Origin: Bacteroidales bacterium
GTDB lineage: Bacteria; Bacteroidota; Bacteroidia; Bacteroidales; UBA932
Direction of reading: 5' to 3'
Assembly: GCA_022648685.1 (NCBI GenBank)
Contig: JALCMW010000007.1
Location: forward strand, 36,986 to 100,985
DNA length: 64,000 nucleotides
The notes under the pieces are model-generated. The model saw only the letters and a list, made by a program, of their open reading frames with translations, searched no databases and had not been told where the DNA came from. A program made the position numbers and the translations under genes. Shown here piece by piece: positions 1-64,000 of this stretch. Every line of letters begins with the position of its first letter. The first letter of the stretch is position 1.

Positions 1-1
1 C

Positions 2-127
2 GACAGATCAAGAAGGGTCATGCTCAAATGCGGGTTCGAATATGAAGGTTGCCTGCGTCAGTGCGAACAAAGATATGACGGGAAAATTTTCGACGTAGAA
101 TGTTATTCACTTTTATTGAAAAAATAA
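2..127 (+). CDS. C-terminal end of a GNAT-type acetyltransferase (partial, runs off window start)
   Basis: Frame 2 reads DRSRRVMLKCGFEYEGCLRQCEQRYDGKIFDVECYSLLLKK*, resembling a GNAT C-terminus (LxxxGFxxEGxLRxxxxxxGxxxDxxxYSLL). Confidence 0.55.
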   Translation, partial: DRSRRVMLKCGFEYEGCLRQCEQRYDGKIFDVECYSLLLKK

Positions 128-173
128 TTTTTTTTCATATATTAGCCAGTGCTAATTTAAAAAAAGTAAAATT

Positions 174-557
174 ATGACAGAATTAAAACAAATTTACCGC
201 TGTGCCATATGCGGGAATATTATTGAAGTCGTACATGCCAGCAAAGGCACTTTAGTTTGCTGCGGACAACCTATGGAACTCCTTAAGGAGAATTCTACGG
301 ATGCAGCTACTGAGAAGCATGTTCCGGTTGTTGAAAAAACAGAGGATGGTTACAAAGTCACTGTCGGAGAGGTTGAGCATCCGATGATTGCAACACATTA
401 CATCGAATGGATCGAGCTCGTATCAGGAAACAAGGTTATGCGGAAATATTTACAGCCTGGCGATAAGCCGACAGCTTGTTTCAAGACAGATGCCAAAGAT
501 GTATATGCAAGGGCTTATTGCAATCTGCACGGACTTTGGAAATCAAAGAATATCTAA
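174..557 (+). CDS. dfx: Desulfoferrodoxin / superoxide reductase, two-domain type
   Basis: N-terminal [30 protein letters not shown] rubredoxin-like Cys4 motif; C-terminal [18 protein letters not shown] and CNLHGLW iron-ligand motifs. Confidence 0.95.
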
Positions 558-588
558 AAACAATATCCTTCTAAAATTTAACTTTATG

Positions 589-620
589 ACGGACATGCCT
601 GCAACGACATGCCCGTTTTT
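589..620 (+). terminator. Rho-independent terminator downstream of dfx
   Basis: acggacatgcc-tgcaac-gacatgcccgt hairpin followed by ttttt. Confidence 0.6.
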
Positions 621-702
621 CGTTTCCCGGACAGAAAAGACCAAGACCAGGCAAAACTTTGATGAAACCTGCGCGGGAAGTGTGTGTGTAAATGAGTCTC
701 CG

Positions 703-750
703 TGGCCGCCCGTAGCCTCGTAAGCGGGTAGATCCGGCGAACGGCTGTGA
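703..750. repeat. Intergenic repeat family A, copy 1
   Basis: tggccgcccgtagcctcgtaagcgggtagatccggcgaacggctgtga; similar to 60371..60422 and 60841..60890. Confidence 0.6.
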
Positions 751-825
751 AAATCAGACAGGAAGAAGAATAAATTCATTATTCAGGTATCTTCTATTTT
801 ACTTACTTATTTCTTTCATTCTTTT

Positions 826-975
826 TTCTTTTTGTTGTGCAACTTTCAGAGTGCGCTCCACCAAAAAATCATCGGAAGCGGCCACGCTCCAAATAGCTTA
901 AGTACTTAATAATAAGCTATTTAGCCTTCTGAGAGCATGGCCAGATCAGGCAAAAAAGTGCAAGGAAAGGCAAGT
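826..975. repeat. Intergenic hairpin repeat family B, copy 1
   Basis: gtgcgctcca..aaaaaatcat.gga.gcggccacgctccaaatagctta..taagctatttagcc..gagagcatggcca..tc.ggcaaaaaagtgca; matches 32341..32570 and 60612..60795. Confidence 0.7.
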
Positions 976-1005
976 TCGATTATCAGCAGTTGGAGGCACG
1001 ACGGA

Positions 1006-3441
1006 TCAGTGACTGCGGATGGCCAAGGAGGCTTTGCCGAGGCCTTTGGCGGAAGCGGTGAAGACGATATCACCTTTCGTGGTGGAAGAACGGACTATTG
1101 CGGTGAGCTCGCCGCTGAAAAGATGCATCCGGGGCTCACGGAAAGAATCCAGACAGGTAGGGTCGCCGTTGGCCGAAGCTTCGAACTCCCCCGCTCCGCT
1201 TACATTAAACTTCACAAGCCGGTTTCCGGAAGGACAAAGATTCCCGTCACGATCGACAACCTTGACATTGATGAATACCAGATTATTACCGTCGGCTGAC
1301 AGTTTAGTCCTGTTTGGAGTAAGAACAAGATGATCCGGCTTCCCGGCTGTCTTTACAGTCCTCTCGGCGGCAACCTTTCCTTCGGCATCGTAAGCAACGG
1401 CCTTCAACTCCCCCGGTTCGTAAACAACATCGTTCCACATAAGCCGGAATCTCGCCATTTTCGAAGAATCATTCTTGCGACGGCGCCCATAACTCTTTCC
1501 ATTAACAAAAAGCTCGACTTCGGGATACGACGTATAAACAAAAACAGGGGTTACCTTGCCTTCCCTACCCTTCCAAGTCCAATGAGGCAGGATATGCAAA
1601 GTCGGTGAAGATTCATTCCAGACAGACCGGTACAGATAGTACCGGTCCTTTGGAATGTAGGCAAGATCGATTATACCGAAAAGGGAACTATGGCTCGGCC
1701 ATGCATCGGTATCATAAGGCGACGGCTCGCCAAGATAATCGAAGCCGCTCCATACGAACTGGCCTATAACCCAAGGATAATCTTCATCGGCTGCAAGATC
1801 GTCGTCCGGAATATTAGACCATGAACAATATTCCGTATCATAAGAAGAAGACTGATTGCCGGGATGCAAGACATCCCCGTTTTTCTCTATAGGAAAGAAA
1901 TACACACCGCGTGAACTTACGGTAGAAGCGGATTCTGAAGCAAAAAGAAGCCCCTGTGGCAGAACGGAATAAGCTTTTCTGTAATATGGGACTTTGTAAT
2001 TAAAACCGGGGATATCCAGGGAAGCAGCAAAACCATTGTCCAGAACGCTTCCTACCTGATCCATACCACATGTGACAGGTCTGGAAGGATCCTCATCATG
2101 GCAAATCTTTTCCAGCATCAATGCGGTTTTGTATCCATCAGGAGACCACTGTTCTCCTACCTCATTACCGATGCTCCACATCAAAACGGAAGGATGGTTT
2201 CTGAACTGGCGGACCATATCACGCACATCCGTTTCCGCCCATTTGTCGAAATAAAGGTTATACCCATTCTTGCTTTTAGGCTTTTCCCAGCTGTCAAAGG
2301 TTTCGACTATCATCATGAATCCCATACTGTCACACAAAGAGACCAGTTCGGGAGACGGCATATTGTGAGCCGTACGTATGGCATCGCAGCCCATGTCTTT
2401 AAGCAATTCCAATCTGTACTTCAGGGCAGACACGTTGATTCCGGCACCTAGTGGACCAAGATCATTGTGAAGGCAAACACCGTGGACCTTTCTCATTTTG
2501 CCATTAAGAAAAAAGCCCTTGTCAGGTATGAACTCTTCCGTCCTGACCCCGAATACGGTAGAATAGCAATCGGCAAGTTTCCCGTCAATGAATATTTCAG
2601 ATTCGGCGGAATACAGGGAAGGATGCTCGGGAGACCAAAGTGAAGGGTTGTCGACTGTAAAGTTCTGCCTGAAAGGAAGGGAGTCGTAAATCCTCCTTGT
2701 ATCATTCTTAGAAGTCACTACGTGTCCGTGTCCGTCTTTTATACGGGTGAGAATATTAAGAGATGAACCGGAAGGAACATTGTCCATGGAAATATAAAGC
2801 TTCACGGAAGCGAAGTCGCTGCCGATATGGCCGAAAACTACCTTCGTCCCCCAAATAGGGACATGGGCCTTGCCGGTGATAATAAGATGCACGTTCCTGT
2901 AAAGGCCGGCACCGGGATACCACCGGAAAGATTCGGGCTTATTCATCAAATGTACAGTAAGGGAATTACTGCCGGGATGTACTGCCGAGGATATGTCGCA
3001 ATAAAATGCACTGTAACCGTAAGGTCTGGAACCTACAAGGACACCGTTAAGGTAAACTTTCGCGTTGCTCATGGCCCCGTCGAAAAGCAAACCCAGGGAT
3101 TTGCCGGATATGTTATCTTCCGCAAGGACTATATCCCTTTTGTATATGCCTGTGCCTATATAGGGAAGCCCGCCTGTCCGTCCTGTCTTTATGGAAGCCT
3201 TCGTTTCATTATTCTGGGTGACTGCGACATTCTGAAGGTCGTTTTTCTTGTCGAAAGGACCATATATGGCCCAGTCGTGGGGAACAGTCACATTCTCCCA
3301 TACGCTCTCAGGAGATTCCTCGCCCCTGCAGAACTTCCAACCGCTTTCCAACAGGATATCTCTGCGCAGACATGAATTCCCGGCCGGAAGGGCAAAAGGC
3401 ACGGCACACGAAAGAAGTATCAACAATATAAATTTTTTCAT
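1006..3441 (-). CDS. Glycoside hydrolase family 2 (probable beta-galactosidase), secreted
   Basis: Signal peptide; GH2 features including VPHDWA, VHGVCLHNDLGPLG, RTAHNMPSPE, SIGNEVGEQ, WSGFDYLGEP. Confidence 0.92.
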   Translation of the reverse strand: MKKFILLILLSCAVPFALPAGNSCLRRDILLESGWKFCRGEESPESVWENVTVPHDWAIYGPFDKKNDLQNVAVTQNNETKASIKTGRTGGLPYIGTGIYKRDIVLAEDNISGKSLGLLFDGAMSNAKVYLNGVLVGSRPYGYSAFYCDISSAVHPGSNSLTVHLMNKPESFRWYPGAGLYRNVHLIITGKAHVPIWGTKVVFGHIGSDFASVKLYISMDNVPSGSSLNILTRIKDGHGHVVTSKNDTRRIYDSLPFRQNFTVDNPSLWSPEHPSLYSAESEIFIDGKLADCYSTVFGVRTEEFIPDKGFFLNGKMRKVHGVCLHNDLGPLGAGINVSALKYRLELLKDMGCDAIRTAHNMPSPELVSLCDSMGFMMIVETFDSWEKPKSKNGYNLYFDKWAETDVRDMVRQFRNHPSVLMWSIGNEVGEQWSPDGYKTALMLEKICHDEDPSRPVTCGMDQVGSVLDNGFAASLDIPGFNYKVPYYRKAYSVLPQGLLFASESASTVSSRGVYFFPIEKNGDVLHPGNQSSSYDTEYCSWSNIPDDDLAADEDYPWVIGQFVWSGFDYLGEPSPYDTDAWPSHSSLFGIIDLAYIPKDRYYLYRSVWNESSPTLHILPHWTWKGREGKVTPVFVYTSYPEVELFVNGKSYGRRRKNDSSKMARFRLMWNDVVYEPGELKAVAYDAEGKVAAERTVKTAGKPDHLVLTPNRTKLSADGNNLVFINVKVVDRDGNLCPSGNRLVKFNVSGAGEFEASANGDPTCLDSFREPRMHLFSGELTAIVRSSTTKGDIVFTASAKGLGKASLAIRSH

Positions 3442-3447
3442 ATACCG

Positions 3448-4497
3448 TTATTTGAAAGCGTTCAGAGCCGCTGTTGGCTTCCCGCCTGCGAAACAGCCTT
3501 TGTTGTAACCCCCGTTGTATCCTGCCGGAGCTTCTGGCTCCCAATAGAAGATGCCTTTACACTCACCTCCTGTGTTATTTTCTGCTTTGAATCTAAGATC
3601 CTCGAGAAAAGCTTTGCAAGCCTCGGCCTTGTCATAGTCCATTCCGACTTCACAAATCATGACCGGCTTCCCGTAAGTCTTGTACACAGTATTGATATTG
3701 CTTATGCACGAATTGACGGAAGTCTGCCATGAATCAGCGTCCGGATAAAGAGACATGCCTATCATATCATATTTTCCTCCATATGTCTTCAGAGCATTGA
3801 ATATCCTTGTATAAAGGTAGAGTTTGTCTCCGCTGTCGATATGGATTATGACTTTGGCATCAGGGAATACGCTTTTCACGGCATCATAGCCTGCATTCAC
3901 GAGACCTGCGTAATTTTCGCCATTGGTATAGGCTCCGAGCGGATAAAGCATCCCGCCCCGTGTCTCATTACCCACCTGCACCCATTTCGGCGGGACTCCG
4001 TAGGTTTTGAGGAGATTCATCATCTCCTGGGTATGATCGGTTACAGCCTGTTCCAGTTGAGTTATATCATAGGATTTCCATGCCGACGGAGTTTCCTGAT
4101 TTGCAGGATCGGCCCAAGTATCGCTGTAATGGAAATCTATCATCACAGCAAGGCCGAGGGCAGCCGCACGGCGTGCCTTGACAAGCACGTCGCCGGTATT
4201 GTTCCAACCCTCTGAAGGATTTACCCAGACTCTCAGCCTGATTGAGTTAACTCCATATTCTTTAAGCAGGGCCATGCACTCGGTGCGGGTGCCGGTCGAA
4301 TCGTAAAATTCGTTCCCTTCTTTCTCGAGTTCGGTAACCCAACTGACGTCGGCGCCTTTGGCAAAGATACCAGCAGAATCCACAGGTTCCTTTGTAACAG
4401 GATTATCAGTCCCGTTTCCATTATCTTTGCCGCAAGATCCAACAGCGGCCAAAAGGATTGCCGCAGCTATTGGGAAAAAAAGTTTCGAAATTTTCAT
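3448..4497 (-). CDS. GH53 arabinogalactan endo-beta-1,4-galactanase, lipoprotein
   Basis: Lipobox VGSCG; GADVSWVTELE, SIRLRVWVNP, MIDFHYSDTWADPANQ, VQVGNETRGGMLYPLG, MICEVGMDY typical of GH53. Confidence 0.93.
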   Translation of the reverse strand: MKISKLFFPIAAAILLAAVGSCGKDNGNGTDNPVTKEPVDSAGIFAKGADVSWVTELEKEGNEFYDSTGTRTECMALLKEYGVNSIRLRVWVNPSEGWNNTGDVLVKARRAAALGLAVMIDFHYSDTWADPANQETPSAWKSYDITQLEQAVTDHTQEMMNLLKTYGVPPKWVQVGNETRGGMLYPLGAYTNGENYAGLVNAGYDAVKSVFPDAKVIIHIDSGDKLYLYTRIFNALKTYGGKYDMIGMSLYPDADSWQTSVNSCISNINTVYKTYGKPVMICEVGMDYDKAEACKAFLEDLRFKAENNTGGECKGIFYWEPEAPAGYNGGYNKGCFAGGKPTAALNAFK

Positions 4498-4503
4498 ATT
4501 TTT

Positions 4504-6273
4504 CTAATTTGCCTTTATACTATATTTCAATTGTGACGCATCGTTAAGATTCAACGTTATCGTACAACTGCCTGCAGCTATCGAAGGCATGAATTCGGAA
4601 GTTCCGGATTCAAGAACACCATCGGCATTCGAATCCGTATACACCCAGTTCCAGTCTCCGTTTATTATGAATTTAATACCGTATGTCCCCCATGATGCGG
4701 GATTGCAGGTCGCTGTCCACAATTTCGAAGCGCTGTCATATGTCATCACATCAGAAGTAAGCGACCAATTATTGAAATCTCCGGTAACTGCTATAGATGT
4801 TATTTCTGTCTTAGACCACGAGCGTGCTTTGTCAGTGAAATCCGCCTTTATGAAAAAATATCCTCCTGCATCGAACCATATGTTCCATTTGTCGCTTGAA
4901 CAATATAATCTGTAAAGACCTGTATTGTCAACTGGAGCGGATCCGTACACTTTTCCGCTGCCGTCCCGGGCATCGGTAAACAGGAAGTTCTCCCATTCGG
5001 CGGCATTGTAAAAACCGGTATAGATACCGTCAGTGGATGCCGAATAAAGGGAGTCTTTAAGACTTGTAATATCGTCTTTATCAACTACATATATCCATAA
5101 AGAAGAAGGTATGGCATAATCAGCATCAACGGGCCATTCGTCACCACCTTCTGTACCACCTCCTCCAATGGGCTGTTCTCCCGTCTTGAGCTTGTAAGTA
5201 CCTCTGTCAAGATAAAGGAAAAGAGTATAAGTACCTGCCGAAGGAATCGTAAGTCCGGTCGCGGAAGTTCCTTTGGAAAAAGTAATTATACTGTCCGCAG
5301 AGAAACCTATCGAGAAAGGAGTATCAACTGCCGAAGCATCATCGGTTCCCGTATTTATATCATACAGCTTGCCAGTATCGGATACTTTCAAGACTGTATT
5401 GTCCGAAGTTGTCGTTACTACAACACCCCAAAGATGGTCATCGGCATCGAATGTCATTGACAAGTCCGAGCCACCTGCATTCGCAGTCATTGTGGGGATA
5501 TATATCGTGGACCATTCTTTCTGTGAGTTGTTCATATAGACATAATGGCAGCCCTTTGTATTCGGGAACCAGCAGCTCCACATAGAGCTTGCCGAAGAAA
5601 GCATGAACGGAGTCCCTGGATCGCTGTCATTGCCCCATACGGTTCCGTCATTTTCGACGAAGTAGAAGTTCTGCCATGTTCCGGTTGTCACAGCGAAGCC
5701 TTCGTATTCCCCGTTCTGTTGGGCGGAAGTAAGATGGGCGAAAACGGTTTCCTCGCTATCGGTACCGCGCATACCCAGTTTGGACATATCTATTACGTAA
5801 GGAGTTACGTTGACTGTCATTACACCGCTGTATTTAGGATCAAGGTTATTTCCCAAAACCGATTTCAGCCTTATGTAAAGAGGAGCGGATAATGCATCCG
5901 CAAATCCGAGATTAAGGACAAGGGAATTGAGTTCATATACCGTAAACTGATAGGCATATACTCCTCCGTCAGGATTTACTTCCTTCACTTTGCCGGAGAA
6001 ATCCTCATTGGCACTGAATTGTATGATATTCGCAACAGCATTGTTAGGGGCTTTGTATGAACTATCGTTAAGAGAAATGGTTCCGTTGTCGCTCCAATAA
6101 AGGGAAAGAGCGAGGTCGGATGAAGTTGACGGCGTCAGTACAACAGATTGTGCGGAAGTACTCCCGGCTGTTACAGCGCTGAATGAGGTAGTGAGTCTCT
6201 CGCCGTCGTTGTCGCAGGAAACCGCGAATATGACGGCAACCAGCATCAATATTATATTCCTGTATATTTTCAT
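4504..6273 (-). CDS. SusE/SusF-like surface glycan-binding lipoprotein
   Basis: Lipobox FAVSCDND; SusE N-terminal-like region (LTPSTSSDLALSLYWSDNGTI); tandem C-terminal domains; position directly after SusD. Confidence 0.85.
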   Translation of the reverse strand: MKIYRNIILMLVAVIFAVSCDNDGERLTTSFSAVTAGSTSAQSVVLTPSTSSDLALSLYWSDNGTISLNDSSYKAPNNAVANIIQFSANEDFSGKVKEVNPDGGVYAYQFTVYELNSLVLNLGFADALSAPLYIRLKSVLGNNLDPKYSGVMTVNVTPYVIDMSKLGMRGTDSEETVFAHLTSAQQNGEYEGFAVTTGTWQNFYFVENDGTVWGNDSDPGTPFMLSSASSMWSCWFPNTKGCHYVYMNNSQKEWSTIYIPTMTANAGGSDLSMTFDADDHLWGVVVTTTSDNTVLKVSDTGKLYDINTGTDDASAVDTPFSIGFSADSIITFSKGTSATGLTIPSAGTYTLFLYLDRGTYKLKTGEQPIGGGGTEGGDEWPVDADYAIPSSLWIYVVDKDDITSLKDSLYSASTDGIYTGFYNAAEWENFLFTDARDGSGKVYGSAPVDNTGLYRLYCSSDKWNIWFDAGGYFFIKADFTDKARSWSKTEITSIAVTGDFNNWSLTSDVMTYDSASKLWTATCNPASWGTYGIKFIINGDWNWVYTDSNADGVLESGTSEFMPSIAAGSCTITLNLNDASQLKYSIKAN

Positions 6274-6293
6274 CTCAAAAAAATTAATATCGG

Positions 6294-7883
6294 TTAATAA
6301 TTTTCATTTTGAAGATTCGGATTCGCGGAGAGTTCGGTTGCCGGTATAGGATAAATGTTGTATTTAGAATCAACGTTTTTACCGTCAGCTGCACCTCCTT
6401 TCCACTGCCACAAATAATCTTTGCCTGTGAACACGCCGAATCTTATCAGATCGGTTCTCCTTACGCATTCCCAGTAAAGTTCGCGAGCTCGTTCCTTGAG
6501 TATGTAATCAAGTGTCATGTCGGCATCTGTGATATCGCCGGAATTGTCCCCGTATGCACGTTCGCGAATTAAATTCAAATATCCGAGAGCATCGGCCCTT
6601 GTGGCACCAGTACCTCCCCTGATAACGGACTCGGCCAGCATGAGATAGACATCGGAAAGACGGAAAACAGGAAAATCGGTACTCACTCCGTCGGAAGTGG
6701 TATTGGAAGCTGCGGTTCCGTCATCCTTGAGATTGCTCCATTTCTCACAGAAATAGCCTTGGGTCTGATCGTCGATAGCTTTGTCAAGCCATTGTGTCTG
6801 CCCGTCGGTATAGAACATTGCACGTTTGTCAGTGGTACCGGTCTTGTCCGCAAACAATTCAGGGAGCTCGCCTCTCAGGCGGAACATCCCCCAAGGGCTT
6901 GTGACTCCGTAATCATCCGCTTTCTGTGAACTTGTACTTCCTACTTCCCCGCATATGATATAGGTTGTAGCTCCCCATGACATTGTGTAACCGGCATCGA
7001 CTACGAAAGGAAAGATAATCTCGTCCGTCCTTTTGTTGTTATCGGCATTGAAAAGGCCGGAATAATCGGAATCAAGGTGGAAACCATCCGCAATGACTTT
7101 CTTGCAATATGTTATACAGTCCGTATAATGGTCCCCGGCATCGAAGACAACGGCATTTAGATAAAGTTTTGCAAGTAAAGCTGCTGCTGCTGCGGAAGAA
7201 GCCCTTCCGTATTCGCATTCCGAAGGTGAAGGCAGATTTGCTTCCACGTCTTTCAATTCGGATTCTATGTAAGAAAACAATTGCGAATTGGTATAAGCCT
7301 TGGGGGTATAGGCTCCAACAGGATCATTTTCGGTAACGAAAGGACCCTGACCGAAAAGATCAAGTACATAATAATATGAAAGGGCCCGGAGAAAACGGGC
7401 TTCGTTCCTTTCATTCTTTATCTCAGTTTGTTCGGCATCCGTAAAGCCGGATATTTTGCCGTCTGCGGCATTGCGGATGAATTCGTTGCTTAAGGCTATC
7501 GTATAATACAGCCTGTAATAGACATCAGAGACCCACGGATCGTTGGCATCCCATGTCATATATGTAAGATTGCCTATATTATCGCCTTCCAGCCAGGTGC
7601 TGGCCAATTCATCTGTAGAAGCTTCCTCCAGATTGAAAAGGCCTCGCATCAGATCATAGCCGCTGTTGCTTGATATATCGGCGTTACCGCCGCCTTTTTC
7701 CTGTCCGGCTATTACATAGGAAGCATATATTTTGGCAAGGACAGATTTATAGTTCGAAGCCTTCGAATATACATCCTTAGATGTGGTTTTTGTAACCGGA
7801 ATCTGGTCGAGATCTCCCGTACAGGATGCGAAGATCATTACCGATATCGCGATGACGGATATATATGATATTATCTTTTTCAT
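6294..7883 (-). CDS. RagB/SusD family nutrient uptake outer membrane protein
   Basis: Lipobox FASCTGD; NEARFLRALSYYYVLDLFG, LNLIRERAYG, ERARELYWECVRRTDLIRFG, YPIPATELSANPNLQNENY. Confidence 0.96.
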   Translation of the reverse strand: MKKIISYISVIAISVMIFASCTGDLDQIPVTKTTSKDVYSKASNYKSVLAKIYASYVIAGQEKGGGNADISSNSGYDLMRGLFNLEEASTDELASTWLEGDNIGNLTYMTWDANDPWVSDVYYRLYYTIALSNEFIRNAADGKISGFTDAEQTEIKNERNEARFLRALSYYYVLDLFGQGPFVTENDPVGAYTPKAYTNSQLFSYIESELKDVEANLPSPSECEYGRASSAAAAALLAKLYLNAVVFDAGDHYTDCITYCKKVIADGFHLDSDYSGLFNADNNKRTDEIIFPFVVDAGYTMSWGATTYIICGEVGSTSSQKADDYGVTSPWGMFRLRGELPELFADKTGTTDKRAMFYTDGQTQWLDKAIDDQTQGYFCEKWSNLKDDGTAASNTTSDGVSTDFPVFRLSDVYLMLAESVIRGGTGATRADALGYLNLIRERAYGDNSGDITDADMTLDYILKERARELYWECVRRTDLIRFGVFTGKDYLWQWKGGAADGKNVDSKYNIYPIPATELSANPNLQNENY

Positions 7884-7902
7884 ATCTTATTCAATTTTTT
7901 AA

Positions 7903-10878
7903 TTAAAATCTAAGGCCTACAGCAAACGAAAAGGTTCTCGGACGAGGATAGAAGGAGCTGTCCATGCCATTAGGCACTTCAGGATCAACGCCGTCGTAGT
8001 TAGTAATCGTAAATACGTTCTGAACCATTCCGGAAACACTTATTCTACATATTTTTTTCATATCGAAATTGTAGCTGAGAGTCAGGTTATCCATTTTCAG
8101 GAAAGACGCGTTCTGGACGTAATAGTCCGAAAGATATTGCCTGGATTGGAATCCTGTTTTCAGATAGCTGGAGTTCAGATTATTAAGCTGATATGAATTG
8201 TATGACATCGTACTCCAGGCTCCGGTGTTCATAGCCATTCCGTTGTATACGTAATTACCTATATTGGCCCTCATGCTAGTGCTCAGACTCCATCTTTTGT
8301 AGTCTATCGATGCACTGAAACCCAGAATCCAATCAGGGGCCGGAGAGTGGTAATGGTAAAGGTCATCAGATGTTATCTTGCCATCTTTATTCAGATCAGC
8401 ATACAGGCCTTCGATAGGTTTTCCTGTTTCTTTGTCATATATCTGCTTGTGGACATAGAAGCTGTAAGGAGCATATCCTTCCGTCAACACTTGGAAATAA
8501 TATGCGTCTATGGTAGGGCCTACAGAAGTATTGACAGTCTTGCTGCCTTTTACAAGCGAAAGATTGGTTATCTTGTTTACTTCTTTCGTAGCATTGAAAT
8601 TCAAGGATATCGTCAAATCCCTGTTCTTTACAGGGACGGCATTTATCGAAAATTCCAGGCCATGGCTTTTTACATTTCCGACATTCGTAAGTATCTGCTT
8701 GTCGAAATTGGTACCGGCGGCCGTCGGTACTGTAGCCAGCAGGTTTTTCGTTTTCCTGTTGTAATAGTCAACGGATCCTCCCAGTCTGTCATCTAAGAAG
8801 CCGAAATCGACACCTGCATTATATGAATCGGTGGTTTCCCATTTAAGGTCGGAAACATAGGCTTCCGGTCTTAATGTATATATCGGAGTACCGCCAAATA
8901 CATATTGGGCGCCGTCCTGACTTATCGTATATACAGGCATATAACTGTAATTGCCGATTCCTGCCTGCTGTCCGGTAACTCCGTAGCTCAGACGAAATTT
9001 GAGATTGCTCAATATATTGTTGTCTTTCAGAAACTTCTCCTGTGTAGCATTCCATGCAAAGGCTACGGAAGGAAAAGTTCCCCAGCGGTTGTTTTTGGAG
9101 AAACGGGAAGTGCCGTCCCGACGGGCTGTCAAAGTAAGCATATATCTTGAATCGTATACATAATTGACACGTGCATAATATGAAATCAGAACGTGACGTT
9201 CGTCTGTCGGGGCAGAAGACGATTGCACATCCCCTGCCACGTTTTTTTCGAAATAAGCGGCATTGGTGTCTTTCCAATACTGGTAATCGTAACCAGCAGT
9301 AACATCTATCGAACTTTTTATAGGTTCTATATTCTTGACATAATTGAAATAAGTTGTAAGTAAGCGGTTATGATTGACCTGAGGGCCATAGTCATAATCA
9401 CGTCCTCCGGTAGAATAATATTCGTAAGCCGTATCGGGGACATGGACATGGCCTTTACCCCTGGAGTAATCATATCCCAGTGTAGTATGGAACTTGAGTC
9501 CGGACACGAACGGAAAATAATAGTCCATGTCTGCATTACCTATTACACGGTAGACGGTACTGGCGGATTTGTATTGTTTCAATTCTCCGACCGGATTGGC
9601 AACAGCTTTGGTTATAGGCGCCCCTGTAGCATCGACGGCTTCAGTATAGCCGTTGAAATCCAATGAAGATGAATATACTGGAATAGTGGGATTCATTGTG
9701 GATCCGCCCCAGATCGCACCTGTTTCTGCAAAACGGTTCTTGTTCATTGAACCTTTGACATTGAATGTGAAACGAAGAGTGTTCTTGAAGAACGACGGGG
9801 AAAGTGAAATCCCGCCGGTGTAACGTTTCGCACGGTCTGTTTTCAGGACTCCATTCTGTTTGTAAGCTCCCATGGAAAACCGGAACGGAAAATCGGGACG
9901 AAAACGACCGGAAACGCTGAGGTTGTTGTCCGTACCGAAAGCTTTATGGAATATTTCTTTGTTCCAGTCGGTTGATGCAGTGCCGAGCAAGGCTTTCTGG
10001 GCGTCCGAACCTTCGGAATTGACCACATCAACGAATTCCTGACGGGAAAGAATATCAGCATATTTGTAAGGTGTCGCTATTGAGTTGGTCGTATTGAAAT
10101 CAACCGAGAATTTGCCGGCTCCGGTTCCTTTCTTGGTGGTGATCAATATGACGCCGTTAGATGCTCTGGAACCGTAGATGGCTGTGGAAGAAGCGTCACG
10201 CAAAACGGTGATATTCTCTATATCGTTAGGATTGAACATGCTCAGGAAATTGGAACTGCCGCTGACGTTGCCGCTTATTTCCAGCGGCACGCCGTCCACG
10301 ACTATAAGAGGATCGTTTGAAGCGTTGAGGGAAGCGCCGCCACGTATACGGATCGTCGATCCAGATGTAGGGGAACCGCCGGATGTCATGATCTGGACAC
10401 CGGCTACTTTTCCGTTTATAAGCTGCTCAGGAGAACTGATCGCAAGAGATTTGTTGAACTGCTTATCTCCTAGGCTTGCGACGGAGCCGGTAAGATCTTC
10501 CTTGCGTCTTGTTCCGTAGCCGATGACTACAGTTTCGTTAAGCATCTGGACATCTGTTTTCAGGATTATGTCCAGTTTGCCCGAAGCAGGGATCACGGCG
10601 ACATGAGAAATATAGCCGAGACAGAAGAACCTTAATGTTTTTATTGAAGCAGGAACATTTATGGTATAATGTCCGTTTTCATCGGTGGATACACCTGTAT
10701 TGTTTCCCGGGATAATTACATTCACTCCCGGGACAGGGACCCGGGCCTCATCCATAACGGTTCCGGAAACAGTTACGGTCTCGTTCTGGGCTGAAACTTT
10801 AAAAGAGAAGATAATTGACAGAATCAGTACGACAGGCAGCAAAGTCGTGCACGGATTCTTAAATAAATTATGATTCAT
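7903..10878 (-). CDS. SusC/RagA family TonB-linked outer membrane protein
   Basis: Carboxypeptidase-like domain, NETVVIGYGTRRKEDLTGSV box, plug DPLIVVDGVPL, IENITVLRDASSTAIYGSRASNGVILITTKKG, C-terminal beta barrel. Confidence 0.97.
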   Translation of the reverse strand: MNHNLFKNPCTTLLPVVLILSIIFSFKVSAQNETVTVSGTVMDEARVPVPGVNVIIPGNNTGVSTDENGHYTINVPASIKTLRFFCLGYISHVAVIPASGKLDIILKTDVQMLNETVVIGYGTRRKEDLTGSVASLGDKQFNKSLAISSPEQLINGKVAGVQIMTSGGSPTSGSTIRIRGGASLNASNDPLIVVDGVPLEISGNVSGSSNFLSMFNPNDIENITVLRDASSTAIYGSRASNGVILITTKKGTGAGKFSVDFNTTNSIATPYKYADILSRQEFVDVVNSEGSDAQKALLGTASTDWNKEIFHKAFGTDNNLSVSGRFRPDFPFRFSMGAYKQNGVLKTDRAKRYTGGISLSPSFFKNTLRFTFNVKGSMNKNRFAETGAIWGGSTMNPTIPVYSSSLDFNGYTEAVDATGAPITKAVANPVGELKQYKSASTVYRVIGNADMDYYFPFVSGLKFHTTLGYDYSRGKGHVHVPDTAYEYYSTGGRDYDYGPQVNHNRLLTTYFNYVKNIEPIKSSIDVTAGYDYQYWKDTNAAYFEKNVAGDVQSSSAPTDERHVLISYYARVNYVYDSRYMLTLTARRDGTSRFSKNNRWGTFPSVAFAWNATQEKFLKDNNILSNLKFRLSYGVTGQQAGIGNYSYMPVYTISQDGAQYVFGGTPIYTLRPEAYVSDLKWETTDSYNAGVDFGFLDDRLGGSVDYYNRKTKNLLATVPTAAGTNFDKQILTNVGNVKSHGLEFSINAVPVKNRDLTISLNFNATKEVNKITNLSLVKGSKTVNTSVGPTIDAYYFQVLTEGYAPYSFYVHKQIYDKETGKPIEGLYADLNKDGKITSDDLYHYHSPAPDWILGFSASIDYKRWSLSTSMRANIGNYVYNGMAMNTGAWSTMSYNSYQLNNLNSSYLKTGFQSRQYLSDYYVQNASFLKMDNLTLSYNFDMKKICRISVSGMVQNVFTITNYDGVDPEVPNGMDSSFYPRPRTFSFAVGLRF

Positions 10879-10990
10879 GATTCATCTTTTTAGGTTATTA
10901 ATATGTATTTACTTATAATATTCCATTATATATTCCGTATCCTATATTCTATTTTCAATATTATATATTCGTATCAGTATTTTTCATTTT

Positions 10991-13525
10991 CTATTCCAGC
11001 CAGACTCCTGACAAATCGAAGGAAAAAGGCTGTGACACCTTTCCATGCGTGGAAAGCATGACTATATCAGCCTTGGATATATCCAAAGGCGGATATGAAT
11101 CCGGAACGAATTCTTTGTGCAGGAACGACGGATATTGAGCTGGAACAAACCGGGTAGGAGAGCCTTTCAATGAGGACAGGGGCATCCTTACAGTAGAGAC
11201 ATGTCCAGGAAGTTTTATCGAAGCTGAATATGTATATCCGGCTTTCGTAATTATCGAAATGTCAAGACTATCCAGTCCAGAAGGGGTACCTATTCCTACG
11301 CAAAGATCTTTTTTGCCGGCAATTATGGAGGAAAGGCCGGCAAGTTCTTTCCCGACATATTTTCTTAAGAAGAACATATCCGGATTTCCAAGCGGAGAAC
11401 ATTCGTATCTCACTATATTCTTTCCTGAAGGTTCGGATTCTTCCGGTATTATCCTGACTTCGATACCGTATCCCCTTCCCGAAAGGACTTCCAGGACATC
11501 CCTGTCACCATAAGCATAGATAAGTTTCACCGGTGAATCCAGTGCGGTCAAAGTCACGGAATAGTGAGAGTCTCTGATAAAATCCCAATCGAAAGGAAGG
11601 CCTTCTCGGTCTCCCGGAAATGTCCTTTTTTCATTGCCATGGAATACGGATATATAATAATCGTATTCACCGGAATAGCCTGCGGATGCCGCCGGTATGA
11701 CAGTTTCATAGGAATACCCTTCGGTGCGTTTCATGACAAAACGAGGATTTCTGTCATTCCAGAAAGATACGTACGAAGGATAAACGACTACGGAATCTGG
11801 TTCTGACGGACCAGCTATTACGGCTTTTATATCTATATCCTTTCCTTTCTCTGTGTTGGACAACGAACTATTGCGAAGACGAAATTTCACGATGCTCTGC
11901 GCCGGGGCTTCGAATTCACCCAAGGAAATATTACCGTAACGAGAAGAGGCAGTACATGAAGCAGCCCTTTTGCCTGCGCCGGAAGCAACAAGCAGATATG
12001 CCCCGGGAAATATTTCCACCGTTCCTTTTTCTGATACAGTGCGATAATCATTGCCTTTGTTCAAAGGCTTGACTTCAAAAGTTCCGTCAAGATCCGGAAG
12101 GGATATGGTCATAGGCCATTTATGCCATAGAATCTCGGTAACTGTCCTTTTCAAAGAGGGGGTAGAAAAAGGATCTTCGAAACGGACGGCATCGGGCATA
12201 ACCTCCAGACGCCATACGCCCTTGCTCAGTTTGTCAAGAAAATAGGCTCCTGTACCTTCGTAATTTACTATGGGAGAACTGCCTACTCCGGCGATACTGG
12301 AAAGCGCAGTTATATTTTTCGGGAAATCGGACGTGCAGCCAGAATAATAATATTCTGTTCCCGAGTTAAGTTCGCTCATGTCCCGATAATAGCTTACCTT
12401 GAAATCACCGAACAAAGTATCCGACGGATATTTTCCGAAACTTTCTCCGCTGCGGACCCGTCTTGCGACTTCTCCGGCTATTTTCAGACTTATGGCTTTG
12501 GAAGGCGTATAAGCCAGATTGAGGAAATGTGTCTGGTATTCGGTGTTGTATCGGGCCAGTATCATCGGGTCGTACGCGAACTGCGTTATCCAGAAGAAAC
12601 CTGCTGTACGGAATGTCCTCGCTATGGCGGGATACATATATGAATACATCAGATCGGCGGCATCGAATTCATAGACTATTCTCTTCTTTTTGCCGAAACC
12701 GGGAATCGTATCGAATGGGAAATCATAGCTGTCCACGCATGGCAGGAAGTTGCCGTGCCGGGTATGTCCGGCAACAAGGCCGGTAGGATACCATTGGCAG
12801 GTTATTCCCTCCACTTTGCTTTTCAGGAACACATCGGCGATAGATGGATTCTGGCTTATATTATTGAATATAAGCTTGTCGCATCCGGCTTTGCGGAAAG
12901 TTTCGTACATTTCGTCAATGTACGAAAGGATTTGTCCGGGAGTACCGCTGAAAACCGGCTCGTTGCCTATTTCAAATCCGGTTATCATGCCGTCGTTTTT
13001 GTATGCCTTGCCGGTATAATGATTGACATGGTTTACAAGGGCGGTGACATACCGTTTCTGGATTGCGATGGATTCCGGGTTCTCATTTATCTTGCCTTTG
13101 TCATAATCATAGCCGAAACCTTCGGTACGTATGTTCCTTTCGGGATAACCGTTGCCCCAGCCTGACTGGGTTGTGAGAATTATATGTATACCTCTTTGTT
13201 CCAGCCGTGAGATAAGATAATCGAGCAAGTCCAGATGTTTGTTGGAAATGAGGTTGCCTTCATGGTCCGTTATCTCGACATCCCAGATGTGTATACGGTA
13301 GGCATTGAGACCAAGTCTTGCGAAATGGTATGTGTCTTCGTCTATCGCACGGTAAGGATCGGCTCCGATACGGCCGGCAACACGATAAGCATAGGCGAAC
13401 GGCATGGTGTAATTGACACCGAACATGACTCCGGTCGTATCCGGTGCTCCTCCGATGTTTTCCGCGCCTGCGCTCAGGCAAAGGCAAGACAATAGGATTA
13501 CGGTTATGGTTTCCGTCAATTTCAT
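10991..13525 (-). CDS. Large secreted glycoside hydrolase (clan GH-A-like), galactan-PUL associated
   Basis: Signal peptide; LGLNAYRIHIWDVEITDHEGNLISNKHLDLLDYLISRLEQRGIHIILTTQSGWG; GFEIGNEPVFSG acid/base-like NEP motif; FEFDAAD region; C-terminal beta-rich domains. Confidence 0.75.
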   Translation of the reverse strand: MKLTETITVILLSCLCLSAGAENIGGAPDTTGVMFGVNYTMPFAYAYRVAGRIGADPYRAIDEDTYHFARLGLNAYRIHIWDVEITDHEGNLISNKHLDLLDYLISRLEQRGIHIILTTQSGWGNGYPERNIRTEGFGYDYDKGKINENPESIAIQKRYVTALVNHVNHYTGKAYKNDGMITGFEIGNEPVFSGTPGQILSYIDEMYETFRKAGCDKLIFNNISQNPSIADVFLKSKVEGITCQWYPTGLVAGHTRHGNFLPCVDSYDFPFDTIPGFGKKKRIVYEFDAADLMYSYMYPAIARTFRTAGFFWITQFAYDPMILARYNTEYQTHFLNLAYTPSKAISLKIAGEVARRVRSGESFGKYPSDTLFGDFKVSYYRDMSELNSGTEYYYSGCTSDFPKNITALSSIAGVGSSPIVNYEGTGAYFLDKLSKGVWRLEVMPDAVRFEDPFSTPSLKRTVTEILWHKWPMTISLPDLDGTFEVKPLNKGNDYRTVSEKGTVEIFPGAYLLVASGAGKRAASCTASSRYGNISLGEFEAPAQSIVKFRLRNSSLSNTEKGKDIDIKAVIAGPSEPDSVVVYPSYVSFWNDRNPRFVMKRTEGYSYETVIPAASAGYSGEYDYYISVFHGNEKRTFPGDREGLPFDWDFIRDSHYSVTLTALDSPVKLIYAYGDRDVLEVLSGRGYGIEVRIIPEESEPSGKNIVRYECSPLGNPDMFFLRKYVGKELAGLSSIIAGKKDLCVGIGTPSGLDSLDISIITKAGYTYSASIKLPGHVSTVRMPLSSLKGSPTRFVPAQYPSFLHKEFVPDSYPPLDISKADIVMLSTHGKVSQPFSFDLSGVWLE

Positions 13526-13676
13526 AATGTTATCAATTCATGTGCGGGGACTTTGAAAATATAATTTTCTCATCCGGTTGTAAAATTAAACGTTTCGGAT
13601 TTCGATGACAAGAAGAAATCGGACATAAAAGAACATGAATCGGACGATATGCCAGGAATCGTAGGTACGAAACTCC

Positions 13677-16600
13677 CTAGGATTGCATGCCGGCGTCTTC
13701 GGTAAACTGTTTCGGGGATATTCCGAATTGGCTCTGGAAGCATTTCGAGAAATACGAAGAGGACGAAAATCCTACCATATACATTACTTCCGAAATAGTG
13801 AACCGTTTTTGTTTCAGCAGCATCGCTGCTTTTTTCATCCTTATCTGCCTTATATATTCCACAGGGGGAACTCCTGTGAGTAGACGGACTTTCCTGTAAA
13901 GCTGTTTCTGGCTGACATTGGCTTTGTCGCTTAAGAAAGCCACATTCAAAGTCTGGTCGGCCATATTGTCTTCGATTATCCTGGTTATGTCGGAAAGAAA
14001 TTTCTCGTCGAAAGACATCATTTCCACTTTTTCTGGCGTGGATATTTTTTCTATCCTGAGTTTGCTTTCGACCTGTTCCTTGGATTCCAGAAGCTGCCTT
14101 ACCCTTGAAAGAAGAATGGAAGCTTCGAACGGTTTGGGCATGAAGACGTCGATATTGAGTTTTATGCTCTCCAATTCAGTTCCGCTATCCGTCTTTGCCG
14201 TAAGAAGTATTATCGGAATGAGGGCAAGTCTGCCGTCTTCCTTGATGCGCCGGCACATTTCCAGGCCGTCCATCACAGGCATCATAAGGTCGGCTATTAT
14301 AAGATCGGGAGTCATTTCACGGCATAATGTCAATCCGGCCTTGCCGTTATGAGCTATTCCGCAATCATATTCACCCGAAAGCGTGTCTTTGATGAATTCG
14401 GTAATAGCGATATTGTCGTCTATCACGGCTATTTTCTTGCGGGCTCCCTTTTCTGCGGAAGAAGCCGCATTCGCGCCATCATGAGATTCAACGCTTTCCT
14501 GCCTTCCGGAAGGCAAGGTTATCGATATCATGGTGCCGCCTTTCTCTCCGGAAGAAGCGGATATGGTACCATTGTGCATTTCCACATAGCATTTAGCCAG
14601 ATAAAGGCCTATGCCGGTACCGCCTTTCTTGCCGGCAGTCCTGGAAGACTGGAAAAATCTCTGGAAGACATACGGTATTTCGTTAGCAGGTATTCCTATG
14701 CCGTTGTCCGATACTGAGATTTCTATTTTGCTTCCGTCATCCGAATATTCTATCCTGAAATTGACTGAACCTCCGGGAGGTGTGTATTTACAGGCGTTCG
14801 ATATGACATTGTTAAGGACGGATTCCATCTTGACAGGATCGACGGAAGTATATATCTTGTCCGTACCGGATTCGAAGACGAATGTCCTGTCTTCGAAATT
14901 GTCTTTGTAGACGGAGAATATGCTTTTGCAGAATTCCACCATCTCGACTTTCGAAGGAATGAAGAAATCATCGGGATTGTCGTCCAGCCTGTTGAAATCC
15001 AGAGCCTTGTGAATGAGAGTGTCAAGTTTTACAGCATTTTGCCTTATCATCTCGAGCAGGCCGTCCTGGCGCTTGTCTTTTATTTCTGAAAGAAGTTTGT
15101 CGGCAGGAGACAAAATCATGGAAAGAGGGGTTTTGAACTCATGGGAAAGATTCGCGAAGAAGTCCATCTTCAGCTTGGCTTGTTCAAGCGTCTTGTCTTT
15201 TTCTATCCTTTCTATACGGAGCCTGTTCTTGACTCTGAAGAAGTTGATGATCCAAAGGACCAGCCCCAACAGGAATGCGGCGTAACATATCTTGGCAGCC
15301 GAGGTATAATACCATGGAGGAGAAATTCTTATGGAAACGGTTTCGGGTGAAGGCCCGGGACGGCCGTTGACATCCAGAGTATTGACTTTGAATGAATAAT
15401 TCCCGTATTTCAGATTGGCGTATGAGACATGGTTGGAATTCTGCGGCAGGAGGCTCCAGTCTTTGTCCACACCGTCCATCATGCAAATGAAACGGCTTTT
15501 TTCTTCCTGCGAATATGAAATGGTGGAAAATTCGAAATAAAGATGGTTCTGGTTGTATTTCAATTTGTATTTACCGGCATACCTTACGCTTTTTTCAGGA
15601 AGCGAGTAAGGTTTGTCATTCACGGAAAAACCGGTTATCCTGATAGTTGATGTGCCGTGTCCCGAATTGATTATGCCCGGTGTGGTTTCGACTATCTTAT
15701 CGACACCGCCGAGATAAACTATTCCTGAATTTTTGTCATAATATATACATGTATATGGATCCGAACGCAAATTTAGACGCACCGGATTCATATCTTCGCC
15801 TACGGCCCATACGCCGTCGGAAGTCCCCGCCCAAATCGTATTCCCGACCTGTTCCATGGAAAGGACTCCGCTTTTGTCGAATTCGCCGAATCGAGCCACC
15901 GACCATTTCGTCCCGTCGTCAGAGCGCATTGCGATACCCCCCGCAAAACCGCACCATATATTTCCATTGTCGTCGCTTATGATATAGTCGGGAGATTCCC
16001 CCGTCGCTTTTTCAATATCCTCCCTGTCCACTTTCCCCGACAATTCGTTAATCCTGTATAATCCGCCTTTGTATATGAGAACCCAGGCATTTCCGTTTTT
16101 GCCCTGCACCATCTGGTTTATGAGATTACCGGGAAGGCCGTTGGACGAGGAGAAATTGCGTTCGGCCATGCACGGGGTTCCGCCGGAAGAAAGCAAAGCT
16201 TTTCTGTCAACCACGAACACTCCGCCGAGATATGCCCCTATCCATAATTTGCCTGACTTGTCTTCGAATATGCTGTAGGACCAATTAGCGTTCATTGTCC
16301 GTGAAGAATCCGTTATGAGATATTTGTCGAACCGGGACCTGGCGTAATCATATTTTATGATACTGCCGTCGGTGGCTACCCAAAGCCCTTTTTCGCTGTC
16401 TTCGTAAATATCCCGTATCCTGTTATGCGGAACAGGGTTCTTCTTGTCACTCATTTTGTATGAAACGGATTTGCCTCTTCGGGCATCGTACCTGACAAGG
16501 CCGTTGGTCCCTCCAAGCCAAAGATATCCGTGCGAATCCTTGAGTATCGAATAGAATCTGTTCCCTTCGCCTTTTCCTGTAAGTTCCGCTATCGGAACAG

Positions 16601-17588
16601 TCCTTTTGTCCCTGTCGTTCCGTGCAAGAGAGATATTGTATTCGGTTCCAAGCCACAGGTTATGTTCATTGTCGACGAATACGCTCCAGACTATATCGTT
16701 CGACACCGTTTCATGGTTCCTGGAATCATGCACGAAATGTTTGCCGTCCCGGCCGTTGTATATATAAAGACCGTTGTCTGTTCCTATTATAAGGTTTCCG
16801 TATATGTCCAGCGCCAGTGATTTGACAGAGTTGTCGGCTACCATTCCTACGGCGGATACGGAACCGTCGGAAAGAGTATATTTGTAAAGGTTCCCTTCCG
16901 TTCCTATCCAGATGCAGCCTCTTTCCACGTCTTCAAGAAGGGAATTGACAAATGTGTTGTTTTTTCCGGCGTCGGAAGGGATTCTTATCCTTTCAAAGCT
17001 GTCGGTTGACGGCAGATAACGGCATAAGCCGTTGTATGTCCCCACATAGATGTCGCCGCCGGAAGTAACAAGCAGAGAATATATCGTCTTGTGCGGAAGG
17101 CCCCTTGTAAGGGTATCAAGGCGTCCGGTATCGAAATCGTATCTGTACAGGCCGTTAAGGGATCCTATCCACAAACGATTGTCGCACATTGCCAAAGCTC
17201 TGACATTTTTCGGCATCGTTGATATTCCGGGGCCATCTGTGCCGGCTTTCGAAGATATTTCCATCCTGGGGGAATAGTAATCCCCGGTACAGTCATATGC
17301 GAACAAGCCATTGTCGGAGCCGAGGTAGAATGTGTTGTCTCGACGCAATATGCAGTAGATCTGGGAACAGGAAGGATCGGAAGCAGAGGAATGGGACCGG
17401 ACGGAATATCCGTCGTAACTGTACAGTCCCCGGTTTGTTCCTATCCATATCAATCCCAGGCTGTCCTGAGCGAAGCAATTGGCAACGGAAGCATCCGAAG
17501 CCAGCGGAACGGTTTCGAATCGTCCGTAATTTATTCCGCGGGCAGAGGAAAAAAGAGAGGCTATCAATAATATGAATATCCGGAACAT
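13677..17588 (-). CDS. Hybrid two-component system regulator (HTCS): sensor, Y_Y_Y, HisKA/HATPase, REC, AraC-type HTH
   Basis: N-terminal two-component-propeller repeats (DSLGLIWIGTNRGLYSYDGYS), FANLSHEFKTPLSMILSPADKLL, GGTGIGLYLAK, IAVIDDNIAITEFIK, C-terminal VSQKQLYRKVRLLTGVPPVEYIRQIRMKKA. ATG placed at 17588; track uses an upstream TTG at 17600. Confidence 0.96.
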   Translation of the reverse strand: MFRIFILLIASLFSSARGINYGRFETVPLASDASVANCFAQDSLGLIWIGTNRGLYSYDGYSVRSHSSASDPSCSQIYCILRRDNTFYLGSDNGLFAYDCTGDYYSPRMEISSKAGTDGPGISTMPKNVRALAMCDNRLWIGSLNGLYRYDFDTGRLDTLTRGLPHKTIYSLLVTSGGDIYVGTYNGLCRYLPSTDSFERIRIPSDAGKNNTFVNSLLEDVERGCIWIGTEGNLYKYTLSDGSVSAVGMVADNSVKSLALDIYGNLIIGTDNGLYIYNGRDGKHFVHDSRNHETVSNDIVWSVFVDNEHNLWLGTEYNISLARNDRDKRTVPIAELTGKGEGNRFYSILKDSHGYLWLGGTNGLVRYDARRGKSVSYKMSDKKNPVPHNRIRDIYEDSEKGLWVATDGSIIKYDYARSRFDKYLITDSSRTMNANWSYSIFEDKSGKLWIGAYLGGVFVVDRKALLSSGGTPCMAERNFSSSNGLPGNLINQMVQGKNGNAWVLIYKGGLYRINELSGKVDREDIEKATGESPDYIISDDNGNIWCGFAGGIAMRSDDGTKWSVARFGEFDKSGVLSMEQVGNTIWAGTSDGVWAVGEDMNPVRLNLRSDPYTCIYYDKNSGIVYLGGVDKIVETTPGIINSGHGTSTIRITGFSVNDKPYSLPEKSVRYAGKYKLKYNQNHLYFEFSTISYSQEEKSRFICMMDGVDKDWSLLPQNSNHVSYANLKYGNYSFKVNTLDVNGRPGPSPETVSIRISPPWYYTSAAKICYAAFLLGLVLWIINFFRVKNRLRIERIEKDKTLEQAKLKMDFFANLSHEFKTPLSMILSPADKLLSEIKDKRQDGLLEMIRQNAVKLDTLIHKALDFNRLDDNPDDFFIPSKVEMVEFCKSIFSVYKDNFEDRTFVFESGTDKIYTSVDPVKMESVLNNVISNACKYTPPGGSVNFRIEYSDDGSKIEISVSDNGIGIPANEIPYVFQRFFQSSRTAGKKGGTGIGLYLAKCYVEMHNGTISASSGEKGGTMISITLPSGRQESVESHDGANAASSAEKGARKKIAVIDDNIAITEFIKDTLSGEYDCGIAHNGKAGLTLCREMTPDLIIADLMMPVMDGLEMCRRIKEDGRLALIPIILLTAKTDSGTELESIKLNIDVFMPKPFEASILLSRVRQLLESKEQVESKLRIEKISTPEKVEMMSFDEKFLSDITRIIEDNMADQTLNVAFLSDKANVSQKQLYRKVRLLTGVPPVEYIRQIRMKKAAMLLKQKRFTISEVMYMVGFSSSSYFSKCFQSQFGISPKQFTEDAGMQS

Positions 17589-17676
17589 CAGTTGAAACAA
17601 TTGACTGGAATAAAAATACGCAAAAAAAAGTTATTAAAGTATATCTCGCAGGCCGATATCCCTTTCGAAAACTTCC

Positions 17677-17817
17677 GAGGCTGTCCGCCCCAATTCCAGT
17701 ATGGCGGTTGCAGAGTTTTGCCGCTATTTCGGGAAGATTGTCCGGCAAAGTGTTGCCATCGGAGGAAAAATCCATGATGACGAAATCGTTGCCCAAACCG
17801 TGAAATATTTTTTGTGC
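17677..17817 (-). pseudogene. dapF: 5' remnant of diaminopimelate epimerase gene
   Basis: Minus-strand frame reads (stop)RAQKIFHGLGNDFVIMDFSSDGNTLPDNLPEIAAKLCNRHTGIGADSL, matching the DapF N-terminus (HGLGNDFVxxD .. CxRHxGIGADxL). In-frame stop at 17821-17823, no standard start, no epimerase sequence after GADSL. Confidence 0.75.
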
Positions 17818-17863
17818 ACGTTAATATTTCATGCTCAAAAATCCCGATTTTTTAATCATATGA

Positions 17864-18028
17864 TTATTTGTTTTTGGGAGTCAGGATAAACATGATCATA
17901 TTAACGCAGATGCAGAGCAATCCTATGAACAGGAAGATGTTTTTGCCGCTATAGCAGAATATCGAGATAAGGATGCAGATCATGGCAACAATGGACAAGA
18001 TCAGTCCGATAATTTTAACCGCGTTCAT
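17864..18028 (-). CDS. Small 54-aa membrane protein (absent from ORF track)
   Basis: ATG at 18028 to TAA at 17864: MNAVKIIGLILSIVAMICILISIFCYSGKNIFLFIGLLCICVNMIMFILTPKNK; two predicted TM helices. Confidence 0.6.
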   Translation of the reverse strand: MNAVKIIGLILSIVAMICILISIFCYSGKNIFLFIGLLCICVNMIMFILTPKNK

Positions 18029-18159
18029 TTTAGTTGAAGTTATATTGATTCATAATATGATACAAATATGAAAAATACTTTTGAGAATTCCGAGTTCCGG
18101 TCTTGTGAAATCATAGGGAAACATAATGGAAACAATAATTAATATAATAATATAAATAA

Positions 18160-18209
18160 TCCGGCCGGATTCCACTTGGACAGAAGCCCAACATTGGAAT
18201 CCGGCCGGA
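18160..18209 (-). terminator. Strong hairpin downstream of the susD gene
   Basis: Perfect 15-bp arms tccggccggattcca / tggaatccggccgga; minus-strand 3' side is A/T-rich. Confidence 0.65.
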
Positions 18210-18272
18210 AACAACTTAATTTAAACTATTATTTATGAAAACTCACACAAACCGTGTGACATTATGCCATAC

Positions 18273-20096
18273 TTACCATGTCTTCGTCCATCCCGGATTC
18301 TGACTCAGGTTCGGATTTTTCAATCCAACCTGTGTAGGGATTGGATAAAGGTACATGTTGTCCTTCCATGCATGAGAAGTTTCCTTGTAATCCATGACGT
18401 ATCCTCCGGCAGGATCATCGGCGAGTTTGTCAAGTTTCAGAGGATCGGTGCTTTGGTTCACAATCACTGCAAGGCTCTTGTATTCTCCCGAATAAGACTT
18501 GTCAGCAGTGAAATAAGCGTCATATTCCCCGTCTCCGTTCATGTCCAGCGGCTGGTCCATCGCCGGAACGTAAACTCCCGTCCAAGGCATGTCCCCCCAA
18601 AGATTTCCGCAAGCCCAGCGTTTAAGGTCCCTCAAACGTGTCCCCTCCAGGCATAACTCTATGGCCCTGTCGCGACGTATTTCCAGAATCACAGGATCCG
18701 TTATATCAGGATAATATGTCTGTTGGAGATAAGTATCAACCACCGTAGGTTTTTTGTCGAGGTCTCCTCCGGTGATTCCGGCACGGCGGCGAAGAACGCC
18801 TATGGTGTTTTTCCAGTCTTCATCCGTCAAAGTCCCGAGCTCGGCCTTTGCTTCGGCATAATTCAGAAGCACTTCAGCATAACGCATTATAGGGACATCG
18901 TTTGTGTTCGAACGCTTATCGTCATAATTCATGTCGTCGATTACATATTTCGTAAACTGGTATCCCGTAAGAGTATGTCCGGTAAAATTGGCCGAAGTCG
19001 TTACATAATTGCCGGAAGCGTCTTTTCTGGTATAATCATATCCTCTTATCGTCTGGTTCAGCCTCAGATCACGCCCGGTTGTCTCTTCCTTGAAATTCTT
19101 GTATGTCCCATCGGCATTTTTTTCATCATAGACTGTCCCGTCGAGATTCAGATACGTCTTGGCAAATGGCCTCGTCATGCAGAGATGAGGGCCGTATGTG
19201 GAGGAATTAAGCCACCAGTTCATTTCGCCGAGTGATGTTTCATTGTTTTCGTAGCTGAGCATGACTTCTTCTGTGACTGCATTATCGCTTATGAACAGAT
19301 CCCTGTATGAACCGCGTCCGTTTGCATATGCCGTACCGGTATGTATCTTATACGGTCCGTCGTCCATTATTATCTGGGCGGCATCGGCTGCAGCCTTGAA
19401 CAATTCATCCGCGGTCATTGTGCAGTTCTTGACATAATCGGTCCCGGCATGATATTTACGCCAAGAGGCTTCGAAAAGGCAGGCGCGGGACTTGAGCAGA
19501 AGAGGTGTCCATTTGTTGATGGTATTGGAATTCGGCGTAATTGAAGATGTCGTGATCCATTTGTAGGCATAGTCGCAGTCGTCCATTATATGCCGGATTA
19601 TGGTATCCCTGCTGTCCCTTCCGGCATAAAGACGTGAATCCGTAGGTTCCAGAGGCTCGTCGATCCATGGGACTTCTCCGTATTTGACGAGTTTCCCGAA
19701 ATACAAATATGCCCGGAAGAATTTAGCTATGCCGGTATAATTGTTCCTTACTTCTTCGCTGAGATTCTGGTCCGTATTGTATTTTATCAGATAGTTGGCG
19801 TGCCTTATGTCGCTCCAGCTCCATGAAGTAGACGTTTCTTCGGTATAAGCCGCACATTCATAAGTACCCACGGAGTTTTTGGCACCCCAGTCGGCCGTAT
19901 TGTCCGATTGGTGCATTCCGTCGCCTCCGGCATCCGGCAGTATATCATAAAGATAGTTACAGTAAAGTTCAAGGCCTGTGGCGGATCCGAAAACCATGGA
20001 ACGGTCGGCTGAAGCTTTCTGTCTTTCGGTCAAATCGCAGGCAGAAACCGTTACGATTGCTATCGCGATTGTAAAAAATATGCTTATTTTTCTCAT
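18273..20096 (-). CDS. RagB/SusD family protein (second pair)
   Basis: Lipobox VSACDLT; YTGIAKFFRAYLYFGKLVKYGEVPW, RYAEVLLNYAEAKAELG, RRDRAIELCLEGTRLRDLKRWACG, YPIPTQVGLKNPNLSQNPGW. Confidence 0.95.
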   Translation of the reverse strand: MRKISIFFTIAIAIVTVSACDLTERQKASADRSMVFGSATGLELYCNYLYDILPDAGGDGMHQSDNTADWGAKNSVGTYECAAYTEETSTSWSWSDIRHANYLIKYNTDQNLSEEVRNNYTGIAKFFRAYLYFGKLVKYGEVPWIDEPLEPTDSRLYAGRDSRDTIIRHIMDDCDYAYKWITTSSITPNSNTINKWTPLLLKSRACLFEASWRKYHAGTDYVKNCTMTADELFKAAADAAQIIMDDGPYKIHTGTAYANGRGSYRDLFISDNAVTEEVMLSYENNETSLGEMNWWLNSSTYGPHLCMTRPFAKTYLNLDGTVYDEKNADGTYKNFKEETTGRDLRLNQTIRGYDYTRKDASGNYVTTSANFTGHTLTGYQFTKYVIDDMNYDDKRSNTNDVPIMRYAEVLLNYAEAKAELGTLTDEDWKNTIGVLRRRAGITGGDLDKKPTVVDTYLQQTYYPDITDPVILEIRRDRAIELCLEGTRLRDLKRWACGNLWGDMPWTGVYVPAMDQPLDMNGDGEYDAYFTADKSYSGEYKSLAVIVNQSTDPLKLDKLADDPAGGYVMDYKETSHAWKDNMYLYPIPTQVGLKNPNLSQNPGWTKTW

Positions 20097-20107
20097 TACC
20101 GTATCAA

Positions 20108-23100
20108 TTAGAATGTTATGTTAAGACCCAGACTGTAACTTTTCAGCGTAGGATAATTGTATCCGTCCCCGGTGGTGGTCGCTTCGGAGTCATAGCCGTA
20201 AATATTCGCTGTCACATCTATGTCTCGCGTATGTTTGTACAGAGGCGACCATGTCCACAGATTTTCCCCAGAGAAGAAGATGCTGGCCTTTGTAAGTCCG
20301 ATCCTGTTTATCCATTTTTCAGGCAAATTGTAGCCGAACTGTATGTTTTTCATACGTATGTACGCCACGTTTTGAAGGTAACGGGTATTGGCGCATGAAG
20401 AGCCTTTGTAGAAAGGTGCATAGTAGCCGGTGTAACGGGGCAGGTAGGCATCGGTGTTGTCTTCAGTCCAGTAATTGCCCAGCTGCCATTTGGGCAATTG
20501 AGCATAAGGGCGGTTGTATTGCCCCCAAAGTGAAGCAGATTCATTGGTAGGATACCAATCCTGCTTTCCTACACCCTGGAAGAAAACGCTGGCAAAGAAA
20601 TTGTTCCAGTCTCCGGAAAGAGTGAAGCTGTATATATAACGCGGTTCCGTATTGCCTATTACGCGACGGTCTCCCGGATCATCCACAGTATTATTGCCCC
20701 TGTCTATGTAGCCGTTTCCGTTGAGATCTTCGAATTTTATATCGCCCGGATAGAGTTTGTATTTTTTATCCGTTTTCATAAGGGGATTGTAATATTTCTG
20801 CCCGGCTGCCTTGGCAGCAGCCTCGGCTGCGTCTATATCAGCCTGTGTCTGCCAGAGTCCGTTGGAAGTGAAGCCCCATATTTCTCCAATGGTCATGCCT
20901 TTGTAATAAGACGGGCTATTCGACGTTCCAAGATTCTTAGTGGAATTGTTGTATTTGTCTATGACCGATTTGTAATCTGCCAAAGTTGCCTTTATGCTGT
21001 AATTGAACTTCTTGCCTGTAAGGTTGAATGAATCGCGCCATGTAGCGGTGATTTCATATCCGCGCGTGGTCATTTCTCCGTAATTACCTTTAGGCGAAGA
21101 TGCCCCGTATACGTCCGGCAAAGTCGGTCCGACAATGTACATATTGATCGTCTTGCGGTTGTACCAGTCGGCTGTTACCGAGAAGCGGTCCCGGAGAAGG
21201 CCGAAGTCAAGACCTACATCCAGAGTCCTGGCGGTTTCCCATGTAAGGTTGTCAGGAATAGGGGAAGCAGGTGAGACCGTCTTTACTTTGGTTCCGTTGA
21301 AATATCGTCCGGTACCCATGTTGAATTTCTCATCGAAAGAATATGCCGAGATATTGCTGTTGCCAAGTGCTCCGTATGATGCCCGGATTTTCAAATTCGA
21401 AAGGATATTCTCATTTACTTTGAACCAAGGTTCCTGAGTAAGTCGCCATCCTGCCGAGACGGAAGGGAAAAACGACCAGCGTGAACCTTCGAGGAACTTG
21501 GAAGAACCGTCGTAACGGCCGTTCACTTCAAGAAGATATCTTTCAGCATAATTGTAATTGGCGCGGAAGAAAGCACCAACGCTGCGCCATTTCGTCCATG
21601 CTCCGGTGATATTCCTGTTGTCGGTTCCGGTTGTCAGATTGATATTGTCAACCTCTTCGGTAAGCAGATCGTCATTATAAGCATAGAGCTGTTTCATCGT
21701 GGATTGTTCATAATTATATCCGATCAGGAACTTCACGTTGTGCTTATCAAGGAATTTATCGGTGTAGTCGGCATAGACGTTGGTATTTATATACTTGGTG
21801 TCTTTGTTCGTCTCCGATATATATGACTGTGTTCCGGAAATGGTTTCAGTCGTGCCGGCTATCTTGGAATATGGAGTGCGTACACGTTTTATCTGGCGGT
21901 TGTATGTTGCATCACGGTAAGTGAAATCGGCGTTCACATGCAGCTTGTCATCAAGGAATTTGGCCGCGGCACTTATGGTATTCTTGACATAATCGTTTAC
22001 AGAAGTATGACGGCTGTTTCCGTAAAGGAAATCCCCTACGGAATAAACGGCCGAATAACTCATGGTCCCGTCCGGGTTCCATACGGGAGAAGAAGGATGG
22101 CCTTCATCGGCGATGTTTCTCCATACATTGCCGTTACCTTCCGAATACGTTACGGGATTGTGGTATTTGTTGTAGCTTATGTCGATATTATCAACTATCT
22201 TAAGCCATTTGTACACTTGATATCCTGCTTTCAATCTGGTATTTATGGCTTTGTAGTCATCTGTATTGCAAGGACTGTCGAAGAGCCCGCCGTAACCGTA
22301 GAAACGGCCAGAAAGATAATAATCGAATTTGCCGTCGCTTCCTGATACCGAAAGATTGTGCGTCTGTGCAAGAAAATGGTTTTTGTAAATCATTCCGGCG
22401 TAGTCTGTACCTTTGTTGAAATAAACCCAACGGCCTTTGGTGGTACCCCATGAACCGTCGCTTATTACAGTGCCGTAATTACCTGATTCCGCGCGCGATT
22501 TGTATTCTGCAAGCCATGCAGTGGAGAATTGCTGGGATTTGTTTATGCCCGAAGGATTGGAATGATTGAAATTGTAGTAGGCCGTATAGAAGTGTTCCGC
22601 CCATGTATAGCCGTCCGATACGTAATCAACGGTATTGGTTGGCTGTTCTATGCTGAAGTTTGTGGAATAGGTAACCCTGGCCTTCCCTACTTTTGCGGAT
22701 TTTGTTGTGATGAGTACGACTCCGTAAGGAGCTCTGGAACCGTAGATGGCTGCTGAAGCTGCATCTTTGAGAACAGATACGGATTCTATATCATCAGGAT
22801 TCAGAAGAGCCGGATTGCCTTCGACTCCGTCTATCAATACAAGAGCGCTGCCGCCCTGACCGATCGATGTCGTACCTCTGATATTATAAGTCGCACTGCT
22901 TGTCGGTTTCCCGTCGGTCAATTTCAGATTGAGATTGGGGATGGAACCCTGAAGCATCTGGGTTACATTCGAATTGGGACGGCCTTCGAACACTTCGCTC
23001 GAAACCTGGTCCACTGCACCGGTCAGATTGGCTTTCTTCTGTGTGCCGTAACCTACGAATACCACCTCTTCAAGCATTTTGCTGTCTTCCTTGAGAATCA

Positions 23101-23455
23101 CCTTCATTCCGTCGGAAGCTGCAATTTCAATTGTTTTGTAACCGATAGAGGAAATGACCAGAATGCTGCCTTCGGGAACGGAAATTGTGAACCGCCCGTC
23201 AAGATCGGAAGCCACACCGTTTTTAGTCCCTTTTTGAACGACGCTGACGCCTATCAGCGGAGAACCGCCCGGATCCTTGATTGTTCCGGAAATCTTCTTT
23301 GCAACAGCCGGCGTTCCGGAAACTGCGGTTGACAAAAGATAAGAGCGAAGCGAAACGGTACCGGTTGCGTCGTAGGCAGAGGCTTCTACACAGGAAAGAC
23401 CCAACAGCACCGTCAACAGAGAATACTTGACTTGTTTTAACTTCATCTTGCTCAA
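20108..23455 (-). CDS. SusC/RagA family TonB-linked outer membrane protein (second pair)
   Basis: LEEVVFVGYGTQKKANLTGAVDQV; IRGTTSIGQGGSALVLIDGVEGN; IESVSVLKDAASAAIYGSRAPYGVVLITTKSAK. Confidence 0.97.
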   Translation of the reverse strand: MSKMKLKQVKYSLLTVLLGLSCVEASAYDATGTVSLRSYLLSTAVSGTPAVAKKISGTIKDPGGSPLIGVSVVQKGTKNGVASDLDGRFTISVPEGSILVISSIGYKTIEIAASDGMKVILKEDSKMLEEVVFVGYGTQKKANLTGAVDQVSSEVFEGRPNSNVTQMLQGSIPNLNLKLTDGKPTSSATYNIRGTTSIGQGGSALVLIDGVEGNPALLNPDDIESVSVLKDAASAAIYGSRAPYGVVLITTKSAKVGKARVTYSTNFSIEQPTNTVDYVSDGYTWAEHFYTAYYNFNHSNPSGINKSQQFSTAWLAEYKSRAESGNYGTVISDGSWGTTKGRWVYFNKGTDYAGMIYKNHFLAQTHNLSVSGSDGKFDYYLSGRFYGYGGLFDSPCNTDDYKAINTRLKAGYQVYKWLKIVDNIDISYNKYHNPVTYSEGNGNVWRNIADEGHPSSPVWNPDGTMSYSAVYSVGDFLYGNSRHTSVNDYVKNTISAAAKFLDDKLHVNADFTYRDATYNRQIKRVRTPYSKIAGTTETISGTQSYISETNKDTKYINTNVYADYTDKFLDKHNVKFLIGYNYEQSTMKQLYAYNDDLLTEEVDNINLTTGTDNRNITGAWTKWRSVGAFFRANYNYAERYLLEVNGRYDGSSKFLEGSRWSFFPSVSAGWRLTQEPWFKVNENILSNLKIRASYGALGNSNISAYSFDEKFNMGTGRYFNGTKVKTVSPASPIPDNLTWETARTLDVGLDFGLLRDRFSVTADWYNRKTINMYIVGPTLPDVYGASSPKGNYGEMTTRGYEITATWRDSFNLTGKKFNYSIKATLADYKSVIDKYNNSTKNLGTSNSPSYYKGMTIGEIWGFTSNGLWQTQADIDAAEAAAKAAGQKYYNPLMKTDKKYKLYPGDIKFEDLNGNGYIDRGNNTVDDPGDRRVIGNTEPRYIYSFTLSGDWNNFFASVFFQGVGKQDWYPTNESASLWGQYNRPYAQLPKWQLGNYWTEDNTDAYLPRYTGYYAPFYKGSSCANTRYLQNVAYIRMKNIQFGYNLPEKWINRIGLTKASIFFSGENLWTWSPLYKHTRDIDVTANIYGYDSEATTTGDGYNYPTLKSYSLGLNITF

Positions 23456-23748
23456 TTTTAATGTGGTTGATAATTATGTGTATTTATTGCATTACCAGAC
23501 GGCACGCAGGGCAAGAATTCAGACTATTCTCCAAATAAAGGCCGTATAGGTTCAATATGACACGTACGGACATGCCTGTGCATATAATCCGCTACGATAC
23601 AATTAGATATGGGGAAAATCCGTGGTTACTAGTGTGTGGTCTGATATGGTTCCTCCAACTCATAACAATATTAATGATTCCGGATATCAAAAACAAGAAA
23701 AGATGTATTATATTTAACATCGGTCACAAAAATATGATACTAACCACT

Positions 23749-24687
23749 ATGAAAACATTTTCAATATGCCATAGATGTCTTTGCTGTATAGTTGCAGTAC
23801 TAGCTCTGGTTTCGTGTTCCAGGGAAAATAACGGAGATGGAAATGATGACGGATCCGATATACATGAAACCGATCTACAGAAATATCCCGGCAAAGGAGA
23901 GATTAAAATCATGAGTTTCAATGTGAGATGCAGCACTTCCAAAGAAACGAATCCGTACAACGGTTGGGATTTCCGCAAAGATGCCTGTCTGGAAATGATA
24001 CGGGATCAGAAACCGTCTCTCATAGGATTCCAGGAAGCTGTTTTCGATACTCAATGGTCATTTTTCAAAGACAGTCTGGCGAAGAACTATGAAGGGTTCG
24101 GCGTCGGCCGGAACGACGGAATGGAAAAGGGAGAGTGCATGGGCATTTTGTTCAGGAAATCTGATATAAAAAAGATAGACGGAGGAACTTTCTGGCTTTC
24201 CGAAACTCCTGACAAACCTTCCAGGGCCGATTCGTGGGGAGCAGGCAATTATCGTTCCGCCACATGGGGTATTTTCGAAGATATTGCTACCGGAAACAAA
24301 TTCTGCTACATAAATACTCATCTGGATCTGGTCTCTTCTGCCAGAACAAAGGAAATGGAACTGATTTCGGAAAGATTTTCCATGTACAATCCCGACAATT
24401 ATCCGCAATTTCTGTCAGCCGATTTCAATACGACACAGAATGATAAAATATTCGATTATATTGAACCTGGAATGCTGAATTCCAGAGACGAAGCTCCGGA
24501 AGACAAAACCGACGAAAATACGACTTACAATGGCTGGGGCGATGCCGGCGGCAAGATAATAGACGATATATTCGGTTCTGCTAAAGTAACCGTAAACGAG
24601 TATCACACAGTTTACGAAAGCTATGGCGACGCAGCATATCTTTCAGATCATTATCCGATATACGCGATCTTCAAATTCAATAAATAG
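23749..24687 (+). CDS. Endonuclease/exonuclease/phosphatase family lipoprotein
   Basis: Lipobox ALVSCSRE; IKIMSFNVRCST, DQKPSLIGFQEA, NKFCYINTHLDLVSSARTKEME, FLSADFNT, YLSDHYPIYAIF. Start chosen at MKTFSICH. Confidence 0.88.
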   Translation: MKTFSICHRCLCCIVAVLALVSCSRENNGDGNDDGSDIHETDLQKYPGKGEIKIMSFNVRCSTSKETNPYNGWDFRKDACLEMIRDQKPSLIGFQEAVFDTQWSFFKDSLAKNYEGFGVGRNDGMEKGECMGILFRKSDIKKIDGGTFWLSETPDKPSRADSWGAGNYRSATWGIFEDIATGNKFCYINTHLDLVSSARTKEMELISERFSMYNPDNYPQFLSADFNTTQNDKIFDYIEPGMLNSRDEAPEDKTDENTTYNGWGDAGGKIIDDIFGSAKVTVNEYHTVYESYGDAAYLSDHYPIYAIFKFNK

Positions 24688-24731
24688 CTGCCTTTTATTA
24701 AAATTTTTATGGCTTATAAGGAAAATCTTCT

Positions 24732-24739
24732 TACTTTTG
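24732..24739 (+). promoter_or_regulatory. Candidate Bacteroidota -7 box (TAnnTTTG) for the activase operon
   Basis: TACTTTTG, 69 nt upstream of the ATG at 24808. Confidence 0.45.
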
Positions 24740-24741
24740 CG

Positions 24742-24771
24742 TCTGACATCAGTGTCAGACTGTCATGACAG
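24742..24771. promoter_or_regulatory. Two abutting palindromes, candidate TetR-type operator
   Basis: TCTGACA-tcag-TGTCAGA (24742-24759, perfect 7-bp arms) directly followed by CTGTCATGACAG (24760-24771, perfect 12-bp palindrome), just downstream of the -7 box. Confidence 0.55.
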
Positions 24772-24807
24772 CAGACTGGCTGTTGTAACGGCATCACTAT
24801 AGAAAGA

Positions 24808-26607
24808 ATGAACAGAATAGGAATTGATATCGGATCCACTACGGCAAAGATGGCAGTGGTGGATGATTCCGGAAATATTGTATTTTCCAGATACCTGAGA
24901 CATAATGCCAGGATAGGAAATACGTTGAGCACCCTGTTTTCCGAAGTAATCAAGGCCATCGGTGATAAGGAAGTCGCTTTCGGAATCACTGGGTCCATAG
25001 GAATGGGCATAGCACAAAAGTGTTCATTGCCGTTCGTCCAGGAAGTGATAGCGGCATCAAAGGCTACGCGTTTCAGATACAACAAGGCGATAAGCACCCT
25101 GATAGATATAGGCGGTGAAGATGCCAAAGTGGTGTTTTTCAATGACAAGGGTGAAGCCGTGGATCTCAGGATGAACGGGAACTGCGCTGCAGGAACGGGG
25201 GCTTTCATTGACCAGATGGCCATAATATTGGGTGAAAGCATTGAAGGATTGAACAGTCTGGCGTTGAAGGCCGACAGGATATTCCCTATTGCAAGCAGAT
25301 GCGGGGTTTTCTGCAAAACAGACATACAAAATCTCATAGCAAAGAAAATCAGCAAGGAAGACATCTCCGCTTCCATATTCCATGCCGTCGCAGTCCAGAC
25401 TGTGGTGACTCTGGCGCATGGCTACGACATCAAGGCCCCGGTACTTTTTTGCGGAGGCCCATTGTCCTTCATACCGGCTCTGAGAAAAGAGTTCACAGAA
25501 TATCTCAATTTGTCCAGGGATGATATCATAGTCCCTGAAGAAGGTAAACTTTTCCCGGCATTGGGCACGGCTTTGTCATGCGGAGACGGGAAACTTTACC
25601 GCATATCCGAACTTGACAAAATAATCGGAGATTCTTTCGGTACCGGCAATGACAAGAAAGATGCCTTACCTCCGATCTTCATTGATAAAGAGAGCCATGA
25701 TAGATGGCTGGAACAAATATCTTCGAAAAAAACGGAAAGGGCCGTATTGGAACCGGGGGTACAGGAAGTATATTTGGGAATCGATTCCGGTTCTACTACG
25801 ACCAAAGTGGTTTTCACTGACAGACAGGGAAGAATATTGTTTTCATTTTATTCCGACAACAATGCCGATCCGGTAAGTACCGCTTCAGAAGGGATAAGGA
25901 GATTCAATGAAAAATGCTGCGAGACAGGCACCGACGCCCGCATTGTGGGAAGCTGCTCGACAGGATACGGGGAAGATTTGATAAAGGCGGCTTTCCGTAT
26001 GGACCACGGGATAATAGAAACGATAGCACATTATCTTGCTGCAAGCCATATAGATTCGGATGTTTCGTTCATTCTGGACATCGGAGGACAGGACATGAAA
26101 GCCATCTATGTGGAAAACAAGGTGATAAACAGAATAGAGATAAATGAATCTTGTTCTTCGGGCTGCGGTTCTTTCATAGAGACTTTTGCTAAATCGCTTG
26201 GCTATGCCGTCGGGGATTTCGCCGAAGCGGCCTGCAGATCATCTTCTCCCTGCGATCTGGGAACAAGGTGTACGGTCTTCATGAATTCTAAGGTTAAGCA
26301 AGTGCTCAGGGAAGGCTACGGCATAGAAGATATAGCTGCGGGACTGGCTTATTCAGTGGTAAAGAATTGTCTTTACAAGGTTTTGAAAATTACGGATATC
26401 TCTTCTCTGGGCAAACATATTGTGGTTCAGGGAGGAACGATGAAAAACGATGCGGTGGTGAAGGCTCTGGAAAATCTGTCCGGCGCCAGGGTCTCGAGAA
26501 GCGATTGCCCGGAACTCATGGGTGCTTACGGCTGCGCTTTGTATTCCATTGAAAACATGACGGATCATAAACAAAAAATCAAAGAGGAATGTGTTCAGAC
26601 AATATAA
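24808..26607 (+). CDS. Acyl-CoA dehydratase activase, two BadF/BadG/BcrA/BcrD ATPase domains
   Basis: Two ATPase modules: RIGIDIGSTTAKMAVVDDSGNIV .. GNCAAGTGAFIDQMA and YLGIDSGSTTTKVVFTDRQGRIL .. ESCSSGCGSFIETFA. Confidence 0.92.
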   Translation: MNRIGIDIGSTTAKMAVVDDSGNIVFSRYLRHNARIGNTLSTLFSEVIKAIGDKEVAFGITGSIGMGIAQKCSLPFVQEVIAASKATRFRYNKAISTLIDIGGEDAKVVFFNDKGEAVDLRMNGNCAAGTGAFIDQMAIILGESIEGLNSLALKADRIFPIASRCGVFCKTDIQNLIAKKISKEDISASIFHAVAVQTVVTLAHGYDIKAPVLFCGGPLSFIPALRKEFTEYLNLSRDDIIVPEEGKLFPALGTALSCGDGKLYRISELDKIIGDSFGTGNDKKDALPPIFIDKESHDRWLEQISSKKTERAVLEPGVQEVYLGIDSGSTTTKVVFTDRQGRILFSFYSDNNADPVSTASEGIRRFNEKCCETGTDARIVGSCSTGYGEDLIKAAFRMDHGIIETIAHYLAASHIDSDVSFILDIGGQDMKAIYVENKVINRIEINESCSSGCGSFIETFAKSLGYAVGDFAEAACRSSSPCDLGTRCTVFMNSKVKQVLREGYGIEDIAAGLAYSVVKNCLYKVLKITDISSLGKHIVVQGGTMKNDAVVKALENLSGARVSRSDCPELMGAYGCALYSIENMTDHKQKIKEECVQTI

Positions 26608-29051
26608 CAGGCAGAAGCGTCGGGGAGTTGCTGGAGAATGCTTCGTTCAAGACAAAGACGCTTAATTGCCATGGTTGCGAGAACAACTGCCTGGTGATCA
26701 AATACGATTTCGGCGGGTCAAAGGTATACTATTCTGGAAACAGATGCGAGAAAATATTCAACAACGGTGGAAAAGCCCTGAAAAAAGGGGCGGACGCCTA
26801 TGAAAAAAAATTTAAGCTTCTGTTCGACAGGGCAGGCGGTGCAATAAACGGGGGTTCGGAAAAAATAGGGATACCCCGTGTCCTGAATATGTATGAAGAC
26901 TTTCCTTTCTGGCATACTTTGTTTACTGAATGCGGCTTCGAAGTCGTGTTGTCCGATCCTTCGAATATGAAAGAATATGAGGAAAACGCCAGGATGGTGA
27001 TGTCTGACAATATCTGTTTCCCGGCGAAACTCGTACATGCGCACATTTCCAATCTGGCAGCCAAAGGAGTGGACAGGATATTCTTCCCGTTCGTAGTACA
27101 CGGACCTAAAGGTAAAGACCAGAACAGCTATAATTGTCCGGTGGTGGCCGGTTATTCCCAAGTCATAAAGGGAAGCGGGAACATTGATATACGTATAGAC
27201 GACCCGACTATCTCAATGAAAGACGGGGCGCTATTCAAGAAGCAATGCAGGGATTATCTGAAAAGTCTGGGCATAAACGACAGAGTTGCCGGCAAAGCTT
27301 TCAGAAAAGCATCGGAGAAAATGCTTTCGTTCGAAAAGGAGATATGCGAATACAATAAGTCGATATTGGAACGCAAAGTTCCCGGAACTCTTACAATAAT
27401 GCTGGCGGGACGGCCTTATCATACCGATCCACTGATCCAGCATCAGGTTGGCGAAATGATTGCAGGGATGGGAATAGATGTAATAACCGATGATATAGTC
27501 AGGGATATGGAAATAGGCCTTGAAGATGTCAATTTCCTTTCGCAATGGACATATACCAACAGAATCCTCAGAGCGGCAAAATGGTGTTCCATGCAGGGAC
27601 CGGAAATCCAATTTGTTGAATTGACGTCATTCGGCTGCGGTCCTGACGCGTTTCTTATCGATGCACTGAGAGATCTGCTGATGCGTCATGGTAAAAGTCT
27701 GACCATCCTGAAATTGGATGACATAAACAATGTCGGATCCATGAAACTGAGAATCAGATCCCTGGTTGACAGCCTGAAGCTTGCAGGAGGAAAGGCTTCA
27801 TTGAAGCACGAAGAGAAAGCCTTTGCCACCACGCCACCTTTTCTCGAAGAAGACAGGAAAAGGACTATCATCGCTCCTTATTTCACTCCTTTCCTGTCTC
27901 CATTGATTCCAGCCGTAATGAAAAAGCTTGGGTTGAATGTGGTATGTCTTCCGATGAGCGATCAGGACTCTGCGAACCTGGGATTGAAATATGCAAACAA
28001 TGAGGTCTGTTATCCGGCCACCCTTATTGTCGGAGATATAATAAAAGCTTTGAGCAAGGGCAATTATACTACTTCGGATACTGCAGTAGCCATGACACAG
28101 ACTGGAGGCCAATGCCGTGCCAGCAATTACCTGTCACTGATAAAAAAGGCCATGTCAGATGCCGGATACGGAAATGTTCCCGTAATCTCGGTTTCTTTCG
28201 AAAGCGGCATAAACAATTACCAGCCCGGCTTCAAGGTCAACTGGCAGAAAGTCCTTCCAGTGGCATTGTATGCAATCCTTTTCGGAGACTGTCTGGCAAA
28301 ACTGTACTATCCTGCCTTGGTAAGGCAAAAGCCCGGAACGGATGCAAAGGCCCTGAAAGATCATTTTATGCAGAGGGCCGCCGGACTCATAGACAACGAT
28401 CAATACAAACTGTTGCTGCCTCTGATTTCTGAAGCTGCGGGAGCCTTCAACGAAATTTCGGATGATTCGATCCATAAGAGGGTCGGTATAGTGGGGGAAA
28501 TATTCCTGAAATTCAATCCTTTCGCCCACAGAAACCTGATAGACTGGCTGTCGGAAAGAGGTGTGGAAGTAGTCCCTCCTATCTTATGCGATTTTTTCAT
28601 TCAATATTTCGTCAACAGGAAAACGAATTCGGCAAAGAAAATCGAAAGGGACAGGATACCTGCCGTAATCATGGACGGACTTTATTCAATGCTTAGAAAA
28701 CGGATAAAAGGATTCGAGAAAGCTTGCGGTTCCTTCAGATATTTCAGGCCTTTCGAAGATATATTCGATGAAGCCAGATTGGCTTCAGATGCCATTTCGC
28801 TTAGTTCACAGTTCGGCGAAGGTTGGCTTCTTCCCGGAGAGATCGGAGCCCTTTACAAATCCGGAGTACGAAACGTACTTTCGCTACAGCCTTTCGGATG
28901 CATAGCCAATCACATAGTAGTCAGGGGTATAGAGAAAAAAATAAAGAGACTTTATTCCGATATCAATATGCTGGCTATCGATTTCGATTTCGGCGTGAGC
29001 GAAGTAAACATAATAAACAGGCTGCTGCTTTTTACAGACAACCTGAGATAA
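26589..29051 (+). CDS. Activase-related protein (DUF2229-type, CoA-substrate-specific enzyme activase C-terminal half)
   Basis: CHGCENNCLV..Cys motif, GIPRVLNMYEDFPFWHTLFTECGFEVVLSDPSN, CFPAKLVHAHI, AGRPYHTDPLIQHQV, EVCYPATLIVGDIIKAL, QTGGQCRASNYLSLIKKAM. Confidence 0.9.
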   Translation: MCSDNITGRSVGELLENASFKTKTLNCHGCENNCLVIKYDFGGSKVYYSGNRCEKIFNNGGKALKKGADAYEKKFKLLFDRAGGAINGGSEKIGIPRVLNMYEDFPFWHTLFTECGFEVVLSDPSNMKEYEENARMVMSDNICFPAKLVHAHISNLAAKGVDRIFFPFVVHGPKGKDQNSYNCPVVAGYSQVIKGSGNIDIRIDDPTISMKDGALFKKQCRDYLKSLGINDRVAGKAFRKASEKMLSFEKEICEYNKSILERKVPGTLTIMLAGRPYHTDPLIQHQVGEMIAGMGIDVITDDIVRDMEIGLEDVNFLSQWTYTNRILRAAKWCSMQGPEIQFVELTSFGCGPDAFLIDALRDLLMRHGKSLTILKLDDINNVGSMKLRIRSLVDSLKLAGGKASLKHEEKAFATTPPFLEEDRKRTIIAPYFTPFLSPLIPAVMKKLGLNVVCLPMSDQDSANLGLKYANNEVCYPATLIVGDIIKALSKGNYTTSDTAVAMTQTGGQCRASNYLSLIKKAMSDAGYGNVPVISVSFESGINNYQPGFKVNWQKVLPVALYAILFGDCLAKLYYPALVRQKPGTDAKALKDHFMQRAAGLIDNDQYKLLLPLISEAAGAFNEISDDSIHKRVGIVGEIFLKFNPFAHRNLIDWLSERGVEVVPPILCDFFIQYFVNRKTNSAKKIERDRIPAVIMDGLYSMLRKRIKGFEKACGSFRYFRPFEDIFDEARLASDAISLSSQFGEGWLLPGEIGALYKSGVRNVLSLQPFGCIANHIVVRGIEKKIKRLYSDINMLAIDFDFGVSEVNIINRLLLFTDNLR

Positions 29052-29088
29052 TCCGGAACAATTGATATTCACTGTATAACGAAAAAAT

Positions 29089-29769
29089 ATGGAAGATACG
29101 AAACAGACGGAAATGGAAGCGCAGATAGTGGATGCCGCAAATAAAGTATTCCTAGAGAAAGGCTTCAATGAAACGCATATGAGCATGATTGCCGAAGCTG
29201 CCGGAATCAACAGGCCTACTTTGTATTATTATTACAGGACGAAAGAGAAACTTTTCCAGTCGGTATTCAAAAATATCGTATCTTCTTTCATTCCCAGGGT
29301 AGTTGACATCCTGCACGAAGATATTCCCATAAAAGAAAGGCTGACTATGCTTATGGACACTTATCTCGAAGCTTTTATGAATCATCCAAATCTGCCCGCT
29401 TTCATTATCAAGGAAATCAAGCGCGATTCCGGACATCTGATCAAGACCGTATACGAATTGCATCTGGAATCCTATCTCAATGATGTTATAAATGTCATAA
29501 ATACTGAAAAAGAGAAAGAAACAATCAAGGATATTCCCCTGTTTACCATTTTTTTCAGTCTGTACGGACTGCTTGCAACCCCTTTCCTGACACGTGACCT
29601 GGCGGAAGCCATATTTCTGAAGCCTGCCCCGGATTCAGAGAATTCCGGTCTCCCGTTCCAGAACGGAAAACCGGTATCGCCATGGCATGTCGCCTACGAT
29701 TACAAAGAACTGATAAGGAAATGGGAACCCTATGCGGTTTCGGAGTTATGCTCCCTATTACTTAAATAA
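29089..29769 (+). CDS. TetR/AcrR family transcriptional regulator
   Basis: QIVDAANKVFLEKGFNETHMSMIAEAAGINRPTLYYYYRTKEKLFQSVF is a canonical TetR HTH. Confidence 0.95.
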   Translation: MEDTKQTEMEAQIVDAANKVFLEKGFNETHMSMIAEAAGINRPTLYYYYRTKEKLFQSVFKNIVSSFIPRVVDILHEDIPIKERLTMLMDTYLEAFMNHPNLPAFIIKEIKRDSGHLIKTVYELHLESYLNDVINVINTEKEKETIKDIPLFTIFFSLYGLLATPFLTRDLAEAIFLKPAPDSENSGLPFQNGKPVSPWHVAYDYKELIRKWEPYAVSELCSLLLK

Positions 29770-29771
29770 CG

Positions 29772-30482
29772 ATGTACGTTATACTTGTATTGATTGGCCT
29801 TGTCGCCGGTTTCCTTTCCGGTTCGATCGGGTTCGGAGGCGGGATGATACTGCTTCCTGTCATTACCTATTTCTATGGAGTGGAAGTCGCCGTACCCGTA
29901 TCCACAATAGCCCAGTTGATGAGTAATCTTTCCAGAACCGTAATGGGATTCGGACAGATAAAGTGGAAAGAGGTGGGGCGGTTCCTTATTCTTGCCGTTC
30001 CTTTCACTATCATGGGAGCCTACGGATTCGCCGTGGTTCCTAAAAAGCCTATGACAATACTCCTGTGCATAGGATTGATAATATTTTCAATTCTCAAACT
30101 GAGAGGCAAGATGCATCTGCCTTCCAAACCGGCCACAATGATAATAGGAGGAGGGATAACCGGGTTTATCAACGGTTTGCTCGGGATATCCGGCCCTTTG
30201 AGCAGTGCCGCTTATCAGACACTGGAACTGGCTCCGGTTGCATATATAGCAAGCGAAGCGACTTCGGCTGTTGTAATGCATATAGTCAAAGCCGTAGTAT
30301 ACGGAAAACTGAATCTCATGAACAGCCACATCTTCATGAACGGCTTATTCATAGGGGCAGCCATGATTGTCGGCAATTTCATAGCAATGAAGCTGATAAG
30401 GAATATAAACAAAAAGAGATACAAGACTATCGTGGCCGTAATGATGATCGCCGTCTCCTTGTGGCTTATGATTTCCGTCTAG
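29772..30482 (+). CDS. TauE/SafE family sulfite/organic anion exporter permease
   Basis: LIGLVAGFLSGSIGFGGGMILLPVITYFYGVEVAVPVSTIAQLMSNLSRTVMGF; multiple TM segments; starts 2 nt after the TetR stop. Confidence 0.9.
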   Translation: MYVILVLIGLVAGFLSGSIGFGGGMILLPVITYFYGVEVAVPVSTIAQLMSNLSRTVMGFGQIKWKEVGRFLILAVPFTIMGAYGFAVVPKKPMTILLCIGLIIFSILKLRGKMHLPSKPATMIIGGGITGFINGLLGISGPLSSAAYQTLELAPVAYIASEATSAVVMHIVKAVVYGKLNLMNSHIFMNGLFIGAAMIVGNFIAMKLIRNINKKRYKTIVAVMMIAVSLWLMISV

Positions 30483-30522
30483 CAATCGGACTCCGGCCTC
30501 TTGACGGGCACATTTTAAACAT

Positions 30523-30717
30523 GATTGCAGATAAACGTAAAGCCCGTTAATCAAGATTACAGATAAACGTAAAGCCCGGCTACAATCCAAGCCGGATCAG
30601 TTGAAATCCAATAAATCCGGTAAATCCGGTTCTATTTGGAATCCGACAAATCCGTTACCTCCGGCTATTTGAAATCCTGCTATTTGAAACCCGGCACATA
30701 CGGCTATTTGAAATCCT
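30523..30717. repeat. Degenerate short direct repeats
   Basis: gattRcagataaacgtaaagcccg at 30523 and 30555, then several ctatttgaaAYcc / aatccgRYaaatccg units. Confidence 0.6.
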
Positions 30718-31120
30718 TTTTAATCTTGTATTCAGACAAGATTTCTTTTACCTGTTCGTCAGTGAAACCTGTGGTTTCCATTTTCATGAGATATGATTTG
30801 GAAGAATCTTTGGTTTCGGGAATAAAAGATATTATTTCCCAGCCTTCCCTGCCCAGAAAATTAAGTCCGGCGATCGGGGAATTGAAAACGATGTATTTGC
30901 CATTTTCATCTACCAGAGCCAACGGCGTATTCAGCACCCCTGCCGGGACTTTCCTGCCGAAATCCATTTCCATCCGGCATTTTCCGTCTTTGAGATTCAC
31001 GGAGACGAATGATACTTCCGTATAAACGAATGTCTTATGCGTCTGGGCCGATGCCGCCGTCATTACTGCGAAAGCGAATATCGCTGACAATAAGAATTTA
31101 CAAATAAAGGACTTTTTCAT
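30704..31120 (-). CDS. Secreted hypothetical protein, about 138 aa
   Basis: MKKSFICKFLLSAIFAFAVMTAASAQ signal peptide followed by a compact domain; start placed at 31120. Confidence 0.7.
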   Translation of the reverse strand: MKKSFICKFLLSAIFAFAVMTAASAQTHKTFVYTEVSFVSVNLKDGKCRMEMDFGRKVPAGVLNTPLALVDENGKYIVFNSPIAGLNFLGREGWEIISFIPETKDSSKSYLMKMETTGFTDEQVKEILSEYKIKKDFK

Positions 31121-31180
31121 TTTACTATTGGTTGTTTTATCTTTTTCGATTTTGATATTTCCACTTAAATCTTTCTCACC

Positions 31181-31236
31181 TAGACATTGCCACTTCATCA
31201 TCTTCACTTAGTCATTGCCACTTCATCATTGGATGA
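31181..31236. repeat. 28-bp tandem direct repeat, two units
   Basis: tagWcattgccacttcatcat repeated with 28-bp period (31181 and 31209). Confidence 0.6.
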
Positions 31237-31654
31237 CATATAAGGCTACTCCAATTTCCCATTATATAACTGGTTCCCCTTATACGGATATCCATGCCTT
31301 ATCCCAATACAGACATTCCTGCCTTATCCCGGAAATTTTCCGTTTGATCTTGCATGGATATAACAATACTGTTAAATTCAGAATATATGCACTATTATTC
31401 CCTATTATATTTTCCGCTATGTTCCTGATATATTACCTGCTACAGTCCGTACAGATTAACTGACTACACTATTAAGGATTACACTTCCGCAAATATACCC
31501 AGTTGTATCTCGTACTGTTTACAGGCTTTTACAGATTGCCATATTTTCCGCAAAGTATACTAATTGCAAAAATATATATAAAATCCGGCATTTTCCGGAT
31601 AATCCTGCCAAAAAGCAAAAACACCCAAAGACGACAACTGCAGACCAACAGACA

Positions 31655-31894
31655 CTAAATCTTATCCGGAATAAGAATCCTCATATCGGAACAGATTACA
31701 GTGTCCATACGAACGAGAGGCAAAATGAAGCGATTCAAATCTGTCCCCTCAGTCTTTGCAAACAGGATTCCTCTGGCCGTACTAACCGCAAGTCCTTCGA
31801 TATGATAAAGGAAATCTTTAGGGATGACTACAAAACCATCTTGTTTAATAGATTCCCATGTATCAAACTCTATTTCAAAAAATGACGGGACCAC
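31655..31894 (-). CDS. Possible truncated SecB-like / conserved hypothetical protein
   Basis: FFEIEFDTWESIKQDGFVVIPKDFLYHIEGLAVSTARGILFAKTEGTDLNRFILPLV looks like a real protein C-terminus; only a GTG start is available and an in-frame TAA lies shortly upstream. Confidence 0.4.
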   Translation of the reverse strand: MVPSFFEIEFDTWESIKQDGFVVIPKDFLYHIEGLAVSTARGILFAKTEGTDLNRFILPLVRMDTVICSDMRILIPDKI

Positions 31895-32017
31895 GGGAAC
31901 CCGTAATATGAAATGGAGAAGTTACAGACAAGAGGTGATCAAACATAACAAAGAGCAGGAATTGAAAATTTCTGAAAACAGTTTGCCTTTAGCTCATCCT
32001 TCCGGAAAATACCTTCC

Positions 32018-32050
32018 GGTCAACTTAAAACAGGGATAAGACTTGATAAG
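32018..32050 (-). repeat. Dispersed repeat family C, copy 1 (inverted relative to 60018 and 60138)
   Basis: ggtcaacttaaaacagggataagacttgataag, reverse complement of CTTATCAAGTCTTATCCCTGTTTTAAGTTGACC. Confidence 0.6.
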
Positions 32051-32340
32051 TAAACGAAATCCAGTGATAAGGGATTTCACAACAGATAAATTAAATTTAG
32101 CAACTATCGGTTATATCAATAAACTTAGTCAACTTTTTTCCGGCATTTAGCACTTTCCCGATAAATTTCAATTGTACTTCGCTCGCCATCTCCATCATAC
32201 TCTTAGATGTACTCTGAATAGCTCGCTCTCTTTACCTGTTCTTTTGGAATCTTGTAATAATGATTGATTAATTCCACTTTCACACCCCTATGGTATAGAT
32301 TCATTATACCGGTGTCTTCCATTCTGCTTTTTCCTTCCAT

Positions 32341-32570
32341 TTCTTTCCTTTTTGGTTGTCCAACTTTTGGGGTGCGCTCCAAAAAATCATGGAAGGCGGC
32401 CATGCCCCCAATAGCTTAAATACTTAATAATTAGTAACTTGACCTTTGGAGAGCATGGACAGGTCGGGTATTTTGAGGGGGGCTGGCCATGGAGCCAACG
32501 GGTTAAAGACCTCATAATTAACAACTTAACCCTCGGGAGGCATGGACAGCTCTAGCAAAAAAGTGCACGG
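32341..32570. repeat. Intergenic hairpin repeat family B, copy 2 (two tandem hairpin units)
   Basis: Unit 1 ggcggccatgcccccaatagcttaaatacttaataattagtaacttgacctttggagagcatggac; unit 2 gctggccatggagccaacgggttaaagacctcataattaacaacttaaccctcgggaggcatggacagc. Confidence 0.75.
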
Positions 32571-32691
32571 TAACAGTGAGAATGCAGAAACAAGGCATTT
32601 AAGGTTCTGTTTATTGTGCACGTAAGGCGGATCGATAAGCAAATCGGTAGAAGGACAGAATGACAGCTCTTCAGAAGGGTCAATAGGCAGA

Positions 32692-35600
32692 TCATCTGAC
32701 GGAATCGGAAAGCGGATTAGCAACTGGGTCGGGAGATGAATCGGAAGGCGGATCGGTACGGAAGGTCTTGAACAGCAAGGTGGGATAGACGACAAGCAGA
32801 AGCGGCAGAGCTACGATGAAGCCACCTATGACTGCGATCGCAAGGGGCTGGTGCATCTGGGCCCCGGTACCGATTCCCAATGCAAGAGGCATAAGAGCTG
32901 CAACAGCACTTAAAGCCGTCATGAGTTTGGGACGGAGCCTCGTACTGATTGCATAGACAATGGCTCTTTCCTTGTTCTTTTCTTTGAGACTTTCATGGAA
33001 CTGCAGATATGTAAAAATGGCATTCTCCCCTATGATTCCCACGATCATTATCAATCCCGTATAGCTCCCGACATTAAGCGGAGTCCCCGTAAGAAACAGC
33101 AGGATATAACTTCCCGATATCCCCAATATGGAAATGAACATTATTATCAAAGCGGAAATGACGTCACGGAACAAGAATAGAATCACGGTAAAGACCAGAA
33201 GGCAGGCAATGATCAAAATAAGCAGAAGTTCCCCGAAAGATTTCTGCTGCCCGGCATAAGATCCACCGTACACTATCTCGTATCCAGGGAGTAATTTAAG
33301 GTTCAGATTTATCTGCTTTCTTATATTCTTGACTGTCCCTCCGAGATCATTACCGTCAAGACGGGCGGTAACTGTACCGACATTCTGCAGATTTTCGCGA
33401 TCTATTTCCGCAGCACCGCCGGTAATATCCACAGACGCAAATTCTTTCAACGGTTTCAATTTTCCGTCAGGCAATGCTATCATACTGTTTTCTATTTCGG
33501 ACAATGAAACGTTGCCGTTGCCGCTGTACAGAATCCTTACGGGAGTAAGTTGCTCCTTATCGAATATATTTCCGACTATGTTCCCGTCAAGGAGCGTCTG
33601 CATCTGATACTGGAAATCCTGAGAAGAGATGCCATATCGACCCAAGACTGAAAGATCGGGAACTATACGCACGGAAGGACCGGCAATCACAATTCCGTCG
33701 AAAACGTCAGCAGTTCCTTTAACTTTTCTTACTATACCGGCAATTTTCCGGGAATATTCGCGAACCGTTTCCTGATCCGGCCCGAAAATCTTTATTTCAA
33801 TCGGCTGGGCGCTGCTCATAAGATCACCGAGCATATCACCTATCACTTGTCCGAAATCCACTGTAAGAGGCAGACCGCTTTCTTCGATCTTTCGTCTTAT
33901 TTCATCGGTTACCTGCAAAGTCGTTTCCTTCCGCGTCTTTTTAAGCTGGATAAGATAATCCCCGCAATTAGGTTCCGTTATGAAAAACCCCATCTGTGTT
34001 CCCGTACGCCTGCTGTACGTTTCCACATCCGGATTGGCCTTAATTATCTTTTCAATCTCATGAAGTTCACTGTCCGTTTCTTCAAGGGACGTTCCGGGAG
34101 GGGAGCTATAATCCATTACAATGCTTCCTTCATCCATCTCAGGCAGGAAACCGGTGCTAATATTAGGAATAATCAAAACCGTGCATACAATCAAAAATGA
34201 TATAAAAAGGTATGATATCCATGGCCTTCTTATAACATATCCTACCCATTTGCGCTCCTTCAGATCACTGTAGACTATCCTTTTCGTACCGGACAGTCCG
34301 GAAATGAAAAGATAGATGGCCGGAAGCAGCAGCCATGTAGTGAAAAATGAACAGACAAGAGCAATGATCATGGTATTTGTCATGACTTTGAAATACGCTC
34401 CGGCCACACCGCTCATAAGCATGAAAGGTAGAAAAATGACGATAGTGCTCAAGGAAGAACCTATCATCGCCCTGAAAAGATAATCCATAGCATCACGGAC
34501 CAGAGTCCCGCTATCTTTACCCGGGTACTCTTCGTGAGTACGATGAATCTGTTCAACGATAACTATCGCATCATCTATGATCAACCCTATCGAAGCCGCA
34601 ATTGCTCCCAGAGTCATTATATTGACCGTCTGTCCGCAGGCATACAAAACCGATATAGTAAGTGAAAGCGTAACCGGTATCGTGATCAGTACCGTAGCGC
34701 TCGCCCTGAATGAGCGAAGAAAAAGAACGGTGACAATCATCGCAAGTAAAAGTCCGATCAAAAGAGCATCCCTGACGCTCTTGATAGCATCGATGACGAA
34801 ATCCGATTGAATATAATACGGAGACAGATTTACATTTTCCGGCATGGATTTCCGCAAAGTTTCGATTTTCTGCCTGATTGCCTTGCCGACATCTATGACA
34901 TTGGCTCCCGGCTGTTGTATTATGGCAATCAGGACACTTTCTTTGCCATTTGCATTTGCCTCTATATATTGTTTGGCAGCATGGATTTCTATTTTCGCTA
35001 TGTCCTTGAAATATATCGTACGTTTAGCGTCGCTTTTGATAACAACATTTTTCAGCTGCTCTATATTTCGCAAGCCGGTATCGGTAAGTGTCAGGTACAA
35101 ATGTCTGTAATCCGAGGAATACCCGTCGGCTTTTATGAAATCCGTATTTGCGGCGGCATTAGCAACTATTTCGGGAGTCAGGCCGAAACGGGACATCGCA
35201 GCCCGGTCCAATACAGCCCAATATTCCTTGTCCCATCCTCCTATGATCTGGATATCACTTACTCCCGCGACTTGGGAAAGCAAGGGTTTGATGGTGTAAA
35301 GTGCCAATTGTTTCAACTCGACAGGAGACATGGAATCCGAAGAAAGCGAATAGCCCATAACGGAAAGAGTGGAAGGATCCATCTTCTCTACAGTGATATC
35401 GGTTCCGGCAGGCAAAGTGTTGCGTATCTGAGCGATGCGCGCTTCTATCCTCTGCTTGCCCAAGTCCATATCGGCATTCCAGGACATCAGTGCCGAGATC
35501 TCACAGCTTCCCCTGCTTGTCGTGCTTTTAAGGACTTTAAGATCGGGCATCTGTTTGATAGCTTCCTCCAGAGGCCTTGTGACCGAAATCTCCATGCGGT

Positions 35601-35802
35601 CTATCGGCTGCTGCCCGGCATCGGCAACCACCTTTATTTTAGGGAATGTGATCTGAGGGAATAATGACGATTTGATATGTGTGAAAGAGAAAATTCCTCC
35701 GCACAAAATCAGTAAAGCTACAAGCAACAATGGTTTCTCGTATTCCGCAAAGAAAGATTTCTTCATCCGAGTGTGATTTTTGTCTTTAACATTTACAGTC
35801 AC
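32692..35802 (-). CDS. RND family efflux transporter permease (AcrB/CusA-like)
   Basis: About 1036 aa; IKVVADAGQQPIDRMEISVTRPLEEAIKQMPDLKVLKSTTSRGSCEISALM, GLIIDDAIVIVEQI, GIIGENAIFTYLQF; paired TM clusters. Confidence 0.95.
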   Translation of the reverse strand: MTVNVKDKNHTRMKKSFFAEYEKPLLLVALLILCGGIFSFTHIKSSLFPQITFPKIKVVADAGQQPIDRMEISVTRPLEEAIKQMPDLKVLKSTTSRGSCEISALMSWNADMDLGKQRIEARIAQIRNTLPAGTDITVEKMDPSTLSVMGYSLSSDSMSPVELKQLALYTIKPLLSQVAGVSDIQIIGGWDKEYWAVLDRAAMSRFGLTPEIVANAAANTDFIKADGYSSDYRHLYLTLTDTGLRNIEQLKNVVIKSDAKRTIYFKDIAKIEIHAAKQYIEANANGKESVLIAIIQQPGANVIDVGKAIRQKIETLRKSMPENVNLSPYYIQSDFVIDAIKSVRDALLIGLLLAMIVTVLFLRSFRASATVLITIPVTLSLTISVLYACGQTVNIMTLGAIAASIGLIIDDAIVIVEQIHRTHEEYPGKDSGTLVRDAMDYLFRAMIGSSLSTIVIFLPFMLMSGVAGAYFKVMTNTMIIALVCSFFTTWLLLPAIYLFISGLSGTKRIVYSDLKERKWVGYVIRRPWISYLFISFLIVCTVLIIPNISTGFLPEMDEGSIVMDYSSPPGTSLEETDSELHEIEKIIKANPDVETYSRRTGTQMGFFITEPNCGDYLIQLKKTRKETTLQVTDEIRRKIEESGLPLTVDFGQVIGDMLGDLMSSAQPIEIKIFGPDQETVREYSRKIAGIVRKVKGTADVFDGIVIAGPSVRIVPDLSVLGRYGISSQDFQYQMQTLLDGNIVGNIFDKEQLTPVRILYSGNGNVSLSEIENSMIALPDGKLKPLKEFASVDITGGAAEIDRENLQNVGTVTARLDGNDLGGTVKNIRKQINLNLKLLPGYEIVYGGSYAGQQKSFGELLLILIIACLLVFTVILFLFRDVISALIIMFISILGISGSYILLFLTGTPLNVGSYTGLIMIVGIIGENAIFTYLQFHESLKEKNKERAIVYAISTRLRPKLMTALSAVAALMPLALGIGTGAQMHQPLAIAVIGGFIVALPLLLVVYPTLLFKTFRTDPPSDSSPDPVANPLSDSVR

Positions 35803-36737
35803 GGATTGACTTTGACGTAAGCAGTATCCGCCATTCCGTAATTCCCCGAAACGAGAATCCTGTCTTCCGGCATAATATTTCCAGACTTGATTTCAATCAT
35901 GTTTTTATACTCGATTCCCTTTCGGATATCAACCTTGACGGCGGTAGTATCGTTTATGAGCTTCATAACCCAGAATTCCGATTGGGAATCATCGGTAAGT
36001 ACGGCTTTTACGGGCACGCAAAGGCCTTTGACACTTTTTCTCAAAAGGTTTACGGAAGCAATCAGATTTTCCGGGATGTCATTTGCATCTTTCACCTTTA
36101 TAAAGACTTGTCTGGTTTGTGCTGCCGGATCTACGCTGGGCATCATCCGTGCTGCATATCCGTCGAGATTTCTGCCGTCCGGAAGACGTACGGTCAGCCT
36201 GTCTCCTTGTCCGACCAGCCTGTCATACTCATAGGGCAGTTCCATTATGAAACCGAAACTTCCGGCATCGGCGACGGTAGCCAGGATTTCTCCTTCCCGG
36301 ACATAATCCCCTTTCAGGTGATTCAGCATGAAAACATATCCCGATGACGGACTGAGAACTGCTGTCCTGCCCGAAAAATGGAAAGAAGGGTCCAAACTAT
36401 TTACGGTATTCCCGAGAGCAAGCGCTTCCTTGGTCTGCAATATGAAAAGGGGCTGCCCGCAATTTACATGGTCGGAAAGTTTTATATTCATTTTCAAGAT
36501 ATAGCCTGTCGTATTCGCTTTTACGTCGTATTTCAGCAAAAACACAGACCGTGCGTTCAAATCAATTGTATCATTGAGTTGCAAGGTATCAGAAGGATAC
36601 ACGACAGAAACGGCCGTCTTCGCAATATTTCCGCCGTCTAATCGTGAATTATCTTCAGGCGACTTGTTTTTACACCCGGTTGCAATCAACAATAATACTA
36701 CAGGGATCATAGGAAAAAGTTGTCTTATAGCTTTCAT
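35799..36737 (-). CDS. RND periplasmic adaptor (HlyD/membrane fusion protein), lipoprotein
   Basis: Lipobox IATGCKNK; VKANTTGYILKMNIKLSDHVNCGQPLFILQTKEAL barrel-sandwich motif; ATGA overlap with the permease gene. Confidence 0.9.
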   Translation of the reverse strand: MKAIRQLFPMIPVVLLLIATGCKNKSPEDNSRLDGGNIAKTAVSVVYPSDTLQLNDTIDLNARSVFLLKYDVKANTTGYILKMNIKLSDHVNCGQPLFILQTKEALALGNTVNSLDPSFHFSGRTAVLSPSSGYVFMLNHLKGDYVREGEILATVADAGSFGFIMELPYEYDRLVGQGDRLTVRLPDGRNLDGYAARMMPSVDPAAQTRQVFIKVKDANDIPENLIASVNLLRKSVKGLCVPVKAVLTDDSQSEFWVMKLINDTTAVKVDIRKGIEYKNMIEIKSGNIMPEDRILVSGNYGMADTAYVKVNP

Positions 36738-36741
36738 TTCA

Positions 36742-37989
36742 TTACAATGTTAGATTGTTTTGCCTGTCGTAAAGGCTATAAAGAACCGTATTGATTTGTA
36801 TTATACCGGATTCCAATCCGATATGATTTTTTATGGCCATTATGAAATCGGTTATACTGATATCACCGGTCGGCAATTGTCTCAGATTGGCATCTATAAG
36901 CACATGTGAATAATGCAGTTGTTCCATGGCTTCCGTCTTCATCGACCGGTATTCACAAATCCGTCTTTCAATATCAGCCGCCTGCTGCATATATTGATTT
37001 TTGCGGAAGTCATTGTACCGCTGTCTTGTATCCTGCTTCAACAGGTTTTGCCGCAACAGCTTTTTCCGCCTGCCTCCATCGTAGATAGGTATCGTAAGCG
37101 ACAGTCCGGCATCGGCTCCGAAATTTTTGTAAGGCGATTTCATGAAAGATGAGGAATAACCGCTTTCTGCATACAAGGACAGTCCGGGACGGTATCCACA
37201 GTTTATGATTTTTGCACCATTCTCTAATTCCAGACTGTCTGTTTCATAGCTTCTTGCATATATGCTTTGCCCGTACGGCAATATTCTTCCGGCAGATATG
37301 GACGGCGGAGCCAGCATTTCAAGTGTGGTATCCGCTATTCCGGATAAATGATTCAGGATGGAATAATCTTCAAGCCAGCCTGCATGAAGCTGATGCGAGA
37401 TCAGTCTGTTTTGCTGCAAGGCAACTACGAAACTCAGGTAATCGGTTTGTTTGAATACGGCTTTACGCGTAAGTTCTCTCAATAACGTATCTTCCTTTTC
37501 AAGCAGATCCACTATTTCAAGGGAATTTTCATATTCGCACTGCGCAGCATAAGTCTTAATGTATTGATCTGTCACAGTCCGGCTTATTTCTTTTCCTGTA
37601 ATTTCCGTGCGATTGTACAACTGTTTTACGAGTAAAGATGAACCTGTCATCCTTGCCTTCATTTCCGCCCGGCCCGGCAACTCCTTGCTTACCCGTATGA
37701 CAGCAGTTACATCCTGTCCATTTGAAAGCGCAGTGTCATATCCCCAACCATGGATAACAGGAGCGGACATGGCATCGCCGATACCTGTGACTTTCAATCC
37801 GTAAGAGGAAACAGTCTCCATACTGTCTATCTTTGCGGAATAACATTGATTCCTGTAGTCATTCAGGACGGGACTGTTTTTCAGGGCAGAATTGATGTAA
37901 TATGCCAAATTGTTGCCTTGTTGCGCCTCTACGGGAACAGGCAATACAAGGCAAAGGACAACAACAGCGATGATTTTTGTCTTTCGCAT
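36742..37989 (-). CDS. TolC family outer membrane efflux protein
   Basis: Signal peptide MRKTKIIAVVVLCLVLPVPVEAQQ; alpha-helical repeat architecture with SLTIPIYDGGRRKKLLRQNLLKQDTRQRYNDF. Start at 37989; track uses 38055. Confidence 0.85.
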   Translation of the reverse strand: MRKTKIIAVVVLCLVLPVPVEAQQGNNLAYYINSALKNSPVLNDYRNQCYSAKIDSMETVSSYGLKVTGIGDAMSAPVIHGWGYDTALSNGQDVTAVIRVSKELPGRAEMKARMTGSSLLVKQLYNRTEITGKEISRTVTDQYIKTYAAQCEYENSLEIVDLLEKEDTLLRELTRKAVFKQTDYLSFVVALQQNRLISHQLHAGWLEDYSILNHLSGIADTTLEMLAPPSISAGRILPYGQSIYARSYETDSLELENGAKIINCGYRPGLSLYAESGYSSSFMKSPYKNFGADAGLSLTIPIYDGGRRKKLLRQNLLKQDTRQRYNDFRKNQYMQQAADIERRICEYRSMKTEAMEQLHYSHVLIDANLRQLPTGDISITDFIMAIKNHIGLESGIIQINTVLYSLYDRQNNLTL

Positions 37990-38128
37990 AATTCCGATAC
38001 CGTCGCCTGAACGGACGGAACCATAAAATTGAAAAAGGGCTTTCATATAATTCAAGATTCAATCCGACGGCAAATATATTGTCTGAATCTGAATGAATTT
38101 TGAATTTCGCCTTTATTTACCCGGGGTG

Positions 38129-39385
38129 TCAGAAGTCAATGGTGAACCTATGCATGGAATCTGTAAAATCGTACCGGATCCCGTATACGTTCAAATCACA
38201 GATGCGTTTGCATATTTCAAGTCCCAGGCCATTGCCGGATTTTCCGGAATTACTTTGCTTCATAAAGCGTTTGAACAGCTTTTCTTTGTCTAAAGCCTTC
38301 CCGTCTCCGGAATTGCTTATTTCAAAAGACGTTGCGGATAAGACGATATTGACCGTGCCATTTTGCGGAGTATAACGTAAAGCGTTGGTAATCAGATTGC
38401 TGAAAAGAGTTTCGATCAGTGTTTTATTGGCCTTTTCACGAATGCCCGACGAAATATTCTTCACTATTTGTATATCTCGCTGGGCAAAAGCCGGTTCCAA
38501 GCGTTCAAGTATATTTTCGATAATATTGTCCAACTCGATTTCTTCGGTCCCGGGAAATTGGTTATTATCTATTTTGGCAAGAAAAAGCAAGGATTTGTTT
38601 AATCCGCTCATCCGGCTGTTGGTTTCGGTGAGGTTCTGAAGGAGTTTTGCCTGTTCTTCCGTTATCGGAGATGTCTGCCAAAGCATATCCAGATCGCTGC
38701 GCATCAGGGCAAGAGGAGTTTGCAGTTCATGGGAGGCATTTTCTGTAAATTCTTTCTGAGCCTGGAATATTTCCTTATTGTGTCCGGTCAGGGCATTAAG
38801 TGATTTGTTAAGATTGTCGAGTTCCGTTATAGGAACCTCAGGAAGATTGAGGGGTTTGTCTTTGTCTATACGGAATTTCCGCAGGGATTCCAGGGTTTTG
38901 TAGAAGGGATTCCAGATTTTCTTATTCAGGTTTTTGTTTATGGCAAGTAATGAAGAGAACAGCAAAATCAATATTAGAAGCTGTATTCCCGCTATAGCAC
39001 GCAAAATATCATCGTTTTCTACCATAGACCGGCGGATCCGGACGAAATATGATCTGCCGTTCACGATCGTACCGAATTCCATGACTCTGTACGGAACTAT
39101 TTCATTGTCATCGGCAACATATTGATTCACAGTGAAGAATCTGTTAGATGTCAATGTTCCGTCTCCTTGACGCACACTTATATCATTGTCCGGGGAAATA
39201 AAACTTCCGGAAGGGACTGTCCGCAAACTCTCTTCTATATGTCTGCGCTGGAAACGCATGCTTTCATCCATATTGCCGTTCATCACAGCACGCAAGACAA
39301 AATAAGTCAACGGAATGAAACACAACAAGATTACGATGGTAAAGCCGATATATCTTATGGCTATGTGATTTGCAAGCTTCATCAT
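38129..39385 (-). CDS. Sensor histidine kinase
   Basis: FTENASHELQTPLALMRSDLDML H-box; FSNLITNALRYTPQNGTV N-box; SGNGLGLEICKRIC G-box; two TM segments. Confidence 0.95.
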   Translation of the reverse strand: MMKLANHIAIRYIGFTIVILLCFIPLTYFVLRAVMNGNMDESMRFQRRHIEESLRTVPSGSFISPDNDISVRQGDGTLTSNRFFTVNQYVADDNEIVPYRVMEFGTIVNGRSYFVRIRRSMVENDDILRAIAGIQLLILILLFSSLLAINKNLNKKIWNPFYKTLESLRKFRIDKDKPLNLPEVPITELDNLNKSLNALTGHNKEIFQAQKEFTENASHELQTPLALMRSDLDMLWQTSPITEEQAKLLQNLTETNSRMSGLNKSLLFLAKIDNNQFPGTEEIELDNIIENILERLEPAFAQRDIQIVKNISSGIREKANKTLIETLFSNLITNALRYTPQNGTVNIVLSATSFEISNSGDGKALDKEKLFKRFMKQSNSGKSGNGLGLEICKRICDLNVYGIRYDFTDSMHRFTIDF

Positions 39386-40056
39386 ATTTCGAATTTATAA
39401 CCCATTCCGTATATGGATTTGATATGTTCATTTCCTCCTGCCGTTGCGATTTTCTTTTTAAGGTTCTTGATATGAGCATAGACCACATCCAGACTGTCGT
39501 AATACTCCACTTCATCGCCGGATAAGTGTTCGGCGATTTCCATTTTAGACAAGACTCTGTTTTTATTGACTATGAAATATAAAAGAAGCTCATATTGCGT
39601 CTTGGTAATATCAAGCTTATTGCCGTTTACAAAAGCTGTCCTGGCATCAGTATCTATTAAGAATTCCCCTGTTGTGATTTTGCTATTGCCGTTGAATTGC
39701 CTTCTGCGTATGACGGCCGCGATTCTCGCACTCAGTTCCGACAAATGGAACGGTTTCGCGATGTAATCGTCCGCGCCAAGGTTGAGACCGGCGATTTTGT
39801 CGTCAAGAGCATTTCTTGCGGAAATTATTATCACACCGGCAGCATTATCCGAAGATTTCAGTTCCCTGAGGAGATCCAGGCCGTTTCCGTCAGGCAGCGT
39901 TATGTCCAGCAAGATGCAATCGTAGTCGTTTCCTTCTATCCGGCACAGTGCCGAACGGTAGTCTGAGGAGATTTCGCAGACATAGTTTTCCTTTCCCAGG
40001 TAAGCGGCAATGTTGCCGGATAATTTGTCTTCGTCTTCAACTACAAGAATCTTCAT
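39382..40056 (-). CDS. OmpR/PhoB family response regulator
   Basis: MKILVVEDEDKLSGNIAAYL, CILLDITLPDGNGLDLL, GADDYIAKPFHLSELSARI, winged-helix C-terminus ending SIYGMGYKFEI; ATGA overlap with kinase gene. Confidence 0.95.
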   Translation of the reverse strand: MKILVVEDEDKLSGNIAAYLGKENYVCEISSDYRSALCRIEGNDYDCILLDITLPDGNGLDLLRELKSSDNAAGVIIISARNALDDKIAGLNLGADDYIAKPFHLSELSARIAAVIRRRQFNGNSKITTGEFLIDTDARTAFVNGNKLDITKTQYELLLYFIVNKNRVLSKMEIAEHLSGDEVEYYDSLDVVYAHIKNLKKKIATAGGNEHIKSIYGMGYKFEI

Positions 40057-40173
40057 CGCTAACAAGGTCCATCCCGCCGGACAGGCTAAGATGCCCCTGC
40101 TCCGGAATCCGCATAAATATAGCAAGAAATCCGGATACGGACATTCTATATCACACCGTAATGAGGATTATCG

Positions 40174-42504
40174 TCACAAAGAAATTTCCTTTAACGGTTT
40201 CTCAGGGCCAAGAATATTGTGCACATGCCAGACACGGCTTTCGGTTATCTTGAATGAAGATTCGCATTGGACATCTGTGGCATCATTGGCAAATTTGGCC
40301 GTATAGGTCCCGGCAGCTGTTTCCCATTCGTCCTTATCGGCATTAAAAGATGCAAGGGAATAAGAATCGACTTTCATGGTTAATGTCCGGCTTTCACCGG
40401 GCGCAAGGTTTCCTGTCTTGGCAAAAGCTTTAAGTTCGATTGAAGGCTTTACAAGCCCGCCTCCGGGTGCACTTATATATAATTCAACGACTTTCTTGCC
40501 GGATACCTTGCCTGTATTCGTAACAACTACGGAAGCTGTAATGCCTCCTTCCTTATTTGTCTTTACAACCGGTTTTGTGAAAGAAAATACGGTATAGCTC
40601 AATCCGTAACCGAACGGATATGCCACTTTCTTCCCGAACGTGGAGAAATAACGGTAACCTACCCATATTCCTTCTGAATAATCGGTATAATCCACATTTG
40701 CGACCTTCGTTTTTCCATTCATGAAAGGATTGAAGAAAGATCCGGATTTCGCATTATAAGGGAAATTCAAAGAAGAAGGATGGTCCATATATGAAACAGG
40801 AAAAGTCATCGCCAACCTTCCGGAAGGATTGACTTTTCCGCTGAGAATATCTGCTACGGCGTTACCGCCCTCCTGTCCCGGCTGCCAGGCAAGAAGTATG
40901 GCGTCAGGCAGATTGTTCCATGAATATGTTTCGATGACGCCCCCGACATTAAGAACGACTATGACTTTCTTGGAAGCTTGATGGAAAGCATCACAGACAT
41001 CGGTAATGAGTTGACGTTCTGCGTCGGAAAGATTGAAATCATCGTCTACTTTGCGATCCTTGCCTTCTCCGGAATTCCTGCCTATTACAACTATTGCCAC
41101 GTCATTACCTTCAACCTGACTGTCGATGAAAGAACGCGGAATTTTTTTATCCGGGATTTTTGCATCACCCAGGAGGATTCCCACGCCGTTTCCGGAAGCT
41201 TTCATTTCCTGCCTTTCGAATGAGACGTAAGCTTTATAATAATCGACAAGATCCTTATCAAGGGTGTAGCCGCAATTCTCAAGACCTTCTTCCATGTTTA
41301 CCACATAAGCTTTATTGACATTGCCGGAACCGGTACCGCCTGCAACGAAATCGATTGAGGTGGCACCGAACAGAGCTACCTTTCCTGTACGCTCCAGAGG
41401 GAGCGTTCCATTATCGTTCTTGAGCAAAACCATGCCCTGTGATGCAGCCGACCTTGCTACCTGGGCATGAGCTTTCAGATCCGGTTTGTCACTGTATCCG
41501 TATCCGTTGAAACGCGGAGTCTTTACAATCAATTCCAATATCCTTTCTACGCATTTATCCAAGTCGGCTTCTTTGATCGTCCCTTTTTTGATATCATCTA
41601 TAAGTTCCTGTGTCTGGGAAGGTTGTCCCGGTTCCATCAAATCATTTCCGGCAAGGATCTGGGCAGCCGTATTCCTTTTGTTAGTCCAATCGGTCATGAC
41701 AATGCCCCCGTATCCCCATTCATCACGAAGCAATGTAGTGAGCAAGCCCCTGTCTTCTTGTGTGAAAGAACCGTTTAGAAGATTGTATGAAGACATGATA
41801 GTCCATGGATGTGCTTCTTTTACGGCAATCTCGAAAGCTTTCAGGTAGAGTTCGCGCAAAGGCCTTTCATTTATAATCACATTATTTGCCAAACGGTTGG
41901 TTTCCTGATTGTTGCATACAAAATGCTTAGCCGAGACTCCCACACCGTTGCTCTGAACACCGTTGATATAAGCAGCGGCGATATTGCCGGAAAGAACGGG
42001 ATCTTCCGAAAAATATTCGAAATTACGGCCATTTAGCGGATTCCTGTGAAGATTCATGCCGGGAGCCAAAAGTACGTCCACTCCGTATTCTTTCACTTCA
42101 TTCCCCATTGTCTTCGTGACATCGTAAACCAAACCGGTATCCCATGTACTGGCAAGCAGTGAGCCGATAGGATAACCCGTACAATAATAAGTGCCTGGAT
42201 CGCCTTTACGTTTGGGATCGATTCTCAATCCGGCGGGACCGTCTGACAAGACTATTCCCGGAATCCCCAGACGCGATATGGCCTGGGTCGTACCTGCGGC
42301 ACCCGGGACAAGCGTTTTGCTGCCTCCGGTAATTCCCGCAACCATGCTTCCCCAGCCCGAGCCAACTACGAGAGTTGCTTTCTCTTGAAGAGTCATAACT
42401 TTGAGGACTTGACCTATATTATCCTTATTCAATTGAGGCTGAGCCACAGCAGAGATAGAGCAGAAGGCAGCACAAAGGGTAAATAAATATTTTTTCATTA
42501 TCAT
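40174..42504 (-). CDS. Glycoside hydrolase family 3 (beta-glucosidase-like), secreted
   Basis: Signal peptide; GIPGIVLSDGPAGLRIDP, NLHRNPLNGRNFEYFSEDPVLSG, AKHFVCNNQETNR, GIVMTDW nucleophile, YPFGYGLSYT, C-terminal Fn3-like domain. Confidence 0.95.
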   Translation of the reverse strand: MIMKKYLFTLCAAFCSISAVAQPQLNKDNIGQVLKVMTLQEKATLVVGSGWGSMVAGITGGSKTLVPGAAGTTQAISRLGIPGIVLSDGPAGLRIDPKRKGDPGTYYCTGYPIGSLLASTWDTGLVYDVTKTMGNEVKEYGVDVLLAPGMNLHRNPLNGRNFEYFSEDPVLSGNIAAAYINGVQSNGVGVSAKHFVCNNQETNRLANNVIINERPLRELYLKAFEIAVKEAHPWTIMSSYNLLNGSFTQEDRGLLTTLLRDEWGYGGIVMTDWTNKRNTAAQILAGNDLMEPGQPSQTQELIDDIKKGTIKEADLDKCVERILELIVKTPRFNGYGYSDKPDLKAHAQVARSAASQGMVLLKNDNGTLPLERTGKVALFGATSIDFVAGGTGSGNVNKAYVVNMEEGLENCGYTLDKDLVDYYKAYVSFERQEMKASGNGVGILLGDAKIPDKKIPRSFIDSQVEGNDVAIVVIGRNSGEGKDRKVDDDFNLSDAERQLITDVCDAFHQASKKVIVVLNVGGVIETYSWNNLPDAILLAWQPGQEGGNAVADILSGKVNPSGRLAMTFPVSYMDHPSSLNFPYNAKSGSFFNPFMNGKTKVANVDYTDYSEGIWVGYRYFSTFGKKVAYPFGYGLSYTVFSFTKPVVKTNKEGGITASVVVTNTGKVSGKKVVELYISAPGGGLVKPSIELKAFAKTGNLAPGESRTLTMKVDSYSLASFNADKDEWETAAGTYTAKFANDATDVQCESSFKITESRVWHVHNILGPEKPLKEISL

Positions 42505-43883
42505 TTTATATTAAAAGTATAAACAAAACCATTTTTTCCATATTGTTTCCATTCCGTTCCGGCAATGCCGCCCGGATTACCACTTTTGGCAAATTCGGTC
42601 CAGCAGTCAGTCATTCCAGAGGCTAATTCGTAATCGGCAGCGGTAAAAGGCCTCCAACTGCGGGAAAGGGTATTGAACATATACCATAGTTCAGCCGAAT
42701 GGAACGCTCCGGGATCCGTTTTGGGATCACCGTCATCACCGGGCAGATTGCGGGAGAAATAATATTCGTATACGGGTTTGCCGCCCTTTTCATAACGGGT
42801 CCTGCAGAAATTATCAACTACGGATCCCGACAAAGAAGGTATGTCGTCCGAATTATAACCTATCATATACGGGATATCGGCAATATCTCCATTTTTAACG
42901 GCTGATGAGAATGTTTCAGTAAGTACATTGCCGTCGATATGGGGACATTGCATGATGAAAGTATGCTTTTTTTTAATAAAGCTGTCGAGAGCAGCCATCA
43001 ATGTTTCAGGCGATGCATTTCTCATCAGGGCAAGCGTGTTCAAACCGGCTGAATCCATGATTGCTTTCCCCAACGAATCGCATTCAGACTGTGTAACTGG
43101 AATATCGTTATCGCTTATCCCTCCCCCGCTCTGGATGATAGCCTTTGACATTAATGTCCTGGACAATGGCGAAACGCATAAATCCTTTACGCTCATTGCC
43201 CCGGCACTCTGTCCGAATATCGTGATATCATCCGGATTCCCTCCGAACGTCGCTATATTATCCTTTATCCATTTGATTGCGGCTATCTGGTCAAGCAAGC
43301 CATAATTTCCTGAGGAACCGCCTTGAATCCCGGAAAGGGCTGGATGTGCCATAAAGCCGAAAATTCCGAGCCGGTAATTTATGGTAACCAGTATCACTCC
43401 CCTCTCAGCCCAGGAAGTACCGTCCATTGTGATTTCATAGCCATAGCCATGATTAAAAGCTCCGCCGTGAATCCACATGGCCACAGGCAATCCGGCTTTT
43501 GTATTTCCGACAGTCTTAGCAGGAGCCCAGACGTTAAGATAGAGACAGTCTTCGCTCATAGCCGGCTCTCCATTCCAATAGAACTCTTTTTTATAAAAGG
43601 AACCCGGAGGTTGTGGAGACTGCCATTCGGCAGGTCCGAATTTATCCGCTATCATTACGGTATCCCAACCATTTACCGCACATGGCTTTTCCCATCTCAG
43701 ATTACCTACCGGAGGAGCGGCGTAGGGAATGCCTTTGTAGATAAGAACGCCTGCCGAATCGTTGAGGACTCCGCGCACCCTTCCTCCCGTAATTGTAAGA
43801 ACGGGATTATGCTCCCCTGCGCAAGATACAAGGAGGAGCATAAAGAAGAAAACCATGAAAAAAAAACGTAAATTCCTGTTCAT
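42501..43883 (-). CDS. Type-B carboxylesterase family protein, lipoprotein
   Basis: Lipobox LVSCAGE; GGRVRGVLNDSAGVLIYKGIPYAAPPVGNLRW, EDCLYLNVWAP, IFGQSAGAMSV nucleophile elbow. Confidence 0.94.
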   Translation of the reverse strand: MNRNLRFFFMVFFFMLLLVSCAGEHNPVLTITGGRVRGVLNDSAGVLIYKGIPYAAPPVGNLRWEKPCAVNGWDTVMIADKFGPAEWQSPQPPGSFYKKEFYWNGEPAMSEDCLYLNVWAPAKTVGNTKAGLPVAMWIHGGAFNHGYGYEITMDGTSWAERGVILVTINYRLGIFGFMAHPALSGIQGGSSGNYGLLDQIAAIKWIKDNIATFGGNPDDITIFGQSAGAMSVKDLCVSPLSRTLMSKAIIQSGGGISDNDIPVTQSECDSLGKAIMDSAGLNTLALMRNASPETLMAALDSFIKKKHTFIMQCPHIDGNVLTETFSSAVKNGDIADIPYMIGYNSDDIPSLSGSVVDNFCRTRYEKGGKPVYEYYFSRNLPGDDGDPKTDPGAFHSAELWYMFNTLSRSWRPFTAADYELASGMTDCWTEFAKSGNPGGIAGTEWKQYGKNGFVYTFNIK

Positions 43884-43889
43884 AAGAAA

Positions 43890-45155
<1,266 letters not shown>

Positions 45156-45278
45156 TTATTTAGTGTTATCAACGTTGTTGTAAAATTAAAAATGTTTTCA
45201 AAACAAAAAAAGGATATGGCAAGGTTGTTAACACTTGGAAAAACAATTGAACGAATTGTAAACAAAAAAATCAAAAAA

Positions 45279-48200
45279 CTATTTATAATCACTCGGCGGA
45301 ACTCCGAATTGCTTTTTGAAAGAAGTGGAAAAATGGGATAATGTACTGAATCCCGTCATGTCCGCGATCTCGGAAATGTTATATACGCCTTCTTTAAGAA
45401 GGGAGGCGGCCCTGTTCAATTTGAAATGTTTGAAGAATATGCTTGGGTTTTCTCCTGTCAATCCTTTTACCTTGTAGTAAAACTTCGTTCTTGATATTCC
45501 AAGGAATTCTGTCATTTTCAAAATATCCAGTTCCGAATCCGACAACTTCTCATCCATCAGATGATACAGTTTCGTCATGAAGGCCCTGTCCTGCGGAGTC
45601 AGAGTATCATCTTCCATATCATCGGTTTGCGTTGATTTGTTCAACAGAGCCTTGATCCTTTCCCTGTTTTTCAATTGGGATTTGATCAGGGCAAGCAGAT
45701 AAGCGGGATCGAAAGGTTTTGTAACGTACGCATCCGCCCCCATTCCGAGTCCCTCCACCTGATCATGAACCGTAACCTTGGCAGTAATCAGGATCACGGG
45801 GATATGGGATAATTGCAGATCTGACTTGATTTCCTTGCAAAGTTCAAATCCGCTCTTCCCGGGCATGATGACATCGCTAAGAACAATATCCGGGATATCA
45901 TCATGCATCTTCCGCATTGCTCCTTCTGCATCGAAACAGCATGTCACTTTATATTTTGATGAAAGTAAAGTGTCCAGATACCCTGATACTTCAGGATCAT
46001 CGTCAACAACCATTATGGATGGGAGAACTTCTTCGGAGTGGTCATGATCCACCGTTTTAACAAGTTCAGGAACGCTCTCGACAGGAGCAAACGACTTCTC
46101 GTCATCAGCCAAAGGTCTTTTCTCGTCATCGGAGTAAGCCACACCGTCCACAGGAAGTATAAGTGTAAATTCAGCGCCTCCTACGGGCCGGTTTCCGGCT
46201 TTCAGAAATCCATGATGCAGACGTGCAAGACTCCTCGCATAATAAAGACCTATTCCGGTACCGTAATTATATGCACCTTTCGTCTGATTGTTCAATTGAT
46301 AATATCTGTCGAAGACCATTTCCAACTGGTCGGAGGGAATTCCTTTACCGGTATCTGCGACGACTATCTTAACGTACTGCGAGCTGACGTCCGTTTCAGT
46401 AAGACTGAACATCTTTTCGGCTTGTCCTCTTGAGATGACGTCGAAACTGAGGCTGATCTTTCCGCCCGAAGGCGTGAATTTCTGGGCATTTGAAAGAAGA
46501 TTGCATATGATCTTGTCAAGTTTATCATCGTCCAGCCATAAGGTAAATGTATCTTCCAGGCCGAAACCGGAAAGTTCCAGGCCCCTGATTCCTGCACTGT
46601 ACTTGAATATGCCAATGATTTCCTTCAGTTTGGAAATAACATCCATCTGTCTGACTTTCAATTTGAGAGTATCGTTTTCCAACCTGTTGAAATCCATCAT
46701 CTGATTCACAAGCCTCAACATTCTTGCAACACTTCTCTGAACTATGGAAAGGAGGTTTTTGTCGGATTCGGAGATTGAACAACTCCGGGATAATTGTTCC
46801 ACCGGTCCGGAGATTACCGTCAACGGCGTTCTGAACTCGTGAGCCACATTGGAGAAAAAACTCATATTCATTTTGTTCACTTTCTCTTCCTGGGCTTTTT
46901 CCATCTCCGCTTTTTTCTTTTCATGCCTTTCGGCGATTATTTTCTTCCTCATATTATAAAGGAAAAAGAAGATAGATGCAGCCAATAAGAAGTAGCAGGA
47001 TCTAGCCCACCACGTCAGCCAAGGATAAGGCTTGACTCTGATATCAAGATAGTGTTCACTTTCTTCTATGCTCTTGTTGTTATTCGTAATGCGGACTCTG
47101 AAACGATACTTTCCGGCCGGAAGATTGGCATAGTAAGCCTCATTGTTGCAATCGGCATCTATCCAATACCTGTCGAATCCTTCCATTTTGTAGAAATAAT
47201 GAGTCCTTTCATTTTCACAATAATCCAAAGCGGCAAAAGAGATACTGAATCCATTCTGTTTCTGTGTCAATACTATATTCGGATTATACGCAAGTTCCCT
47301 GTCGATACATCCACCTTTTCCGGGCTCCACGATTTTATTGTGCACTTTCAGGTTTTCAAAAACAAACGGAACCTTTCGTTTGCCATATGATTCACGGGGA
47401 CTGAAAATCGTAATTCCATGCGTGCCTCCGAATACAAGAGTACCGTCGCCTAGAATATCCGATGACCTGTCATAAAATTGATTGCCTCCGATTCCGTCCG
47501 CTTCGAAATAATTGGTACACGTTTCTTTGACGATATCATATTTCCCTAGTCCGTCCATGGTTCCCACCCACAATTTGCCGTTATGGTCTATCTCCAAAGA
47601 AGATATATCCAAACAAGGAGTACCTGATATCGGCTTCAATCTCCTGGTATCCAAAGAATAACACAAAAGGCCATTACCTACGGTCCCCAGATAAATGTCA
47701 TTTCCATTTCTGACTATGGCTGTAGGAATCATTACGGAACGATGGAGACAGGCTTTCTTATCGGAATAGGATATTTCAATATCTTTAAATTTCTTGGTAT
47801 TGACATCTACGGATTTGAGGTTATGGAACAAAGAAGAAACCATCATTCTTCCATCTCCCAGCGGCAATAATGCGGGAGTGAATGTAAAACCCGGATCATG
47901 AATCTGAAGAGCCGAAGGAGATTTGTCTCCCGGATTTATATAATAAATATTGTTGGAAGTCGTACCGATCCATATGGTTCCGTTTTCATCCTGGCAAATC
48001 GACATGGGAACCGGTACGAAGAAACGCCGGAGCAATGAAAGTTTTCCTTTGACGTAACGGCATTTGAACAGAACATTCTGCTGCATGAAACCCAGCCATA
48101 AATTATCTTCCTTATCTATGAAAAACGGATTGGCGGACATCTCTCCAGGAGGAAAATCCGGAAACAGCTTTATGAAATCCACGGATACGACTTTCCTGTT

Positions 48201-49343
48201 TTGCTTTTCATATACGAAAAGTCCGTCTTTCAGAGTCGACATCCATATATTATCCCGGCTATCATGTGCGATAGCCACTACGGACTTGCCCTTCATCAAA
48301 ACAGTAAGATAATTATTACTGTTGAACTGGTCTTTATATTTATAGCTCACATAGTAACCTTGATCGAATGAACCGAACCAGACATTCTGCTGTGAATCCT
48401 TGAAGATGCATGAGACTTTGAAAGTAGGAGCAGTAAACGGAAATCCCTCTTCGAACTGGCTGTAAACCTTATGGGCTTTGCGGTCATACATATATATACC
48501 GTTATGAGATGTCGTGAAGAGAATCTTGTCTTTGTCATATTCGAAAATGGAAAAGATATCAGCCCTGGAAAGGACAGGATGGGTGGAAATCTCTTTCGGG
48601 ACAGGAATGAATGAAAATGTTTTGGTATTATATATGGACAGCCGTCCGACTCCTGACATCCATAGTTCACCGTTCCCCATCATACATCCGTGATATGAGT
48701 GTATCTGTGATCCGATAGAATCAACCATATTATAATCTCTGGTATCATGGCATGTTATGCTGTTTAGTCCTACAACCCACATTCTGTCTTGAGAATCAAG
48801 GTAAGAAGTTATGAAACTCGATTTTGAGGGATTGAAACCGACTAAAGCATGCCCGATTCGATTAACGGAAGGATCATATCTGTAAATGGCATTGACAGAT
48901 TGATAGAACAGCTTGCCGTCGCTGGTTTCAAGGATATTTGTAAGGTACAACGGTCCGTCCGCGCTGGATATCCTTTCAAATCCGCCCCTATCGTTGTATA
49001 GACATAGACCTTTTACAGTCGATACCCATAAACGGCCGGACCTGTCTTTGTGAAGGGCAAGAATCTGATTGTCGCTGAGACCCAGAGAATCGTTTGTACA
49101 GAAATATTGATGATAACTATGTATATCATATTTATTAAGGCCCCTGAAGGTCCCTATCCAGATATGGCCGAACGAATCTTCTTCTATAGCATTAACCTTC
49201 CGGTTTGAAAGACTGCTCGCAATCACCGATGACTGTTCTTGTCCATTTTCATCGGACTTTCCAAACCGGGCTGTATTGTCCTGATTTCCCCGTCCGCAGG
49301 ATATCAATATCAGGAACAGGAATAGAGGTATAGGATTTCTCAT
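45279..49343 (-). CDS. Hybrid two-component system regulator (HTCS)
   Basis: Propeller repeats EEDSFGHIWIGTFRGLNKYD, FFSNVAHEFRTPLTVISGPVEQL, GTGIGLYYARSL, IMVVDDDPEVSGYL, AraC domain ending ISEIADMTGFSTLSHFSTSFKKQFGVPPSDYK. Confidence 0.96.
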   Translation of the reverse strand: MRNPIPLFLFLILISCGRGNQDNTARFGKSDENGQEQSSVIASSLSNRKVNAIEEDSFGHIWIGTFRGLNKYDIHSYHQYFCTNDSLGLSDNQILALHKDRSGRLWVSTVKGLCLYNDRGGFERISSADGPLYLTNILETSDGKLFYQSVNAIYRYDPSVNRIGHALVGFNPSKSSFITSYLDSQDRMWVVGLNSITCHDTRDYNMVDSIGSQIHSYHGCMMGNGELWMSGVGRLSIYNTKTFSFIPVPKEISTHPVLSRADIFSIFEYDKDKILFTTSHNGIYMYDRKAHKVYSQFEEGFPFTAPTFKVSCIFKDSQQNVWFGSFDQGYYVSYKYKDQFNSNNYLTVLMKGKSVVAIAHDSRDNIWMSTLKDGLFVYEKQNRKVVSVDFIKLFPDFPPGEMSANPFFIDKEDNLWLGFMQQNVLFKCRYVKGKLSLLRRFFVPVPMSICQDENGTIWIGTTSNNIYYINPGDKSPSALQIHDPGFTFTPALLPLGDGRMMVSSLFHNLKSVDVNTKKFKDIEISYSDKKACLHRSVMIPTAIVRNGNDIYLGTVGNGLLCYSLDTRRLKPISGTPCLDISSLEIDHNGKLWVGTMDGLGKYDIVKETCTNYFEADGIGGNQFYDRSSDILGDGTLVFGGTHGITIFSPRESYGKRKVPFVFENLKVHNKIVEPGKGGCIDRELAYNPNIVLTQKQNGFSISFAALDYCENERTHYFYKMEGFDRYWIDADCNNEAYYANLPAGKYRFRVRITNNNKSIEESEHYLDIRVKPYPWLTWWARSCYFLLAASIFFFLYNMRKKIIAERHEKKKAEMEKAQEEKVNKMNMSFFSNVAHEFRTPLTVISGPVEQLSRSCSISESDKNLLSIVQRSVARMLRLVNQMMDFNRLENDTLKLKVRQMDVISKLKEIIGIFKYSAGIRGLELSGFGLEDTFTLWLDDDKLDKIICNLLSNAQKFTPSGGKISLSFDVISRGQAEKMFSLTETDVSSQYVKIVVADTGKGIPSDQLEMVFDRYYQLNNQTKGAYNYGTGIGLYYARSLARLHHGFLKAGNRPVGGAEFTLILPVDGVAYSDDEKRPLADDEKSFAPVESVPELVKTVDHDHSEEVLPSIMVVDDDPEVSGYLDTLLSSKYKVTCCFDAEGAMRKMHDDIPDIVLSDVIMPGKSGFELCKEIKSDLQLSHIPVILITAKVTVHDQVEGLGMGADAYVTKPFDPAYLLALIKSQLKNRERIKALLNKSTQTDDMEDDTLTPQDRAFMTKLYHLMDEKLSDSELDILKMTEFLGISRTKFYYKVKGLTGENPSIFFKHFKLNRAASLLKEGVYNISEIADMTGFSTLSHFSTSFKKQFGVPPSDYK

Positions 49344-49540
49344 GTTATTAATTAGTGGCTTCTCAAATTTACTATATTTTCGTAATAATTATTTAACAAT
49401 CTGTTATGCATGATAAGCTTTTTGAACAAATCAGATAAAAAATGAACCGATCGGAAAACGATTTTATTCGGGATATGTTTTTTTGAACAAAACTGAAAAT
49501 TATTTGAATTATCAGGAAAAGGATTCCGATTATTATAAAT

Positions 49541-49548
49541 TAGTTTTG
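49541..49548 (+). promoter_or_regulatory. Candidate -7 box (TAnnTTTG) for susC
   Basis: TAGTTTTG about 70 nt upstream of the ATG at 49618, in an A/T-rich region. Confidence 0.4.
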
Positions 49549-49617
49549 TATTCGAATGAATGACCGATACCTGATATTTCGAAATTTCACTAACTACTAA
49601 TAAATAACATTAAAACC

Positions 49618-52600
49618 ATGAGACCTTCTATACTGAAAAGGTTCGTAATCCTTTCAATGGCTTTCTTGCTATCTTTTCCCTCTCTGTTTGCACAGGAAAA
49701 GATAACTGTAAAAGGCAGAGTCACCGATGACAAGAATCAACCGATGACAGGAGTCGGAGTTATTGAGAAAGGAACACGGAACGGAGTCGAAACCGATATA
49801 AATGGAAAATATTCCATATCGGTAAACAAAGGCTCTATAATAACATTCTATTTCATAGGGTTCCTTCCTGAAGAAAGGCACGCAGCCGCCGGACAGATAA
49901 ACATCAGATTGATGCCTGACAACCTGCAGCTTGAAGAGACTGTGGTAGTAGGATACGGAATACAGAAAAAAAGCGATCTGACCGGTTCCATATCACAGGT
50001 CAAGACAGGAGATATAGAAAACCGTACGATCACGAGTCCTTCACAGGCGTTGCAGGGAAAAACCGCAGGTGTCGAAGTATTCAGCGCTTCGGCAAAACCG
50101 GGATCGTCCCCGACGGTACGGATCCGCGGGATAAGTTCAAACGGTTCATGCAGCCCGCTATATGTCGTGGACGGACGATTGGCAAGCGATATCAGCGGCA
50201 TCGACCCTAATGACATAGCATCAATGGAAGTACTCAAAGACGGAGCATCAGCAGCAATATACGGAGCAAGAGCAGGGAACGGTGTAGTCCTCATCACAAC
50301 TAAAAAAGGAAAAGGTACCGGGAAAATAACTTACGATTACCAATATACCGCACAAAGTCTCAATAAGATACCTCATGTCATGAATTCCGAACAATATATA
50401 CAATATTATATAGAAGATGGACGTTTCAATCTGGAAAAGTTTTACAATAACTGGGATTTCAAGACCAATACCAATTGGGCCGATGTCGCATTCGAAACTT
50501 CCGTAATGCAACATCACAATATTACTCTCCAGGCAGGAACCGACAAAGGCTCCCTTTATATATCAATGTCTTATCTCGACAATAACGGAATGTTCGTCGG
50601 AGACGCGGATACCTACAAAAGGATCACAGGAATGATTAACGCCAGCTGGAAGATCAAGCCGTGGATGGAAATCGTCACTAATAACCAATTGGAGAAATAC
50701 AAGGTGCGTTCGTTAACCGACGGTTACGATTACGGAAGCGCTTTGTCATCCGTTCTGCAATTGGATCCTCTGACAAGACCAACCTATTCTTATGATGAAC
50801 TGCCCCAACATATGCTGGATATTATCAATGATTCTTCAAAATCTCCGATGCTCCAAGACAAGAACGGAAAGTATTATGGGATATCGGCTTTCAATTCCGG
50901 TGAAAATGTCAATCCGCTCATTGTAAAAGACAGATCATACTCCAAAACCACAGGGTTCAATCTTAACGGCAGTACTTCCCTTCACTTCAAACCGATAAGG
51001 GACATTACCGCCACATCACGCATAAGTTATCTCTTCAGCAACTCAGATACTTATGGTTATGGCATTAATTATTACACCAATACCAATGCTTACCAAAACT
51101 ATATATCACTGAACGGCAGTGAGAATTCCACCTGTTATTACCAATGGGAAAATTTTATAAATTACAATCACACCTTCGGTAAACATTCAATTTCCGCAAT
51201 GGTCGGTTCCTCTTACAGTGAGAACCGTACTTTCGGGCTTTCCGGCACATATGCAGGCAGCGATGATGATCTTGGAGTCATTCAAAACTACCCTTCGTTT
51301 TATTATTTCGCCTATGCAACATCGACAGCCACAAAAACGCTGTCGGGAGCGGAACCGATATACACCAGAAACCTGTCATATTTCGGACGTATAAACTGGA
51401 GTTATTTGGGCAAATATATGTTACAGACATCACTTAGAGCCGATGCAGCCGACAGTTCGATCCTTCCTATCGACCAGCGTTGGGGATATTTTCCAGCAGT
51501 ATCCGCAGGATGGACGATATCGGAAGAACCGTTCATGGCGAATATACGGAACTGGATGCCATATCTGAAATTGCGCGCAAGCTGGGGACAGAATGGCTCC
51601 ACAGCCTCTCTAGGCAGTTATCTTTATGCGAACGTTATCGCTTCAGACGGCTCATATCCAGTAGACGGCTCAAATTATATCGTAGGATATTCTCCTACTT
51701 CCACCGGTAACGATGACTTGAGATGGGAAACATCAGAACAATTCAATGTAGGTGCCGATGCAAGATTCTTCAAAGACAAATTGGCAATTTCGGCGGATTG
51801 GTACGTAAAAAAGACCAAGAATTTGATAGTGACCGGAATTAAACCTTCCACAGTCGTAGGTGTAACAGCTTCTCCGGTAAATGCTGGAGACGTAGAGAAC
51901 AAAGGGTTTGAATTCGAAGTCAAGTGGCAGGACAGGGCAAGGTCTTTCAATTACGGCGTCAATGCCAATATTGCTACACTGAAAAATAAAGTTACTTACC
52001 TGCATGAATCTCTGGATGCAATAGATGGGACAAAATATCGTAATTACGGAATAATAACAAGATTCGAAAAGGGATACCCCGCATGGTATTTCTACGGATA
52101 CAAATATACAGGGACTGACCCGGCAACGGGCAACGCCACTTTTGAAGACAGGAACGAAAGCGGCACTATTACGGACGCTGATAAGACGAATCTGGGGTCC
52201 GGCATCCCGGATTTCACCTACGGAATCACTCTTACAGCCGGTTGGAAAGGATTTGATGCTGTCGTATTCGGCACCGGATCCCAGGGAAACAAAATTTTCA
52301 GTTGCCTTTCGGTAGTCGATTATGCATCCAACAGGCTTACCGCATTCACGAAAGACCGCTGGACAACCAGCAATACAAAAGGTTCTATGCCTGCTGCAAA
52401 TGCATCGAATTGGACCAACTTTATAACTTCTTCAGGTTGTGTTTTCAATGGATCATATTTCAAGATCAAACAAATACAACTTGGTTATACACTTCCTAAA
52501 AATCTGACAGGAAAAGTCAAAATAGAGAGGGTCCGCGTTTACGGATCACTTGACGATTTCTTCACTTTCACTTCTTACCCTGGATTCGATCCGGAAGTGA

Positions 52601-52686
52601 CCGGAGTTGGAAATTCCCTGGGAGTCGACAAAGGCAGTTATCCTACCTCGAAGAAAGTCGTATTCGGTGTCAGCCTTACTTTTTAA
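49618..52686 (+). CDS. SusC/RagA family TonB-linked outer membrane protein
   Basis: LEETVVVGYGIQKKSDLTGSISQVKTGDIENRT; CSPLYVVDGRLASDISGIDPNDIASMEVLKDGASAAIYGARAGNGVVLITTKKG. Confidence 0.97.
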   Translation: MRPSILKRFVILSMAFLLSFPSLFAQEKITVKGRVTDDKNQPMTGVGVIEKGTRNGVETDINGKYSISVNKGSIITFYFIGFLPEERHAAAGQINIRLMPDNLQLEETVVVGYGIQKKSDLTGSISQVKTGDIENRTITSPSQALQGKTAGVEVFSASAKPGSSPTVRIRGISSNGSCSPLYVVDGRLASDISGIDPNDIASMEVLKDGASAAIYGARAGNGVVLITTKKGKGTGKITYDYQYTAQSLNKIPHVMNSEQYIQYYIEDGRFNLEKFYNNWDFKTNTNWADVAFETSVMQHHNITLQAGTDKGSLYISMSYLDNNGMFVGDADTYKRITGMINASWKIKPWMEIVTNNQLEKYKVRSLTDGYDYGSALSSVLQLDPLTRPTYSYDELPQHMLDIINDSSKSPMLQDKNGKYYGISAFNSGENVNPLIVKDRSYSKTTGFNLNGSTSLHFKPIRDITATSRISYLFSNSDTYGYGINYYTNTNAYQNYISLNGSENSTCYYQWENFINYNHTFGKHSISAMVGSSYSENRTFGLSGTYAGSDDDLGVIQNYPSFYYFAYATSTATKTLSGAEPIYTRNLSYFGRINWSYLGKYMLQTSLRADAADSSILPIDQRWGYFPAVSAGWTISEEPFMANIRNWMPYLKLRASWGQNGSTASLGSYLYANVIASDGSYPVDGSNYIVGYSPTSTGNDDLRWETSEQFNVGADARFFKDKLAISADWYVKKTKNLIVTGIKPSTVVGVTASPVNAGDVENKGFEFEVKWQDRARSFNYGVNANIATLKNKVTYLHESLDAIDGTKYRNYGIITRFEKGYPAWYFYGYKYTGTDPATGNATFEDRNESGTITDADKTNLGSGIPDFTYGITLTAGWKGFDAVVFGTGSQGNKIFSCLSVVDYASNRLTAFTKDRWTTSNTKGSMPAANASNWTNFITSSGCVFNGSYFKIKQIQLGYTLPKNLTGKVKIERVRVYGSLDDFFTFTSYPGFDPEVTGVGNSLGVDKGSYPTSKKVVFGVSLTF

Positions 52687-52711
52687 CTCAATATTATTAG
52701 GAGACAAAAAG

Positions 52712-54268
52712 ATGAAAAAGAATATTATAATTCTCGTTATGATATCGGCTGCCTTCACCCTTGTGAATACAGCCTGCAATGATATGCTGAACATTTCGGA
52801 ACATGGGGTGCTCAACTATGAAACATTTTACAAAACTGACGATCAGATAGCTTCCGCCGAAGCATCCCTTTATATTCAGGTCAAAGGGAATGAGTTTAAT
52901 TATTTCCTGACAAAGAACATGCTTTCCGACGATTTCTGGGCCGGAGGAAGCCAAAGAGGTGACAATATAGATCTGGAAGCTATAAATGAATACCGTTTCG
53001 ATGCTGAAGAAGACTATATAGAGGGGCTTTTCACGTCTTATTATACCCAGATATACAAAGCCAACGTCATTCTTCACCATGTAGATGAAAACGGAGATTC
53101 CAAGGCACAGGAGGCAAGGGCCGAGGCCAAAGTATTCCGGGCATGGAGCTATTTCGAACTCATATCGATGTGGGGGAATCCGCCTGTCGTTGACCATGAA
53201 TTGTTACCTTCGGAATATTCCAGACCGAACGGCTCGACAGAGGAGTTGTGGGCATTGGTAGAAAAAGACTTGACAGAAGCCATCTCATCGGGAGCTCTTC
53301 AGGAGAAATCAGGTTTAGATGACAATACTACATGGCATATAACGAAGCAATTTGCAGAAGCACTTCTTGGAAAAGCTTATCTTTGGCAGAAGAAATATTC
53401 AGAAGCAGCAAGCATGTTTACCAACATAGTCAAAAGCAAACTTTACAAGTTGTACCAGGGCGATTACGGGGATATGCATCTGGCTTCAAACAAGCATTAT
53501 TGCGAAAGCATGTTCGAAAGCAACCGCATTTACGATTCGAACAATGCCTTTGATAATTTCACCCTTTATTATCTGATGATAAACTGGAGAATGGATCATA
53601 TGTCCTATCCTTCCGATACTCCGATAATGAATACCGGCTGGGGCTTCTGCACTCCTCAAAAAGGATTATATGAAGATTTCGTAAAAGATGAAGGGACTGA
53701 CGGATACCGCCTCAACCAGACAATGCTCACATACTCGCAGTTGAAAAGCAAAATGAATATTTCCATAAACGCCGGGAGTGAAATCTGCGGTGAAGGATAT
53801 TTCATGTGGAAATGGCGGACCCTGTCAAGTGAAAGGGGATACAGCAGCGACTACGTCTACAATGCAAATATACTTTGGATGCGTTATGCAGAAGTTCTAT
53901 TGTGCGGAGCGGAAGCAAGTCTTCAGGCTGGAGACGAAACTACAGCACTTGATTATATAAACCAGATACGGATGAGAGCTAAGCTTGCTACGCTTCAAAC
54001 AGTGACATTGGATGACATCAAACTGGAAAAGCGCCTTGAGCTATGTGGTGAAGGCACCCGTTTCCAGGATCTGGTTCGCTGGGGTGATGCAGCATCAGCT
54101 CTCTCCGGCCAGGGAGAAACAGCTCCGTTCCTGGAATCCAACGGTGAAGTAATGTACAGAAAATACAACTCGTCTTACGGATTCAAGACAGGCAAAAATG
54201 AACTCCTGCCATATCCTGCAACGGAAATGAGACTTAATTCAAACATAACTCAAAATCCGGGCTATTAG
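52712..54268 (+). CDS. RagB/SusD family protein
   Basis: MKKNIIILVMISAAFTLVNTACNDML lipobox; EARAEAKVFRAWSYFELISMWGNPP, WMRYAEVLLCGAEASLQAG, LEKRLELCGEGTRFQDLVRWGDA; aggaga RBS. Start at 52712. Confidence 0.95.
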   Translation: MKKNIIILVMISAAFTLVNTACNDMLNISEHGVLNYETFYKTDDQIASAEASLYIQVKGNEFNYFLTKNMLSDDFWAGGSQRGDNIDLEAINEYRFDAEEDYIEGLFTSYYTQIYKANVILHHVDENGDSKAQEARAEAKVFRAWSYFELISMWGNPPVVDHELLPSEYSRPNGSTEELWALVEKDLTEAISSGALQEKSGLDDNTTWHITKQFAEALLGKAYLWQKKYSEAASMFTNIVKSKLYKLYQGDYGDMHLASNKHYCESMFESNRIYDSNNAFDNFTLYYLMINWRMDHMSYPSDTPIMNTGWGFCTPQKGLYEDFVKDEGTDGYRLNQTMLTYSQLKSKMNISINAGSEICGEGYFMWKWRTLSSERGYSSDYVYNANILWMRYAEVLLCGAEASLQAGDETTALDYINQIRMRAKLATLQTVTLDDIKLEKRLELCGEGTRFQDLVRWGDAASALSGQGETAPFLESNGEVMYRKYNSSYGFKTGKNELLPYPATEMRLNSNITQNPGY

Positions 54269-54308
54269 AAGGATACGACAAGAATTAAAATATTAAACAG
54301 ATTCAATT

Positions 54309-56457
<2,149 letters not shown>

Positions 56458-56476
56458 CTTTAATCACCTTCGATCA

Positions 56477-56513
56477 AGAAAGAGCGCTTCAGACGAGGTG
56501 CTCTTTCTTTTTT
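56477..56513 (+). terminator. Rho-independent terminator after the esterase PUL
   Basis: aagaaagagcgcttcagacgaggtgctctttcttttttgc stem-loop with T tract. Confidence 0.8.
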
Positions 56514-56737
56514 GCGGTTCTCAGTGATCTTAGGTGATTTCGTGAAAGGACGAACCGGAGAAGTTGAATTTGCATTTGCCATGCAGATTTCTTATATTTG
56601 TTTTTAAGTCATTGATTTCCTTCATCTTTTTCATTTGCAGGAAAGTGTAAGATCCATTTCATTTACGGCATCCATGTTATTACAGTGATAGCATTATCTC
56701 CGTTCGTGATCTATGTATAACATTTAAACCGTCATTA

Positions 56738-58744
56738 ATGATTCTTAAAAAGATCAAAACCACATTCTCCAAAAAAGTAATGCTGCCGAGCATTATAATA
56801 CTGCTGACACTATCAATTCTCTGCGGATTGTTTCCTCAAAAAGCGAATTTATTTTTAAATTCCATTCAAAATTGGTTCTATGAAAATTTAAGCTGGGCGT
56901 ACGTATTGGTCGTAACGGTAATATTCATATTTCTGATAGTCCTCGCTTTCAGCCGTGTCGGAAACATCCGGCTCGGTGAAGATACGTCAAAGCCACAATA
57001 CAGTTTCTTTTCCTGGATTTCAATGCTTTTCGCTGCAGGAATGGGAATAGGACTTATGTATTTCGGTGTGGCAGAACCTATTTCACACTATATACATCCG
57101 GTAGCAGCGAATACCATTTCCAGAGCAAAGGATGCACAATTGTACACGTTCCTGCATTGGGGTTTCCATGCATGGGCAATTTATGCACTAATCGGTCTAG
57201 TACTTGCCTATTTTTCATTTAGATACAAATTGCCGCTAGCAATCAGAAGCGGCCTTTTTCCGATTTTCAAAGATAAAATCAACGGCACCGCGGGAGATAT
57301 TGTAGATATATTCGCACTTTGCTGTACTTTCTTCGGAATAGCGACTTCCCTCGGTTTCGGCGTCATCCAGCTCAATACAGGCCTGACATATCTGGGAATT
57401 CTTCCAGACTCAAGTATAACCTGGCAGACGGTAATAGTAATAATCGTAATCGGGCTTGCCGTACTTTCAAGCATTTCGGGAGTGAATAAAGGAGTAAAGA
57501 GACTCAGCGAAGCAAATATGTGGATGGCAATAATCCTGATGCTCTTCGTATTAGTCCTGGGACCTACCCGACATCTTCTGGGGGCCCTTATTGAAGGAAT
57601 AGGCAACTATTTTACCAATATAGTGGGACTTACCATGGATACTTATGCATTCGAACCTGAAGGCAAACCGATGTTAACGAACTGGACTGTTATGTATTGG
57701 GCTTGGTGGATATCATGGAGTCCGTTTGTAGGACTGTTTATCGCCAGAATTTCAAAAGGCAGGACAATACGGGAATATATACTTGCAGTAATAATAGTCC
57801 CCTCCCTTTTCATTTTCATGTGGATGACAGTCTTCGGCAATGGAGCAATATGGATTGATAAGAATGTTGCCGGCGGTGCTTTATCGGCGATAGGAGACAA
57901 ACCGGATATCTTGCTATTCAAATTTTTGGAATATTTTCCATTGAAATCCGTTCTTATAGTACTTTCGCTGTTGGTTATTGCGATATTTTTCGTGACTTCC
58001 GCAGATTCAGGAATAATTGTAATGAACAGCATTGCATCAGGAGACAAACCGGGCAGTCCGAAATGGCAGAAGATATTCTGGGGTGCCATGTTATGCGTCA
58101 TTTCTTTATCCCTGCTCAGGATAGGAGGATTGAAAGCACTTCAGACAATGACTCTTGTCTTTGCCCTTCCGTTTGCCATTACTATGCTGGTACTTTGTTA
58201 CTGCCTGATGAAGGCTTTGAGACTTGACATCAAATTTCACAATGCCAGGCTGCCTTATGGAAGTGCCTCATGGAATGCACGCGGCTGGAAGGGACTTCTG
58301 GATAAGATTACCTCATTCTCAGGGAAAAAAGATATTATATATTACATGAACAATGTAGTAACTCCGGCATTCAATGAATTGTCTTCGGCATTCGAGGAAA
58401 AAGGAATAACATCAAGAATAGAAAGCGGGAAGAAAGACAATATCCCATATATGGAACTGATAATACCACACGACAAAATCCGTAATTTCAAATATGGCGT
58501 GACTTCTCTTTCACAGAATATATCTGAATATATACAAAGTGAAGAAAATACTCCCGATGCGGAACATGAAAAATCTTATATACCGGTATCTTATTTCAAC
58601 GACGGGCGCCGCGGGAATGATCTTGAATATCTGGATAAGGATGACCTGATAGCCGATATCCTGAAAGAGTATGAAAGGTTTATCAATATCGTATCCGACG
58701 AAAGCAGCCGACTGCTCGTATTGGACAAGAAAACATTGTTTTAG
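56738..58744 (+). CDS. BCCT family betaine/carnitine/choline transporter
   Basis: FFSWISMLFAAGMGIGLMYFGVAEPISHY, LHWGFHAWAIYALIGLVLAYFSFR, WTVMYWAWWISWSPFVGLFIARISKGRTIREY, VTSADSGIIVM. Confidence 0.96.
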   Translation: MILKKIKTTFSKKVMLPSIIILLTLSILCGLFPQKANLFLNSIQNWFYENLSWAYVLVVTVIFIFLIVLAFSRVGNIRLGEDTSKPQYSFFSWISMLFAAGMGIGLMYFGVAEPISHYIHPVAANTISRAKDAQLYTFLHWGFHAWAIYALIGLVLAYFSFRYKLPLAIRSGLFPIFKDKINGTAGDIVDIFALCCTFFGIATSLGFGVIQLNTGLTYLGILPDSSITWQTVIVIIVIGLAVLSSISGVNKGVKRLSEANMWMAIILMLFVLVLGPTRHLLGALIEGIGNYFTNIVGLTMDTYAFEPEGKPMLTNWTVMYWAWWISWSPFVGLFIARISKGRTIREYILAVIIVPSLFIFMWMTVFGNGAIWIDKNVAGGALSAIGDKPDILLFKFLEYFPLKSVLIVLSLLVIAIFFVTSADSGIIVMNSIASGDKPGSPKWQKIFWGAMLCVISLSLLRIGGLKALQTMTLVFALPFAITMLVLCYCLMKALRLDIKFHNARLPYGSASWNARGWKGLLDKITSFSGKKDIIYYMNNVVTPAFNELSSAFEEKGITSRIESGKKDNIPYMELIIPHDKIRNFKYGVTSLSQNISEYIQSEENTPDAEHEKSYIPVSYFNDGRRGNDLEYLDKDDLIADILKEYERFINIVSDESSRLLVLDKKTLF

Positions 58745-58770
58745 CCGATTTCCGTTACAAAAATCGGCTA
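58742..58770. terminator. Hairpin immediately after the BCCT gene
   Basis: tagccgattt-ccgttacaa-aaatcggcta stem overlapping the stop codon; no long T tract. Confidence 0.45.
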
Positions 58771-58899
58771 TATATTGCAATCAATCACTCCAGTCTCATT
58801 CATACTTATATAGTTCCTCGGGAATAGTAAGTTTATATTTTGGCAAAGGCTCAGATCAAGCCAAACAAAATCAGGAAATGGCACCAAGCTTATATAAAT

Positions 58900-59331
58900 T
58901 TACAAGCCCCTTTCAGCCTTGATTATCTCATATGCATTCTGTATCTCGATAAATTTAGTCTCAGCATCATGCTGCACTTGGGGACTCTGAGTCGCATACT
59001 TGTCAGGATGATACTTCACAACGAGATTTCTATAGGCTTTCTTTATCTGTTCATTCGTTGCAGTCATATCAATGCCCAATATCTTATACGAATAAGTCGA
59101 CTTGGATTGCTGTACAGGAGGTGCATTGAAATCATGAAAATCATAGCCCCGGTAAGTGTAATGCCGCCCGTCATCATATGAATCTCCAGATCTATGAGCA
59201 GATCGATTTCTATTGCCAAAAAACAATCTGTACAAGATATTTTCAATCATGCTGCCAATGAAAAAGCCAATAACTCCTCCCAACAAGCCATAAAAGGACA
59301 GGCCATATAGTGCAACGAGCCAACGTATCAT
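58900..59331 (-). CDS. Membrane-anchored J-domain protein
   Basis: YKILGIDMTATNEQIKKAYRNLVVKYHPDKYATQ with HPD motif at the C-terminus; N-terminal glycine-rich TM segment. Confidence 0.88.
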   Translation of the reverse strand: MIRWLVALYGLSFYGLLGGVIGFFIGSMIENILYRLFFGNRNRSAHRSGDSYDDGRHYTYRGYDFHDFNAPPVQQSKSTYSYKILGIDMTATNEQIKKAYRNLVVKYHPDKYATQSPQVQHDAETKFIEIQNAYEIIKAERGL

Positions 59332-59343
59332 ATTTCCGTCAGA

Positions 59344-59859
59344 TTACTTTTTATAACTATACCATAACAAATAGCATACAATGCCCATCAAGCACCATAA
59401 AATAGCCTTTGGGAAGAATAGTGCAATTATCAGAGTAAGCATGATCATCTGCATAATGATGTAAGCCAGTTTTTTTTGCTGCGGCATGATGCTCCAGCCA
59501 TATTTGAGTCCGCTCCATGTAGACTTTATGCCATCTATAAATCTGGATTTGCCTTTACCGGATGACCCGGTCCATGTCCTTTCCGCCTTTGCTTTCGGGA
59601 TATCGACATTGATGTCTTTTGACAGTGTATAACCTTTGCCGTCTTTTAGACCTTTCACATACACTTTCGTCACATCATCATGTGAACTGCCTATGATGAT
59701 GGTCTGTGAGCCAGACTGAGACACGTCTATTGCAGTCTTGGAATACCCATTGTCTATAATCATCTGAGTATTAGCCGAACCGGGGCAATCCCATTCAAGC
59801 ATAACCGATTCTCCGACCTTAGCGGATTTCTTGTTTGATTTTAACCTCATGATCTTCAA
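59344..59859 (-). CDS. Hypothetical protein: Ig-like N-terminal domain plus two TM helices
   Basis: SAKVGESVMLEWDCPGSANTQMIIDNGY..SGSQTIIIG beta-rich start; AYIIMQMIMLTLIIALFF..ILWCLMGIVCYLLWYSYKK; 12-nt gap to J-domain gene. Confidence 0.65.
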   Translation of the reverse strand: MKIMRLKSNKKSAKVGESVMLEWDCPGSANTQMIIDNGYSKTAIDVSQSGSQTIIIGSSHDDVTKVYVKGLKDGKGYTLSKDINVDIPKAKAERTWTGSSGKGKSRFIDGIKSTWSGLKYGWSIMPQQKKLAYIIMQMIMLTLIIALFFPKAILWCLMGIVCYLLWYSYKK

Positions 59860-60017
59860 GTTATTGTCTGCCGGTGAGATATAATCAACTTATATGCCAA
59901 GCCACAATACTGGTATTTCTCTGACAGACTGAGACACAATGTCAGGCGATCAAAGAGCAGTGATATTAGAAGCACAATTCGCCCAAAAGTACAAATCGTC
60001 TTTACTTAACTGACATA

Positions 60018-60045
60018 TCAAGTCTTATCCTTATTTAAGTTGACC
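60018..60045 (+). repeat. Dispersed repeat family C, copy 2
   Basis: tcaagtcttatccttatttaagttgacc. Confidence 0.55.
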
Positions 60046-60137
60046 AAGGTTTATAGACATAACTGATATTAGTTGACTATAAATTCATTATTCCGGAATT
60101 CAGCTGACAGACCACATTACTGAAATTTGTTTACCGG

Positions 60138-60165
60138 TCAAGCCTTATCCCTGGGTTGAGTTGAC
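60138..60165 (+). repeat. Dispersed repeat family C, copy 3
   Basis: tcaagccttatccctgggttgagttgac. Confidence 0.55.
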
Positions 60166-60334
60166 AGGGCTGAAAATGGGAAAATGAATAGTGAAAAGAT
60201 GAAAGAAGTAAATGGAAACTGGTAAACGGAGAGTAGAGAGGAAAATGAGGGAAGAGGAAAATGGGAAAGTAAAAGCGTAAAAAGGTGGATGACCGAAGCG
60301 TGATCGGAGCATAAGCGGAGTGCGACAGGAGCGC

Positions 60335-60422
60335 GACTAAAATGCGACAGGAGAATGATCTTAGCATCCGTGTGTGGCCGCCCGTGACCTCGCGAATGGG
60401 TTGACCCGACTAACAGATGTGA
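60335..60422. repeat. Intergenic repeat family A, copy 2 (extended)
   Basis: aaaatgcgacaggagaatgatcttagcatccgtgtgtggccgcccgtgacctcgcgaatgggttgacccgactaacagatgtga. Confidence 0.65.
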
Positions 60423-60611
60423 GTCGGGAACGGGGTGAGCGCTCTGAGCGAAGATGACAACGCACAAACTCTCTTCCCCTATGTCTTATTTATTCTGCAA
60501 TAGAAGATTCCATATTATTCCAGGATTATCAGGAAACGTGGATTTTCTGAATTTAGCGGAAAAAGGACAAACCATAATTAGTCCGTTCTCATTTCAAGAA
60601 CGATTTTTCAT

Positions 60612-60795
60612 TTTTTAGCGGAAGGCGGCCATGCTCCCAACTACCTAAATGACTGTAACTGGCTACTTTAGCTCTTTCCGGGCATGGACAGGTCGGGTAT
60701 TTTTAGGGGGGCTGTCCATGGAGCAAAAAGGTTAAATACCTTATAATTAGCAACTTAACCATCGGGAGGCATGGACAGCTTTGGCAAAAAATGCG
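60612..60795. repeat. Intergenic hairpin repeat family B, copy 3 (two tandem hairpin units)
   Basis: Second unit has perfect 10-bp terminal arms GCTGTCCATG..CATGGACAGC; shares aggtcgggtattttKaggggggctg with copy 2. Confidence 0.75.
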
Positions 60796-60890
60796 ACAAA
60801 ATGCGACCGGAGTTCGACCGAAGTATGATCCCAGCATACGTGTGTAGCCGCCCGTGACCCAGCGAACGGGTGGATCCGGCTAACATCGGT
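60788..60890. repeat. Intergenic repeat family A, copy 3 (extended)
   Basis: aaatgcgaccggagttcgaccgaagtatgatcccagcatacgtgtgtagccgcccgtgacccagcgaacgggtggatccggctaac. Confidence 0.65.
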
Positions 60891-60895
60891 TCAGA

Positions 60896-60987
60896 TTCCG
60901 GAGTCAGTCTCAGTTCCGGAGGACATACAGCTTCAGTTCCGGAATACGCTTAATCTCTGTTCCGGAGTACACTCAGTCTATGTTCCA
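60896..60987. repeat. Short direct repeat array with TTCCGGA core
   Basis: TTCCGGA at 60896, 60914, 60937 and 60960, with a degenerate gttccag at about 60982; mostly 23-nt spacing. Confidence 0.6.
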
Positions 60988-61009
60988 GTTTCACAATATG
61001 GATATATAC

Positions 61010-61042
61010 AAAAAACCGGTTGCCGAAGCAACCGGTTTTTTT
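61010..61042. terminator. Bidirectional intrinsic terminator
   Basis: aaaaaaccggttgc-cgaa-gcaaccggtttttt, perfect stem with A tract and T tract. Confidence 0.85.
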
Positions 61043-61249
61043 ACCGGAACTATTACGAATAGCTTTCTTATTCCTCCCGAAATCCACCGTCAAATGCAGA
61101 TTGATTTCTTCGATTTCCGGTTTTTTCCCATTTGTGACTTTTCAAGATTATTTTCTTCCTCTTACCACTTAATAAATAGATATATAGATATTTATTATTT
61201 CCCAAACCGACAAAGAACGAATCTAATATTCGGGAACGGGTAATTTCCG

Positions 61250-61585
61250 TCAGGCTACTCTCGGTTTTTGAATTATCCTGAGGACAAGGGAGATCATATA
61301 TATAATAATACCGTAGAAAGTAGGTATCATGCTGACCTTCAGGCCACCACACAACACGGGATAGCTCACGTCGGGGTAATTCTGGATGTAACCGCACATC
61401 TGATATATACCGAGCAATTGATAAAAGATTCCGAAGACCAATGCTATGATTCCGATTTCCTTGACCCATGCCGGAGCTTTCCACGCAGCAAAAAGTAAAA
61501 GAACAAGAATAATAGTAAGTACGGACATTCCGACAGGTCCGCCATTAACGAACCACGATACCATTGATAATGTAATTGTCAACAT
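61250..61585 (-). CDS. Small integral membrane protein, possibly MotA/TolQ/ExbB-like
   Basis: 111 aa, about three hydrophobic segments (VLTIILVLLLFAAW, IGIIALVFGIFYQLLGIY, IPTFYGIIIYMISLVLRII). Confidence 0.65.
   Translation of the reverse strand: MLTITLSMVSWFVNGGPVGMSVLTIILVLLLFAAWKAPAWVKEIGIIALVFGIFYQLLGIYQMCGYIQNYPDVSYPVLCGGLKVSMIPTFYGIIIYMISLVLRIIQKPRVA
61357..61435. repeat. 78/79-bp duplicated segment, copy 1 (inside 61250..61585)
   Basis: cgggatagctcacgtcggggtaattctggatgtaaccgcacatctgatatataccgagcaattgataaaagattccgaa. Confidence 0.9.
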
Positions 61586-61736
61586 TGTAAATTAATTTTA
61601 AAGATTCAACATTTTCAGGAATTCCCGATAGCAAAGGTAGAAAGCCGGTTTGTCACTGTCAATGTCAAATCCAGCTAAAGATCTGTCAAATCCTTTTTTC
61701 CGGATATCATAACTGTAATTGATAAACATTATTTAC

Positions 61737-61744
61737 TATTTTTG
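61737..61744 (+). promoter_or_regulatory. Candidate -7 box (TAnnTTTG) for the LytTR gene
   Basis: TATTTTTG just upstream of the ATG at 61758. Confidence 0.35.
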
Positions 61745-61757
61745 TTATGGAAAAGAT

Positions 61758-62468
61758 ATGCAAAAGTGGATTACAATAGGATACTGGTCGCTATCCGTGC
61801 TTCTTGTAGCACTGATAGTATGCAGCCTCGGATATTCCTTTACCGACGCTATTCTTATCGGGACTATGTTTCTTCCCGGAGCACTTGCCGCAAAATATCT
61901 TCTGCCGAAAATTTCATTTAACAAGAAAAAAGAGGGTATACGGAATACCATACTAGTCTCTGCAGCTATCCTGGTTGCCGAGTTCCTCCTGATAATTTCC
62001 GCCGAGATGTTGATTGAAAGCATAAGGGACAAATTCGACTACGGACTGGATACCCCCGACATTTTAGTGAATCCGGCTTTCATAGCGGCTATTATCACAT
62101 TACTTACCCTAGGCGATTATTTCATAAGCAAATATCTGGCAACAAATCATCCGGAACCGGAATCTTGCATAACTTTCAATTCAGAAAGGAAGAAAGTGAG
62201 TCTTTACCCCCACGAAATCTTTTACATCGAATCCTGCGATACTGAAGTGTGGCTTTATGCTGCCGAAAACCGTAAATTCCGAAATAAAACCGGCATATCT
62301 CAATGGGCAGCTTTGCTGGGAAAAGATTTCATAAGGATCCATCGTTCCTATCTTGTCAACAAATCCGCAATAAGTTCGGTTGGCAATGAATCGCTTTTCG
62401 TCGGCGATACGGAGCTTCCGATCTCCAGAAAATACGGCAAGTCACTAAAATCCGGTTTATCGGGATAG
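61758..62468 (+). CDS. LytTR DNA-binding domain regulator with N-terminal TM helices
   Basis: N-terminal TM segments; C-terminal KKVSLYPHEIFYIESCDTEVWLYAAENRKFRNKTGISQWAALLGKDFIRIHRSYLVNKSAISSV is a typical LytTR domain. Confidence 0.92.
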   Translation: MQKWITIGYWSLSVLLVALIVCSLGYSFTDAILIGTMFLPGALAAKYLLPKISFNKKKEGIRNTILVSAAILVAEFLLIISAEMLIESIRDKFDYGLDTPDILVNPAFIAAIITLLTLGDYFISKYLATNHPEPESCITFNSERKKVSLYPHEIFYIESCDTEVWLYAAENRKFRNKTGISQWAALLGKDFIRIHRSYLVNKSAISSVGNESLFVGDTELPISRKYGKSLKSGLSG

Positions 62469-62538
62469 CTCACGTCGGGGTAATTCCGGATGTAACCGAA
62501 CATCTGATTATACCGAGCAATTGATAAAAGATTCCGAA
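62461..62538. repeat. 78/79-bp duplicated segment, copy 2 (supplies the LytTR stop codon)
   Basis: cgggatagctcacgtcggggtaattccggatgtaaccgaacatctgattataccgagcaattgataaaagattccgaa; only a few differences from copy 1. Confidence 0.9.
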
Positions 62539-62549
62539 TTATTATGAAT

Positions 62550-63683
62550 CTATAACGCAAAATAATGATGACGCAACCAATAGGCATATATCGGATCTTG
62601 AAAAGAAATCTTACCAGCAGTGTTGTCAAGAATATCTTTCTCGATAAGCGCCTTTCGCGAACGAGAGATGGCAACGGTGGAAGTGATGCGGTATTTATAC
62701 ATAACGTCGGCAGAAAATATGGAGGTTTCTCCTGCAATTAGAGCGTGAAGATAATTTAGTTGCTGGGTGGTAAGAGTTTCAGTAATAGTAATGAACAGCA
62801 GACTAAGTTGTTCAACCAAAGCCGTATGTGCCTGACAAACAGTCTCCAAAGTACAGTTTGTACCTGTGCGCAACCATGAGAGCTGCGCAAGTTGCTGTGT
62901 ATAGTATGGATGGTTGTCGGCAAGCTCCACAATTTTGGCACATGCATCAGAGTTTATGCTTTTATCGGTAGCTGAGAAACGGTCAGAGATGAACTCTGTC
63001 AGGTATTCGGTTTTAATCTTATTCAAAAAGAAAATGTCGCCGAATTTGTAAAATGGCATCTGGGGATTAGTAGACACATCAAGCATCATGTGCCGTTTAC
63101 TGCCATAAAGACAATAAGCAACATTATGATGCAATTGCCAATGCGAGCGCAATCGCTTTTGAAAATAGAGAGGATCATCAAAATCTTCGATATTCTGAAA
63201 CTCATCGATACAGATTACCAGTTTAAGCTTCTTGTCACGAGCGATATTTTCTGCAAGGTCAAGAATTTCATCCGGATTCCTTTTCAACTCTTCCCAATTA
63301 AAGTCGAACGATATCTCATTTGTATTGTCGGTGCCGACAACAATTCTCGGAATTACCCTCGAAAAGAATTTCTTTGCACTTGCGACAGCCTCTTCCAGAC
63401 GAGATGATGTCGCTTTGATGACGCTTTCTGCAAGAAGCGTATAGAAATGGCCTTCATTGCGTACATTGAACAAATCAATACGGCATATTCTAAGATTCCT
63501 GTTATCAGCAACAGCCAATTGAGAAGCTTTGTTTACAAGAGAGCTTTTACCCCAACGACGTGGCGAGATGATAATGGTATTTATCAGAGAACAGAAATTC
63601 GAGACCAGATGAGCCGTTTCTTGCTCACGATCAGTAAAATTCTCTGCAGTGGCTATTTTACCGAATACAAATGGAGTTTCCAT
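62550..63683 (-). CDS. AAA+ / archaeal-ATPase-like ATP-binding protein
   Basis: FTDREQETAHLVSNF, IISPRRWGKSSLVNKA Walker A, LKLVICIDEFQNI Walker B, C-terminal winged-helix-like segment. ATG at 63683 (track uses 63695). Confidence 0.9.
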   Translation of the reverse strand: METPFVFGKIATAENFTDREQETAHLVSNFCSLINTIIISPRRWGKSSLVNKASQLAVADNRNLRICRIDLFNVRNEGHFYTLLAESVIKATSSRLEEAVASAKKFFSRVIPRIVVGTDNTNEISFDFNWEELKRNPDEILDLAENIARDKKLKLVICIDEFQNIEDFDDPLYFQKRLRSHWQLHHNVAYCLYGSKRHMMLDVSTNPQMPFYKFGDIFFLNKIKTEYLTEFISDRFSATDKSINSDACAKIVELADNHPYYTQQLAQLSWLRTGTNCTLETVCQAHTALVEQLSLLFITITETLTTQQLNYLHALIAGETSIFSADVMYKYRITSTVAISRSRKALIEKDILDNTAGKISFQDPIYAYWLRHHYFAL

Positions 63684-63714
63684 AATTATTCTCAAATATT
63701 ACAGTTGCAAATAT

Positions 63715-63757
63715 AACATTTTTTGTTACAACAAACTATGTTACAACAAAAAATGTT
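63715..63757. promoter_or_regulatory. Inverted repeat upstream of the ATPase gene
   Basis: Perfect 13-bp arms AACATTTTTTGTT / AACAAAAAATGTT, overlapping direct repeat GTTACAACAAA and flanked by two GTTGCAAATA copies. Confidence 0.6.
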
Positions 63758-63793
63758 GCAAATAATTAATTGTGAAAGGACGAAAAAAAATAT

Positions 63794-64000
63794 TCAGTAC
63801 TCGATTTTGAAATAGTCGAGAAACGCATCAGCACGAACCGCAACTGCGGTATTTGCCGATAGACAAATAAGTAAGGTGTAATAAGCAAACATTCTTTGGA
63901 CATTTTTTCGTAAAGTTGTTTGTACATTCCTGCCGGCGTTTTTGGGGCTCACTTGTTCTGGTTTATTCTTGAGTTTATTTAGTTTTGGACGCAGCCCCAT
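63794..64000 (-). CDS. Uncharacterised protein C-terminal part (runs to window edge)
   Basis: Open minus-strand frame KPEQVSPKNAGRNVQTTLRKNVQRMFAYYTLLICLSANTAVAVRADAFLDYFKIEY*; true start may lie outside the window. Confidence 0.35.
   Translation of the reverse strand: MGLRPKLNKLKNKPEQVSPKNAGRNVQTTLRKNVQRMFAYYTLLICLSANTAVAVRADAFLDYFKIEY

Follow-up and report, generated by a model that had tools for sequence, protein, structure and literature searches.

The short sequence that recurs at the 3' end of a LytTR regulator gene in the window (the whole 64,000-nucleotide stretch of DNA analysed) is best explained as a remnant, private to its lineage, of a partial gene duplication, with the intact divergent pair of a membrane-protein gene and lytTR, together with its operator, as the functional unit. 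We assign this reading a probability of roughly 0.8; the second copy of the sequence is probably an ordinary genomic scar.

Extent, origin and distribution of the direct repeat

The segment at 61357-61435 (copy 1, 79 nt) and the segment at 62461-62538 (copy 2, 78 nt) share the same orientation and are spaced by 1104 nt. They are identical in 76 of 79 alignment columns, the remainder being two substitutions and one 1-nt gap, so that the perfect blocks common to both measure 30, 26, 11 and 9 nt. Both a local comparison (E 1e-28) and a self-comparison of the whole 64-kb window (E 5.9e-29) recovered the repeat far above chance, confirming the original prediction that the first segment recurs at the second with few changes. 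The unit length of 78 bp given there holds for copy 2; copy 1 has 79 nt and the copy lengths differ. No other pair in the window self-comparison exceeded 90% identity.

Copy 1 corresponds exactly to codons 51-76 plus one base of a 111-aa membrane-protein gene (61250-61585, minus strand). Here the sequence is in frame and encodes residues common to about 45 homologues; the whole protein is 43-66% identical to its relatives, with invariant or near-invariant residues along its length, among them G59, Q62, D72 and V77. Copy 2, annotated on the plus strand, is an ectopic fragment frameshifted by the 1-base gap, and it carries a Q68R change that is absent from about 45 homologues. Because copy 2 is frameshifted and altered in this way, while copy 1 is in frame within a conserved protein, copy 1 is native and copy 2 derived. 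The other substitution, C64F in copy 2, matches the commonest residue among relatives, and this change may therefore have arisen in copy 1. Copy 2 is probably non-coding. A longer membrane-gene relic past 62538 was considered and rejected, as DNA identity ends at this position; the apparent protein similarity to residues 23-50 beyond copy 2 is a low-quality alignment of hydrophobic segments.

The original prediction had suggested looking for more copies elsewhere in the genome. A search of the 2.43-Mb genome (16 contigs) returned just the two known ones, and the 79-nt unit was absent from all 399 further genomes sampled from the same genus. Likewise, 64 further loci, each 3 kb or longer and together 260 kb, contained no comparable dispersed repeat. 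No empty site was found in a close relative, the nearest membrane-protein homologue being 66% identical, and the other genomes of the family sample gave no match to the locus at 1e-20. The junctions of copy 2 are known from one draft assembly.

A conserved divergent gene pair spans the interval between the copies

Between the repeats lie the first part of the membrane gene, the promoters of both genes and LytTR. Membrane gene and lytTR stand side by side in divergent orientation at 48 of 51 related loci; at the remaining three, no LytTR was present within the stretch examined. Judged by this comparison, the pair is a conserved ancestral arrangement, which argues that nothing was inserted between the repeats and that the segment is not a cassette. 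It is true, as had been proposed, that LytTR lies between direct repeats; the notion of a bracketed LytTR unit, on the other hand, is not supported, since the interval includes half of the membrane gene and the promoters.

This gene content also bears on the earlier reading of the repeats as a switch by which recombination deletes or amplifies lytTR. The copies are in direct orientation, 1.1 kb apart and share identical stretches of 30 and 26 nt, and RecA-independent recombination between short direct repeats is documented (PMC5426353), so recombination is possible in principle. Deletion, however, would also take half of the membrane gene and would thereby destroy both genes, and we infer that unequal exchange would multiply LytTR only along with a truncated membrane gene. 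In addition, the repeat is private to one genome, and no variants were seen in the one assembly. Minimal lengths have been established for RecA-dependent exchange in E. coli; with perfect blocks this short, efficient RecA-dependent exchange between the copies is doubtful. Altogether, we consider a recombination switch very improbable.

At one related locus (L060:1874-2293) a truncated second module, in which membrane-gene codons 45-110 (minus strand) adjoin LytTR residues 171-245 (plus strand), lies beside an intact pair, and modules therefore duplicate and decay in the genus. Many of its genomes carry 2-6 membrane-protein paralogues; several parallel modules per genome are likely.

The regions flanking the pair were also inspected. 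The spacer to the left of the membrane gene (60300-60900) belongs to an interspersed non-coding repeat family with 34 genome matches, several of them paired or tandem, and is followed at 60908-60986 by a short array whose units measure about 23 bp and contain GTTCCGGA. On the other side, lytTR converges with an AAA/ATPase_2-like gene of 381 aa (62550-63695, minus strand; Pfam ATPase_2 and AAA_14, both below cut-off), with two genomic paralogues of 41% and 26% identity. A homologue of this ATPase gene, 32% identical, is also found downstream of LytTR at another related locus (L044).

Properties of the two proteins

The membrane protein appears to be a short, "-like" relative of ExbB/TolQ/MotA. 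Pfam family PF01618 (MotA_ExbB) was matched by 26 of 38 family members (best E 8e-10), the window member itself scoring below the cut-off (17.8 versus 22.9 bits). With its AlphaFold model (pLDDT 85.5) as query, Foldseek ranked ExbB/TolQ/MotA chains first at non-significant values (best E 0.037; 8vvi_C, TMq 0.73), no fold match reaching E <= 0.001, and a sequence-profile search against the PDB gave nothing significant (TolQ, E 0.44). In contrast to ExbB chains, the window protein has only about half the length.

The regulator gene (61758-62468, plus strand) encodes an N-terminal hydrophobic region followed by a LytTR domain (PF04397, E 1e-13, 51.7 bits versus a cut-off of 22.6; residues 161-245 of the 249-aa open reading frame). 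On account of homologue N-termini, ATG at 61758 is the likely start, rather than the TTG at 61719 chosen by the open reading frame lister. The hydrophobic part is probably a multi-helix membrane region, the regulator thus probably being membrane-anchored.

A tandem operator between the divergent genes

The intergenic region (61586-61757) holds TGTCAAATCC-N11-TGTCAAATCC, a perfect 10-bp direct repeat with a period of 21, whose half-sites occupy 61663-61672 and 61684-61693. The analysis of this operator covered 43 intergenic regions, namely that of the window and those of 42 related loci. In a motif-free scan the mean best score at period 21 was 6.3, versus 3.5 in shuffled sequences, with a secondary peak at period 29 (score 5.0). 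A fitted model detected GTC(A/G)AA(T/A)CCC dimers in 43/43 regions, every one of which outscored 99% of shuffled controls (that at locus L008, the weakest, barely); this model was trained on the same 43 regions, the motif-free scan being the independent test.

Conserved promoter elements accompany the operator. Toward the membrane gene, a -33 TTG (61660-61662, minus strand) abuts the operator and is found at the same position in 31 of the 43 loci. The corresponding -7 element is TAnnTTTG (TACCTTTG, 61632-61639, minus strand); over the loci, TAnnTTTG follows 22-24 nt on in 33 of 43 cases and 33 nt on in 7 more. In the direction of lytTR, TATTTTTG (61737-61744, plus strand) is a candidate -7 element; upstream of the lytTR start, TAnnTTTG at a distance of 15-22 nt was counted 33 times over the 43 loci. 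Combined TTG and TAnnTTTG elements are the form of the Bacteroides sigma-ABfr promoter (PMC7366714). The 43 loci are related and the counts are not independent; yet the spacing has been held while the intervening sequence diverges.

The exact dimer pattern has one match in the genome, this operator, and this points to a switch that has one main target. Weaker matches (at least two mismatches) numbered 53, versus 16 with the reversed pattern as control; the seven sites with two mismatches all lacked a TAnnTTTG at the right place. An operator-defined regulon was rejected on these grounds. Copy 2, or the repeats in general, were also considered as LytTR binding sites and rejected, as the operator lies elsewhere (61663-61693). 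Most likely the tandem operator is the binding site of LytTR, which would thereby control the promoter of its mini ExbB-like partner; this partner in turn may have an inhibitory or sensory role.

Comparison with LytTR Regulatory Systems

In LytTR Regulatory Systems (LRS), such as HdrRM and BrsRM of Streptococcus mutans, a LytTR regulator is paired with an inhibitory membrane protein, and tandem repeats lie directly in front of the promoter; for the 'LRS-like' operons of Bacteroides, whose regulators carry transmembrane segments, the tabulated repeats read TCCGGTATTCA-11 bp-ACCGGAAATCA, followed by TGTA-19 bp-TATCTTTG (PMC6193735). The locus studied here resembles LRS in that a LytTR gene adjoins a small membrane-protein gene (48/51 loci) and that tandem direct repeats with a period of about 21-22 bp lie just upstream of a promoter. 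The LRS format of repeat units of about 9-11 bp separated by 11-13 bp and bordering the promoter is shared by the period-21 dimer, which occurs in 43/43 regions and in most of them next to a TTG/TAnnTTTG promoter; the operator layout is close to that tabulated for Bacteroides. In contrast to LRS, whose genes form one operon, the genes are divergent here, and the partner is mini ExbB/TolQ-like instead of DUF3021 or DUF2154, neither of which was found in a Pfam scan of 38 family members (MotA_ExbB was detected instead). Moreover, the repeats abut the -33 element, whereas those of LRS are about 10-11 bp away. By the operon and partner criteria the pair is an LRS variant and not an LRS member as defined, although by analogy it may work like one. 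If it does, the membrane protein would inhibit the regulator and the regulator would activate its own expression, as is characteristic of LRS. No paper on this gene pair was found in the open-access literature, which is not proof of novelty; the regulator/membrane-protein switch with its own tandem operator is conserved and, so far, undescribed.

Effect of copy 2 on the 3' end of lytTR

Copy 2 covers the LytTR end and nearly the whole lytTR/ATPase spacer. Its first base, 62461, is the middle base of a TCG codon, and the terminal letters TTA TCG GGA TAG bear out the proposal that copy 2 starts within the last LytTR codons and gives the stop. The further proposal that the C-terminus was reshaped by the event is correct for the last residues (SG) only. 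The LytTR domain is intact, its profile being matched to position 95 of 98, and in relatives the proteins end about 8 to >30 residues past a conserved SRKY without any conserved tail. Since the tail is variable in relatives anyway and the domain is complete, the change that copy 2 made to LytTR is small.

The sequence TTAT flanks copy 2 on both sides (62457-62460 and 62539-62542), possibly as a target duplication or repair scar; a 4-bp match of this kind has a chance probability of about 0.004 and is weak evidence. Under templated insertion, the pre-insertion site would read ...GGTTTATTATGAATC with one TTAT. When copy 2 and one TTAT are removed, LytTR would end in ...KSGLL followed by a stop, within the range of the tails of relatives, and when copy 2 alone is removed it would end in ...KSGLFIMNL; both reconstructed ends are plausible. 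The one visible effect of copy 2 is that LytTR ends in ...KSGLSG, instead of what was probably ...KSGLL.

At the RNA level, copy 2 has no unusual fold (z-score -1.05) and no Rfam match, and no terminator-like site was found on the plus strand from lytTR to the ATPase gene. A terminator or structured RNA in copy 2 was rejected accordingly. The lack of such a terminator would be compatible with built-in antisense control, in which read-through from lytTR would add 78 nt that can pair with the mRNA of the membrane gene and so dampen its expression. Copy 2 has the right orientation for this, being antisense to that mRNA in the direction of lytTR transcription, the predicted duplex reaches -141 kcal/mol versus -44 for shuffled targets, and cis-antisense RNAs are known in Bacteroides (PMC7366714). 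However, complementarity follows automatically from a duplication, the target is the middle of a coding region, and both substitutions and the gap weaken the pairing, with no sign of maintenance. Copy 2 is furthermore confined to one species, the 399 other genomes of the genus being without it. Given the missing conservation and the three differences, antisense regulation is very unlikely. A co-opted fragment, by which the 3' end of the regulator mRNA carries the antisense of its own target mRNA, has very little probability; if true, it would add a negative arm to an activator loop.

Assembly artefact and mobile element

An assembly or strain-mixture artefact might be suspected in a 16-contig assembly that may be a metagenome bin. 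Against this, the copies differ at three places, which is not expected of a k-mer misjoin, both are located within one contig, and the reading frames of lytTR and of the ATPase gene on either side are uninterrupted; we regard an artefact as scarcely credible. Least probable is a mobile or regulatory repeat (REP/MITE or protein-binding site): the unit is discrete, with sharp ends and TTAT on both sides of copy 2, but it has two copies in the genome and none in 399 others of the genus, one copy is conserved coding sequence, the ends are not inverted repeats by eye, and neither the fold (z -1.05) nor Rfam singles out copy 2, which was rejected as a mobile element or known RNA for want of further copies and of an Rfam match.

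Discussion

The preferred reading, a relic of partial duplication, posits that repair or replication copied membrane-gene codons 51-77 to a position 1.1 kb away, where lytTR meets the convergent ATPase gene. One route would be a short templated insertion during illegitimate repair, which the TTAT on both sides fits. As a second route, the module may have been duplicated in tandem and its second copy then lost almost entirely; this is compatible with the data because the codon order in copy 2 fits and because an intact module lies beside a truncated one at L060. From one genome, the two routes cannot be told apart. The relic has since picked up a frameshift and one substitution or more. Like dispersed partial gene duplications and templated repair insertions, copy 2 is short, exact-ended, single-copy, decaying and near its source; we see no defining difference from these classes, for which the examples found in the literature were mostly eukaryotic.

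The duplication provides a small example of gene fragments copied into spacers, and it illustrates that a gene flanked by direct repeats is not necessarily a cassette. More useful is the module itself: the pair is conserved across a large genus of Bacteroidales, its operator is defined and has just one exact match in this genome, and a divergent, ExbB-like LRS variant thereby becomes directly testable.
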